Assembly: GCA_963995525.1 (NCBI GenBank)
Contig: OZ023205.1
Location: 51,598,738-51,662,737 of the forward strand
Source: Escarpia spicata
Taxonomy: Eukaryota; Annelida; Polychaeta; Sabellida; Siboglinidae
DNA: 64,000 nt
Direction of reading: 5' to 3'
Positions 1-64,000 of this stretch are shown one piece after another. The number at the start of each line of letters is the position of its first letter. Position 1 is the stretch's first letter. The notes under the pieces are model-generated. The model searched no databases and was not told the origin of the DNA. It worked only from the letters and a program-made list of their open reading frames with translations. The translations under genes and the position numbers were made by a program.

Positions 1-1690
1 TCTGTTGGAAAGCCAATTGTCTCCCAGTAAATATGGGATACGACGGAGAGTTATCGAGTGGTGCAGTAGGTGTGGAGTGTGAAGTTTAAAGACTGTCACT
101 ATATGGAATTACGAATGTTCAAAACTAACTACGAGTGTTGTCAATGTGGGTCGTGATAGGTATTCTGCGCCCTCTCGCAGTGAGCATGTTGGCCGGGATC
201 ATGCACAATGATTTTGCTTGCAGTGGCTAGCTTAGCACAGAACCACCCACCTCTAGTTTGCCAACAGCACCCAATTCCCACTAAATATCACTTTGAAGTT
301 GGAAAGGAAAGGGTGGAACAGGGTACACTCCCCAGCATTGTATATATACCGACTGCACAACAACCACACAGGCCAAATACCAACACATCGGGTCGTCCTG
401 TTGAACTCGGAGCCAATAGCACACAGGCACTGCACTGCACCACCGGTGACTGCACCACCGTACTTACAGCGCCAGGTAGATCGGAGTACACTCTCCGGCA
501 ATGTGCATGCTGACAAAACAACACCACCACCCATATTAAATACCCACACTTCGGGTCGTCTTGTTGGACTCAAAGCCAGTACCACATGGACATAACTGGT
601 GACTCCAGGTGGAATAGGACAAACTGGAAAGTCAAAGCAAGGCCACTTCAGCTATGCAATTGCATCATCAAAACAAGGCCGCTTTAGTCAACTGACTGTC
701 TTGCCAAAACAAGACTATAGCTTCGACAGGAGGCCTGGCCCCACGCTCATACAACAGGACCGCCCAGACAGAGGTGTAGCTCACAGGCTCGACAGGAGGC
801 CTTGGGCACACAGCCTCGACAGGAGGCCTTAGGTGCACTGTCTTGACACCCAAGCCAAGTGTCATTAAGGACTGCACCATATGGTACTCCCTGCACTGGG
901 CATTTTTGCTATGTCATGAGCCGGTATGGCACCATTTATACACCCTGGGCATACAGCATTATTGCTGCCTGGGCACCACGCCAGGAACAGCAAATGATAA
1001 AGCTGATAGGAAAAATCATGTTAGACCATACTACATTCTTGCAGCACGACGCTGCCAATGTTTATTGTTGCAGGCTTGTAGTGAATGAACACACGCGAGC
1101 CTCCGCCATGTCACTGACTATGATGTGCCAACCACCGCTGAACGCTTGCACTGCGCTGGTGAAAACGACAGTCCACGATGTCAAGGTGGACGTGAAACTT
1201 ACAGTGATGCCAGCAACTAGTCACCGAGTCCAAGCATTGGTATGCTGGAGGTGAGACGTGGAGATGTCATCCGACTGTACACACTAGATGGCAGCACCCA
1301 TCCACCGGATGTAAGCACCAAAGCGAAGCAGGCATGCCAGGTATACTGCAAGCCATGCCACACAATGATGCCACAACAAACATGTGTTTGCTACATGCAA
1401 ACATGAAGCACAAGTATAAAAAGCTTTGTATGTTACATGAAAGTGTGTAGGCAAACAGACAAATCATTGCAGGAATCCCGAACACAAGTCTTGTCATATG
1501 TCATGCGGCTGGCGTTGCCACACAGACAACGAACAGTGAGCGATTAGCAGCAGGTGTATGGCAGCGGTACTATCTGACATATGTGAGTACTACAGCCAGT
1601 AGTATTCACAGATGTGAAACAAACAGTTTATTTCGAATAGAAGCAAAGCTACCGAATTAAGGTATAAATCGTACACGAATAAACTATCAA
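1..1690. other. no gene recognised; degenerate repeats
   Basis: I see no convincing coding exon here. Two imperfect copies of a block of about 150 bp occur at roughly 240-430 and 440-600, sharing phrases around 'cgggtcgtc' and 'ttgttggactc'. A short motif, cgacaggaggcc, recurs three times between 722 and 832. The open frames are short, lack recognisable domains and overlap each other on both strands. Confidence 0.5.
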
Positions 1691-3475
1691 CCTACTATAC
1701 GATATACTAAACGGGATTATTTTAGTAAATTATTGTCTGAGCACCGGGACAACTTGTCGGGGATATGGAAAATTGTGCGTACAATCATGGGGAAATATCG
1801 ACTTGAGTGCAACTATCCGGTACAATTTGATAACAGTGGTGTTACTATCAGTGACAGGGTTGAAATAGCAAACACGTTTAATAAATATTTTACTAGTATT
1901 TGACCCGAGCTAGCTAAACAAATTGAAACTCCTACAGATGTGTCCGTTCTGGATTAAACGGGCAAACGTAATGAACGTTCAATATTTTTGATACCAACCT
2001 ATAAGGACATACGGACTGTTAATAACTGCGGTAACACATCTTCAGCTGATTGTGACGGCATTACGATGATTCTCGTTAAAATGTAACTGAAAGCATTGCC
2101 GAACCGATGACACATATATGTAACCTAAATGTGGCGTTTTCACACATAAGATGAAAACGACTAAAATAATACCTGTATATAAATCTGGCGAAAAACATAT
2201 TTACCAACTACAGGCCGATTTCACTTTTGCCACAGTTTTCCTGAATACTAGATATAAACTTTTTACTTCTCGACTTGAAGGCTTCATGAATGCTTGTACA
2301 ATCCTAAACGAATACCAATATGGGTTTAGAGAAGGCATGTCAATTTATCATGCCTTGGTTGAATTAATTACTTGAAGATATCACAAATTCGCTTGAACAC
2401 AAGAAATGTGCGTTAGGCGTATTCATCGACCATTAGAAAGCATTTGACACTGTCGATCACCAACTGTTACGTAAAAAACTTGAACTCTATGGCATTCGTG
2501 GAAACGCGTATAATTGGATTAGTAGTTTTTTGCATAATCGTAGCCAATTTGTACACATTGATGGCTACAGCTGAGACACACAAAGTATAACAGTTGTGGA
2601 GTTCCACACGGATCTATACTTGATCCGAAGCTTTTTATTTTATACATCAATGACATATGCAATGTGTCTAAACTGATCAAGTTTGTCTTATTTGCTGATG
2701 ACATGAATATTTTATGTTCAGCCAATGATTCAAAACAGCTTGAAAATATTGTTTGCAGCGAGCTGGTTAAACTGCAATTGCGGTTCTCAATCAACAAATC
2801 ATCTGTTAATATAGCCAAGACCAATTACATGTTATATTCTGGTCGTGCTCAATTGCCTGATGTAAATATAAATATAAAAATACACAGATATTAATAGTAC
2901 GAGTTACGAAATGTCTAGGCGTGCTCATCGATGAAGCATTAAACTGGAAAGATCACATCAGACGAGTAAAGTCTAAACTATCAATTAGTGTTGGTATTAT
3001 GCACAGATGCAGTAAAGTAATCGACCGCCACTGTATGTACATGTTATATTCTACTCTGTGTTTGCCGTATTTATTGTATTGTGTGGAAATATGGGGAAAT
3101 ACCTATCCCACCAACTTACACTGTATAAAAATGTTACAAAAGAGGATAAAACGGATTATGCACAAAGCACAGCGATGCGATCACACAACTCCACTTCTTT
3201 TTACAAAGCTCGCATTTTAAAATTTACTGACTTGGTATAATTTAGGATATTATTATTTATGCCCATAAAAATGAATTACCGTCGAATATTCAAAGGTTAT
3301 TTCTTAAACATGTTAAGAAGCACTCCACACGAAGTCAAAATCAATTTTTACGTACCCGTGCTTCAACCATTAGAAGATGTATGTCATTATTTGTATATGG
3401 ATCCAAAGTGTGGAATTCGTTGAATATCAATTTTAGCAATATAAGTTCGTTTCACCTTTTTTAAATCTCACTACA
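1690..3475 (+). mobile_element. degenerate LINE (non-LTR retrotransposon) reverse transcriptase, 3' part
   Basis: Read with frameshifts and stops, the plus strand gives successive reverse-transcriptase landmarks. A segment before the RT core (around 1,730-1,950) is followed by the finger region, then a block reading AFDTVDH near 2,445-2,465, the catalytic FADDMN near 2,692-2,706, and the downstream thumb region with CLGVLIDEALNWKDHI near 2,912-2,955. The C-terminal segment runs to about 3,470. Several in-frame stops and frame changes mean the copy is dead. The motif order is that of CR1/Jockey-type LINEs, but I cannot assign a clade. Its last bases fall inside the 281-bp direct repeat that starts at 3,438. 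Confidence 0.85.
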
Positions 3476-3718
3476 GCAAACATATAATTGAGAGTTACTG
3501 TTTGCGTATATAATCTGACTTCTTTTTTTCTTTCAGTTTTCGTAGCAAGCACCCAAAACATTTGTAATGATTGCCATGTTGTATATATTCTAGCGTCATT
3601 TTAGCAGTGCGGTTATTCCACAATGACCGAAATCGAATGGCATTACAAACGTGGACATTATCAACTAGTACTGTAAACAGATTACTCCAAGATTTCGTGC
3701 TGAAGATGCATGCATAAC
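3438..3718. repeat. 281-bp direct repeat, left copy
   Basis: This block is repeated at 5,210-5,490 with one substitution seen by eye (tctagcgtcatt here, tctagcatcatt there). It abuts the left end of the hAT-like element at 3,719. On the minus strand it contains a pseudo-exon related to exon 2 of the secreted-protein gene at 6.5-7.8 kb, including an acceptor-like tttacag. That pseudo-exon is frameshifted by a one-base deletion relative to the 6.6-kb copy. Confidence 0.9.
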
Positions 3719-4075
3719 CAGGCTGCGAAATAAGGCCGGTCCGATCGTCCCGGACGAGTAGTTTCGGAGCTCGGACTAGTCCAGTTTTAGAAGAGCAGTC
3801 CCGTCGGACTAGCTATAATGACGTGAAAGAATGTATACTGTGTGTGTGAAAGTGAAGTGGTGTGATGAAATAAAGCAAAACGATAAGATAACATTTTGTC
3901 ACTCGACTACATTTTGCGTCTAATCATCTAATCCGGTACCGGGATTACGGAACTTGAAAATGGCCGCTGTTTACATCAGTAAGTGGTGCCTCCTAGCGAC
4001 CATGAGTGTGGAACCACATGATCAAAATACTCGGTTTGCAGACAGCATCGCGTTCTATCATATTATCGTTCAACC

Positions 4076-4533
4076 ATGTCGCAGGGGCGAATCGGTGATT
4101 ATTTTAGCAAGCAAACAAACTCCAACAAAGGCACTGGAACACATGTCAGCACATACAAGGGAAAATCTAGCGCAAAGTTGAGGCCAAAATCGTCGTCTAA
4201 GACTAAAGCGAATGACGCAACATCAACAACCGACATTGACCGAGTCACATTGTCATGGACATCGCCGGTTATTCTACATCGAAATCATCCGACATTGCCG
4301 GTCCTTCGACGTCGACCGATACTGGAGTCATTGCTGGTCCTTCTAGTTCTACACCCACTTCCACTCCTACATCGTCCGACACTGTGGCTGCCTGTCCATC
4401 TACTGCTATCGTCTTGTCCAGCAGTGACTCTACCCATGAACGACATGAACAGATCCAAACTGCACCCATCTCATCTGATGACTTTGAAGTTTGCACGTGT
4501 ACTGTTGCGGCATCACCGTGTTTTCTTAATTAA
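4076..4533 (+). pseudogene. N-terminal fragment of a transposase-like protein inside the hAT element
   Basis: The frame opens MSQGRIGDYFSKQ, which looks like a PCNA-interacting (PIP) box, Q-x2-I-x2-YF. It continues with a Lys/Ser/Thr-rich stretch. Near 4,250 the plausible reading shifts to another frame that is rich in Ser, Thr, Gly and Pro and ends at 4,533. The N-terminal leader of some hAT/zinc-finger MYM-like transposases has this character, but no BED finger or RNase H-like core follows. Treat it as a truncated, frameshifted remnant. Confidence 0.45.
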
Positions 4534-4544
4534 ACACTATCATT

Positions 4545-4920
4545 GCTAACAAGCGGATGAACATTTGATTGTGGAGGACTATTGCTACAAGTTGATGGAC
4601 ATTTAATCATGGACAAGCATTGTTAACAAGTTGATGGACATTTAATTGTTGACAAACATTGCTAACAAGTTTATGCACATTAATGTTAATCGTGGACAAG
4701 CATTGCTAACAAGTTGATGGACATTTAATTGTGGACAAACATTGCTAATGAATTTATGCACATTAATTTTAATCATGGACAAGCATTGCTAACAAGTTGA
4801 TGGACTTTTAATTGTGGACAAACATTTCTAACTAGTTGATGCACATTTAATCATGGACAAGCATTGCTAACAAATTGATGGACATTTAATTGTGGATGAA
4901 TGCTGTTAACAAGCATCAAC
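4545..4920. repeat. tandem repeat, about 40-45 bp unit
   Basis: Roughly nine diverged units built around 'catggacaagcattgctaac' and 'gttgatggacatttaat' lie inside the hAT-like element, downstream of the coding remnant. Two monomer types partly alternate (aagttgatgg and aatttatgcac versions). Confidence 0.8.
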
Positions 4921-5209
4921 GTACCCGTTAACTGTATATGTATGTCAATGATAATTCTTTCTATAAATGTTACTTGAAGAGAGAATCGATTTGTAATCTT
5001 CTCGAATAAAAGCACTAACTAATTTTAGTCAAACGATAGGCCAACGTGATAAAGCATATATGTGTGTGTGTATTATAATATATGTATATATATATAGCTA
5101 TATAATTACCGGGTACATTTAAGGACTAGTAAAAACATTTCAGGACTAGTTGTTTGTGAGTCAGCCAGTCCGACGGACTACCAACTGGCTAAAAGTATCG
5201 TGCACCCTG

Positions 5210-5490
5210 AATATAAGTTCGTTTCACCTTTTTTAAATCTCACTACAGCAAACATATAATTGAGAGTTACTGTTTGCGTATATAATCTGACTTCTTTTTT
5301 TCTTTCAGTTTTCGTAGCAAGCACCCAAAACATTTGTAATGATTGCCATGTTGTATATATTCTAGCATCATTTTAGCAGTGCGGTTATTCCACAATGACC
5401 GAAATCGAATGGCATTACAAACGTGGACATTATCAACTAGTACTGTAAACAGATTACTCCAAGATTTCGTGCTGAAGATGCATGCATAAC
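5210..5490. repeat. 281-bp direct repeat, right copy
   Basis: Near-identical to 3,438-3,718 and directly adjoining the right end of the hAT-like element (ends at 5,209). After 5,490 the sequence changes to an unrelated minus-strand LINE. Confidence 0.9.
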
Positions 5491-6240
5491 ATACTGGCAT
5501 ACATAGGTGTGGTAAAAAGCTTTTAATTTTGTCACGCTGCCTCTGTATACCATCTAAAAGAAACTTTGTTTTAACAGCATTTACCTTTAATCTACTCTCA
5601 GTCATCCAAACGAAAATGTCTTTAAGACAATTTCTGTGCTGATCTAAGGAGCAATTAGTATTAGGCGTGGATAAAGAAATGTAAATCTGGGTATCATCTG
5701 CATAGAGATGATGGTTTATATTTTGCAAAGGCCCATAACAGAACCCTGGGGAACACCACATAAAGTGGGCAGTGCTGCCGAAAAGCAGTTGCCGATCTTA
5801 ATGGTTTGGTAGATATGTCAGGTATGAAGTAAACCAGCTCATAGCTGTGCCAGATATGGCGTACCACTTTGATAAACGTTTAATTAGAATATTAAGATCG
5901 ACGGTATCAAATATAGATAGACCAAGTAAGGTTAGGGCAGTTACTTTACCATTATCAATGTTTAAGCTAATATCATATGGACTTTCAAAAAAGTCGTTTC
6001 TGTTGAATGAAAATTTTATATGCTGATTGTAACACATGAGTTAAGACATATATGTCCTGATGTGAGACCTTAGACGGCTAGCTTCAATCTTTTCTAGTAT
6101 TTTAGAAATAAAGCTAAGGTATGAAATAGGTATATAACTGTTTTGGTCTTGTTTGGGCAGGCCTGACTTCTTAAGAAATGGACTGACAAATACATAAGGC
6201 AAAGTTTTTGAAGTGACAACTGTAGGCGGGAAAGTTTTGT
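5491..6240 (-). mobile_element. LINE reverse transcriptase fragment
   Basis: Minus-strand translation gives reverse-transcriptase landmarks in order from 6,240 downward: a finger block reading YLSFISKILEKIEASRL, then FDTVDLNILIKRLSKW near 5,900, then the catalytic HLYADDTQIYIS near 5,700, and a palm/thumb block ending near 5,500. There are several frame breaks. It resembles Rex1/CR1-group LINEs. The 3' part is cut off at the boundary with the 281-bp repeat. Confidence 0.85.
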
Positions 6241-6614
6241 TTACGAAATATCACGGAGCAGTAGCGATACAATTCACGTATATAACCGTTATCACGGGTC
6301 TACTATTGCTGCATGACATCTCTTAAACCAAGCATTCCTGCATACACTTGTCACTTTTCCCTTTTAATTTGTCCTCATGTTTTTGTCACAAAGAAACACT
6401 TGTGACCAGAATTTCAACAAAATACACTACGGAAAGTCCGAACCCACCACGTGTTTTCCGATAGCTTAATGGAGGTTTTGCTAGGCAACAGATCACGTGA
6501 TGCACATGTTAATTACACGAAGTAGGGCTGCTGACTTTGTTCACATATATACCGGTAAAACAAGCACATGCATCAAATATTCTAGCGTCATTTTCAGCAG
6601 TACGCTGATTCCAC

Positions 6615-7553
6615 TTGATGCTAGATGTGATAATCCCTTTACAGCTGTTCACAGCTAAACTGGGATTTGTGCGGTGCGTATAACGTAGGGCAATCGAACA
6701 AAAAGGGAAAATTCGAGTAGAAGGATGTTCAAAATAAAGAAACAATGAAAACCAACGAAAAACAAACAAAAGCGCGAATAAAAACAAGTGATGCACTATA
6801 TATATATATATATGTTTGTAGCTTTAGAGGATGTGGACACCATGCAAGGGTTGCATTGATGGCTGGCATGGCGACACACAGGAAGGCTGGCAATGATGGA
6901 GTGATGTGTAGAACAACAGATGGTGGTAGTCTGTTCCATGTGGATACTGCTCTGGGGTAGAATGCATATTGATATGCATTGATGGTTGGAATTATTGTGT
7001 TGGTATATTTAAGTGAATGGTCGATTCTGTTGGAGATATGTGTGGCGTGCTGGAAACATGGCGGAGGGCTGATGTTGACCATGTGGTAGTGGATTTTGTA
7101 AAACATTGATGCTTGTTGAATGAGGCGACGTGTGTGGAGCGAGTCCCAGTTGAGTTTGTTTATGAGTGGTTTAATGTGTTTCTTTTCGGTAGTTGGAGAA
7201 GATGAATCTTGCAGCATTTTTTGGATTTGTTCTATGCGGTTAATTTATGTTGCTGTGTTGGGATTCCAGACTTCACTGGCATATTCGATCAACTTGTATT
7301 CGGACAAGGGTTTGGTAAGCTGTTTCTTTGACATTTTGTGAGCAAGGTGACAGTGTTCTTCTTAAGAGTCCAAGTGTGCGGCTGGCTTTGGTGGTTATTT
7401 TGGTGCAGTGGTCGTTCCATCTTAGGTCGTGTGATATTGTGACTCCAAGGTAGTCGTGCTTTTGAACATGGTTTAGTGATTTTCGCAATAATTAATATTG
7501 ATATAGTTTGGGGTTTCGTTTGCGTGTGATGGTGAGGACTACACATTTCTTAA
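6615..7553 (-). mobile_element. 5'-truncated LINE inserted in exon 2 of the secreted-protein gene
   Basis: Minus-strand coding from 7,490 to about 6,830 gives the C-terminal reverse-transcriptase region (DYLGVTISHDLRWNDH near 7,450 and a final RAVSTWNRLPPSVV block near 6,940). A short 3' UTR follows, with a TA-dinucleotide run near 6,798-6,813. The flanks both carry TCCAC (6,610-6,614 and 7,554-7,558), a probable short target-site duplication. It is inactive: 5'-truncated and without an endonuclease. Confidence 0.75.
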
Positions 7554-7651
7554 TCCACAATGACTGAAATCGAATGGCGTTACAAACGTGAACATTATCA
7601 ACTAGTACAGTAAACAGGTTGTTTGAGAAGTTGTTTAAATTAAATACTTAC

Positions 7652-7829
7652 GATAATAGAACGTCACAAAAAAATGCCACTTGCACTGTGAAAACTCGCC
7701 ATTACTTAGTTGTGTCACAAATGCGAAATCAAGCAATTGAGTACAGTTTACGAATGTAACACTATTCACTAACAGAAAAGCGGGCAGCCCTATCGCTGAC
7801 AAAATTATGTAAACTGTAAAGTTACGCAT
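7652..7829 (-). CDS. exon 1 of the secreted-protein gene (signal peptide)
   Basis: ATG at 7,829 opens a signal peptide (charged MRNF, hydrophobic core about 4-21). The mature segment contains two cysteines. The exon ends at a consensus GTAAGT donor. The signal peptide and the donor in the right place are the reasons for calling it real. Confidence 0.6.
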
Positions 7830-8186
7830 CGTTTCAATTGTTTATCTGGGCGTGGCTCAGTCTTATCAAACCACAAGGGTGTATAATGTGACAAGGCAAC
7901 AGGAAGCAATGACACGTTATATTTTGTGTCCAAACATTTCATTTTAAAAAAACGCATATTATACATCAATGCATCTACACATGTATACATATATAATTGC
8001 ATAAAGAATAGTCCACACAGATTGGTAAGTCACACACTCATAAGCACCAATGATACCGTTTTATAAATTAAAGCAAACAACAATAAAACATGCACTGTAC
8101 CTATAATTAATGGACTACACTTCGTTTATTTATACGTGGCTCTTCTTATAGAGAACCCAAAGCTATATAATGTGTTGTTGCTCGCA
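7830..8186. other. 5' flank of the secreted-protein gene; no other gene seen
   Basis: AT-rich sequence directly upstream (minus strand) of the signal-peptide exon. It may hold the promoter. I see no clear TATA or CpG signature. Confidence 0.35.
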
Positions 8187-10672
8187 CGCATGGCGCACAC
8201 AGTGGAGCTTCACTGATGTCAACCTCGGCACGCACGGCGCACACAGTGGAGCTTCACTGATGTCAACCTCGGCACGCACGGCGCACACAGTGGAGCTTCA
8301 CTGATGTCAACCTCCGCCCGCACGGCGCACACAGTGGAGCTTCACTGATGTCAACCTCCGCCCGCACGGCACACACAGTGGAGCTTCACTGATGTCAACC
8401 TCGGCACGCACGGCGCACACAGTGGAGCTTCACTGATGTCAACCTCAGCACGCACGGCGCACACAGTGGAGCTTCACTGATGTCAACCTCGGCCCGCACG
8501 GCACACAGTGGAGCTTCACTGATGTCAACCTCGGCCCGCAAGGCACACAGTGGAGCTTCACTGATGTCAACCTCGGCACGCACGGCACACACAGTGGAGC
8601 TTCACTGATGTCAACCTCGGCACGCACGGCGCACACAGTGGAGCTTCACTGATGTCAACCTCGGCACGCACGGCGCACACAGTGGAGCTTCACTGATGTC
8701 AACCTCGGCACGCACGGCACACAGTGGAGCTTCACTGATGTCAACCTCGGCACGCACGGCGCACACAGTGGAGCTTCACTGATGTCAACCTCGGCACGCA
8801 CGGCGCACACAGTGGAGCTTCACTGATGTCAACCTCGGCACGCACGACGCACACAGTGGAGCTTCACTGATGTCAACCTCGGCACGCACGGCGCACACAG
8901 TGGAGCTTCACTGATGTCAACCTCGGCACGCACGGCACACAGTGGAGCTTCACTGATGTCAACCTCGGCACGCACGGCGCACACAGTGGAGCTTCACTGA
9001 TGTCAACCTCGGCACGCACGGCGCACACAGTGGAGCTTCACTGATGTCAACCTCGGCACGCACGGCGCACACAGTGGAGCTTCACTGATGTCAACCTCGG
9101 CACGCACGGCGCACACAGTGGAGCTTCACTGATGTCAACCTCGGCACGCACGGCGCACACAGTGGAGCTTCACTGATGTCAACCTCGGCACGCACGGCGC
9201 ACACAGTGGAGCTTCACTGATGTCAACCTCGGCACGCACGGCGCACACAGTGGAGCTTCACTGATGTCAACCTCGGCACGCACGGCGCACACAGTGGAGC
9301 TTCACTGATGTCAACCTCGGCACGCACGGCGCACACAGTGGAGCTTCACTGATGTCAACCTCGGCACGCACGGCGCACACAGTGGAGCTTCACTGATGTC
9401 AACCTCGGCACGCACGGCGCACACAGTGGAGCTTCACTGATGTCAACCTCGGCACGCACGGCGCACACAGTGGAGCTTCACTGATGTCAACCTCGGCACG
9501 CACGGCGCACACAGTGGAGCTTCACTGATGTCAACCTCGGCACGCACGGCGCACACAGTGGAGCTTCACTGATGTCAACCTCCGCCCGCACGGCACATAG
9601 TGGAGCTTCACTGATGTCAACCTCGGCACGCACGGCGCACATAGTGGAGCTTCACTGATGTCAACCTCGGCACGCACGGCGCACATAGTGGAGCTTCACT
9701 GATGTCAACCTCGGCACGCACGGCGCATATAGTGGAGCTTCACTGATGTCAACCTCGGCACGCACGGCGCACACAGTGGAGCTTCACTGATGTCAACCTC
9801 GGCACGCACGGCACACACAGTGGAGCTTCACTGATGTCAACCTCGGCACGCACGGCGCACACAGTGGAGCTTCACTAATGTCAACCTCGGCACGCATGGC
9901 ACACAGTGGAGCTTCACTGATGTCAACCTCGGCACGCATGGCACACACAGTGGAGCTTCACTGATGTCAACCTCGGCACGCACGGCGCACACAGTGGAGC
10001 TTCACTGATGTCAACCTCGGCACGCACGGCACACACAGTGGAGCTTCACTGATGTCAACCTCGGCACGCACGGCGCACACAGTGGAGCTTCACTGATGTC
10101 AACCTCGGCACGCACGGCACACAGTGGAGCTTCACTGATGTCAACCTCGGCACGCATGGCGCACACAGTGGAGCTTCACTGATGTCAACCTCGGCACGCA
10201 TGGCACACACAGTGGAGCTTCACTGATGTCAACCTCGGCACGCACGGCGCACACAGTGGAGCTTCACTGATGTCAACCTCGGCACGCACGGCACACAGTG
10301 GAGCTTCACTGATGTCAACCTCGGCACGCATGGCGCACACAGTGGAGCTTCACTGATGTCAACCTCGGCACGCATGGCACACACAGTGGAGCTTCACTGA
10401 TGTCAACCTCGGCACGCACGGCGCACACAGTGGAGCTTCACTGATGTCAACCTCGGCACGCACGGCACACAGTGGAGCTTCACTGATGTCAACCTCGGCA
10501 CGCATGGCGCACACAGTGGAGCTTCACTGATGTCAACCTCGGCACGCACGGCACACAGTGGAGCTTCACTGATGTCAACCTCGGCACGCACGGCGCACAC
10601 AGTGGAGCTTCACTGATGTCAACCTCGGCACGCACGGCACACAGTGGAGCTTCACTGATGTCAACCTCGGCA
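8187..10672. repeat. 44-bp minisatellite, roughly 57 copies, derived from a MITE end
   Basis: The unit is about 44 bp, made of gtggagcttcactgatgtc, then aacctcggcacgcacgg, then cgcacaca. Many units are 42 bp through loss of a CG or CA dinucleotide. In the right third (about 9,880-10,640) the long and short variants alternate in a recurring order, a sign of higher-order amplification. Short open frames on the minus strand are by-products. The last unit runs into the body of a MITE of which the unit's first 30 bases are the terminal sequence. Confidence 0.95.
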
Positions 10673-10814
10673 CTGGGAAAAAGAGACCTGAAAAGCAGTG
10701 ACCGTATTACTAATTAGGCAGACTAACTTCCTATACTTCACCGTCCCAAATTATTATAAAAATAATTAATAAGGTGGTTGTATTACCGAGGTGACCATTA
10801 TGCGAGGTTCGACT
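10636..10814 (+). mobile_element. TA-type MITE whose left end seeded the minisatellite
   Basis: Starting with cagtggagcttcactgatg, the sequence follows the same internal order as the other MITE copies in the window: ctcggcactgggaaa, then gacctgaa, then cttatactt-like, then ggtgacc. It ends gaggttcgactg|ta, the inverted partner of its start. Confidence 0.75.
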
Positions 10815-10853
10815 GTAAATATATTATAACAAGTACATATATGCGCTTATGTA

Positions 10854-11042
10854 CAATGGAGCCTCACTGCACTGTGTGTATTAAGGTCAGCCTCGGGACT
10901 GGGCAAAAATGACCTGAATAGCGAGGTATTAGCGGAACAAATTTCTTATACTTTACAACAAATAATTTTTGACTGTCCTATAGTGACCTTAATTGTGAGA
11001 TGGCTGTATTTCCAAGAGGACCATAAAGCGCGGTTCTACTCT
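10854..11042 (+). mobile_element. MITE copy (Tc1/mariner-like ends)
   Basis: The left end is caatggagcctcactg and the right end is gcgcggttctactc, with the family's internal words (cctcgggactgggcaaaaat, gacctgaatagcgaggt, gaccttaattgtgag) in order. Confidence 0.65.
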
Positions 11043-11278
11043 AATATCTATACAAATCCTCTTATTATACTGTCACCATCACTACTTTAACCTCTACTTT
11101 CCTACTGGTGTTCATACACGGTAACAAATTTGGTAGCAGTGGCGGCAAGTTAGCCTGGCACAATACAGTCCTGACACGGTCGAGAATGCGAGGTTCAGGT
11201 CCACCTACTGCTCTTTCAAAACTCGGGCACTTTTTGTCATTTTTCGTTCATCCCAGTTTGACTGTCTTTTAACAGATA

Positions 11279-11459
11279 CAGTGGAACCTCACTATTAAGG
11301 TCACCTTTGGGCCTGGTCGAGTGGCCCAAATAGTGACCTTATTAGCAGGACTGATATCTTATACTTTATTGTATATGGAAATAATTTTGGACTGTCCTAG
11401 TGTGACCTTAATTACGAGTTGGCTGTATTACCAAGGATCTGTAAAGTGAGGTTTCACTG
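11279..11459 (+). mobile_element. MITE copy with TA target duplication
   Basis: Left end CAGTGGAACCTC and right end GAGGTTTCACTG are near-perfect inverted repeats, flanked on both sides by TA (11,277-11,278 and 11,460-11,461). This is the cleanest copy and best defines the family. Confidence 0.8.
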
Positions 11460-11461
11460 TA

Positions 11462-12236
11462 CAAAAAAACTGTTCATCCCTACCCGTTGTCTATCTCAGC
11501 ACAAGTAAAAATCCCACACACAAGGGGTAAATATGTAACCTGTCGTGGACTCACAAAGCGTGGTCTCTGCCACTAATACACGGGTTCTCCTTCTGTCCTT
11601 GGCAGCAGGAGACGCATCTCACTCGGGTTCAAGAGACATCAAGCAGGCAGTATATACAAGAGCAACGCCATAGCAGACTCCCAACAGGAGTCTACAGCAG
11701 CATATGAATGGAACACCTGAGCAATGACGATGTTCTCACCATACAAATAACATTCATTTGAATACATGTAGCGTGTCAAAATAATTCTGATTAACAAAGT
11801 TATCATAATTCTTGCACACATTATGGCACGGTGCTTTTGAAAAGCCAACATTCCCACTGCCAAGTTCCCACTGCTTCAAATTGTTTAGAACAAATAGGGC
11901 TGGTTTATGTTGATATATGTCAATTGCAGGAATCAATCATGTAAACAACTACAAGATACAGCAAATACATATGCCAATTGTTTGTATAACTGTGTCCGGG
12001 AAAAATGGGATAAATCTTAATCTCACCAACATTTGTCATGGTTTCGACACAGTGGCCAATCAGCGACCAGCTGCAGGTCACATGCGTCAAAACCTTTCAT
12101 CAAACTCAAATCAGGGGCGGCGTGAGTCAAGATCTAGATCACTTGCATGGCATAGCATAAATGCACACATAATGTTGTTGTGTGATATTCCACAACATGA
12201 CAAATTGCTGCAAAAATCACATGTGTAAACCGGTCT
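11462..12236. other. 3' flank of MS4A-like gene 1
   Basis: No exon recognised. The short open frames near 11,640-11,940 have no domain signature. Confidence 0.4.
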
Positions 12237-12418
12237 TTAGAGTGCTACTTTTTTCTCCTCGCTTTCAACAAGCGGACTTGTGGCAGACGATTCAGCAGCA
12301 GCTTCGGCACCAGATGGCATTGCAGGCAAATAAGGAGGTGGGCCGGATGCTCCACCATACTGAGAGCAGACGACTGGCGGCTGAGAAGTTGTACTCGAGG
12401 TAACAGTGGCAGTAAAAC
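12237..12418 (-). CDS. MS4A-like gene 1, exon 6 (C terminus, PPPY)
   Basis: 182 bp ending in TAA. It holds GPPPYLPA and an acidic/basic end, ESEEKKVAL, parallel to GEEKKMAL in gene 2. Confidence 0.86.
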
Positions 12419-15400
12419 CTAGAAAACAGATGACTGGTTGCATAATTATGTTCACTAGCAACAAAACCCTTCCTCCAGATAGGATAACTTTGTAACTTGT
12501 AAGATCAGAAATCAGGCAACCAAATCTTTATTTTGATATTACATTCCAGAGGGAGCATACATACATACAGATACAGGTGACGGTATCACAACGTTTTTGT
12601 ACCAGACGTTTAATGGAGATTCTATAACTACCTTAACACTTGTTTGTATGTGCATATTTTGTGCGATTTTCTCGTTATGTAAATCACTTGCAACTAATCG
12701 ACTGACGGTCTACGTAACTTGGAACAGGGACAGAAAGCAGGCACAGCACTGTGAACAATCGTTAAACACCTGCTATGAACCGTTAACCCAATACAAATAC
12801 GTTTAACCCACGGGGAACTTCATTAAAACATGTTATGGGTCTGCAGTTGTAGATGAAACCCTGAATGTTTGACACCTTAGATGCAAAGCATCTAGGAGTA
12901 GCACAACAAACACAAACATACATGCTTGGTAGATATTACACTAACTCGATTACCGACAGATACAGTTTCTCGTGACAGGACTAAACACAGTGTTCACTCC
13001 ACTAACAGATATATGTGACCTGTCACAGCACGGCAGGTACCGGTATTCAATCACAAAATTGTGAAATTGAGCTCTGTAACTTATTGGATTCCACAGACCA
13101 TGAGCTTTAAAATTATATTTCATTCGTAGAAATATCTTCAGTAGTTTTTGATTTATTACAAAAAAAGAAGCAAATTTATGGGTTTCTAGATGCGTGTGTT
13201 TTATTGGTTTTGGATACTTTGTCGAGGATAAAAAATTGGACTTTGAAAGATGGAATTACGAGGTACGCATTTCTGCCAAAACAAACAAGATTTGTTCCCT
13301 CCAAGTGGAGGGGTGCATGCAATGGTTGTATCCCCAATCTGGAACATTCTATGAGATTATCCATAGGAGGTGCTGCCATCTACATAATAAAATAGTGTGG
13401 GTCTTTGGTGCCAACATTTTGTAGGCGTGCTAATAGGCCCACTAAGATGGTTCATAGATTTTGAATTTGGTTAATTTCCCTGGGGGGCCACTGTGTGATA
13501 CGGCACCAAACCAATTTTAATGTCGAGGCCTGCTAACCTTGCTGTTGCACCATGTTCCCGCTCTGGGGGTAGGTGGACGGGGGTCCAGCCGTGTACATCA
13601 CTTGAGTGCCGCCCGCATCCATTATCCCAGGAACTGGCTGCATCACCTGAAGTGAGCCAACAAAACACGAGGAAAGTAAAAATGATTACTGAACATTTGT
13701 TAGGATAGTTCTTTTTAAATTCAAACATTTTATTTTGACATATCCAAAACAAATTTACCTGGTAGAGGCTTTCATCAGATGTATCACGTCGACTTCTTCA
13801 GTACTTATGATGCTGTGTGACATCATAGGTACTGAAGATGCCTTTACCAGGTAAAATTCAGTTGGACATGTCAAAATTAATTTTTTTTATTTAGAAAGTA
13901 AGAATGTTTGACATGCATAGAAATAATCATTCACCATTGGCTGGCCGGGGCCAGAGCATTACCAACTCATACGGGTTTTCCGTATGCACCGATTATCCAT
14001 TAAAGGTGAATGGAACCATTATTTAAAAAATATTAAATAAATGTTACTTTTCTTGAGATTTTGGCAGAAATGTACACCTTATTTTTCAATGTAGTTGATT
14101 TTCCACATCAAATTATCCCAAACTAATAAACTGCATGCATTTATGAACACACAGATTAGAAAACAATAAACAAAATGAGTTAAAATTACCTCGTTTCTCA
14201 AAACATTGCTTTTTAAGTCTGCTCCAATTCTAGCCACACATCAATAACTACTGAAGTACCCCATACTACTGTGTTTCAACAGATGAGGTATCATTTGAAA
14301 GCTTATGATATGTGGAATCCAAAACATACAAAACTCTATGTTACAATTTTGTAACTTGATATCCACTTTGCTGTGGCGTGTCACATGTAATAAGACAAAG
14401 ATGAACGTACTACGCCGTACTGGGATCGCCGGCCACAGCAAACAGAGGAACAACCAAGGGCCGCCGACCAGGCAGCTATCATGGCTTCCACAAGTGCAAG
14501 GCCAATGAGGAGGAGTTGCAGAATAGCAACCCATTCCGGGTCCTAGAAGGGTACAAAACAACACATTCAGTGTCAATGCACTGCCAGAGTGCAACTACTA
14601 CATGAAAGCTATTTGTTCCATACAGATTATGCCAGGATTACCAGCCAGCAAACAGAAGCAACTATACAGATTATACCAATGTTATCAGTGAACAATAGAA
14701 ACAACCATACAGTCTACCAGTGGTGCAACGCATGGAAGCTACTATACAGATTATAGTTATACTGTTCTTACCAGTTTGAAACAGTCATGACTGCGCAGGT
14801 TATACAAGTCTTGCCAGTCAGCATCAGAAACAGTTAAACATATTATATAACTTACAATTCAGCAATAGAAATAACTATGCAGATTGTGCCAATATTATTT
14901 GCAGAATATTGTTATTAGTCACACACACCAAACTTATATAACTTAAACTACCTCTAATGAACAATCGACCAATATCAAAACAGCTCATCAATGGTTTGGC
15001 CATGACCATACAATATTGCTGATGGTCAGTCTGCACACACAAAAAGAAGCAACTTGCCAGTATACTGATTACCTCCTTGATGAAACATCATGCCGCATAC
15101 CTTTCTACGATGAACAGGAACATTGAAACTAGCAGTAGACATCACCAACAAACACAACGCGATGGCACTGGCAGCCATAATGGAAAGAACCATAAAGACG
15201 ATGATCTGAAATCAAACAAAATCAAGTGCAGGTGATTTCTGGTGTCCTCAGAAGTGGCAAGTTATATCAACCAAAACGTGGTAGATCTAACGGGTTTCAT
15301 GATGTGATTGTGGTATACGAGGAACTGGCGCCACGAGTCTCAAGCATCAGTCACAAGGGGAAGAGCATACGAAAAAGGGAATCACTCCATGGTCGGATGA

Positions 15401-18400
15401 TTGTTCACTTTTAGGGTAAATTTACTTATTTTGGTGCATTTTCAACATAATATGTTGTTTAGGCAGTATAACTGAATTCACAATTAGTAATTATGCTTTT
15501 AAACCTTGAAATTCACCGGTTTATGATGATTTAAAATCAGAAACTAGCAGCTCGATCATTGCCGCTTTCACTATCGGTGCACTGCCACAGCGCCACTCGG
15601 ACAAACATCGCGCTGCAAAGCTGTTGAATTTTCACCTCAAAAAGCATCCCAAATCGTTGTAACTATCTGAACTAGTATAATAACCTTATTCATGAATACT
15701 GTCAGGCATTTTGTCAAAATATTGATGCAGTAACTTGGGCCAGAGGCGGGGTGTCTGAAATGCTTTGTTCTGATTTACTGAATTACCATAGCTTGCTGCA
15801 GATTGGCCAATAACAGAGCTTTCCATTGATACCACGCGTGCGGGGGTCTAGACTTTATGAATGGATATGTAAATTCATTACACGGGGCATAGTAAAAAAT
15901 TTTGTCACCGACTTGGTCACATGTTTTGTTGGCTAGGCAGTCACTAGTTGTCAATCAATCTGCTCATGAATAAATATGAGAAAATAGGCAAAATTTGACA
16001 ATTTTGCATTTTGGGGGTTTCTTTGCGTATAGTGGCAGTACCCTAAGATATGTCTAAGCAAAATTAGAGAAAAAGTTGCTGAATGGTTTCAGAGATGACA
16101 GCTAAAGGCGGACAGCGCACGGCGGACGCAGAGTGATGGCATAAGTCCGTCGGACCTTCGCCCCTAAGGACTAAAAATCATACCGTGAAATATTGGTCTG
16201 GTGGTAGATTTCGGCACTAAAGCAGTAAGACCGTGAGATTACTCCAAGGAATTGGAAAAGCATGAGGTGTCAAAGCAGTAGACTTGGCCTCTCTGTGTTC
16301 TTGCCAGCTACCACCATGAAATACAATGGTATGGAACTGATGACACTAATGTAAAGAACCATTATTTTATAAACATTCAAGTTTCAACAAAAAAACTTCA
16401 TTAAAACACAATTGAGCAGTCAGTTTGTTACAATAGATATCATTTATATTGTATTTAATAAGATCTACGACAGCGGTTGTTAACCTTTTTGGGTAGTGAC
16501 CCAAATTTCGGTCGCGGCACTAGCTTGGCGACCCATGCCTCCAAGAAGTTAACTTGTAATAAATGAAAAAATTTATAATTATGAAATAAATAGAGATAAC
16601 AAAAAATGGCAGCATCACCAAGTGAGCACAGCTCTTGTCTTAATGACGTAGGATAAGAGCACCGTTTTCAAATAGAAATCTAACATGGTGGACGATGTCG
16701 GGAAGATCGTACGATTTCAAAAAAGTTTTTAAAAATTAGTCCTTTGCTAATCTACTTCATACTGTTGTTAATGTGGAGATAGACAATTGGTAAACAAAAT
16801 AATGTCACTGCTGATTAATGCAACATTTGTCTGTGAAAGGGTACTTTGAAGGCTTCGAAGTGGACTGAATCTAAAACAGCACTGACTTTATCCTGGTGCA
16901 CACATGTGCATTTTTTTGCAGTATCAAACAGAATTTGACTTGCCCAAACAAAATCCACCCTTGAAGAACACATCACGATTGAATTTAAAATCCAAATTGC
17001 ATTATGTTACATGACGTTTAAAATTCATACAACATTAAGAATGAATAACCGTCTATCACGCATCTGGTACAGGCAAGTAGGAAATAAAGGAAAGGAAACT
17101 CTTGGCGACCCACTCAAAATGGCTTGACGACCAAATTTTTGGTTGTGACCCAGGGTTTAAGAAAGGCTGATCTTCAACAAAAAAACAAATAGAAAATCTT
17201 TCTTTAACAAATGCTGACATTTAGTCTATCGTGCACATTTCCATAGGACTATTAAAACATCAATCACTTGTGGATAACGTGTTGCATTCGAACCTCACGT
17301 TACGGTCACCTGGGAAATACAGCCAACTTGCAGTTAAGATCACCCTAGAGGAGTCCCAGATTATTTCAATAACAGTAAAGTATAGGACATTAGTTCCGCT
17401 AATAAGGTCACCTCGCTATTCAGGTCACTTTCAACTAGTCCCAAGGGTGATTTTAATATTGGTGAGGTTTTACGATATGAATTAAATTAAATTTATTAGA
17501 CCAATAATTACAAAATACATGTTATAACTAAGTGTATACAATACGTCAGGAGACTCCCGTTAAGGCATTTAAATGCTGCTGGCACGAGAGCCACCTTAAA
17601 TAATAATTATAGTATAATAATAATAATAGTATGTTTACAAAGTAATTTAACTTGTAATACATGAACATGTCATAGAAAAGATTATAATCAAAAGTACGTA
17701 CACTAGCTGACATATACATGTGCACATATACGCATAGAATGAGACATTATACAAAAGTATGTACACTAGCTGACATATACATGTGCACATATACGCATAT
17801 GAGACATTATACAAAATGCAAATTTTAGTTAATTATCTTCCACATATATAACAGTTAGTAATAGTACACGAATTCTGATATATTTCAATAATGTATCTTT
17901 TAATATAGGTGGAGAATCCATGGATATTGTGTGTGAACATTTTATTAATAATGATATTGGGAGAATTATTTAATATCTTTGCTATGCTGATATTAATTCT
18001 GAACATCATCCAAGACTGCACAGCCGGGGTTTACATGGGCTGATCCCATTGACTGAATGCCTGAAACATTGTACAATTGATTCAATAATACTAAATTCTA
18101 ACTTGAATAAACTGTCAATGAACACATTAAGTTTGGAAAAAATTAATGATATTTTTTTCACACATGATTTGTGGAAACAGATAGTGACATTAACTGATTT
18201 CAAGAAAAGTACCATCACTCACTGTGCGCAAGGTTTTGTAGCAGCCAGCAATCAGACCATACGCTCCAGTCAGGATGAACTGCAAATAAAATGGGAAATA
18301 ACAAACTATTCCCCCAAATATAGCAACATATACATAACAGTACTTCAATAGTAAACAAAACCACAAAACATCCTACCTCAAACTAATGGTTTGAATTTAA

Positions 18401-20364
18401 CTATTACATAATATACATAATTTATTTACAAATATCTAATAATATATATCTTTATGCATCAATACATATATTGAGTTGTAAACATTTATAATGAATATAT
18501 GCAATGTATTAGCAAAGGGCATTTTATTTCAAGTTAGGCCACACCAATCTGTTGTTAGGAAAATGGATTTTTGAGACATTTTTGTTAGGGAGGAGGGGGG
18601 AATAAAAATAAGTCATTCCACGAGAAAGGTGTTTTGTGTAAATACATGAATTGTCAAATTAGCCGTACAGTACATTGCTAAAAAAATGTTTAGCCTTGCA
18701 TCAAAAGTTACTAGACACGTTTATGAAAGTTTAATAAAAGTTTGAAGACTATTAGAATTTAGAATAATAAGTACTGATAACAAGACTTGGCAGATACTAT
18801 TATGGTGTGTTAACATTACAGCCATAAACGTGTCGGTTTGAGGCTGGATATATCTTGCTGTGATAATATTAATTTGACTGGCATAATTAGGATTTGTTTG
18901 TCGTACCTCCAACTATAACTACATTATTCTATTTCGAAGTAAGCAATGCGTTGCTGACATTGAAGAGTGTCTACAACCCGTTTTCCCAGTGTGTCAACTT
19001 GATTGGCTAAAATCCGATGTTCAGATTTTTGCATGTAGACAGAATGAGTAGCGCGTTAAACATACGCACGTTACTGATTTCGCCTGTGTTGCGAGTTGGC
19101 AGTTTATTTTCTTTATTGCTATTTTGCATTGTGTCTAAAATGTCAGCCTTCGGGTTGCCTTTTCGCTTCATTTCGGTGGCACTAATGTTGTCATCGTTCA
19201 AGAAAATAAATGTGTTAAACGTTGAATTGCTCACGTAGCATCTGCAAGGACGCTCGCTGTCATTTCAACAACAATCCGCGCATTCGACGCCAACACATAC
19301 TTTCGATATCAGATCGGTGTCGCTACAAAATTTTATTATTTCCTTTTGGGAAGCAGCGTCAAACTTAAATTTCTTGGTACCAATCGTCTGGTTCAACCAT
19401 GGTTCAGATCAATTATTGACAAGTTGGACTTTTGCAGATTCGTTGGATCGTAGACCGAAAGTGCGCGACAACCAATGAAACAATGTTTAACATACAATGT
19501 TCGGTATGATGCATATGTATGCTCGATGAATCAATACAAAATCATTGGTTGGGCATTTCGATCAGAAATAAAAGTTCAAAATTGCTATTTTATTTTATTT
19601 CCGTTTTGTCAAAAACAACGTCGGCGGGTCCATAATCCAAATAATCAAATTGGTGTCGTCTTGTCATATTCTGCGCTTATTTTTAAACACCATCTTTACT
19701 ATTTCTCTGTTTTCTGGTTACCACAGTGACTGTACAAGTTGGCAAAGTAATCGGTAGTATAATAATAAAAAAATTATTTTATTTGTATAGCGCCACGTCT
19801 CCAGATATAAATGCCTGTTCAAAGGCACTTAAAATACAACATTATTAAAACATAATTGCTACAATAATTATTTTACATATAATATATGTATAATATAATA
19901 AGAAATTAAAATCAAATATATATTTGTAAATAAATAACTTACATAACATAAAGTTTCAGCTAAATATTGACTAGACTTAACTATCTAACAATAAACTATT
20001 TGCTGCTTTAAAATCAATCAAGTAATTAAATTGATAATTAAAATGCAGTATAAAAAAAATTAAAATTCAGGTTCTTCTTCAATATATTTCCTGAACACGG
20101 AAGTCAACTCACAAACAGTCCACCCCAGATGCCAGGACCAATCACAGCGCCTGGGGACTGCTCCGCAATCGTGATGACGTTAAACACAATACACAGAAGA
20201 CCGATGCTTATCTGCAGGACGCCCAGGACACAGGACGTCTTGTTCGCGTAGTTCGTCACAATCTTCGGTATCGGTCTATTGGCAACATAGCTCGGCACAA
20301 TGGCGATGCTCTGCATAGGTATAGCGGCTCCTCCAGAGGTCAGCATCGTAGTCGTCTGCATCAT
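12237..20364 (-). CDS. MS4A/CD20-like four-transmembrane protein, gene 1 (whole coding span)
   Basis: Six minus-strand coding exons join in frame to 278 residues: 20,364-20,113; 18,279-18,223; 15,205-15,101; 14,542-14,411; 13,646-13,538; 12,418-12,237. All introns are GT-AG. Membrane segments are TM1 at about residues 44-66, TM2 about 76-97 (spanning the exon 1-2 junction with the family-typical GPGIWGGLF then FILTGAYG), TM3 at the start of exon 3 and TM4 in exon 4, followed by a Cys-rich SSVCC segment. The tail is rich in Pro, Gln, Ser and Thr, with PPPY at 245-248, a ligand for Nedd4-type WW domains. MS4A proteins are plasma-membrane or vesicular tetraspans acting as chemosensors, channel regulators or receptor partners; the role here is unknown. 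The 5' UTR is probably in an upstream exon, because an acceptor (ctgcag) precedes the ATG. The tail-to-membrane order and exon lengths match gene 2. Confidence 0.88.
13538..13646 (-). CDS. MS4A-like gene 1, exon 5 (tail)
   Basis: 109 bp, phase 0 to phase 1. It encodes VMQPVPGIMDAGGTQVMY and a Pro-rich continuation, ending CAAG|GTTAGC. It is unusually similar to exon 5 of gene 2, and the similarity continues into the downstream intron. Confidence 0.88.
13730..13885. mobile_element. foldback (palindromic) MITE in intron 5... of gene 1 upstream of exon 5
   Basis: An imperfect palindrome of about 155 bp. Outer arms are attttgacatatcc and ggacatgtcaaaat; inner arms are acctggtagaggc and gcctttaccaggt; the centre is cttcagtac...atcataggtactgaag. 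It sits in the intron between exons 4 and 5 and can form one long hairpin. Confidence 0.7.
14411..14542 (-). CDS. MS4A-like gene 1, exon 4 (TM4)
   Basis: 132 bp, from Asp-Pro-Glu after acceptor ttctag to RRSQYGV before donor GTACGT. It contains TM4 and a CxxxCC-type cluster after it. Confidence 0.88.
14590..14900. repeat. degenerate tandem repeat in intron 3 of gene 1
   Basis: Phrases such as actatacagattatacca and gaaacaaccatacag recur at irregular intervals of 50-70 bp. There is no coding signal. Confidence 0.45.
15101..15205 (-). CDS. MS4A-like gene 1, exon 3 (TM3)
   Basis: 105 bp, phase 0 both ends. It starts IIVFMVLSIMAAS, aligning with IMSFMVLSILAAT in gene 2, and ends HRRK|GTATGC. 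Confidence 0.88.
15998..16180 (+). repeat. interspersed repeat ending in a 'ggaccttcgg' palindrome
   Basis: The module reads tggcagtaccctaagatatg, then gttgctgaatggtttc, then ggcggacgcagagtgatggc, then agtccgtcggaccttcg...aaggactaa. It recurs at 23,830-24,000 and 63,700-63,880, and in part at 23,030, 23,670 and 63,550. The end is a small GTCC/GGAC hairpin. Confidence 0.8.
16471..17169. mobile_element. non-autonomous hAT element in intron 2 of gene 1
   Basis: The left end CAGCGGTTGTTAACC and the right end (reverse complement CAGCCTTTCTTAAACC) are imperfect inverted repeats. Both sides carry 'gcgaccca' words typical of this hAT MITE type. The flanking octamers atctacga (16,463) and atcttcaa (17,170) match at 6 of 8 positions, a decayed 8-bp target duplication. 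Confidence 0.7.
17284..17478 (-). mobile_element. MITE copy, minus orientation, intron 2 of gene 1
   Basis: It starts cattcgaacctcacgttacg and ends ggtgaggttttacg, with the family's internal words reverse-complemented (aggtcacctcgctattcagg). Confidence 0.65.
17683..17815. repeat. tandem duplication, about 63 bp unit, two copies
   Basis: The block from aagtacgtacactagc to gagacattatac is repeated almost exactly, with a short deletion in the second copy. Confidence 0.85.
18223..18279 (-). CDS. MS4A-like gene 1, exon 2
   Basis: 57 bp, second half of TM2 (FILTGAYGLIAGCYKTLRT). Acceptor ttgcag and donor GTGAGT. The length is identical in gene 2. Confidence 0.88.
18290..20112. other. intron 1 of MS4A-like gene 1; no other gene seen
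   Basis: AT-rich sequence with only short anonymous open frames. Confidence 0.6.
20113..20364 (-). CDS. MS4A-like gene 1, coding exon 1
   Basis: 84 codons, phase 0 end at donor TTT|GTGAGT. It opens MMQTTT; a second ATG 3 bases on gives the same start as gene 2 (MQTTT). It contains TM1 and the first half of TM2. Confidence 0.88.
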
Positions 20365-20494
20365 CACGTTCGATACTGCAGATTACAAACAATGTATGAT
20401 AATATCATTAGGATTGGGAAAATTTACAGTAATGATAATTAATAATAATACAATAAATGTTTTTAAATACATATTCCAGGGTATATAATATATG

Positions 20495-20556
20495 GGTTTA
20501 TACATACATACATACATACATACATACATACATACATACATACATACATACATACA
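20495..20556. repeat. (CATA)n microsatellite
   Basis: About 14 uninterrupted tetranucleotide units. Confidence 0.95.
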
Positions 20557-21779
20557 TGTATTCTATTAGTTTTGATTATTTGTCAAGGAAAATAAACATT
20601 GAAATGTAAGATTATAAGGTATGTATTTCTGCCAAAAACACAAAACTGATTGGACATGACCTAGACAGCTATTTTTGGCTCGTCTGCAGAATAAGCCTGA
20701 GTGACTTCATACCCGGTTCACTTTGGCGGCTCACAAATTAGAAATAAACTGGACAGTATGTTATAAGTTATAACTGAACTCAGTGTAAAAGAACTAAAGC
20801 ACCAGTTGGATAATGCTATCACAATTGTAAAACTGATGTAGCATGACTGTTTTCCATAGTAAATTAAAACTATTACATCTATACATATCTTAACATTTTA
20901 TCTTCATTTACTGACACTTTGTCTACCCTCTGTGTAGATCTTCACATGTGGTAATCTTTCCTTTTGATTGCCTAAATAAGTTGTTCTCCTACTGACCCTA
21001 ATGTATCTTTCATCCCAGGGGAGTACCTAGTAATAATAAGCCACCATAGAAATAACATAGACCAGTTAAGTAAAGGAGTTCCAACAGATTTTTCTAAATG
21101 AGATAAGGTGATAACGTTTATTTAAACTAAAGTCACTAAGACCTTTAATTATCAAATCTATATAACAAGGACAGGCCATGCACAAACCTCTTACTCTATT
21201 TTCAATCGCCATCTGGAACATGTTTGTTTATTTGAGTTGTTGTTTATTAGCTATCTTGCTGTCTCAGTCTCAGCCACTGACCTCAATTGTAGCTGAAGTC
21301 AGTGACCTTCTCAGCACAGGATCTGGGTCAGTACTACAAGAGTCTATCACTAAAGCAGCAGTTCTTAAACTTTTGGGACTGCAAACAAAATGTTGATCAT
21401 TGGACTAGTATGATGACCCATGCCTTTAAAAAGTTAATTTGTAATAAATGTTAAATTAGACAACCATCAAATAAATAAAATATAATGATCACAACAATAA
21501 TCAATAATAAATTAGAACATTTATCAGATTTGCTTGATGAACACTCATTTATGATGTAGAAAGACAACATCTCTTGCAAAGCAAAACAGTGTTGGCTGGT
21601 GGATTCTGGAAGATCGTACAATTTTGACGATATTACGCATATATACAAACATCATAGTAATAACATGGAATACAACACAATGTGCCTGGACTTGCTGATT
21701 AAATAATGCGATATTACGTTTTGTGTAAGTGTTATTATAAAGCTTTTGATATGGAGTGAAAAAATGGGCCAAGTGGCCC

Positions 21780-24000
21780 TGAAGTCCTTTGGACTAATAC
21801 GTCTATATGTGACCCCGGCTGACCAAATGAGTGATAAGTCGGAAAAATTGTAACATTGTTTTCTTACATCCTTGTAAAGGTTTGGTAGGGTGCTTTACAT
21901 GGTTTCAAAAATTATGACTGATACAAAAATTGGCAAAGTTATGGAGCATTGAACATGGTAGGGATCAAAAAGTGAAAATAAAGAAAACGGCTGTTGAAGT
22001 TTTACATTATATATGCAAATTGACTGCATGGAAATATTACATGCACAACATTCAAATGTGGCACACAGTATGTAATATGTATGTTATGTTGCAATGATAC
22101 ACTGGAAGTACAAATGTGCTCCTACAAAGACTTATCAAGTTATGCCAGATTATGTCTTCATGTGTAAAACTAAGAGGACAGATTATTTGAGAACAAAAGG
22201 TAGACTCACTGTTTGACACAGTTTAAAACCTACAGGCAACTGTCCAGTTTAACAGGGTTCTAGTGGCTTAATGTTGTCTGTTGACACAAGCTGCTGCCAG
22301 TGACCAATTACATATTAGTCACAGTTTCCATCAAGCAATAGCAGGCAGAGAATCTTAGCTCCACAGCTGGGTGTAATACACAACCAGAGCCACCACTGAT
22401 TCATGGTCAAGTATATTAGCTCAATGCACCAACTAAGACAATACACAACACTGTGAGTGACAGTGTCCAGAGTGAGGCCTAAGCAGTGTCCTCATTGCTG
22501 AATAGATCAATTAAACCTGCCAAGTGGGTGACATTCTGCACAAGTGTTCATTAATCCTTAGTGATTGTTCAGACCACCAGACTGACCACATACCTAAACA
22601 AAGCGAATGTAATAGGTGAAGAACAGGCAGTGTTCAGATAGGGGTATTGGTTGAATTGTATTTGTCTCGACGCAAAAGGCTTTATTGTGCCTTCATCGAT
22701 TATAAGAAAGCATTTGATTTAGTAGACCGGTCCTCACTGTGGTCTAAGATAATTTCATGCGGTATTAATGGTAATGTGTTCAAAGTTGTATACAACATGT
22801 ACAAAAATGCTAAATCATGTATAAATCAGGGCCAGGCTGTGTCAGCCTTCTTCTCATGTGATGAGGTATGGCAAGGAGAAAACTTGTGTCCTTTGTTATT
22901 TACCTGAATAATTTTGAACACTGTTAGTCACAATTATAACGGACTTGACATGGCAGCTGGTGAAATTTACAACAACCTTAGTGATGATGATGCAGAAAAT
23001 GTATGTTCTACTATATGCTGATGACACTAGAATGATTCAATCAAATACAGATTTCTTGCTTGTGTATAGCGGAACTATGTCAACTCTTCTAATGGTTGAC
23101 ATTTGGTTGTTTCAGGTGTCAACTATATTGTGAATCTGTAATTATTAGTCTATATTGATAAATTGATTTACACAGTACCATGTCTACACAAGGCATGGCA
23201 AGCATAAACAGAACAGTAGAATGCATTTGATATCAATAAAGTGTAGGATATTTCACTGTATAGTTAACCAGAATATAAATTTTCTATGTTTGTCACCTAC
23301 AGCTTTCTACAGACAATACATCTTTAACCAATAGACACCACAGTCACACCATTTTATAATAATTAAATGAACATCAAAATAGACACAACTTGCAATTATA
23401 GAAAATCAGTAGTTTTGAAGATACAGTTTAAAAGTTTTAGGCAACTGTTCAGTCTAACAGGGGTCAAGTGTGTCTACTCTGCCTGGACCCTGTGACCAAT
23501 TAAAGATTAGTCAAGGTCTCAATGCAGCAATAGCACTAGGCTGCAGAGTTTAGTCATGCTGCTGGCTTTCTGGCACATTAAACAAAATCTACTGTTGGGG
23601 GTGGTCTCAAGGGCCCTTCTCAAAACCACATCACTAGATAATGTAAAACTGTTGCACTTTGGGGGGCCCTTAGAATGATTCAATCAAATACAGATTTCTT
23701 GTATATAGTGACAGTATCCTAAGATACATCTAGGCAAAATTTGAAAAAAGTTGCTGAACAGTTTTTGAAAAAATAGGCAACATGTTACATTTTTACCAGT
23801 TTTGGGGTCCTTGGAGGCCCTAGGGAGAGCTTAAAATTATTCAATCAAATACAGAATTCTCGAGCATAGTGGCAGTGCCCTAAGATATGTCTAGGCAAAA
23901 TTAGAGAAAAAGTTGCTGAACGGTTTCTGAGATACGGCGGCTAACGGCGGACGCAGAGTGATGGCAATAGTCCTTTGGACCTTCGGCCAAAGGACTAATA
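21780..24000. mobile_element. nested insertion bounded by 'agtcctttgga' sequences
   Basis: It begins near gaagtcctttggactaatac and ends near cttcggccaaaggactaata, the end module shared with 15,998-16,180. It contains a LINE fragment and two further partial end modules. The exact borders and mechanism are unclear. Confidence 0.5.
22640..23032 (+). mobile_element. LINE reverse transcriptase fragment
   Basis: The plus strand reads CAFIDYKKAFDLVDR near 22,690, a QGENLCPLLF block near 22,875 (with a stop after it), and YADDT near 23,015-23,030. Immediately after YADDT the sequence becomes the 'aatgattcaatcaaatacag' interspersed repeat, so the element is chimeric or cut there. Confidence 0.8.
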
Positions 24001-24659
24001 AAAACGGCACACATTTCTGGCAGCACCAGACAGACTATAACTTGCCCTAACATTTTATCTTCAGATGCATTAACATTTGGAATATATGTTATTCCTTTCC
24101 AAGCAGAAAAGCGGGAAAATTCACAAATTTTCAGACATTTATTGGAGACTATTGGCGACCCACTCAAAATAGCTTGTTGACCCAATTTTGGGAAATTGGG
24201 TCGCGAGCCAGTGGTTAAGATAATAAGAACCACTGAACTAAAGGAGTGGGGGGGGGGCTGATCCAGATGAAATTAATTTCGTCTGATATCAGACATCGTC
24301 GTCGACGTTTTGAGATGATCCTTAAGCTAAGGCTTAAGCTATATGCCCTGGCCTTGTAAGGTCCTGGACCTGGTGTCATGATCCTTCGATCCGGTGTACA
24401 GTACGGGAAATTTCAATCATTGTGCAACTGCTAACTAGCCGTGAACTCATAATTCAGAGACAATCTCCGACCGAAAGAACAGCACCAGCCGCGTTCACCT
24501 CGCACCAATACGCCACTAGCAATGCCGCCGCTGAATCACTTGTTTACTAGAAATTGTCGTATGGATAGGTCAGGGGGCTGATGCTTCGCTAGCCTAGCCC
24601 CGGCCTAGCCCTAGCCTAGGAACATACGCTTGACGGCCTGGCCAGTGGCTACATTATCA

Positions 24660-24985
24660 TTTCACACGTAGCATTCATTGTTTCAAATAATTCGCGGTAT
24701 CGCTCTGATCAGGTCATGGTGATCACAGGCCTAATTCGCTTCTCATACAAGCTCAGCTGACAACTTACACAATGCAGCAATTTGAGAGATGAAAGATACC
24801 CGTCTGCCTCCTTCTGCGTCTCTGCTAAGCCTGGCCTACATCCGGAATCTGCTGGAGAACGGACTGGTTACGTCACCGGCTGAGACGCTAAAAAAAGAAT
24901 TTTAGTTCCCGCCTACCATGTGGCGCCACTATTACATGGGATTCCCGCTTGTATGTCACTGGTTGAGTGTCACGCCAGGACATCC
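24660..24985 (-). promoter_or_regulatory. conserved block upstream of MS4A-like gene 1, probable promoter/5' exon
   Basis: This segment aligns with 60,720-61,035 upstream of gene 2, sharing phrases such as gcctggcctacatccggaat, cttcccgcctaccat-like and tggttgagtgtcac in the same order. A smaller shared block (gtctcagtctcagccac) lies nearer the gene in both cases (21,265 and 60,585). Since both genes need an upstream 5' UTR exon, a shared promoter region is the simplest reading. It is inferred, not proven. Confidence 0.45.
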
Positions 24986-25149
24986 TCGCAAGCCAGGGCT
25001 GTTTGCCATGCAAAACTAGCCCTGGCTGATCCCCTACGCGAACTGCGGAAGTTAGCCGAGTCAAACTAGTAATTGACTTTGCCAGTCGCGACTGGGGTAA
25101 GACCACATTTAAAGTTTACATAGGCGGCCATTACCCAGCAGACACACTA

Positions 25150-26770
25150 CGTATTTACTACGTTGCTAGGAGGTAGTGGTTTGGTAACGTCAAGAATTAC
25201 GTTTTACGTACGTTGTATACACGTATTCTGTCAACGTCGTACCAATACATAACAACAACGCAACGATATTACGTTGTGGCCACGTCAGCCAGCGACTACC
25301 CAGCGACGTGTCGGGAATTACGTTGTATTTACGTCATATAAACGTATTCTACCAACGTAATTTCAATACGTAACAACAACGTAACGATATTACGTTACGT
25401 CCACGTCCACTAGAGTCCATCCAGCAACGTTTCAGGAATTACGTTATGGATACGTTGCATAAACGTAATCTACCAACGTAGTGCCTGTACGTAACAAAAA
25501 CGTAAGGTCATTACGTTATATCCACGTCTGCGCGTTACCATCCTACTACAAAACGGAAATTACGTTGTTCTTACGTCGTATAAACGTATTCTGCCATCGT
25601 AATGCGACTACGTAACAACACCGTTATAGTATTACGTTTTGTCGACGTCCGTCTGACATCATCCAGCAACGTTTCAAGAATTACGTATTGTGTACGTTGT
25701 AGAAACGTATTTTATCAACGTAGTGCCATGCAATACGCAACAACAACGTTACGATACGACGTTGCATACACGTCCGCCGAACACCACCCAGCAAAAGTGT
25801 TAGGAATTACGTTTTACGTACGTTGTATACACGTATTCTGTCAATGTCGTACACATACATAGCAACAACGTAACGATATTACGTTGTGGCCACGTCAGCC
25901 AGCGACTACCCAGCAACGTGTCGGGAATTACGTTGTACTTACGTCATATAAACGTATTCTACCAACGTAATTTCAATACGTAACTACAACGTAACGATAT
26001 AACGTTACGTCCACGTCCACTAGAGTCCATCCAGCAACGTTTCAGGAATTACGTTATGGATACGTTGCATAAACGTATTATACCAACGTAATGCCTGTAC
26101 GTAACAAAAACGTAAGGTCATTACGTTATATCCACGTCTGCGCATTACCATCCTACCACGAGTCGGAAATTACGTTGTTCTTACGTCGTATAAACGTATT
26201 CTACCAACGTAATGCCACTGCGTAAAAACTACGTTACAATCTTACGTTGTATCCACGTCCGCCGGAGACCATCCAGCAATGTTTTAAGAATTACGTTTTA
26301 TATACTTTTTATAAATGTATTCTACCAACGTACTGCCTGTAACGTAAAAACAACGTTGTGTCCACGTCAGTCCGTGATCATCCACCAACTTGTCCGGGAT
26401 TACGTTGTACTTATATTATAGAAACGTATTCTGTCAACGTAGTGCCAATACGTAATAGCAACGTAAAGATATTCCGTTATGTGCACGTCCGCCGGAGGTA
26501 ATATAGGAAGATTTCAAGGTAAATGTTTTGTATGCGTTTTATAAACGTATTCTATCAACGTAATGCCTGCATGTAGCAACTACGTAACAACATAACGTTA
26601 TGTCCACGTCCGCGCGTGACCATCATACAAGTCGAAAATACAGGTAGTCTACTAACGTAATGTTACTATATAATAATAACGTAACAATAATGTTTTGTCG
26701 ATGTCCGCCTGAGACCACCCAGCAACGTTTCCGGAATTACGTACGTTTTGTATCATTAAATTATCACGTA
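25150..26770. repeat. ACGT-rich tandem array, about 121-bp monomers in a five-monomer unit
   Basis: Monomers start at aattacgt near 25,195, 25,317, 25,438, 25,558, 25,678, 25,805, 25,927, 26,048, 26,168 and 26,289, with more degenerate ones to 26,770. Monomer types 1-5 recur in the same order about 610 bp later (for example tttacgtacgttgtatacac at 25,201 and 25,812). Each monomer has many ACGT tetramers, including CACGTC and TACGTA. Confidence 0.92.
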
Positions 26771-26929
26771 ATTAAACTACGACGTGGCAAGAAAATGATC
26801 TTTTTGTGAAAGTAGCATTGACGTAATACTTATATATATTATAGAGATGTGATCAATCACGATCGACACATGTGCACACTGTAATACATCGCGCTACCAA
26901 TTATTATGTTTATACGACAGGGAAGGCCG

Positions 26930-27260
26930 TCAAATGTATGTTGTTGATTTTTTATCTTCTCCAGCTTCTCTCCGCTGTCTCCGATGAAATAATGACATCA
27001 AAAGATGGGGGGGGGGTGCTTTTCTCGTCACCACGCCGCCTATTGGGGGTGCAGAAAACAATGTGACCACCCTCCAATTGCACACACTTTTCACAGTCGA
27101 CAAAAATACACATTAATATTAATCGTCACATAAAATTTACATTTCCACCCGCCATTGACGCTCGCCACAAAAACAAACATTCACGCTCACATTTCTCTCC
27201 AAGAAACATTCCAGGGGGCAGTTTCCCCCCTTGCCCCCCTATTCCCGCGTCTGTGACTAA
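26930..27260 (+). repeat. interspersed repeat shared with 53,260-53,560
   Basis: Shared phrases in the same order are cttctccagcttctctccgc, cacacacttttcacagtcg-like, and aaaaacaaacattcacgctc. No coding function is seen. Confidence 0.75.
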
Positions 27261-27269
27261 GACGCGATA

Positions 27270-28400
27270 TTTTTGTAACGTAGATATGCATGGGGTGTTG
27301 TTGATTCATGCCAATAACACACTAGTTATCAAAATTGGGCAAACATGTTGTTATAACAATATACTTCCGAACGGGAAATGTAACGTAAGCGTGGTCCAAA
27401 ACATTGGAAAAACAATAAAATGTCGAGCTGATCAATGCTGATAGAAAAAAGAAATGTGTGCCGATCAAATACGCACGGCAGCACCACTGTTTGTTGATCT
27501 GAGTTTGACGTTCAAGTTAACTCAAGTGGGCTTCAAGAGACGCCGGTCCTGAATCACGAATGATAAACGACTTGTTTAAATAGTTTGGCAGACGGCAGGC
27601 CGGCCCTGTCCTCTTTGTGTGTCATTCATCCCGGTGTCGGGTTTCTGTCGGGCAATGTTGGCACACCCTCTGGGTCAAGCTGTTGTTTCCCCTTAATATG
27701 TATATAACATATATATATATATATATATATATAAACGTACAAGTTTTCCCAGATTTCCGTGATTGAACAAAGGAATTCACGTGCATACACATACCGGTGG
27801 AGCAGTACCAGTTCTGAACCAGAATGACACGTTGTAAGATCCTGTCACAAATAGCTTGTATAACAATAACTATTTTGATTGGTAATTGCTAGTTTGATGG
27901 AGGGAATTGGTTAATTTGTAATTGTTAGAATTGTTCGTTTCTGATTGTTAAAATTATGCCCAGTGTAGAGGTCATTAAGCGGTCGTTAGTAATTATTGCA
28001 TAATGTGAAAGGTGTGTTGTTTGTTAGGTGTAGGGGAAATTAAAATACCATAAGTAAACAGCTCGATGTTGCTAGGGATGGAGACAGAGGGTGGACGCAG
28101 CTATTGTTACGGATCAGTGATATCTCAAATTACTTGTATTTCCTGGCTGGATAGTGTTAATCATCAACAAATCATCAGTAAACTGCCAATGCACTGAACA
28201 CTATTGTGTCTATCATTATAACTTCTATAATTATTATCAAACAGTTTGTTCTGTGTTTGTATGCGCACCCACATCTCCGTCAGTTTTGCATGTATCGGGC
28301 TGACATTTTGCATGTGTGCCAGAACTACCTAGCCCATTGAGATGGATCGTAAATGTTGACATTTTCGAAATTCGTGCGGGGGGTGGTGGATAACTTGGGT
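27270..28400. other. no gene recognised
   Basis: AT-rich sequence with a (TA)n run at about 27,709-27,732. Short open frames have no recognisable domain. Confidence 0.5.
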
Positions 28401-28835
28401 GGCTCAATATTTCAAAAGGTAGTACGTGGTGTTCCAGCCGCGGAATTTTTTGTTTTTCTATATCTTCGTAAAGATAATTATGCCATCTACAAATATGTCG
28501 CTGGATGTATGCAGAAATGTTGAATAGTGTTTAAGTTATTGACGTTTGAAATCATCAGCGCTTAACATGCAGGTCTACCTGTTGCTGGTTACGTAAGCAT
28601 TTCGCTGCGTCACCCACGTGAGCGCGTGGTGCGTCTAGCAAACAACACACTGCAACAATTCAGTGGATTTAATGATTTTCTATAGTATGGTACAGGCAAT
28701 TATTCCATGTACAAATGTGTCACTGCGTGTATGCAAAAATTGTATTAGTTTTGATGTAATTAAGGTTACAATATACCAGACGCGTAACCCAGGTGCCTGT
28801 TGCTGGTTACGCCAGTTACACAGGTGAACGCATGC
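28400..28835. repeat. diverged tandem duplication, about 220-240 bp
   Basis: Two blocks share tacaaatatgtcgctgg/tacaaatgtgtcactgc, tgtatgcagaaa/tgtatgcaaaaa and ctgttgctggttacg in the same order. Confidence 0.6.
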
Positions 28836-29410
28836 AATTTCTGGCAAAAGGTTGTCCTAACAGGTAGGCAAGTGACCAGTTATAATTTTTTAATGCGGGT
28901 AGGCTGGAAACATTTGGCATGGGTTTGGGGTGTCTGAAACTCAAATGTTTGGCATTTGAGGTTTGGTCTATTTTCAGTGCTCATAATTATGTCAACAGTA
29001 CTTTTTTAGATTTCAGTGCAAATGATTTGAAGATGTCTATGACTGCTTATTTCCCCGGACAATGCCCGCAAATCAGCTAGTGTTTAATAAATTAGTAATT
29101 TACGTGCTGAGGTGCGGGGAACGACAGAACGCAGATCGGACAGTAACTCTTTCACGCCGATGTGCAAGAGATTCTTTGTTAAGTCGACCCATAAGGTGTG
29201 AATATGCGGTGGTGGACTGTTATATGGATTTTGAATATATAGAGGGAGAACGATATGACCGGGGAAGAACCAACAAGGATGCGTTGGGACTTGCCGTTCC
29301 GTTTGAATGTAGTCATTAAAAGCCTGCGCTGTATGTCTTTCTTTGAATCTTCGTTTGGTTTTAATACAATTGTAAATCAATCTGTAGTCGTATTCAGGAA
29401 TAATCCTGAA

Positions 29411-29414
29411 CGAA

Positions 29415-29467
<53 letters not shown>
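29411..29467. repeat. (TA)n microsatellite
   Basis: A nearly uninterrupted TA run of about 55 bp; it accounts for the poly Tyr-Ile open frames around it. Confidence 0.95.
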
Positions 29468-29934
29468 GGGCGTAAACCTGAGTACGACGGGATGGTTCCT
29501 ACAACGTGTCAAACTGGTTCAAAACTCGTGAAACAAACAGAACGCGGGTATTCTCGTGAAAACACATGAATATGCACGTACTGGTGGAGCCGTACCTATA
29601 TAACCAGTAGACTTGACAACTTGGTAAGACATATATGTAGCATTCGCCAGATCCGAGTTGTGCAGCCATGCAGTCTGGTAATGTTGCTAACACGTCGTGA
29701 ATTCATGGTGCAAGAAAACATGCTTGATTGAGGATTGACTTCACATTACCGCCATATGTTACGAGTCTACTCTAGCTTTTCGTCGGATGTTACTGACGTG
29801 AAGAGGTACATCGTCTCCTCAAGCACCATCACAATTGACTCAAGATCACGGTTGTCTCTCTTGATGCGGTATTAATGGTTTCAATTCATGCGAAACACCT
29901 TCCCTCGATATAATACCTGTCATGTTTAGGAGCC

Positions 29935-30250
29935 CACCCATTTTAGCAAATTAAGGAGGTGAACGAAGCAAGGTTCCACATGTTCAGCAAACTCCTTGTA
30001 CAGCGTGATTCCGACCTTCTGGTTGAGAAGATCACATTTTCTGACTCATGCTGCATTCATCGACCACTTCAAGGCTGGTTTGCTTTTGTATGGTATGAAG
30101 GTAGATAGACACATGCAGACATCAGGATTGAGAGTGCTGATGATCTTGTACGGTGTTGCTGATGTTGTAAGCGACAGCGAAGATGATGGCGACGAGGAAC
30201 GAGTTTACATCGAGTTGTTCAATGAAGTGGACGACTATACCTTAATTTGA
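29935..30250 (+). other. unrecognised open segment with an acidic end
   Basis: The frame ending at 30,250 finishes in a Ser/Asp/Glu-rich stretch (SDSEDDGDEERVYIELF). An upstream frame reads VNEARFHMFSK near 29,960. It may be a transposon-derived coding remnant, but I cannot name a family. Confidence 0.25.
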
Positions 30251-30770
30251 GTTGTGACTTGTTTCAAAACGAACAATATGAACGTGGCTTGCCACATTGG
30301 ATCCGTGTATGCGCTTGACATTATTGTTTGTATCGTTTTGATGAGGTGCAACTTCTGACTTTAATAATTACCTAAGAATTATACATATTTAGAAAGCATT
30401 TTCAAGTACCTTTCCAGCGATCCCTCATTTGCTACATTTTGGTTGATGTGTGATGATGAAGTGGACTAATCAATCAATCAATCAATTTTCTTTCAGACAA
30501 AAAAGCGTACATGTAATATGCATTATGGCCATAGTAAAAAAGAAGCAAGAATAAAAAGTTTATTATAGTGTCTATATTGCACTAATCCACTTTCTGCATT
30601 TTCTAAATCTAGTATTGCAACAGTCCGTGCCAGAACTAACACACATTAGGATAGTACTACAGCTCATAGATAAGCTGTGCACAAATCTAATTCCATTATT
30701 ATAGGAAACAATAAAGTGCTACATAGAGGCTTTTCTATAATTAGCCCATAAGGAATGTAAATACACATTA

Positions 30771-30990
30771 TTACAGTAGGATGTGAACAGTTTGTTCTTC
30801 ATCCTCACTGAACAAAAGTGAAATCAGGCTGAGTAGAGTATTACTTCTGCTGTACAGATTTCTTTCTTTGGATTTCATATCCATTTCATCCGACAGATCA
30901 TTACAAATTGTATGTCCAAGATATTTATATTTTGTTGTAATATCTACCCTCTCGCACCCCCTTTTTTGACTAATCACGCCAGTTGTCATA
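30771..30990 (-). mobile_element. LINE reverse transcriptase fragment at the left border of the palindrome
   Basis: The minus strand reads KYKYLGHTICNDLSDEMDM and a following Tyr-Ser-Arg-Ser-Asn stretch, the region just after the RT palm in many LINEs. It stops at the palindrome border and has no mirror copy beyond 41,515. Confidence 0.7.
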
Positions 30991-31074
30991 ACTGAGCTCG
31001 CCTCATTTGCATAAATGACCTTATTTGGCAATTGTGGGCGTGGCCAGTTATGCTAAATGAGCTTAGAAAAGGAG

Positions 31075-31385
31075 TTCCGGTCCCATGTTAAAATATAGGA
31101 CATTTTTTCCCCATGTTAAAAGATAGGGAATTGTCCCCATGTTAAAGGATAGGAGCTATTATCGTAAAGGTATATGACGACTTTTTGAGTTGGAGGTATC
31201 AATTTACCCCAAATTATCCTCTGAAACCTGCCCTACCAATTTTCTCCATGTTAAAGGATAGGGAAATTTTCTCCATGATAGAAGATAGGCCATTATCTCC
31301 ATGTTAAAACATAGGAGCTTCCAATTTACCCCAAATTATCCTCTGAAATCTGTCCTACCAATTTTCTCCATGTTAAAGGATAGGG
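31075..31385. repeat. left iteron-like repeats of the palindrome
   Basis: About eight copies of a core near ccatgttaaaggatagg, spaced roughly 26-50 bp, alternate with longer shared phrases (aatttaccccaaattatcct). They are mirrored at about 41,110-41,425. Regular subterminal repeats like these are typical binding sites for element-encoded proteins. Confidence 0.8.
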
Positions 31386-31427
31386 AATTTTTGTTTGATT
31401 GTAGTGCGCGAGCGTGCGCACCCTGTA

Positions 31428-31735
31428 TGACGTCAGAAAACTGCTACGCGCAGTAATTTTGTACGCGAGGTGAGTTGGTTATACAGGTAGTGATTTGGTT
31501 AGCCATCGTTTTGAATTTGCGCACTTGAATATAATCCCACCATGTGACGCCATGGTACGCGCAGTAATTCTATACGCGAGGTGAGTTGGTCAAGCAGGTA
31601 GTGCTTTGGTTAGACCTTGTTTTGAACTTGCGCGTATGCAATGTAATCCCACCATATGAAGTCATACAGTGACGTCATTAAACTGGCACGCGCAGTAATT
31701 TATGCGCGAGGTGAGTTGGTCAAACATATCCTATA
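31428..31735 (+). promoter_or_regulatory. upstream repeats with CRE sites, gene A left arm
   Basis: Three repeats of about 110-130 bp share acgcgcagtaatt, gcgaggtgagttggt and 'taatcccaccat'. Perfect TGACGTCA (CRE/ATF) sites lie at 31,428-31,435 and 31,670-31,677; a third repeat has a degenerate version. Confidence 0.7.
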
Positions 31736-32004
31736 CATTTACATCTATCATATCATTTCTGGTAAGCATGCAGATCTACGACCTTCCCATCACTCTGTTT
31801 GTACATTTTTGCCTATAAAAGTCTCTTAGTACTTGCATACATCGACTGCTTCCTGTATTAACAAATAGGTGTTTGTCAATTTTGGCGTACTATTTCGTCT
31901 CTGTCACCAGCTCCGGCAACCAAACCAACCATAAATCATCCACTCTACAGTCTGTACCTATAATTTCTACTCTACAGTCCGTGATCTTTCGGCACATTTA
32001 CTAA

Positions 32005-32014
32005 CTATATAAGC
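32005..32014 (+). promoter_or_regulatory. TATA box of gene A, left arm
   Basis: ctatataagc lies 55-65 bp before the first ATG (32,069). The short leader is virus-like in its compactness. Mirror at 40,485-40,492. Confidence 0.65.
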
Positions 32015-32068
32015 GCGGTGTTTTGCCAATCGGACCGTTATTCGTATCACGACGACAGCACGGCTAAC

Positions 32069-32161
32069 ATGATGTTGAAGACACCCTATTACCGACCTCG
32101 CAATGCAGCAGACTCGAGCGACGAGCCGACGAGCCGACGAGCCGACCCATCATGCCGGTGA
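32069..32161 (+). CDS. overlapping upstream ORF before gene A
   Basis: The first ATG after the TATA box opens 30 codons (MMLKTPYYRPRNAADSS...) and stops at a TGA that overlaps the gene A start region (ATG at 32,152). The same arrangement is kept in the right arm. It may regulate translation by leaky scanning or reinitiation, or may simply be leader sequence. Confidence 0.35.
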   Translation: MMLKTPYYRPRNAADSSDEPTSRRADPSCR

Positions 32162-33622
32162 CCAACCGCCCTTCCGTGCCGTCGGAACCAGACGTCGTGG
32201 ACATCTCAACTCTAGAATCAACGGTAAGCCCCGACCCTGTTATCGAGGTCAGAGGTTTCCTTATCGACAAAGTACGCAAGCACACTCCCTTCTACATCGG
32301 GTGCAGATACTGCAAGAAGCGTATGAATGTCGACGATACGGGACATTTGCAATGCGAACGACATGGTTACGTGGCCTCTGACATGTATATTATGGTTCGA
32401 ACGAGCGCTGCCGATGAGGAGTCCCTACCGACTCCAAGACAACTACCACCATCGCAGAGACCCTTCACCTGCCCGGACTGTGGGTCGTCGTTCACACGGA
32501 AAAATAATAGCAAGCGCCACGTCACCGGCGGCAGTTGTACCTGCCGGAAGAGGGCGGCCGAGGACGCCGAGCTGGACGCGCTTGTGGTGAGTCATACTTT
32601 ATATTGCTTTACTATATACTTTCACCTAAAATCTCATTGCCCCGTGTCTATACTTTCCATAAAATGGCGTCCCCATAGCTTTCGTCAAAATGGCGTGCCT
32701 GTATATGTTTACTTCCGCTAAAACTTCGCCCCGTTTTATTATTTCCTATATGGTTGGACTCGTCTATTGCCTGTTAACATCCGGGTACATAATATTCTGT
32801 TACGTCTTTGCTTCCAAGATTATGGCTTCTCCTACGCTGTTCTTCATATCAACATCTGGCAACGTCTTAACTCCCTGTATGGTTGCGTCCACGGGTAATT
32901 TTTGTCGACAATTTATCTTTATGATCATACAACTTGTCACCTTACTTCCTATCACTTCTTGTCATTGTTTCCCACCGGTCTTTGTATCACCGTACTCTAA
33001 CAACGGTGTACTATTCCCATGCATTCTTTAATATTTTTAAATATTCTTGCAGAACTACATTGAAGGCCCGCTACCACCAAAGCGGCAACGAATGGTCTCT
33101 GTGTCGACAGAGACGATTAACGACAACGGGACACCATCGACACCAACTTCCGTTCCCAACGACGTCACAACTACCCACGCTGTCAATGTTACAACTTCTA
33201 ACCAGCCTGCCAACGTCACAACTTCCGCTCCTGACTTTGCTGGTCCGAACTTTACCATTGATTTCCCTGTGACCGAAATGAAGAAGACGCTGGCACGACA
33301 CATAGCAGGTGCCGTTGTTGAACTCTCAAGACGACAATGCCGTGGTTGCAAGATAGATCATCGTAGTAAATTTCATCACGATTGTATGATATCTGATGAC
33401 ATTCAAATTTGCATGCACTTTGACGAGGCTGTCGAGACCATTAATTCAATTGCAGTCGTGAAAGACTGTTTGAGTGTTTTGTTAGACGCAGGTGTGAAGC
33501 TATCCGACGTGACAGTCGAACAGTTGTGTAATATCAATACTTGGTTGCAAGAAACCTTTACGAAACAGTGGCGAAACACTATGAAACATATGGTTCTGGC
33601 AGTAATGGAGGGTGACCTGTAA
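32152..33622 (+). CDS. gene A, left arm: two-exon zinc-finger protein of the palindrome
   Basis: Exon 1 (32,152-32,586, 145 codons) ends at donor GTG|GTGAGT. Exon 2 (33,053-33,622) follows the acceptor ttcttgcag, phase 0, giving 334 residues. Residues 51-71 form a C-x2-C-x13-C-x2-H zinc-ribbon-like motif; 107-129 form a C2HC finger (C-x2-C-x12-H-x5-C). A basic PPKRQR stretch after the junction could be a nuclear signal. A Thr/Asn/Val-rich linker leads to a Cys/His cluster (C241, C244, H248, H254, C256) and a C-terminal domain that looks helical. The features suggest a nucleic-acid-binding protein. I do not recognise a named family. Start chosen because it is the first ATG in the long frame; an upstream ORF overlaps it. 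The right-arm copy is also open. Confidence 0.72.
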
Positions 33623-33737
33623 AGAACTTTATTTTGTCTTGTACACGATTAAACTTTGCAAGACTCTGTATCAATGTATAGTCTCTGGTTCTTGTAGTCA
33701 TGGAACGTGACATGTAAATACGTTTGTATTGTTCACG

Positions 33738-33743
33738 AATAAA
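33738..33743 (+). terminator. polyadenylation signal of gene A, left arm
   Basis: AATAAA within cacgaataaactgtgc, about 115 bp after the stop codon. Confidence 0.5.
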
Positions 33744-33839
33744 CTGTGCAAACCTTATCTTGTGTCTTCACTTAACCAAACTAAGACCAACGACTTCCAC
33801 GAATCAAACTTTGATTAGCGAGATGCACGAACCAATCAT

Positions 33840-34145
33840 TCAAACAAACTTGTCGGACAAACGAAACACCAAACACTTAGATCAACGAGTGACAAGAACC
33901 AAACTTGTCTGACAAATGAAATACCAAACACTTAGATCAACGAATGACAAGAACCAAACTTGTCGGACAAACGAAACACCAAACACTTAGACCAACGAGT
34001 GACAAGAACCAAACTTGTCAGACAAATGAAACACCAAACACTTAGACCAACGAGTGACAAGAACCAAACTTGTTGGACAAATGAAACACCAACATTTAGA
34101 TCAACGAGCGACAAGAACCAAACTTGTCGGACAAACGAAACACCA
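33840..34145. repeat. tandem array 1 of the left arm, about 60-bp unit
   Basis: About five units containing caaacttgtcggacaaacg, then aaacaccaaacacttag, then atcaacgagtgacaagaacc. The mirror is at about 37,420-37,730. It lies between gene A's poly(A) signal and gene B's promoter. Confidence 0.88.
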
Positions 34146-34159
34146 AACTTAACGGGTTA

Positions 34160-34520
34160 CTGCGTCAAATTCCACCAAAAGGGGGCAAATAGACGGTTTA
34201 TCGCGTGGGATTCCACTGGAATAGACGAGTTACCGCGTGAGATTCCACCGATTCGACTGAATTCCACCAGAATAGACGGGTTACCGCGTGAGATTCCACC
34301 AATTCGACGGAATTCCACCAGAATAGACGGGTTACCGCGTGAGATTCCACCAATTCGACGGAATTCAACAAGAATAGACAGGTTACCGCGTGAGATTCCA
34401 CCGACTCGACGGAATTCCACCAGAATAGAGGGGTTACCGTGTGAGATTCCACCGATTCGACGGAATTCCACTGCAATAGACGGTTTATCGCGTGAAATTC
34501 GACTGAGTTCACTGCAATAG
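34160..34520. repeat. tandem array 2 of the left arm, about 56-bp unit
   Basis: About seven units with gacgggttaccgcgtgagat, then tccaccgattcgacggaatt, then ccaccagaata. It is open in several frames on both strands, which produces repetitive but probably untranslated frames. The mirror at 37,110-37,390 has fewer units. Confidence 0.88.
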
Positions 34521-34525
34521 ACAGG

Positions 34526-34532
34526 TATAAAA
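34526..34532 (+). promoter_or_regulatory. TATA box of gene B, left arm
   Basis: TATAAAA about 75 bp before the ATG at 34,605. Mirror at 37,087-37,093. Confidence 0.6.
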
Positions 34533-34604
34533 CGAGTTGTACAAACCAAACTTCGACCGACGAGTTCCAAGAGCCATTCCGTTCTTTACATTTGAACAGT
34601 AAAC

Positions 34605-35672
34605 ATGTACATCATGAGCTTATCGACCCGTCTACCAGCTGCCAACAAGCCTACACCAGTATCACGGGCGGCCTTCCAGTGTCCCGATTGTAAGAGACAT
34701 TTCACACAGAAAGATAGCTGGAAACGACACATTGCCCACAGTCGCTATAGGTCATCAACAAACACTACGTCGACATGCACTACGTTGTTCAATTCACTTG
34801 TCCCGGCGCCCACTTCGACATCTGTGTCTTTGATCCCAGCAACAAACTCGACATTCTCGTCTCCATCTCAGGCGCCTACTACGACACATGTGACTCTGGC
34901 CTCAGCGACAAACTCGACATTCCCGTCTTCATCTCAGGTGACCATGGAGTATACAAAGAAGATGGCCCTGGTCGATCCCCGTATTTTGGAAAACATTCAA
35001 CCGCAACGTCCTTCGACTGCTAACCCTATCAAAAGTGTCGTGCAACGACTCGACAATGAAATGCAAAGCATATTAGAACGAAGTGATATAACGAGAGGGA
35101 AAAAGTTGTGTTGTATAACCAGGTATTGAGTCGGTACAACGATCTTTCCGACAAACGTATCCAAGAACCCGTGCGTGTGGTCATCGAAAAAATTCCCAGT
35201 GAAGGGGAAAACAAAATACAACATGCTAACGAAAATGAAGTCATCGAAAACGAAATCATCGACATCGTTCCAAAAAAGTATGAAGCAGAAAGCACTAAGA
35301 CTACTCGATAAAATGAAAAGTACCGTAAGGTGGAACGATCGCGGCGAGATGATGTACAGAAACAAGGTGGTACCCGGAAGTAACATTGTAGATCTCGTGA
35401 ACGACGTGTTGAGAAAACGGAAGTCGTTTGAACCGGTGTGATGGGAAACCTTCGCTCGTGATCTCAAGGACGTCAACACGCCAATGGATTTAGTTGGGAA
35501 CTCAGATCGTTGGCTTTACATGCAGACAGCGTCAGTGGACGACGATATATCAAAGGAAACCAGCATTCCATTTGACAGCGATCGTCAACGGAATCGTAGA
35601 CGACCTGCACCATTGCGGCGCGCAGCTCATTCGGTGACACCTTTGCAAATCACACGTTGGGAACCATATTAA
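34605..35672 (+). pseudogene. gene B, left arm (broken)
   Basis: The N-terminus has a C2H2-like finger (C-x2-C-x12-H-x2-H) followed by a Ser/Thr/Pro-rich linker. A conserved block then opens KMALVDPRIL, continues into an acidic helix-like stretch and LYNQVLSRY, and ends in a C-terminal domain with WNDRGEM, SNIVDLVNDVLRKRK and a following Trp-Glu-Thr-Phe segment. I have the impression that this two-block protein type recurs in invertebrate genomes, but I cannot name a function. In this arm a one-base loss near 35,094 shifts the frame, another shift lies near 35,275, and a TGA replaces Gly before the WETF segment near 35,440. No intron is apparent. Confidence 0.7.
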
Positions 35673-35752
35673 TATTACCGATTTACGACAAAAACAGGTT
35701 CGCGTGGGACATACAATTCACAGGAACAGTGTTCGAGAGAGATCATATGGGG

Positions 35753-35866
35753 AATATTCAATTAAAATCTTGTTTATGCTATGGATGAGTGAGTTTGTTT
35801 GTTTTTAGTTTTCATAGTCACCAAGACACAACTAACTTTTTCTCATTTCACTGACAACAAAGTTTC
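35753..35866. other. central spacer of the palindrome
   Basis: About 114 bp of non-repeated sequence (ttgtttatgctatggatgag onward) between the converging 3' ends of the two gene B copies. It would be the loop of the folded structure. Confidence 0.75.
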
Positions 35867-35944
35867 CTATATGATCTCTCTTGAACACTGTTCCTGTGGA
35901 TTGTATGTCCCACGCGAACCTGTTTTTGTCGTAAATCGGTAATA

Positions 35945-37013
35945 CTAATATGGTTCCCAACGTGTGATTTGCAAAGGTGTCACCGAATGAGCTGCGCGCC
36001 GCGATGATGCAGGTCGTCTACGATTCCGATGACGATCGCTGTCAAATGGAATGCTGGTTTCCTTTGATATATCGTCGTCCACTGACGCTGTCTGCATGTA
36101 AAGCCAACGATCTGAGTTCCCAGCTAAATCCATTGGCGTGTTGACGTCCTTGAGACCACGAGCGAAGGTTTCCCATCCCACCGGTTCAAACGACTTCCGT
36201 TTTCTCAACACGTCGTTCACGAGATCTACAATGTTACTTCCGGGTACCACCTTGTTTCTGTACATCATCTCGCCGCGATCGTTCCACCTGACGGTACTTT
36301 TCATTTTATCGAGTAGTCTTCGTGCTTTCTGCTCGATAGTTTTTGTTTTGGTACGCTGTCGATGATTTCGTTTTCGACGCTCTCCTTTTCGACGACTTCA
36401 TTTTCGTTAGCAGGCTGTACTTTGTTTTCCCCTTCACTGGGAATTTTTTCGATGACCACACGCACGGGTTCTTGGATACGTTTGTCGGAAAGATCGTTGT
36501 ACCGACTCAATACCTGGTTATACAACACAACTTTTTCCCTCTCGTGTATATCACTTTGCATTTCATTGTCGAGTCACTGCAAGACACTTTCGATAGGGTT
36601 AGCAGTCGAAGGACGTTGCGGTTGAATGTTTTCCAAAATACGGGGATCGACCAGGGCCATCTTCTTTGTATACTCCATGGTCACCTGAGATGAAGACGGG
36701 AATGTCGAGTTTGTCGCTGAGGCCAGAGTCACATGTGTCGTAGTAGGCGCCTGAGATGGAGACGAGAATGTCGAGTTTGTTGCTGGGATCAAAGACACAG
36801 ATGTCGAAGTGGGCGCCGGGACAAGTTAATTGACCAACGTAGTGCCTGTCGACGTAGTGTTTGTTGATGACCTACAGCGACTGTGGGCAATGTGTCGTTT
36901 CCAGCTATCTTTCTGTGTGAAATGTCTATTACAATCGGGGCACTGGAAGGCCGCCCGTGATACTGGTGTAGGCTTGTTGGCTGGTAGACGGGTCGATAAG
37001 CTCATGATGTACG
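35945..37013 (-). pseudogene. gene B, right arm (broken by different lesions)
   Basis: Mirror of the left-arm gene. Here the C-terminal domain is open (GW in place of the left arm's stop) and the Glu-Arg-Glu-Lys segment before LYNQVLSRY is in frame. However, TAA (near 36,827) and TGA (near 36,573) interrupt the linker and the helix block, and a 12-bp deletion lies near 36,560. The two arms share few lesions, so the ancestor was probably intact when the inversion arose. Confidence 0.7.
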
Positions 37014-37945
37014 TGTTTACTGTTCAAATGTAAAGAACGGAATGGCTCTTGGAATTCGTCGGTCGAAGTTTGGTTTGTACAACTCGTTTTATACCTGTCT
37101 ATTGCAGTGGACTCAGTTGAATTTCACGTGATAAACCGTCTATTGCAGTGGAATTCCGTCGAATCGGTGGAATCTCACACGGTAACCCGTCTATTCTGGT
37201 GGAATTCCGTCGAATCGGTGGAATCTCACGCGGTAACCCGTCTATTCTGGTGGAATTCCGTCGAATTGGTGTAATCTCACGCGGTAACCCGTCTATTCTG
37301 GTGGAATTCAGTCGAATCGGTGGAATCTCACGCGGTAACCCGTCTATTCCAGTGGAATCCCACGCGATAAACCGTCTATTTGCCCCCTTTTGGTGGAATT
37401 TGACGCAGTAACCCGTTAAGTTTGGTGTTTCGTTTGTCCGACAAGTTTGGTTCTTGTCGCTCGTTGATCTAAGTGTTGGTGTTTCATTTATCCAACAAGT
37501 TTGGTTCTTGTCACTCGTTGGTCTAAGTGTTTGGTGTTTCATTTGTCTGACAAGTTTGGTTCTTGTCACTCGTTGGTCTAAGTGTTTGGTGTTTCGTTTG
37601 TCCGACAAGTTTGGTTCTTGTCATTCGTTGATCTAAGTGTTTGGTATTTCATTTGTCAGACAAGTTTGGTTCTTGTCACTCGTTGATCTAAGTGTTTGGT
37701 GTTTCGTTTGTCCGACAAGTTTGTTTGAATGATTGGTTCGTGCATCTCGCTAATCAAAGTTTGATTCGTGGAAGTCGTTGGTCTTAGTTTGGTTAAGTGA
37801 AGACACAAGATAAGGTTTGCACAGTTTATTCGTGAACAATACAAACGTATTTACATGTCACGTTCCATGACTACAAGAACCAGAGACTATACATTGATAC
37901 AGAGTCTTGCAAAGTTTAATCGTGTACAAGACAAAATAAAGTTCT

Positions 37946-40346
37946 TTACAGGTCACCCTCCATTACTGCCAGAACCATATGTTTCATAGTGTTTCGCCAC
38001 TGTTTCGTAAAGGTTTCTTGCAACCAAGTATTGATATTACACAACTGTTCGACTGTCACGTCGGATAGCTTCACACCTGCGTCTAACAAAACACTCAAAC
38101 AGTCTTTCACGACTGCAATTGAATTAATGGTCTCGACAGCCTCGTCAAAGTGCATGCAAATTTGAATGTCATCAGATATCATACAATCGTGATGAAATTT
38201 ACTACGATGATCTATCTTGCAACCACGGCATTGTCGTCTTGAGAGTTCAACAACGGCACCTGCTATGTGTCGTGCCAGCGTCTTCTTCATTTCGGTCACA
38301 GGGAAATCAATGGTAAAGTTCGGACCAGCAAAGTCAGGAGCGGAAGTTGTGACGTTGGCAGGCTGGTTAGAAGTTGTAACATTGACAGCGTGGGTAGTTG
38401 TGACGTCGTTGGGAACGGAAGTTGGTGTCGATGGTGTCCCGTTGTCGTTAATCGTCTCTGTCGACACAGAGACCATTCGTTGCCGCTTTGGTGGTAGCGG
38501 GCCTTCAATGTAGTTCTGCAAGAATATTTAAAAATATTAAAGAATGCATGGGAATAGTACACCGTTGTTAGAGTACGGTGATACAAAGACCGGTGGGAAA
38601 CAATGACAAGAAGTGATAGGAAGTAAGGTGACAAGTTGTATGATCATAAAGTTAAATTGTCGACAAAAATTACCCGTGGACGTAACCATACAGGGAGTTA
38701 AGACGTTGCCAGATGTTGATATGAAGAACAGCGTAGGAGAAGCCATAATCTTGGAAGCAAAGACGTTCTTACCTTAAGTTCTTACCTTAAGAACGGTCAA
38801 TAATTGCCCAAGTTGAGCACTGAGACCGTCTCAAGGTTAGTTTTCTGTAGTGGTATTCCATTGTCTATTGATTTTGCTGCTATTGTTGTTGCTGTTGGCG
38901 TTATTGCTATTTTTTTCTTTATCTTGTCTTTTCCGGTTTGCCTAGTCTCTAGGCTCGATTGTGTGCGTGCGTGCATGCATGCGTGCGTGTGTATGTGTTA
39001 AGTTTTATCTCGTTGAGAGCAATCACATCGTATTCTTGCGCAATGGTGTATAGTTCATCATATTTGCTAAGTATCGAGTTGTCAACGTTGGTGTAGTATG
39101 TCCTTAGTGCATGCCGTGCTTTGCTGTTTCTTTGTGGTGCTGTGTTTCTATGTGCATGTGCATTGTGGTCCCGGTTTTCTACTGGGTCTCTATGATTTCG
39201 CTTCGGTAGATTTTGTAGGTCTTGTTTGGATTGTCTTCTCTTCTCCGCATCAGCTGAGCCTGTAAGTTTTTTGACTCAGCTCTCTGTCTTGGTGTCAAGT
39301 CTGGTCTAATGAACACTGTGTTGTACCTCTCTTCTGAGCTGTTTCGGATTTCTTTGGCTTTACTTAGTACCTTCTTTTTGTCGTTGATGTTTCTCATGAC
39401 GGCAAGGATCATTCTGGGTTTGCTATGGTCTGGCTGGCCAATTCGAGTAACTGATTCTGGTGCGATATCTAGCTTTAGTCATGTTGTCATCATCTGTTTG
39501 ACTTCGTGTAAATCTTGGCCGTTCTCTTTCATACCATGGATGATTAGATTTAGTTTTTTTGTCATGATTTGTTCTCTTTCTGTTATTTCTTCTTTCACTG
39601 CTGTGGTTAGGTCTTGGTTGGCTTGTGTTGTCATTGTTGGATGATTGACTGTAGTGTTTGTCTGATGTTGTATCAGCTTGCTGACCTCTTGTAACAGAAT
39701 ATTATGTACCCGGATGTTAACAGGCAATAGACGAGTCCAACCATATAGGAAATAATAAAACGGGGCGAAGTTTTAGCGGAAGTAAACATATAGAGGCACG
39801 CCATTTTGACGAAAGCTATGGGGACGCCATTTTATGGAAAGTATAGACACGGGGCAATGAGATTTTAGGTGAAAGTATAATTATAGTAAAGCAATATAAA
39901 GTATGACTCACCACAAGCGCGTCCAGCTCGGCGTCCTCGGCCGCCCTCTTCCGGCGGGTACAACTGCCGCCGGTGACGTGGCGCTTGCTATTATTTTTCC
40001 ATGTGAACGACGACCCACAGTCCGGGCAGGTGAAGGGTCTCTGCGATGGTGGTAGTTGTCTTGGAGTCGGTAGGGACTCCTCACCGGCAGCGCTCGTTCG
40101 AACCATAATATACATGTCAGAGGCCACGTAACCATGTCGTTCGCATTGCAAATGTACCGTATCGTCGACATTCATACGCTTCTTGCAGTATCTGCACCCG
40201 ATGTAGAAGGGAGTGTGCTTGCGTACTTTGTCGATAAGGAAACCTCTGACCTCGATAACAGGGTCGGGGCTTACCGTTGATTCTAGAATTGAGATGTCCA
40301 CGACGTCTGGTTCCGACGGCACGGAAGGGCGGTTGGTCACCGGCAT
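37946..40346 (-). CDS. gene A, right arm
   Basis: Exons 40,346-39,912 and 38,515-37,946 have the same junctions and length as the left-arm copy (334 residues). Both zinc motifs are kept, with a few substitutions (Arg to Trp within the C2HC finger, one Cys to Arg after it, Gly to Val before the second zinc-ribbon Cys). The intron is longer than in the left arm because of a retroelement insertion at about 38,769-39,698. Confidence 0.72.
38769..39698 (-). mobile_element. LINE fragment inserted in gene A intron, right arm only
   Basis: The minus strand reads a coiled ORF1-like segment with NLIIHGMKE, then FIRPDLTPRQRAE, then an endonuclease start with YTNVDNSILSKYDEL and ALNEIK near 39,005, running into a GCAT/GCGT-type simple repeat. 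The left arm lacks it: its uninterrupted sequence is gcaaagacgtaacagaat (reverse complement). The copy ends inside the endonuclease, which is odd for LINEs, normally truncated at the 5' end. Confidence 0.75.
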
Positions 40347-41109
40347 GATGGGTCGGCTCGTCGGCTCGTCGGCTCGTCGCTCGAGTCTGCTGCATTGCGA
40401 GGTCGGTAATAGGGTGTCTTCAACATCATGTTAGCCGTGCTGTCGTCGTGATACGAATATCGGTCCGATTGGCAAAACACCGCGCTTATATAGTTAGTAA
40501 ATGTGCCGAAAGATCACGGACTGTAGAGTAGAAATTATAGGTACAGACTGTAGAGTGGATGATTTATGGTTGGTTTGGTTGCCGGAGCTGGTGACAGAGA
40601 CGAAATAGTACGCCAAAATTGACAAACACCTATTTGTTAATACAGGAAGCAGTCGATGTATGCAAGTAATAAGAGACTTTTATAGGAAAAAATGTATAAA
40701 CAGAGTGATGGGAATGTCGTAGATCTGCATGCTAACCAGAAATGATATGATAGATGTAAATGTATAGGATATGTTTGACCAACTCACCTCGCGCATAAAT
40801 TACTGCGCGTGCCAGTTTAATGACGTCACTGTATGACTTCATATGGTGGGATTACATTGCATACGCGCAAGTTCAAAACAAGGTCTAACCAAAGCACTAC
40901 CTGCTTGACCAACTCACCTCGCGTATAGAATTACTGCGCGTACCATGGCGTCACATGGTGGGATTACATTCAAGTGCGCAAATTCAAAACGATGGCTAAC
41001 CAAATCACTACCTGTATAACCAACTCACCTCGCGTACAAAATTACTGCGCGTAGCAGTTTTCTGACGTCATACAGGGTGCGCACGCTCGCGCACTACAAT
41101 CAAACAAAC

Positions 41110-41425
41110 AAACAAAAATTCCCTATCCTTTAACATGGAGAAAATTGGTAGGACAGATTTCAGAGGATAATTTGGGGTAAATTGGAAGCTCCTATGTTTT
41201 AACATGGAGATAATGGCCTATCTTCTATCATTGAGAAAATTTCCCTATCCTTTAACATGGAGAAAATTGGTAGGGCAGGTTTCAGAGGATAATTTGGGGT
41301 AAATTGATACCTCCAACTCAAAAAGTCGTCGAATACCTTTACGATAATAGCTCCTATCCTTTAATATGGGGAAAATTCTCTATCTTTTAACATGAAAAAA
41401 AATGTCCTATATTTTAACATGGGAC
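41110..41425. repeat. right iteron-like repeats of the palindrome
   Basis: Mirror image of 31,075-31,385: ctatcctttaacatgg cores spaced as in the left arm. Confidence 0.8.
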
Positions 41426-41545
41426 CGGAACTACTTTGCAAAGCTCATTTGCATAACTAGCCATGCCCAGAATTGCCAAATAAGGTCATTTATGCAAATG
41501 AGGCGAGCTCATTTGCATAATTATTATCCTTTCACCTGGAGGAAG

Positions 41546-41588
41546 CCTGGAGGAAATCCCTAAATTTTAACATGGGATTTCCTCCAGG
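41546..41588. other. perfect 15-bp stem hairpin beyond the right end of the palindrome
   Basis: cctggaggaaatccc (41,546-41,560) pairs with gggatttcctccagg (41,574-41,588) around a 13-nt loop that itself contains the iteron-like taaattttaacat. Confidence 0.8.
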
Positions 41589-41811
41589 GCAATCCAAGCG
41601 TAACTCGTACTTAACCTGACATACTACTTACGTACATAGACATACAGTGCACAGAAAGAAAGACCATTGCGGAACACCTAGAGAGATATGGAGAGTACTA
41701 GTAAGGAAAGCAGAAGAAACTACCGAGTGATGTGGACACCACTCTGCGAAGGAGAAAGGGAGCGAAGTAAAATGACATAGAACAAGTGTTATTGCATGGT
41801 GTAGCCCTAAT

Positions 41812-44800
41812 TTAACCAGATTTAACAATATTGCCATCCAGAAATTAACTCTAGATGGTAGGTGGACAAGGAAACCTTTTGGCTTATCGAGAATCCAATA
41901 CTTTTATATATGTGTATCCCGCCCTTTTAAGGTATGTGTCGATTTTATTTTTTAACATATTCACGCTACTAGCACCAACACAATCAGGAGATAATATGTT
42001 CCATTAATTTACAGTCCTTTGTGATAATGAGAACGTTCTTATATCTAATCTACACTGCTCCTTTACTAATGTAATTTCCTGTCCTCTGGTCCTTCTATCT
42101 TTCTTATCTGAGAAAAAAATATTTCTATCAATATTTTCATAACCATTTATTATTTTAAACACTTCTATCTGATCTCCTCTCAATCTCCTCGTCTCTAGTA
42201 TTGTTAAACCACATTTTCTTAGGCGTATTTCATAACTAAGATCCCTAAGTTTTGGTATCATTTTAGTTGCTGTCCTCTGTACTCTTTCTAGTATATCTAT
42301 GTCCTTCCTTCGATATGGCCGCCACCCTTGAATACAATATTCTAAATGAGGCCTAACTATGGTTTTGTACAGCGATATTATTAGCTCTTTTTCCTTCTAC
42401 GTTATGTTTCGTCTAATTAATCCAAGGATTTGATTTCCCTTTGAAGCGGCAACACCGCATTGCTCTGAAACCTTCATATCAGCACTAATGGTTAACCCTA
42501 AGTTTTTTTCTTTTACAGTAGTACTTAGTACATAACATCCCATTGTATATTGTACGTCTTCGTTCCCATGTCCTGTGTGGAGGCAATTACATTTCTAAAA
42601 ATTGAACAATATTTGCCATTTTTCAGACCATTTTTATCAACCTGTCAAGATCATCTTATAAATGCTGTCTATCTCCATCACGTTTAATCCCTCTAAACAA
42701 GTTTGCATCATCCGCAAATGTCAACATCTTGCTTGTTATTTCATCGTCCAAATCGTTGATATATATTAAGAATAATATAGGTCCCAGTACTGATTCCTGT
42801 GGTACCCCACTCAAAACTGATTTCCAGTTTGAAGCGTCCCCATCACCTACTACCCGTTGTCTTCTGTCAATTAGCCATTTTTCTATCCAGTTAATTAAAC
42901 CATTTCCTATGCCATGGGCCTTTAGTTTAAGCAGTAACCTTTGATGTGGCACTTTGTCAAAAGCTTTCTGAAAATCTAAATAAATGATATCTACTGGTGA
43001 TCCCTCGATCACCCACTTAGTGATATATTCCCAAAAAACATAACATATTTGTTAAGCATGACCTCGCTTTTAGAAACCCATGTTGAGATGGGTTTAACAA
43101 GTTATGTTTAACAAGAAAATCCACCATGTGATCTTTAATTAGTGTTTCTAATAATTTGCAAATCACTGTTGTTAAACTCACTAGTCTGTAATTATCTGAC
43201 TTGTTTCTGGAACCCTTTTTAAATAACGGTATAATGTTTGCTTCTTTCCATTATAACGTAACCACTCCCTCTTGTAATGACAAGTTGAAAACTGTTGCAA
43301 GTGGTATGTTAATTTGTTCCACATTTTCCAATAGTAGTTTGGGCGGAATCCCATCCACTCCAGATGATTTATTATCCTTCATATCCCTAATTTTCTTAGC
43401 TACCATTTCCGGGCTTACAATTAACTGTCCTAAATAGTCTGATTCTGCCCCCTTGAACTTAGCCTCTGGTACTGGCAGTGAAGTAATATCTTCCCTGGTA
43501 AACACTGAACTAAAATACTCATTCAGGTCTTCTGCCATCAAGAATCCCTCTGATATTATATTTCCAGCAATATCTTCTAGAGGACTGACCTTATTTTGAA
43601 CTTTCTATTTGCTCGAAACATATGCATAAACACTTTTGCTGTCTTGTTTGATATTACAAGCTAATTTTTGTTCGTAGCTTCTCTTCGAATTTATAATTTT
43701 AGTTGTAGCTTGGTTTAGTGCTTCTTTATAAATGTTGTAGTCTTCGTCAATTCCAGTACATCTATGACTTCCACATCATTTGTTTGTATTTAATTTTTCT
43801 AATGGCTTCTTTCGATAGGTATTTGTTTCTGGGCCGTTTCCCTTGTTTTTTGAAGGGAACAAATTGATCGATGATGCACTCTATTTCATTCTTTAGGATA
43901 ATCCAACATTATGTTGCTGTCTTATTCTTCAGTGTGTTGTTCCAGTCTATCTTTGCGAAATATTTCCTCCTTTCCTTATATCTTCCATTGTGGAAATTTC
44001 TCCTGAACTTCTTTTTATTATTTCTTTCTCATTTTACTTTGATGGTAAAATGTATTTGTTGTGATCACTACTTCCCAGTGGCTTATATAATTTGACATTG
44101 TCAACTAATTCGTTCTGTGAGGACAAAACTATGTCTAACACATTCTCACCCCTGGTTGGCTCTAGCACATGTTGAGAAAGGAAACTGTCTTGTACTAAAA
44201 CTAAAAACTTGTGGTCCTCACTCCCCGTACTTTGTAGAGATTTCCATTGTATATGACCATGGTTAAAATCTCCCATAATATTACAGTCCCGTTTGCTAAC
44301 TTCCTTTATAGCGTTTTGTACTTTTTCATTCTCTGCTATGCTTATGTTTGGACTTCGATAAACTAACACCACCGTTAACGCCGAGTTTCCTGTAACTATG
44401 TTACACCAAATAGCTTCTTCGCAATCTGCTTCTTTTTCTAATTTTATTTCATAAGCTTGGAGTTCACTTCTTTTGTTTACTGTGCTCCTTGCATTTAAAC
44501 AAATGCATTTTATCCAGCTTCAAAACATATTTCCAGGCTGTTCTTTGCTAATTTATTTGTGCCGTCTTTATCTATGCCTCCAGTTTCAGGCTTCTCTTCT
44601 CTCTCAATCCCCCCTGTAAATCTAGTTTAAATAGATGCAGCCTGTTCCACTGTCAGAACATTGCAGCAAGTTCTCTGAGAAAACTGTTGCCCCCTTTCCA
44701 CTTAGATGAAGCCATCTCTCATGTACATATCTTCCCTCCCAACAAAGTATCCCAATAAATCTACAAATCCTACCCCCTCTTCTTTACACATCTGCTCAAC

Positions 44801-44967
44801 TAGTGCGTTGATCGCCATCCTCTTGCAGTTTCTATATGTTGGCCCTCTTCCTCCCATTACTGGCACAATTCCTGAGAGACTCTTGTCTTCTTTAACTTCC
44901 TCACTCACTGTCTGTACTTCTGTACTATCCCAGTTGTTACCTCCCTGACTACATGTACTAATATAAT
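41812..44967 (-). mobile_element. CR1-like LINE, nearly full length but degenerate
   Basis: Minus strand, from 5' to 3': an SGNH/esterase-like ORF1 end (SGIVPVMGGRG, FVDLLGYF near 44,880-44,700); an AP-type endonuclease with VYRSPN near 44,360, GDFN near 44,262, and GSSDHN near 44,050; then RT with YLDFQKAFDKVPH near 42,980, a GVPQESVLGP block near 42,800 and FADDANLF near 42,720. The C-terminal region RLRKCGLTILETRRLRGD lies near 42,200. There are several stops. The empty site in copy B fixes its borders; taat is shared at both ends. Confidence 0.9.
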
Positions 44968-45114
44968 GTGAGTGTTCAGCTGCGTTCAACAATGGTGGTG
45001 CTGAAAGTCGATATAATAGCTTAGTCTCAAACCGGCTTCTAGTAGTGGTAGACATGCAGTAACAGCACATTTGCCATATTGCTGGTGGTGGAAGTTGGCA
45101 GTAACCGCACAATC

Positions 45115-45440
45115 GCATTGTCGTTAGTGCCAGATGTAGACGACAGTGGCACTGTCGCATATCGCTGGTGCCAGATGTAGACGACAGTGGCACTGTCGCA
45201 TATCGCTGGTGCCAGATGTAGACGACAGTGACACAGTCGCATTGTCGCTAGTGGCAGATGTAGACGACAATGGCACTGTCGCATTGTCGCTGGTGCCAGA
45301 TGTAGACGACAGTGGCACTGTCGCATATCGCTGGTGCCAGATGTAGACGAGTGACACAGTCGCATTGTCGCTAGTGGCAGATGCAGACGACAATGGCACC
45401 GTCGCATTGTCGCTGGTGCCAGATGTAGACGACAACAGCA
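45115..45440. repeat. 42-bp minisatellite in composite repeat copy A
   Basis: About eight units of roughly 36-42 bp (gcagatgtagacgaca, atggcac, cgcattgtcgct). The expansion at 62,208-62,640 uses the same unit. Confidence 0.9.
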
Positions 45441-45499
45441 ATCGATAAGCTCAATATCACAATCGATAAGCTGTATTAAAATCGTTAACATATGCATCG

Positions 45500-45665
45500 A
45501 TACGCCAGGGAGCTAAGGTAAGTTTTTAAATGACGGCGAAATTCTATAATATTTACAACTGATCTAACACTAAGAGGGAGCTTATTCCAACGAGTTGGTG
45601 CAGCAACAGAAAATGCCCTAGCTCCAACATTAGTATCGACTCTAGGAACAAAAAAGTAAATCAGA
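45500..45665 (-). mobile_element. LINE C-terminal fragment in composite repeat copy A
   Basis: The minus strand reads VDTNVGARAFSVAAPTRWNK and LPLSVRSV, the ending commonly seen at the C terminus of LINE ORF2 proteins. A more decayed copy is at 63,230-63,370. Confidence 0.7.
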
Positions 45666-45769
45666 AGTAGATGTTAGCAGAAGTATTGAATATGAACACA
45701 TACTGGTTGGTCACATGAAAGGGCCTGATATGTAATGGTACAGATCTTTCTGTGTGCATGTGTCAGAGA

Positions 45770-46865
45770 GAGGGAGGGAGGGAGAGCGCGGACGCGCGTG
45801 TGTGTACGATAAAAAGACATTTCTAGGCGGTGGATGGCTTAATGGTATTCTTTTAGCCAGCACACAAAATAAATGACATTGACGAATATATTGTGATGTG
45901 AAATATTGATCAAATTTATATAAAAGAATACATTGTGTAGTTTGCTTCAGCTTTTTATTATGTTGGCACGCCGCTTCAATATAAACATGACAAGGTTCTT
46001 CATAACAAACAGTATCCATTCTGCAGTACTGTTTCATCTACATAAACTATTGTTTCTAAATGCAATAAAACATAAAATAACAAAAACAATAAATGCATAT
46101 ATCCATTTACAGCAACAAATTCACTAATCAAGATGGGTAAATCGAGAGGCTTGGATGATATACTGTAGCTTACTTTCTGCAAAGTTAAACCAAACACTGT
46201 AAAGTTGAAAACATACCTTGGTACAGCCTAAACATTTAGATATTTTTTTGTTCTACCATATGTTGTGGAACACCTTAATAAATATAATTATTGTTGTCCC
46301 AATGTATTCGGAGACACGAGATATAGGACCAGTAGACGGGGACGACATGACGTAAGGACCTGTTCGTGTCCCTAAGTATTGGGACAGTGAATCTGACATT
46401 TATTTTTGTGTATGTTTTGGGACAGCTTTAATTTTTCTTCCAATTTAATTATGTTTAAGTGTCCCAATACATATGGTCATTACGGTAAATATGCATGTAA
46501 ATGACTAACTAATGGTACTAAAAAGTGTAAAATAATTTGTCTAATATAGCACACGTATGTCAATTCAAATCATATAGGCAAATACATGGTAAATATGCTA
46601 CACATGCAAGAAATATTAGTAGTAACATACATTGAATATTTCATATACAAAAAGCATAAAATACTTTAAAAGTAATACATATTTATGTGAACGCGATACT
46701 ACATAATATATATTATCTGACTTTTGAAAGTATACACCAACACATCCATACACGCATGCATGAACACACCTCTCACCCACCAATTTTTCCAAAGATGACT
46801 CAAGCAGGCAACAAATACAGTCTGATCAGGCAACTATAAAAGCCATGTTCCACATGAACTGTCAT
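45770..46865. other. 3' flank of MS4A-like gene 2
   Basis: AT-rich sequence with short anonymous open frames; no further exon recognised. Confidence 0.5.
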
Positions 46866-47035
46866 CTAGAGAGCCATCTTTTTCTCTTCGCCTGGAAAGA
46901 GTGGTGTTGTAGCCGATGATTCGCCAGACGCCGAGGGTGCAGAGAACACATACGGGGGTGGAGCAGATGTCACTTCATACTGGGGAGAGCAGACACCCAT
47001 GGCCTGCTGCGATTGACTGACTGAAGTGGGGTAAC
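46866..47035 (-). CDS. MS4A-like gene 2, exon 6 (C terminus, PPPY)
   Basis: 170 bp ending in TAG; contains APPPYVFS. It diverges strongly from gene 1 outside the PPPY and the final Glu-Lys-Lys segment. Confidence 0.88.
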
Positions 47036-50000
47036 CTGAAAGTCAAACAACCAGACATTTAATTACGTTCTTATCAAGTCTTGATGTAGATCAAAATCCT
47101 TCGCTCACTTGCAGAGGTCACAAAAGTAATATACAGCCACCTCGCAATTAAGGTCACCTAAGTAATATACAGCCACCTACCAATTAAGGTCACCTCAGTA
47201 ATATACAGCAACCTCACAATTAAGGTCACGTCAGTAATATACAGCAACTTCGCAATTAAGGTCACCTCAGTAATATACAACCACTTCCCAATTAAGGTCA
47301 CCGCAGTAATATACAACAACCTAGCAATTAAGGTCACACAGGAAAGTCCAAAATTAACAGGAAAGTATAGAAACTTAATCTTGCTAATACTTTGCTATAC
47401 AGGTCATGTTTGCCCAGTGCCGAGGGTGATCTTAATATAGAGTTTCAACTGTGACCTTAATAGAGAGTAATATACAGCAACTCTGCAATTAAGGTCACCT
47501 TAGTAATATACAACCACCTCCCAATTAAGGTCACTTCAGTAATATACAGCAACTTTGCAATTAAGGTCACCTCAGTAATATACAGCAACCTTGCAATTAA
47601 GTTTACCTAATTAATATACAGCAACCTCGCAATTAAGTTTGCCTCAGTAATATACAGCAACATCGCAATTAAGTTTACCTCAGTAATATACAGCAACCTC
47701 GCAATTAAGTTTACCTCAGTAATATACAGCAACCTCGCAATTAAGTTTACCTCAGTAATATACAGCAACCTCGCAATTAAGTTTACCTCAGTAATATTCA
47801 GCAACCTCGCAATTAAGTTTACCTCAGTAATATACAGCAACCTCGCAATTAAGTTTACCTCAGTAATATACAGCAACCTCGCAATTAAGTTTACCTCAGT
47901 AATATACAGCAACCTCACAATTAAAGTCACCCTACAAAATTCCCAAATTTTTTGTAACAGCAAAGTATAGAAAATTCATCTTGCTAATACCTTGCTATAC
48001 AAGTCACTTTTGTCCAGGGCCGAGGGTGACTTTAATAGAGGGGTTCCACTGTGACCTTAATAGAGAAGTTCCGTTGTGCCCTTAATAGAGATGTTCCGCG
48101 AGAGGTTAAACAACTCAAACTACATGTTTGTTTTTGAAATACATCACTAATTTCTAGATCAGAGGACCATGGTCCAATGATGCAAATGAACATAAAAAGA
48201 GGAAAGTGCATCTCGGCACCTCGGAGGAGATACACTTACAGTGCCCCCAAATTAGCATATCATTATACAGATAAGACACGATGGCCTGACAGATTGGAGT
48301 ATCTAACCAGGCCGTGATATTAACGTTTTGTATACAGTAGCCCAAAGGTTCAGTGTATTTGAAAATTTACTGGCCCCCCAAAAAGTTACTGGCCGTAACT
48401 TTGCAGGAATATGCTTTTATTTGTTTATAAACACATGCCATTTGTCCAATTAATTACAAATTGAAGTGATTAATCAATGACAATTTATTGTAAGAGTGTT
48501 AAGAACAGAGTACCTGTCCCTTCACAAGAAGTCCACAAAAGGTCACTAGGAGCGATGTCATGGGGACTTTTGTGAAGATCTTATTTGTGCATATTCGTTT
48601 CACGAAATTAAAATAGTAACTGTAAGAAGGGAAAACACGAAGTTAAATGAACATATTTAAATGTGGCATCACTCTGCTCTAACTGCAAAATCTGGGCTGT
48701 GATTTGCAATAAACAAGCTCACAAGAACTCCGCACGGTGGCGTCAGTAGTAATACATACACTTCTCAAAAACTCTGCATGGCATTGTTAGTAGTGATGCC
48801 ATGCAGACTTATTGTAAACCTGCAAAATTTGATGATTTGTAAGATAAGATGGCTAGTTTCAAGTGAGAACGCAAAGTCAGATTCAGATTTGTCTTAATTG
48901 CAGCAGAGAGGTTGACAATTGATAGAAATGATTTCAAATAACCGTGGATTGAAACCAGTGGATCATCAGGCCAGTGAAATGTGAAAACTGGTAGCCGAAA
49001 CTTGACGGGCAGCTTAGAAAGGGCACTGGGCCAGTGTTAATGTTGAGGCCTGCTAACCTTGCTGTTGCCCCATGTTCCCGGTCTGGGGGTAGGTGGACGG
49101 GGGTCCAGCCGTGTACATCACTTGAGTGCCGCCCGTGTCCATCATAACAGGAACTGGCTGCATCACCTGAAGTCAGCCAACACAACATGCAAACATAATA
49201 TCCATTTTGATGTTCTCGAGCTGTGTTTATTACTTTGTAGTCACCCAAACCACATGTTTACACCCACGACCCTAACTGAATAAGCCTGCTCAACTTTTGA
49301 TGATTAATAAGAGGGGGATATAACAATTACTATAACAAGTTAATCATGGTATTCTGCACTGAATATCCTCTAAATATCTATGGATATTTATTATAGTCTA
49401 GTAATTTTGTGCCCCCAAAATTGGAATGGGTACCGGTATATTACTACACCTCTTCCCAAACTATTACACCTACAATGCATGTCAGCATAATAGTCAATAT
49501 TATATTACGTGTATCAGGGAGCATCTCAGAATGTTGATGCCCGATATCAGGGAAAATTATTTACGTTGGACATCGATGTTTTATGCTTCAGACTGATACT
49601 GTTAATGTATTGATAGCATCCTAAAACCGTTAAAACCCTTTAAACTAGAGAATTTTAAGAAAATACAGGCATAAATTTTCTTCCGAGGCTGCGTAGGAGG
49701 AAAATGTGAATATAACTCCCTATATGCACATACACCAGCTCGATCATAGATGTTGTGGAATTGTGGGACGTAACAAAACAAAAGTGAACGTACAAAGCCA
49801 GACTGCGAACGACGCCTGCAGCACACCGTTCTGCATCCAAGAATTGCTGACCAGATCGCAATGAAAACTTCAAACAGCGACAGAATCAGCAGCAGAGAAT
49901 TCATCGCAACTGCTGTATTAGTGTCCTACAACAGAAACGGACATCGCAATCAGAGCTAACCTGAACTTATCATTCTGCAACCGTCAATTCTGAAGATAAA

Positions 50001-53000
50001 CCTGGACACAATCGACTCGGGAATGATTAAGGTGTCCAGGTCATAATACTGCTACCCAGTATATGTCATACCTGTACCCAGACAGGACGACCAATGTCTA
50101 CACTCTAGGTTAGTGAGACCACATCCACATACTGAGATTTAATTTTCTTACAACAAAAGAAAAAGGATTCCACTGTTTGCAAAAGACAGACTGAGATTGT
50201 TGTCATTTTGGAAGTGCCATAATATTGAATCTTAAAGATGAGAATTTAAAGGTTAATGTCATGAGAACTTGATGACAGTTCATGAGATTCTACAGTGCTC
50301 TATTTCTTTAGTTATGGAGGCGACACCATAAATTATTAGAAATATTATGAGTACTAATGTCACAGTTAATAGCAACGTAGGTGGCAGTGATGACACATCA
50401 AAGCAACAATACTGTTTACATATATAGACTGTAATGAGGCATGTCTACATGTCATTCAATGTAATGTTACACACCATCTCATGTAATGCTACACACATTG
50501 TATTGTAATGTTACACACAAGCCATATAATGTTACATACCATATCATGTAATGGTATGTGTGGCATGTAAGTTTATATATCTTACCATGTAATGTTACAC
50601 AGCCTGCCATGTAATGTTACATAGTCTGCAATGTAATGTTACACACCCTGCCAGGTAATGTCACACACAACACACATCCTGTCATGTAATGACACAGAGC
50701 CCGTCATGTAATATCCCACTGCCAGGTAATGTTACACACCTTGCCAGGTAATGTTACACACCCTAGAATGTAATTTTACTGGTACCCACGCTGTAAGAGG
50801 TTTGGGCATGGAGAGACAAGGCGAGTGATGAAAACACCAACAACGGCAGGACAAAGATGGTGGCAGCCAGGATTGAAAGCACCATGAAGCTCATAATCTG
50901 AAAAGAAATAACATTATGTAAACATAATAAATGTTTCATACGTATCCAAGGAAAGTACACAGGAGTGTTGGATATGTGGTTTTTATTAGCATTGGACATA
51001 ACCTATATAACTGTCGTTGCTATAACTCATTATATTTTCCTATAAAGTAAAGCAAATTTATTTCCTCCTCACCATAATTAATACACAACCTAATTCCAAA
51101 CAGAAAGCATAGACTTATCTCGTTGTTAAGCAGTTACATGCTGGTTACCAGACAGTTATCATTATGTCCATTTTCTTATATTTACTATAGTACTGTACGT
51201 AAAACTCGAATAATATATGCTTAACCGTTGACATAATTAATTTAAATACCACAGTAGAGTGTAGCCAAAAAGAAAACGAGACTGTCACTCACAGTACATG
51301 TTGTTTTATGCCTGGCAGCCATTGTACCAAACGCCCCTGTCAGAATGAACTGGAAGGAAAATGAAAAACGGTTACATAGTTCAGCAAAATACATGTATAA
51401 TTTGCTATGCTAAGTATTCAGTGAAACCTCATTATTAAGGTCACCCTTGGGACTGGGTAAAATTACCTGAATAGTGAGGTGACCATATTAGCAGGACTAT
51501 TTTCATATACATAACTGAATATGGAAATAATCAGGGACTGTGTTAGGCAGGCCAGGGGTGAATTACATTGCATTACTATTACTTTGTTTCCTTCATATTA
51601 CTATTACATGCTGAATTCTTACTATTCCTATTACATTTGAAGCAATTACTATTACATTTTTCATCGGAACATTTTATGGTATAATGCACAGTATGCATGA
51701 ATACAATAAGTACAATTGTTTGACTCAGTCTCAAGAAGTTAAACAAGACAGGTGAATACAAAATTTAACTTGCCATTTATTGACACCCATGCACAAAGTA
51801 TTTGAAATAATATTTGAGAATGTCAAGTACTTTCATCATCATTAGGGAAGTATTATAAAGTAGAAAAATCATAAATATTTACAACAAGATATATACATTG
51901 ACTAAGGATAGAACATATATATATGTTCCATTTCATATTTAAATACCATACTGGAATGAAAGACAAAAACAATAGTCAATGCCACACAACAGTCTAATAA
52001 TTACTAACTAATTAAACCACATTGCTCTACTGCTGCTTGGTGGACAGTTAATTATTGGCTTCAAGTAGAAATACATCAGGATGTTTTTCACACCCTCTGT
52101 AGTTTGGGCTGATTTGTGTGCAACCTGGAGGATGTCACTAAACCCATAGGTTTACTTGAAAACGGTAGTTGGCAACTTGGCACTTGGCAGTACTGGCTTC
52201 AAAGCAGTGAAAGCCCAGTTTAATCCCTTTAGTCAATGCAGTAGTCACACTGTACCAATGTCTCTTGCTATGTAAACGCTCATAAAACTAGGGTAAAACT
52301 TCACCAGGGCTACGCTGAAGTTGACAAGGGGAGCAACCATCAAATCTGGAGACATTCGTGGAACAGCCTAATCAAATGGAATTGTTATGTAGTTGAAATG
52401 CGGTTTAAATGTTCAATAGTAATGTAAAAGTAATAGGTCAATTACTATTTCATTGCTCCCTATTACTAGTACTATTACATTGAGTTTTTGCTCAACCTAT
52501 TACTATTACTTCAATATTTGTAATCATTATTATTACTATTACATATTACTATTACCCCCAGGCCTGGTGTTAGGGTGACTTTAATTGCGAGGTGACCGTA
52601 AAGCGAGGTTTAACTGTACCTGCATTTATTTATCAAATGTATGTGCAAATTTATCTGTGCATCAGACATATTACAAAAATTAAGTTTTACAAAAAATAAA
52701 AAAAGTAAATTTTACAGAATATATTTTAAGATCAAGATACTGTAACTGTAATGGTGATTACTGAGTGATACCCTTGGTTTGTTACACCATGCATCAGTGT
52801 AAAATATTGTATTACTTGTCATGATGGACAACCATCATAGATAATAGATGTGTCATGAACAGTGACGTGGGAACGAATTCATATTGGGGGGGCAACCGGA
52901 GCTTCAACATCACTGAAAAATTTTCGCCGCCGCATATCTCCTGACATCTTCCTTCATCTTTTGGCCGTCTCGCTTGGCACAATTGTGACATCAGAAGATG

Positions 53001-53852
53001 AGGGGGGGGTGTTAAAAATGTGTTGCCGCATCGAAGTAACTTCAGCTCTTCTTCAGCTTCTGTCTGCACTGGCTTGGTTGACTCGACGGTGATATCGGAA
53101 AGCAGGGATGCTGTAGACAATTTTTGCTGCTGCGCATACGTAATTTACTTCAGCTTCTCCGCTGTCTCGACTGTGAATTCATGACACCCGAACAAAGACG
53201 GAGGGGGGGGGCAGTGCTGTTCACAAATTACATTTGTACGTTGTGCCGCTGCTGTCAATTTACCTTCTCCAGCTTCTCTCCGCTGAAACGATGACATCTG
53301 ATGATAGGGGAAGTGCTTTGGAAAAATGTGTTACTACCGCGCTGCCTATTACTTGGGGGCACACAGAAAACAATGTCTGCCCTACAATTGCACACACCTT
53401 TCACGGTCGACAAAAATACACATTAATCATCTCATAAAATTTACACTTCCAACCGCCATTTACGCTCGTCACAAAAACAAACATTCACGCTCACATTTAA
53501 TGGGGGACAGAACTACAATATGACTGCCCCCTCGGAGAAATTACAGGAGGTAGCTGACCCCCCTGTTCCCGCATCTATGGTCATGAACACGGATGTGTGT
53601 ACTCACAAAGATGCCTCCCCAGATGCCGGGACCTAGCGAAGTCATCGGGGAGTGTTCTGCAGTCGCTGTTATGTTGAACACCATACAGAGAATACCAATT
53701 ACAATCTGTATCACTCCTAGAACGAAGGACGTCTTGCTGGCGTAGTTTTCCCAGATTGGAGCCGCCTCATAGTTTGGTATAATTACAACGTTCTGAACAG
53801 GAACAACTCCGGCAGGCTGACCTCCAGGTGTCAGCACTGTAGTTGTCTGCAT
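46866..53852 (-). CDS. MS4A/CD20-like four-transmembrane protein, gene 2 (whole coding span)
   Basis: Six exons join in frame to 273 residues: 53,852-53,607; 51,349-51,293; 50,897-50,790; 49,925-49,794; 49,166-49,058; 47,035-46,866. TM1 is at about residues 42-64 (SFVLGVIQIVIGILCMVF), TM2 about 74-95 with GPGIWGGIF then FILTGAFG, TM3 about 102-128, and TM4 about 146-168 followed by GCRTVCCRRR. The cytoplasmic tail carries PPPY at 243-246 and ends GEEKKMAL. Both the N-terminal MQTTT motif and the exon phases match gene 1, so the pair arose by duplication. A splice acceptor just before the ATG (tattacag) implies an upstream 5' UTR exon. The subfamily within MS4A cannot be judged. An NxT/S site lies right after TM1 (N60). 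Confidence 0.9.
47115..47935. repeat. 36-bp minisatellite derived from the internal part of the MITE
   Basis: Unit cctcgcaattaagtttacct then cagtaatatacagcaa: about six copies at 47,125-47,340 and about thirteen at 47,465-47,935, separated by a MITE body (47,340-47,460). A second body follows the array (47,935-48,065). The array lies in the intron after exon 5 of gene 2. The long open frame on the minus strand (12-residue repeat LLYITEVNLIAR) is a by-product. Confidence 0.9.
48070..49057. other. intron 5 of MS4A-like gene 2; nothing further seen
   Basis: No exon or clear repeat recognised. Confidence 0.5.
49058..49166 (-). CDS. MS4A-like gene 2, exon 5 (tail)
   Basis: 109 bp from VMQPVPVMMD to CAAG|GTTAGC; about 93% identical to gene 1 exon 5 by eye. 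Confidence 0.9.
49794..49925 (-). CDS. MS4A-like gene 2, exon 4 (TM4)
   Basis: 132 bp, starting Asp-Thr after acceptor gttgtag and ending RRRSQSGF|GTACGT, the same length and end motif as gene 1. Confidence 0.88.
50440..50785. repeat. degenerate tandem repeat 'catgtaatgttacacac'
   Basis: More than ten irregularly spaced copies (about 22-30 bp) end directly beside exon 3 of gene 2. Confidence 0.8.
50790..50897 (-). CDS. MS4A-like gene 2, exon 3 (TM3)
   Basis: 108 bp between acceptor ttttcag and donor AGC|GTGGGT; one codon longer than in gene 1. Confidence 0.88.
51293..51349 (-). CDS. MS4A-like gene 2, exon 2
   Basis: 57 bp: FILTGAFGTMAARHKTTCT, between acceptor ttccag and donor GTGAGT. Confidence 0.9.
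51419..52615 (+). mobile_element. MITE copy split by a hAT insertion
   Basis: The MITE left end cagtgaaacctcattattaa is at 51,419 and its right end gcgaggtttaactg|ta at 52,615. The middle is displaced by the 1,019-bp element. Confidence 0.75.
51548..52566. mobile_element. 1,019-bp non-autonomous hAT element with perfect 8-bp target duplication
   Basis: Ends CAGGCCAGGGGTGAAT and, reverse-complemented, CAGGCCTGGGGGTAAT are inverted repeats. The octamer gtgttagg flanks both sides exactly (51,540-51,547 and 52,567-52,574). The interior is rich in ATTACTATTAC words near both ends and has no transposase. Confidence 0.9.
53260..53560 (+). repeat. interspersed repeat shared with 26,930-27,260
   Basis: The same phrases occur in the same order, in the intron following coding exon 1 of gene 2; a related G-run block repeats at 52,975 and 53,200. 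Confidence 0.75.
53607..53852 (-). CDS. MS4A-like gene 2, coding exon 1
   Basis: 82 codons to donor TTT|GTGAGT; N-terminal cytoplasmic segment, TM1 and start of TM2. Confidence 0.9.
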
Positions 53853-54261
53853 CGTCTGGACTCGAGCCTGTAATATAGAAGAAATAAGAACATGTCACAA
53901 TGCAGTTTGCACTGTTAGTTTTACGTCATTAAATTCCACTGACATATTTTTGAGTGATTCAACAAAATAAAATAACAGACTAAAATGTGAATATTATATA
54001 TAATACATTACGTTGCCAAGATTAAATAATAGTTTTATTTTTACATAATTTTAATACCTTCGAAACACAGAGGTTATAAATACCGAGAACTCTGCATCAA
54101 TCTGATACAAAACACTCAGCCACCATACCACATGCATGGACATGGGGATCAAGCAACGGGCAATTAACTTGAGAAGTTAATTAATTAAATTTAAACTACT
54201 CAGAAATGATTTCTTGTGGTGCAGCTCCTAGAAATGTATCGCCCATTGCTCCTATGATGAC

Positions 54262-54490
54262 TGTGGAATGCGGTAGCATAGTGGCTAGAGTTTCAGACTC
54301 TTAATCAAGGGATTCCATGTTCGAATCTTCTTGTTGCCACTTCTAACCTTGAGGCTTGGGCAAGTTCTTTCCCTACACACTGCTTAGGTCTTAGGTGTTG
54401 TTTCTCCATACAGCCCCTTTCTGGGGCTAACCTAGGAGTTGTGCAGTGTGCATTGCAAAGGGTGCATGAAACTGAATTTGATAAATAATT
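54262..54490 (+). mobile_element. tRNA-derived SINE
   Basis: The head resembles tRNA-Lys: a box A-like tagtggctagagtttcag, an anticodon-loop-like gactcttaatc, and a box B gttcgaatc. A tRNA-unrelated body (ttgggcaagttctttccc, then cctttctggggctaacc) follows, with an AT-rich tail (tttgataaataa). The cloverleaf is not maintained, so it is a SINE and not a functional tRNA gene. Confidence 0.78.
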
Positions 54491-54555
54491 TTACAAGAAA
54501 ATAAAACAAATAATTATGCAAAACAAGTGCAATAATTTGTGCAGATTAAAAACAA

Positions 54556-54840
54556 CGACGTGGTTATTCTTCCGTGAGTTTAGTTGCGCATGCGCATAAC
54601 TAGCAGGTGCCTCTGCTCCTCCGAGACGGCGTCAGTGCATGCGCATTATTTGCTACGGTCGCCGTAACCTAACATGCCTACGCTATTCTTCCGTGAGTTC
54701 TGCTCCGGTCGCCGTAACCTAAATTGGCTGCGCTATTCTTCCGTGAGTTCTGCTCCGGTCGCCGTAACCTAACTTGGCTGCGCTATTCTTCCGTGAGTTC
54801 TGCTCCGGTCGCCGTAACCCGCCTGGGGTTATTTATTGTT
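54556..54840 (+). repeat. tandem copies of a promoter-like 50-bp unit
   Basis: cgctattcttccgtgagttc followed by tgctccggtcgccgtaacct is repeated at about 54,682, 54,732 and 54,782, with a diverged copy at 54,560 that includes a palindromic NRF1-type tgcgcatgcgca. The inverse of these words occurs at 60,340-60,475, directly upstream of the zinc-finger gene. Confidence 0.8.
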
Positions 54841-55394
54841 CGTGTGCTTCCTCTAGTTCTGAGACTTGAGTCTGATCGCCGTAACCGGAGTCTTGGAGGG
54901 ATTAAATGATTAATCTTCGGAGTTCTACCAAGCATGCTATCACGCAAATTAGTTGTCATATTACTTTAACCCTGTCACCCAAAACTTAATGGCATACCTA
55001 GACTAATAGGCGGGCGCTGCGACAAGTAATATATTGCGCAATTAAATTAGCCCAGCTAAATTTGCCCAAAAAGGCTAAATAGGTTTGTTGAAAGACATGT
55101 AGGGAAGTCAACCAATGGTCTCTATTTGGATAGGGAACGAACATCATCTTATCACTGGGCTAGTCCAGGGCAGCAGACAAACTTACTTTGTAGTCTCATA
55201 TTGAAGTGTTAACGGCCACGTTAACACCTCAGCTAGGAATTTTATCTTACTACTGTGACTAGGTTCTATGCACACTGATAATATATTTATATGGAATTTA
55301 AATGAAACTGTTAAGAAACACAGGGACAACAATACACAATATAGTTATAAACACTTTACTGTATTTTTAAACAAAGAAATAATTGCAGTAATGT

Positions 55395-57230
55395 AAAACA
55401 GAGCAGTTACAGTTCACACGCAGTTCTTGGACACATCAAGACATGGTGGAAACAACAGAGCAGTTACAGTACACGTGCAGTTCTTGGACACATCAAGACA
55501 TGGTGGAAACAACAGAGCAGTTACAGTACACGCGCCGTTCTTGGACACATCAAGACATGGTGGAAACAACAGAGCAGTTACAGTTCACGCGCAGTTCTTG
55601 GACACATCAAGACATGGTGGAAACAACAGAGCAGTTACAGTACACGTGCAGTTCTTGGACACATCAAGACATGGTGGAAACAACAGAGCAGTTACAGTAC
55701 ACGCGCAGTTCTTGGACACATCAAGACATGGTGGAAACAACAGAGCAGTTACAGTACACGCGCAGTTCTTGGACACATCAAGACATGGTGGAAACAATAG
55801 AGCAGTTACAGTACACGGGCCGTTCTTGGACACATCAAGACATGGTGGAAACAACAGAGCAGTTACAGTTCACACGCAGTTCTTGGACACATCAAGACAT
55901 GGTGGAAACAACAGATCAGTTACAGTACACGCGCAGTTCTTGGACACATCAAGACATGGTGAAAACAACAGAGCAGTTACAGTACACGCGCAGTTCTTGG
56001 ACACATCAAGACATGGTGGAAACAACAGAGCAGTTACAGTACACGTGCAGTTCTTGGACACATCAAGACATGGTGGAAACAACAGAGCAGTTACAGTACA
56101 CGTGCAGTTCTTGGACACATCAAGACATGGTGGAAACAACAGATCAGTTACAGTACACGCGCAGTTCTTGGACACATCAAGACATGGTGAAAACAACAGA
56201 GCAGTTACAGTACACGGGGCAGTTCTTGGACACATCAAGACATGGTGGAAACAACAGAGCAGTTACAGTACACGCGCAGTTCTTGGACACATCAAGACAT
56301 GGTGGAAACAACAGAGCAGTTACAGTACACGCGCCGTTCTTGGACACATCAAGACATGGTGGAAACAACAGAGCAGTTACAGTACACGCGCAGTTCTTGG
56401 ACACATCAAGACATAGTGGAAACAACAGAACAGTTACAGTACACGCGCAGTTCTTGGACACATCAAGACATGGTGGAAACAACAGAGCAGTTACAGTACA
56501 CGCGCAGTTCTTGGACACATCAAGACATGGTGGAAACAACAGAGCAGTTACAGTACACGCGCCGTTCTTGGACACATCAAGACATGGTGGAAACAACAGA
56601 GCAGTTACAGTTCACGCGCAGTTCTTGGACACATCAAGACATGGTGGAAACAACAGATCAGTTACAGTACACGCGCAGTTCTTGGACACATCAAGACATG
56701 GTGAAAACAACAGAGCAGTTACAGTACACGCGCAGTTCTTGGACACATCAAGACATGGTGGAAACAACAGATCAGTTACAGTACACGCGCAGTTCTTGGA
56801 CACATCAAGACATGGTGGAAACAACAGAGCAGCTACAGTACACGCGCAGTTCTTGGACACATCAAGACATGATGGAAACAACAGAGCAGTTACAGTACAC
56901 GCGCAGTTCTTGGACACATCAAGACAGGGTGGAAACAACAGAGCAGTTACAGTACACGCGCAGTTCTTGGACACATCAAGACATGGTGGAAACAACAGAG
57001 CAGTTACAGTACACACGTAGTTCTTGGACACATCAAGACAGGGTGGAAACAACAGAGCAGTTACAGTACACGCGCAGTTCTTGGACACATCAAGACAGGG
57101 TGGAAACAACAGAGCAGTTACAGTACACACGTAGTTCTTGGACACATCAAGACAGGGTGGAAACAACAGAGCAGTTACAGTACACACGTAGTTCTTGGAC
57201 ACATCAAGACAGGGTGGAAACAACAGCATT
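55395..57230. repeat. 57-bp minisatellite, about 32 copies
   Basis: Unit gagcagttacagtacacgcg, then cagttcttggacacatc, then aagacatggtggaaacaaca. Since 57 is a multiple of three, long frames stay open on both strands (up to 525 codons), but with no start context, domain or splice evidence. A one-base insertion near 56,217 shifts the phase. The last units share an 'agacagggtgg' variant, which suggests expansion from the right end. Confidence 0.95.
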
Positions 57231-57234
57231 ATTT

Positions 57235-57700
57235 AAAAACATCTTTGAAGTGAAGTTTATTTTTTAGATCATCATTCATACAGGATTCTATGATCTATTG
57301 TGTAGAAAGTCTTTGACAGATCCATAAATATTGGCATTGGCAAGCCATTTTTGTCAAGATTTAAGTATATTCTGTCAACTAATTCAGTTATTGCTAGTGT
57401 TCAGCTATGAAACCATACTGATTAGGGTGGAGAAGCTTATTAAGTGTGAGATAGTGGAATAATTGAGAATAAACTATTTTTCAAAGACTGGATATCTGGC
57501 ATGGCCAGAGATATTGGCCTATAGTTGTTGAAATTATGGTTATCATCTTTTTTGTGGGTGGGAACTACTTTAGCAATTTTTTTTTTTTCAGGAAATTTTC
57601 CATTGTGTAGTGATTGATTAATTATACTGGTAAGGGGTATGGCAATTATATTAACGGTAGCTTTAAGTAAGATTGAAGCTTCTGTTAATGTCATTACAAA
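57235..57700 (-). mobile_element. LINE reverse transcriptase fragment
   Basis: The minus strand reads VVPTHKKDDNHNFNNYRPIS near 57,560, then NQYGF near 57,415, then IFMDLSKTFYTIDH near 57,330. It is cut by the 57-bp minisatellite. Confidence 0.85.
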
Positions 57701-57726
57701 ACCCCCCTTTGTTCGATACTAAAACA

Positions 57727-58110
57727 GCTAATCCTTGAAGCTATCGCACATAAATATAAACACACATGAAAAAGATTAAACAAACTTGCATCCTCTGCAA
57801 AGTCATAATTTTGCCTTGGGGCAAAAAGTCGTACAAACAAAGGCAGCTATAGCATAGCAACACATATGCTTAAAAATCACATCTTCAAACCAACATTCTC
57901 AATAATGGACAAGATTACTCCAACGTGCAAACCATAAAAGATCATACTTTTACCTTACGGGTAAAAAAGTTCTACCAGTGAAAGACAGCTATCGCATAAC
58001 AACACACATGCTTAAAAATCACATCTTGAAACCAACACCCTCGATATTAGACAAGATTACTCCAACTTGCAAACTATGAAAGCAGCTATCGCATAGTAAC
58101 ACACATCGCA
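57727..58110. repeat. tandem repeat of 142 bp, about 2.5 copies
   Basis: Shared phrases gcttaaaaatcacatctt, gacaagattactccaac and gcagctat-cgcata recur with a period near 142. Confidence 0.8.
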
Positions 58111-58142
58111 GATTAATGTAACTTAAAAATTAAGCCATCACA

Positions 58143-58413
58143 CGCAACTCAAATCCTCATTATCATCCAGTGTCAATGTGCACGTTGTGCAATACCACGC
58201 ACCATCCTTCAGCAGGGCGTACGCCATCTGCTGCACTGCGTGCCACGTTGGTGTCTCACAGTGCTTCTGTATTGCCCTTAGACAGACGTCGCTGTCAAGG
58301 CAGTTCGTGCTGTTCTCGAGACGTCCGTAGCTTTCAACAAGCGACCAGTGTGTAGTGCTGTCTCGGCCACATCGGTTTGTACAAACCAGCAGAGCATAAC
58401 TACAAATGTACAT
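58143..58413 (-). CDS. zinc-finger gene, exon C (frameshifted)
   Basis: Acceptor catttgtag. The Cys-rich end WYCTTC...LSC precedes a possible donor TGC|GTGTGA at 58,142. Confidence 0.5.
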
Positions 58414-60328
58414 AAAAAATACTATTATAAACTAATATATAAATTTATTATATGACAGATGCATGCTTTATCTGTAAATATAAGTTATTTAGAGTTCTGC
58501 TGAAGTAAATGTTATAAAAGTGACGCTTATTAACAGTAAACAGTAAAATGAGTAGAAACACATTTTGATATTTTTATACAAAACAATTTCATTTCAGCTA
58601 CAGCATCATACCATAATCTCTAACTACAGGAAGCTTAGTGAGGAATTTGACCGGTTTGTCCTTTTTCATCCTTTCCGGCAAGCCAATGACAGTCAACTCT
58701 GCCCCCTTGAGTCGACCCCTCTTCCTCATTGATGGCGGCATTTTCATGTTACCGAGACCTGTCAACAGATGATAATTGGCAGGTTAAAATAGCCAGTAAC
58801 AAGACCCACCAAAGATACTTGGAAGAACAAGTGAAAATACATATACACAAAATTCATTAAATATATGTTACAAATCCAAAATACAGTACTCCTCTGACAG
58901 TTATCCTCAGCTTTGCCATCATTTTAAACTATCTTCCCTTCAACATCGTAGGCAAGTTGCAGATCTTGCACTCCCAACTAGACTCGTCGTATCTGGTAGG
59001 GGCTATCCAATTTCACTGTCCTTCACGATCTATTCGAAACTACATCCCTTTCAACACATGGTATTTAAGTGATCCAACTTGCGATATATTTTCAGGAGCT
59101 GAAACCTTTAGATCCTCAATTCAAAAACATTTCTATGTATAACGGATGTTTGCCTGGTATATTTGATGTTGATATTGTGTAGTTTTTATGTCCTTATTGT
59201 TCTTATTATTATTCTATTATTGTTTTATTATTTATATGTATTGTTTCAGTTATCAGTCCTGTTACTGGGTCCACTGGACCTGTTGGAATCTGAATAAATA
59301 CAATACAATACCAGGTAAATAGTTATGTATGGAGAAAAACCAAGAAATGTTTACGTGTAGTAATAAGTGATTTGTAACGTCCAATTGTACTTGCCAAAAT
59401 AACAAGTACATTTATGCACATTAAAACATTCCTGGAATTATAATTAATAACCCACTTACTCGGTGTTTGGTTTTACTTTAGACAAAAGCAGACCTGTTGT
59501 TAACGCATTCTGAGTTAAACTACCTACTGTTTTATTTCAAAAGATATAACTACTACGGCAAATACAATGTGGTACAAACTTACTAGTCTTTAAGGACTCT
59601 GTAACGAAGATGCAAGAAGTTCGACCGGGTCATCAAGCTTCATCGTTGGCTGATCATGTACTGCACCGACTGAAAACAAAATAGGAATGTAAATCAGTTG
59701 ATGTCACTTTTAACATGAAGTTTGCTGACAGGAATAGACAACATTTATACGTGAATATTAATTTTCGTACGTACATGCATGTGCACGAATGTCAATCAAT
59801 TGATGTCACTAACTTACCCAAGGTTTGAAACGGGATATAACGTGGACATTCAAGTTTTACGATACGGCAAACAAAAACAAAGACATTTGTTTTGGTAGTC
59901 TACGACTACGCTTAGCTTTAGCCTCGGCACGGACAGTGACGTGCTTCTTCATTCAGAATCAAACGAGTAACGGCTAAAACGATTTGTTGGCTGACTACAT
60001 AGTACCCTCAAACAGGGTTATTACACTCAAAGATAATATAATTACTTAAATAAGCAGACGTACTGTGATGTGGCTCTGGCGCCTTTGCTTTCTTCGGAAT
60101 TGTGCAGTTTTCCACCGAATATTGCCCACGCCAGTATACTTCACATCGGGATTTGCCTTTCCTGCAATGTTCGGCATACGCTGTTTGGCACCGTCTGGTT
60201 CTTGAATCGCGCAAACACATTTGCACAAAACTGTCATCTTGAACTCGTTTGAATTTATCGGAAAATTGCGAAAAGGAAGACAATTTATCAGCGACATTGA
60301 CACCCACGAACTCTTTCCTAACTTCCAT
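58143..60328 (-). CDS. KRGRPKG/ZSWIM-type zinc-finger gene, partial, with a frameshift
   Basis: Exon A (60,328-60,064) encodes an N-terminal block reading FSQFSDKFKRVQ then LRDSRT, resembling the FAR1-like start of ZSWIM1/3-type proteins, and ends phase 1 before GTACGT. Exon B (58,758-58,612) joins in frame and gives RKRGRLKGAELTVIGLP and KFLTKLPVVRDY, ending TATG|GTATGA. Exon C (58,413-58,143) joins as VMLCWFVQTDVAETALHTG, matching the usual continuation, but the recognisable rest (CLDSDVCL, TPTWHAVQQM, GAWYCTTC, the start of a Cys-rich finger) is in another frame, so a one-base indel lies near 58,320. No SWIM core is seen. Either this is a recent pseudogene or the sequence has an error. Its function is not known. 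Confidence 0.6.
58612..58758 (-). CDS. zinc-finger gene, exon B (KRGRPKG-like)
   Basis: Acceptor gttgacag; contains the AT-hook-like KRGRLKG and TVIGLP; donor TATG|GTATGA. Confidence 0.65.
58957..59315 (+). mobile_element. LINE 3' end with AATAC-type tail
   Basis: A short C-terminal frame (RSIRNYIPFNTWYLS, stop near 59,142) is followed by a T-rich UTR and the tail ctgaataaatacaatacaat. It sits in the intron between exons A and B of the zinc-finger gene. Confidence 0.65.
60064..60328 (-). CDS. zinc-finger gene, exon A
   Basis: ATG at 60,328 (an in-frame ATG also at 60,355); the FAR1-like block follows. Donor CACA|GTACGT. Confidence 0.6.
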
Positions 60329-60339
60329 TTTGTGAAATG

Positions 60340-60475
60340 CGCCGAATCTGCGCATGCGCGGCTATACTATGGCGAAGTAGGTTTACGGCCCATGCGCGGC
60401 CCAACTCACGGAAGAATAGCTGTCCAAATCTGGGTTACGGCAACTGGAAGAATAACCACTTCGTAAAAACAATTG
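60340..60475 (-). promoter_or_regulatory. promoter region of the zinc-finger gene
   Basis: Just upstream of exon A is ctgcgcatgcgcgg, a match to the NRF1 palindrome, plus two ETS-like cttccg/cggaag sites and GC-rich words. It is the inverse of the repeat array at 54,556-54,840. Confidence 0.55.
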
Positions 60476-60719
60476 CTCCAAGCTCACCTAGCTGTTCCTA
60501 GTTATAGCCACTGGTGGTTATTATTTGTGTACGTAGTCTTCGCGTGTTAATTGCAGCGTGCCTGAATGCTTCCCAGAGAAGTCTCAGTCTCAGCCACCGA
60601 CCTCAATTATAACTGAAATAAGTGGTCTCAGTCCAGGAGCTACGTAACTTCTACGACAGTCGCTCGGGAAAGTAGGCCTGGCTTCATGATTATCGTTACG
60701 GTAAACTTACACACCATAC

Positions 60720-61040
60720 AAAATACGTTCATTGATTAAATGATTGATTCAAAGAATTCGCGCCGCCATCGCTCGGACCAGGTCAATGTGCTTACAATAA
60801 TTCCATTCCCATGCTAAGCTAACAACTCACGTAATTCAGCAGTTAGGGAGATGAAAGACGCCCTTCTCCGACTCTGTTCCGCGCTAAACCAACCTGGCCT
60901 ACATCCGGAATCGGCTGGAGCACGCAACCAGCACGGACTAGTTACGTCACGGGCTGAAATGCTCGAAACTACTTTTCTTCCCGCCTACCATATGGCGCCA
61001 CTGTTACATTGGATTCCCGAGATGGTTGAGTGTCACACAC
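60720..61040 (-). promoter_or_regulatory. conserved block upstream of MS4A-like gene 2
   Basis: Counterpart of 24,660-24,985. Shared phrases include cagcagttagggagatgaaa-like, gcctacatccggaatc and atggcgccact. Confidence 0.45.
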
Positions 61041-61139
61041 ATAAATATAACTCATTGGCGCTGGCACCGGGGGTGTGGGGGACTGAGGCCCCAACATTTT
61101 TGGCGTGGGGCTGGATATATAATTGCCCCCTCAATATTT

Positions 61140-61400
61140 AGGGAAGGGGTGAATTTTGGGGTGCAATTCTAGATGTTTGGAGAGCGTAGGTGGGGTTTAT
61201 AGGGAGCCTCAAGGAGGGGGTGCAATTGGAAGTTTTGGGAAACCCTGAAGATAGGTTTTGAGGAGCCTCAGTCCGTGCAATTTCAAGTTTATGGAGAGAC
61301 TGCATGTTCTTTTGAAGGCATGCAGCCTCAGTGGAGATGCATGGAAAGCCTGAAGGGTGGTTTGGGAGTCTCAGAGGGGGCAATTTCACAAAATATAGTC
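61140..61400. repeat. degenerate G-rich tandem repeat, about 75-80 bp
   Basis: Four blurred units share 'ggggtgcaatt', 'gggagcctca' and 'tggagag' phrases. Confidence 0.55.
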
Positions 61401-61469
61401 CCCCGGCCCCGCCGTCTTCCGATGTCATGATCCGACATCAGATCAAGTGGTAAGTGTAGCTGAAGCTCC

Positions 61470-61985
61470 GGCTCAGCCCACCGACTATTAATTTTGTTCC
61501 GGTTCCAGTGCAACGTGTTTGTAGAATTATACGGAGAGGCTGAGAAAGCTGGAGGTGAGGCAATAACACAAGATGCTTTGGAGAAAGCGGTAAAGAAGAT
61601 GAATACCTGGAAGGATGTAGAAGTGGATGAACTGCCAATGGAAATGGCGAAAGTTAGCAGACATGTGGGAATCAAATGGCTCCAAGGCGAAGCTGTGTAA
61701 CGTGTGCTTCACAGCAGGAGAGTACAAGCGGAGTGGCGAGGAGGAGGTATTGACTTTGTGCCGACATGGAAGCTAGAGGAAAGAGGACATCCACGACCCA
61801 GGAAGATAAAGAGGCATCACATTACTGAGCCAAGACGTGAAATTGCAGGAAAGGATAAGTGTACCGGATGCTACGTACATATACATACAGTGCATAGAAA
61901 GAAAGACCATTGCGGAAGACCTAGAGATATATGGAGAGTAGGTTTCCTACTAGTAAGGAAAGCAGAAGAAACTACCGAGTGATGT
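61470..61985 (+). mobile_element. LINE reverse transcriptase fragment (pre-palm region)
   Basis: The plus strand reads ALEKAVKKMNTWKDVEVDEL and PMEMAK, then EWRGGGIDFVPTWK, a decayed form of the segment just before RT core motifs. A stop follows EAV near 61,700. Confidence 0.7.
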
Positions 61986-63450
61986 GGACACCACTCTGCG
62001 AAGGAGAAAGGGAGCGAAGTAAATGACATAGAACAAGTGTTATTGCATGGCGTAGCCCTAATGCGAGTGTTCAGATGCGTTCAAAACTGGTGGTGCTGGA
62101 AGTCGATATAATAGCGTAATATCAACCCGGCTTGTATTAGAGGTAGACATGCAGTAACAGCACAATTGCCCTATTGCTGATGGCGGAAGTTGACAGTAAC
62201 CGCACAGTTACATTGTCGCTAGTGGCAGATGTAGAGGACAATGGCACAGGCGCATTGTCGTTGGTACCAGATGTAGACGACACTGGCACAGGCGCATTGT
62301 CGCTGGTGCCAGATGTAGACGACACTGGCACAGGCGCATTGTCGCTAGTGGCAGATGTAGACGACAATGGCACAGGCGCATTGTCGCTAGTGGCAGATGT
62401 AGACGACAATGGCACAGGCGCATTGTCGCTAGTGGCAGATGTAGACGACATTGGCACCGTCGGATTGTCGCTAGTGCCAGATGTAGACGACAACGGCACA
62501 GTCGGATTGTCGCTAGTGGCAGATGTAGACGACAATGGCACCACCACATTGTCGCTGCATGGTGCCAGATGTAGACGACAATGGCACTGTCGCATTGTCG
62601 TTGGTGCCAGATGTAGACGACAATGGCAGTAACGTTGCTGGTGGTGCCAAAAATAATGGCAATGACACAATCAAACTATCGCTTGTGCCAAAAGTAGACA
62701 GCAGTGGCACAGTCGCCAGCATGGTGCCAAAAATAGACGCCAATGACAGGGTCATACATTGTCTCGTGTGGTGCGAGAAATTCACGGAAATATGGCGCAT
62801 ATGTTCTCTCACTTGACGATAACGGCTCAATTACCCTGTCGCTGTTGACGTAAGAAGATACGGTATAAAATGCAAAAAAACGACCAGGCATTGGAACTAT
62901 AGGAAACGTTGCAAGAAAGGATTAACACTTTCTAAAACATGACCTTCGAATTAATCTGGAGAAGACTGAAATAATGGGGATATATGAACAGGATGTGGAT
63001 CTGCATGTAGCTGTTGTTACAGAAACCATTGTCCATTGCACTAATGCACGGGCTGAACTGTGTGACCACGGAGGAAGTAGTTGGGAAGTGCAGATAACTT
63101 CTTTCAATAATATTTTATAATAATTATATGATAACTTCTTTTGCGCCTACATCCTCGGAAATCAAGCTCAATATCACAATCGATAATCCATACTAAAATC
63201 GTCAACAGATGGATCAATACGCCAGGGAGCTAAGGTGGATACGCAATATTTAAAAGGTCAGTTTTTAAATGATGGCGAAATTGTATGATATTTTCATTCC
63301 AGAGTTTGTGAGGCAACAGAAAATGCCCTAATTCCGATATTAGTATCGACTCTAGGAAATAAAAGTAAATCAGAACTAGATGTTAGCAGAAGTATTTAAT
63401 ATAAACATGCTGGTTGCCTACATGAAAGTGCCTGATAGGTAATGGTACAT
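61870..63450. repeat. composite repeat, copy B (CR1 empty site)
   Basis: Same order as copy A without the CR1 LINE: gtagccctaatgcgagtg is uninterrupted near 62,055. It includes the 42-bp minisatellite at 62,208-62,640 with about ten units. Confidence 0.85.
62208..62640. repeat. 42-bp minisatellite in composite repeat copy B
   Basis: Units of gcagatgtagacgacaatgg followed by cacaggcgcattgtcgctag. Open frames on both strands are by-products of the length being a multiple of three. Confidence 0.9.
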
Positions 63451-63453
63451 ATC

Positions 63454-63541
63454 TCCCTCCCTCCCTCCCTCCCTCCCTCCCTCCCTCCCTCCCTCCCTCC
63501 CTCCCTCCCTCCCTCCCTCCCTCCCTCCCTCCCTCCCTCCC
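63454..63541. repeat. (CTCC)n microsatellite
   Basis: An uninterrupted run of about 22 tetranucleotide units. Confidence 0.97.
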
Positions 63542-63549
63542 TGAGGTGT

Positions 63550-63880
63550 CCTTAGAATGATTCAATCAAATACAGATTTGTGTGTGTGTAGTGGCACTAC
63601 CACATGAAATGTCTATGCAAAATCCGAGAAAAGGTTACTGAAGAGTTTTGGGGAAAATAGGCAAAATGTGAAAATTGACCAGTTTGCGGGGCCCTGGAGG
63701 GGGGTTAGAATAATTCAATCAAATACAGATTTCTAATGCATAGTGGCAGTACCCTAAGATATGTCTATGCAAATTAGAGAAACAGTTGCTGAATGGTTTC
63801 TGAGATATGGCAGCTAACGGCACACGGCGGACGCAGAGTGAGGGCATAAGTCCGTTGGACCTTCGGCCCAAAGGACTAAA
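63550..63880 (+). repeat. interspersed repeat ending in 'ggaccttcgg' palindrome
   Basis: Full module as at 23,640-24,000: gattcaatcaaatacagatt, then cctaagatatgtcta, then cggacgcagagtg, then gtccgttggaccttcgg...aaggactaa. Confidence 0.8.
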
Positions 63881-64000
63881 AACAGCCCCACAGAACTAAT
63901 TATAGTTATTTTTGATGCTTAACCTAGTTCTATTATTTGGCATTGTGCCAACAGATTGGAGCATTGGGATCATTAAGCCTATATATACAAACATAGCAGC

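What the first reader, a model, noticed from the sequence alone, without database searches (positions are those of the whole stretch)
30993..41515. 10.5-kb near-palindromic element with two converging genes per arm
Two 4.7-kb inverted arms face each other across about 114 bp. Each arm is packed like a small viral genome: iterons, CRE repeats, TATA box, zinc-finger gene A, tandem arrays, TATA box, gene B. No transposase, integrase or polymerase is visible. It could be a head-to-head dimer of a linear element, a genome with giant inverted ends, or an element mobilised by another. I know no named class with this content.
Basis: partly seen in the sequence, partly recalled or inferred. Interest (0 to 1): 0.88.

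Follow-up and report, generated by a model that had tools for sequence, protein, structure and literature searches.

The report
Palindromic defective Maverick (Polinton) virus-like transposon
This 10.6-kb mirror-image element is an old, broken relative of Mavericks, virus-like jumping genes of animals: it keeps one half of such an element twice, head to head, and lacks the genes for copying, inserting and packaging itself.

Summary
The inverted arms are real: 98.44% identical over 4,694 columns, 108 bp apart, with a 926-bp LINE-like insertion in the right arm. The right end is 41628, not 41515; the left end lacks ~114 bp. It is a non-autonomous Maverick/Polinton: its right end reads AGTAGT, and relatives in this genome have AGTAGT (or one-base variant) ends with 6-bp target duplications, the published Maverick signature (PMC8097293, passages). 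Genes A and B are Maverick genes: a capsid-bearing Maverick on C6 with duplication CCCAGC holds terminus, partial A, B in one half and protease, capsid, integrase, ATPase, partial A, terminus in the other. The window arm has the order of the first half and turns back just past B. Converging gene-B pairs recur: 14, against 1 diverging and 1 same-strand, among 150 scored loci. Arms of one element were sisters in the four single-locus cases tested. Most likely: symmetric, defective genomes formed by copy-back in protein-primed replication and inserted by enzymes supplied in trans; both steps are inferred. No palindrome with B in both arms was seen with both ends and its target duplication. New variant of a known kind; this copy is a fossil.

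The parts
30990..35754 (+). left arm (about 114 bp of the terminus missing)
   Evidence: missing end judged against right end 41628
35755..35862 (.). centre between the arms (108 bp); matches the stretch of a C6 Maverick just past the gene B stop
35863..41628 (-). right arm with intact AGTAGT terminus at 41628 (flank TACGTA)
32152..32586 (+). gene A exon 1, left arm (weak C2H2-like match); splice predicted, not tested
33053..33622 (+). gene A exon 2, left arm
39912..40346 (-). gene A exon 1, right arm
37946..38515 (-). gene A exon 2, right arm
34605..35672 (+). gene B, left arm: C2H2-like finger (below Pfam cut-off) plus conserved Maverick protein, interrupted
35945..37013 (-). gene B, right arm, interrupted
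31082..31315 (+). 26-28-bp iteron-like repeats, left (right: 41191-41424)
31390..31730 (+). repeats with TGACGTCA words upstream of gene A
   Evidence: (blocks I23, I24)
33845..34148 (+). 55-bp tandem array (right arm 37420-37723)
34188..34500 (+). 32/51-bp tandem array (right arm 37119-37380)
38767..39692 (-). 926-bp secondary insertion with ORF 39179-39412 (LINE ORF1-like by recall)
   Evidence: no Pfam hit over cut-off

Best explanation
A non-autonomous, near-palindromic derivative of a Maverick (Polinton). One half of a Maverick, from the AGTAGT terminus through accessory gene A and gene B, was copied out and back, so the daughter has that half at both ends and nothing of the half with protease, capsid genes, integrase and ATPase. 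Proposed course: (1) protein-primed replication starts at one end; (2) just past gene B the new strand turns back on its own complement and is copied back to the same end (copy-back), giving a symmetric linear genome with two good origins; (3) PolB and integrase of other Mavericks replicate and insert it with a 6-bp target duplication; (4) replication through annealed arms keeps them alike until insertion; (5) at this locus the copy then aged: a LINE-like insertion, broken B frames, loss of ~114 bp at the left end. Shown: Maverick ends, target duplications in relatives, match of the arm with half of a capsid-bearing Maverick, recurrence of the layout, sister arms. Inferred: steps 1 to 4.
For: Ends AGTAGT in the window's right end and 6-bp duplications around relatives; published Maverick end motif (AGT)2 and 6-bp TSD (PMC8097293, passages). 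C6 Maverick 40288493-40300690 with CCCAGC at both sides: terminus, partial A, B on one side; protease, MCP, core, minor capsid, integrase, ATPase, partial A, terminus on the other. A model of an MCP homologue matches Sputnik, PBCV-1 and mavirus capsids (best E 2.5e-15); integrase rve and Chromo over cut-off on C2; Pox_A32-type ATPase over cut-off on C6. B lies within 4 kb past MCP on the other strand in 21 of 52 MCP loci. 14 converging B pairs against 1 diverging and 1 same-strand (p = 2.6e-7, or 3.2e-6 with two duplicated pairs merged). Target duplications enclose the long-armed elements C10a and C13b, so those arms preceded insertion. Arms of one element are sisters in WIN, C13b, C12b and C1c. 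The window centre follows C6 to 40292094 and turns back at 40292007, before the protease ORF, whose far end is 40292275.
Against: No palindrome with B in both arms was seen with both ends and its target duplication: WIN and C8:22.2 each lack one end, and the ends of C1c and of the other converging pairs were not fetched or not found; C10a and C13b, which have both ends, carry one B and only B remnants. No Maverick with PolB, A, B and these ends was seen whole; the C6 Maverick has no PolB (tblastn of its three fetched pieces), PolB was scored at one place in the genome and lies beside another element on C8. The C6 gene A copies are partial. Many relatives carry a repeat-rich spacer past B, so palindromes may descend from a non-autonomous lineage by TIR extension and not straight from a full Maverick. 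Arm divergence is uneven (0 of 800 columns over 32990-33789, 36 of 773 over 34990-35789), which points to later conversion between arms.
Confidence: 0.8

Rival explanations
1. TIR expansion by recombination: an ordinary non-autonomous Maverick with short TIRs gained ever longer TIRs by unequal exchange or conversion between its ends, until both genes lay inside them. This is a rival for the origin of the symmetry, not for the kinship with Mavericks.
For: A graded series exists: C13a one arm with ~108-bp TIR; C3a ~0.5 kb; C11 about 0.9 kb or more; C10a and C12b arms cover A with one B; WIN and C8:22.2 arms cover A and B.
Against: Does not by itself explain why copies part from the C6 Maverick just past gene B, though a shared ancestor would.
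Confidence: 0.35
2. Host-made inverted duplication: a single-arm insertion was duplicated head to head by the host's repair.
For: The host genome does duplicate such loci (C10 cluster).
Against: Target duplications enclose the long-armed elements C10a and C13b; 14 converging against 1 diverging B pair; arms of C10a, C10b and C13b both reach the element's own ends.
Confidence: 0.04
3. A separate viral or transposon class (parvovirus-like dimer, foldback element, new virus) unrelated to Mavericks.
For: No polymerase, integrase or capsid in the window; gene A exon 2 found one protein homologue only.
Against: Shared ends, and A and B inside a capsid-bearing Maverick with target duplication.
Confidence: 0.03
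4. Assembly artefact.
For: Palindromes are prone to misassembly; no reads were seen.
Against: Arms differ by 73 substitutions and a one-sided 926-bp insertion; converging pairs recur at other loci.
Confidence: 0.03

Closest known systems
Mavericks / Polintons (PMC8097293, passages; PMC4028283, two passages)
   Same: AGTAGT ends, 6-bp target duplications in relatives, genes A and B found inside a capsid-, integrase- and ATPase-bearing element
   Different: the window has no PolB, integrase, ATPase, protease or capsid gene; arms of 4.7 kb against published vertebrate TIRs of 46-1,447 bp; gene A has a predicted intron where intact vertebrate Mavericks have none; in C6 the ATPase lies with the integrase module, not with PolB as in vertebrates
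Symmetric defective adenovirus genomes (recalled from Daniell 1976, not read; the PMC5033970 passages seen speak only of left-end DNA in incomplete particles)
   Same: one genome end repeated at both ends; protein-primed kin
   Different: these are integrated in an animal genome at many loci
MITE-like and foldback transposons with long inverted repeats (recalled)
   Same: mostly inverted repeat, dependent on enzymes in trans
   Different: arms hold two protein genes and Maverick ends
Adintoviruses (recalled)
   Same: Maverick-like gene set in the kin elements
   Different: the window lacks the defining genes; gene B found no relative in two IMG/VR scans

Membership tests
Maverick/Polinton, autonomous | protein-primed PolB | tested here: not met
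   tblastn of three PolB ORFs of L032 against the window: none; PF03175 scored in the genome only at C1:49796132 (91 of 246 candidates scored)
Maverick/Polinton, autonomous | RVE integrase, capsid, protease, ATPase | tested here: not met
   C2 integrase, MCP, protease, core and penton-like proteins against the window: only the gene-B part (residues 1-82) of the fused C2 ORF matched; C6 ATPase against the window: none
Maverick-derived non-autonomous element | AGTAGT // ACTACT ends | tested here: met
   right end at 41628; left end of this copy is missing
Maverick-derived non-autonomous element | 6-bp target duplication | tested here: inconclusive
   not testable in the window; of 8 independent kin with both ends seen, 6 perfect (one, C2 E1, only if its left end lost a base) and 2 with 5 of 6 letters (C10b, a duplicate of C10a, left out)
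Maverick-derived non-autonomous element | sequence kinship with a capsid- and integrase-bearing Maverick of the same genome | tested here: met
   C6 and C2 elements
Maverick-derived non-autonomous element | mobilisation in trans | not testable with these tools
   inferred from copies and target duplications
Adenovirus-like symmetric defective genome (works like) | turn-back junction with short single-copy loop | tested here: inconclusive
   108-bp centre, turning points C6:40292094 and 40292007; gaps between the B genes of the 14 converging pairs are 410-3,189 bp, and a collapsed longer loop cannot be excluded
Parvovirus-type genome | Rep/NS1 and capsid genes | tested here: not met
   Pfam scan of the A and B proteins and of ORF 39179-39412 gave only weak zinc-finger and chance-level hits; other ORFs were not scanned

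The most novel reading that the evidence does not exclude
The palindromes are a self-maintaining satellite lineage of Mavericks: they keep A (finger protein) and B (finger fused to a conserved Maverick protein) under selection and use them to win replication from, or interfere with, the helper, as defective interfering genomes do; two identical ends give two origins and make the genome snap into a hairpin.
Probability: 0.22. Interest if true: 0.8.

Novelty: new variant of a known kind. Interest (0 to 1): 0.55.

Why it matters
How Mavericks replicate is, to my knowledge (recalled), inferred and not watched. A family of integrated, symmetric, defective copies is the trace one expects of protein-primed, strand-displacement copying, and arm pairs can be compared within each copy. 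It also shows that Maverick derivatives may carry none of the hallmark enzymes and so be missed, and it makes a Maverick satellite hypothesis testable in a living animal (probably a vestimentiferan tubeworm).

Tried and rejected
Phage records and IMG/VR scans with one gene B protein and with an alignment: nothing. Pfam on A and B: weak hits only. The gene B fold (mean pLDDT 68.6) had no viral structural match at E <= 0.001. MCP profile against solved sequences: one match at E 0.22. Parvovirus-like dimer, foldback and host inverted duplication were considered and set aside for the reasons in the rivals. In one search a query labelled C6pro was the antisense of gene B; its hits are not protease and were dropped; the C2 protease query gave none. 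A first look at selection was replaced by one with off-frame controls. On checking, the arm identity proved to include the unmatched centre and was recomputed; ATPase and PolB were first tested against the window. Genome searches for gene A protein, for the end pattern and for the PolB protein did not complete, so A and the ends were not counted genome-wide and helper number is unknown.
Full report
Observation. The window is C1:51598738-51662737 of a 1.06-Gb genome. Two arms of about 4.7 kb face each other across 108 bp. Arms alone align at 98.44% over 4,694 columns with 73 mismatches, with a 926-bp insertion in the right arm only. Divergence is uneven: no mismatch in 800 columns over 32990-33789, 36 in 773 over 34990-35789 in gene B. 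The right end is 41628, where the strand reads ...ACATACTACT then flank TACGTA; the left arm stops at 30990 without the matching ~114 bp.

Genes. Gene A (predicted exons 32152-32586 and 33053-33622, GT-AG, 334 aa) has a weak C2H2 match; its exon 2 found one database homologue among 180 candidates. Gene B has a C2H2-like finger (23.8 bits, cut-off 25.2) followed by a protein whose C2 copy (208 aa) has 63 homologues, up to 63% identical at 99% coverage. Gene A is open in both arms, gene B in neither. In frame, dN/dS medians are 0.52 for A exon 2 and 0.43 for the B C-terminus, against 0.81 and 1.05, and 1.19 and 0.97, in the other frames; A exon 1 0.52 against 0.71 and 1.33; the finger part of B is inconclusive (0.69 against 0.86 and 0.46), and one frame of the intron control also falls to 0.62 (others 0.98, 0.97), so the signal is modest. 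Pairs are not independent. I read this as selection between insertions and decay afterwards.

Relatives. The left arm gave 180 matches from 39 scored of 4,142 candidates. I fetched 17 loci (20 stretches). Both ends with the motif (or a one-base variant) were found within the stretch in 7 of 17 (C10a, C10b, C13b, C13a, C3a, C10c, C11); in the other 10 one clear end or none was seen. Target duplications: C10a CATATA (C10b is its segmental duplicate), C13a TACGTT, C3a GTTGTT, C11 ATCCTG perfect; C13b CACGAT/AACGAT and C10c CACATC/CACATT at 5 of 6. C2 E1 (ACTGCA if one base of its left end is lost) and the C6 Maverick (CCCAGC) came later. These match the Maverick end motif (AGT)2//(ACT)2 and 6-bp duplication described in PMC8097293 (passages read).

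Link to full Mavericks. On C2 an element with this right end carries an integrase with chromodomain (rve 49.9 bits, Chromo 29.2), a penton-like protein, a core protein, a capsid protein and a protease-like ORF (penton, protease and core names are recalled; protease and core had no credible Pfam hit, the penton-like ORF was not scanned). The capsid protein has 109 scored matches in the genome among 2,848 candidates. A model of one homologue, from 31 aligned, matches Sputnik, PBCV-1 and mavirus capsids (best E 2.5e-15; mean pLDDT 62.0). On C6, read in separate pieces, the order is terminus, iterons, gene A (its start only), B, then on the other strand protease, capsid, core, minor capsid, integrase, ATPase (Pox_A32 28.2 bits, cut-off 22.8), gene A (start and end, middle gone), terminus. 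It has no PolB. The position of B is compatible with that of PZ in vertebrate Mavericks as listed in PMC8097293; homology to PZ was not tested. Of 52 capsid loci of 74% identity or more (of 109 rows), 21 have a scored gene B within 4 kb downstream on the other strand, 4 have B elsewhere within 8 kb, and 27 have none among the 150 scored.

The palindrome. The window's left arm follows the C6 Maverick to 40292094, past the B stop at 40291950, and then turns back at 40292007; the protease ORF reaches down to 40292275. Thus the window has the content of one half of a Maverick twice. Among 150 scored B loci there are 14 converging pairs within 9 kb, 1 diverging and 1 same-strand; p = 2.6e-7 against random orientation, 3.2e-6 after merging two pairs that look duplicated. 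Both B frames lack stops in 8 of the 14 pairs as matched. Only one of the 14 was opened: C8:22.21-22.23 Mb is 98.2% inverted over 4,402 bp of its flanks and 97.6% self-inverted over its middle 3.5 kb, has stretches like gene A and gene B in both arms, and one AGTAGT end; no end was found at the other side, where ~124 bp lack a partner, as in the window. Other copies keep A in both arms but only one B (C10a, C12b), or have short TIRs. Trees put the two arms of WIN (A 100/100, B 98/94), C13b, C12b and C1c together; in the C10 duplicates left arms group and right arms group, as duplication after insertion predicts.

Mechanism. I favour copy-back during protein-primed replication, with helper PolB and integrase. 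Symmetric defective adenovirus genomes are my recalled parallel; the passages of PMC5033970 that I read mention left-end DNA in incomplete particles, not palindromes. TIR expansion is the main rival. Against me: no B-B palindrome was seen with both ends and a target duplication. Helper supply is inferred: PolB was seen at C1:49.796 Mb and in pieces on C8 near 5.806-5.809 Mb.

Host. The best named capsid homologues are from Ridgeia piscesae and Lamellibrachia satsuma, so the host is probably a vestimentiferan tubeworm; this is inference.

Print search. Five searches on Polinton or Maverick with inverted repeats, non-autonomous, internal deletion, target duplication or palindromic listed 8 of 8, 20 of 158, 15 of 64, 12 of 40 and 12 of 33 papers; no listed title or abstract start describes palindromic Mavericks. 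Only PMC8097293, PMC4028283, PMC6431247 and PMC5033970 were opened, by passages. The library lacks most subscription papers, so this is weak evidence of absence.

Noticed in passing
window 30990 and C8:22213931 (L038): Two palindromes lack about 114 and 124 bp at exactly one end while the other end is intact; C10a and C13b have both ends.
   Followed up: partly
window 32990-33789 versus 34990-35789: Arms identical over 800 columns around gene A exon 2 but 3.9-5.4% apart in gene B, as if converted between arms.
   Followed up: partly
window 32152-32589 and kin: Gene A exon 1 differs more between copies (median 0.178) than the intron (0.080) or exon 2 (0.060), perhaps exchange or fast change of the finger part.
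   Followed up: no
G000:C10:15.18-15.81 Mb: Block with about ten copies of the element at steps of roughly 43-62 kb, with wider gaps of about 100-120 kb in the middle: apparently a segmental duplication that carries the long-armed element along.
   Followed up: partly
L030 8203-9357 (C2): N-terminus of a diverged gene B fused in frame to the integrase in a degraded Maverick, the middle apparently deleted.
   Followed up: partly
window 34605-34943: Gene B carries an N-terminal finger before the part where the 13 aligned database homologues (of 63) begin; the search's length limits favour short homologues, so this may not be special.
   Followed up: no
G000 genome: Large Maverick load: 2,848 first-look candidates for the capsid protein (109 scored), with many rows at 56-66% identity to the C2 copy.
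   Followed up: no
window 8184-10673 and 55397-57226: Long tandem arrays of 44-bp (57 copies) and 57-bp (32 copies) units outside the element.
   Followed up: no
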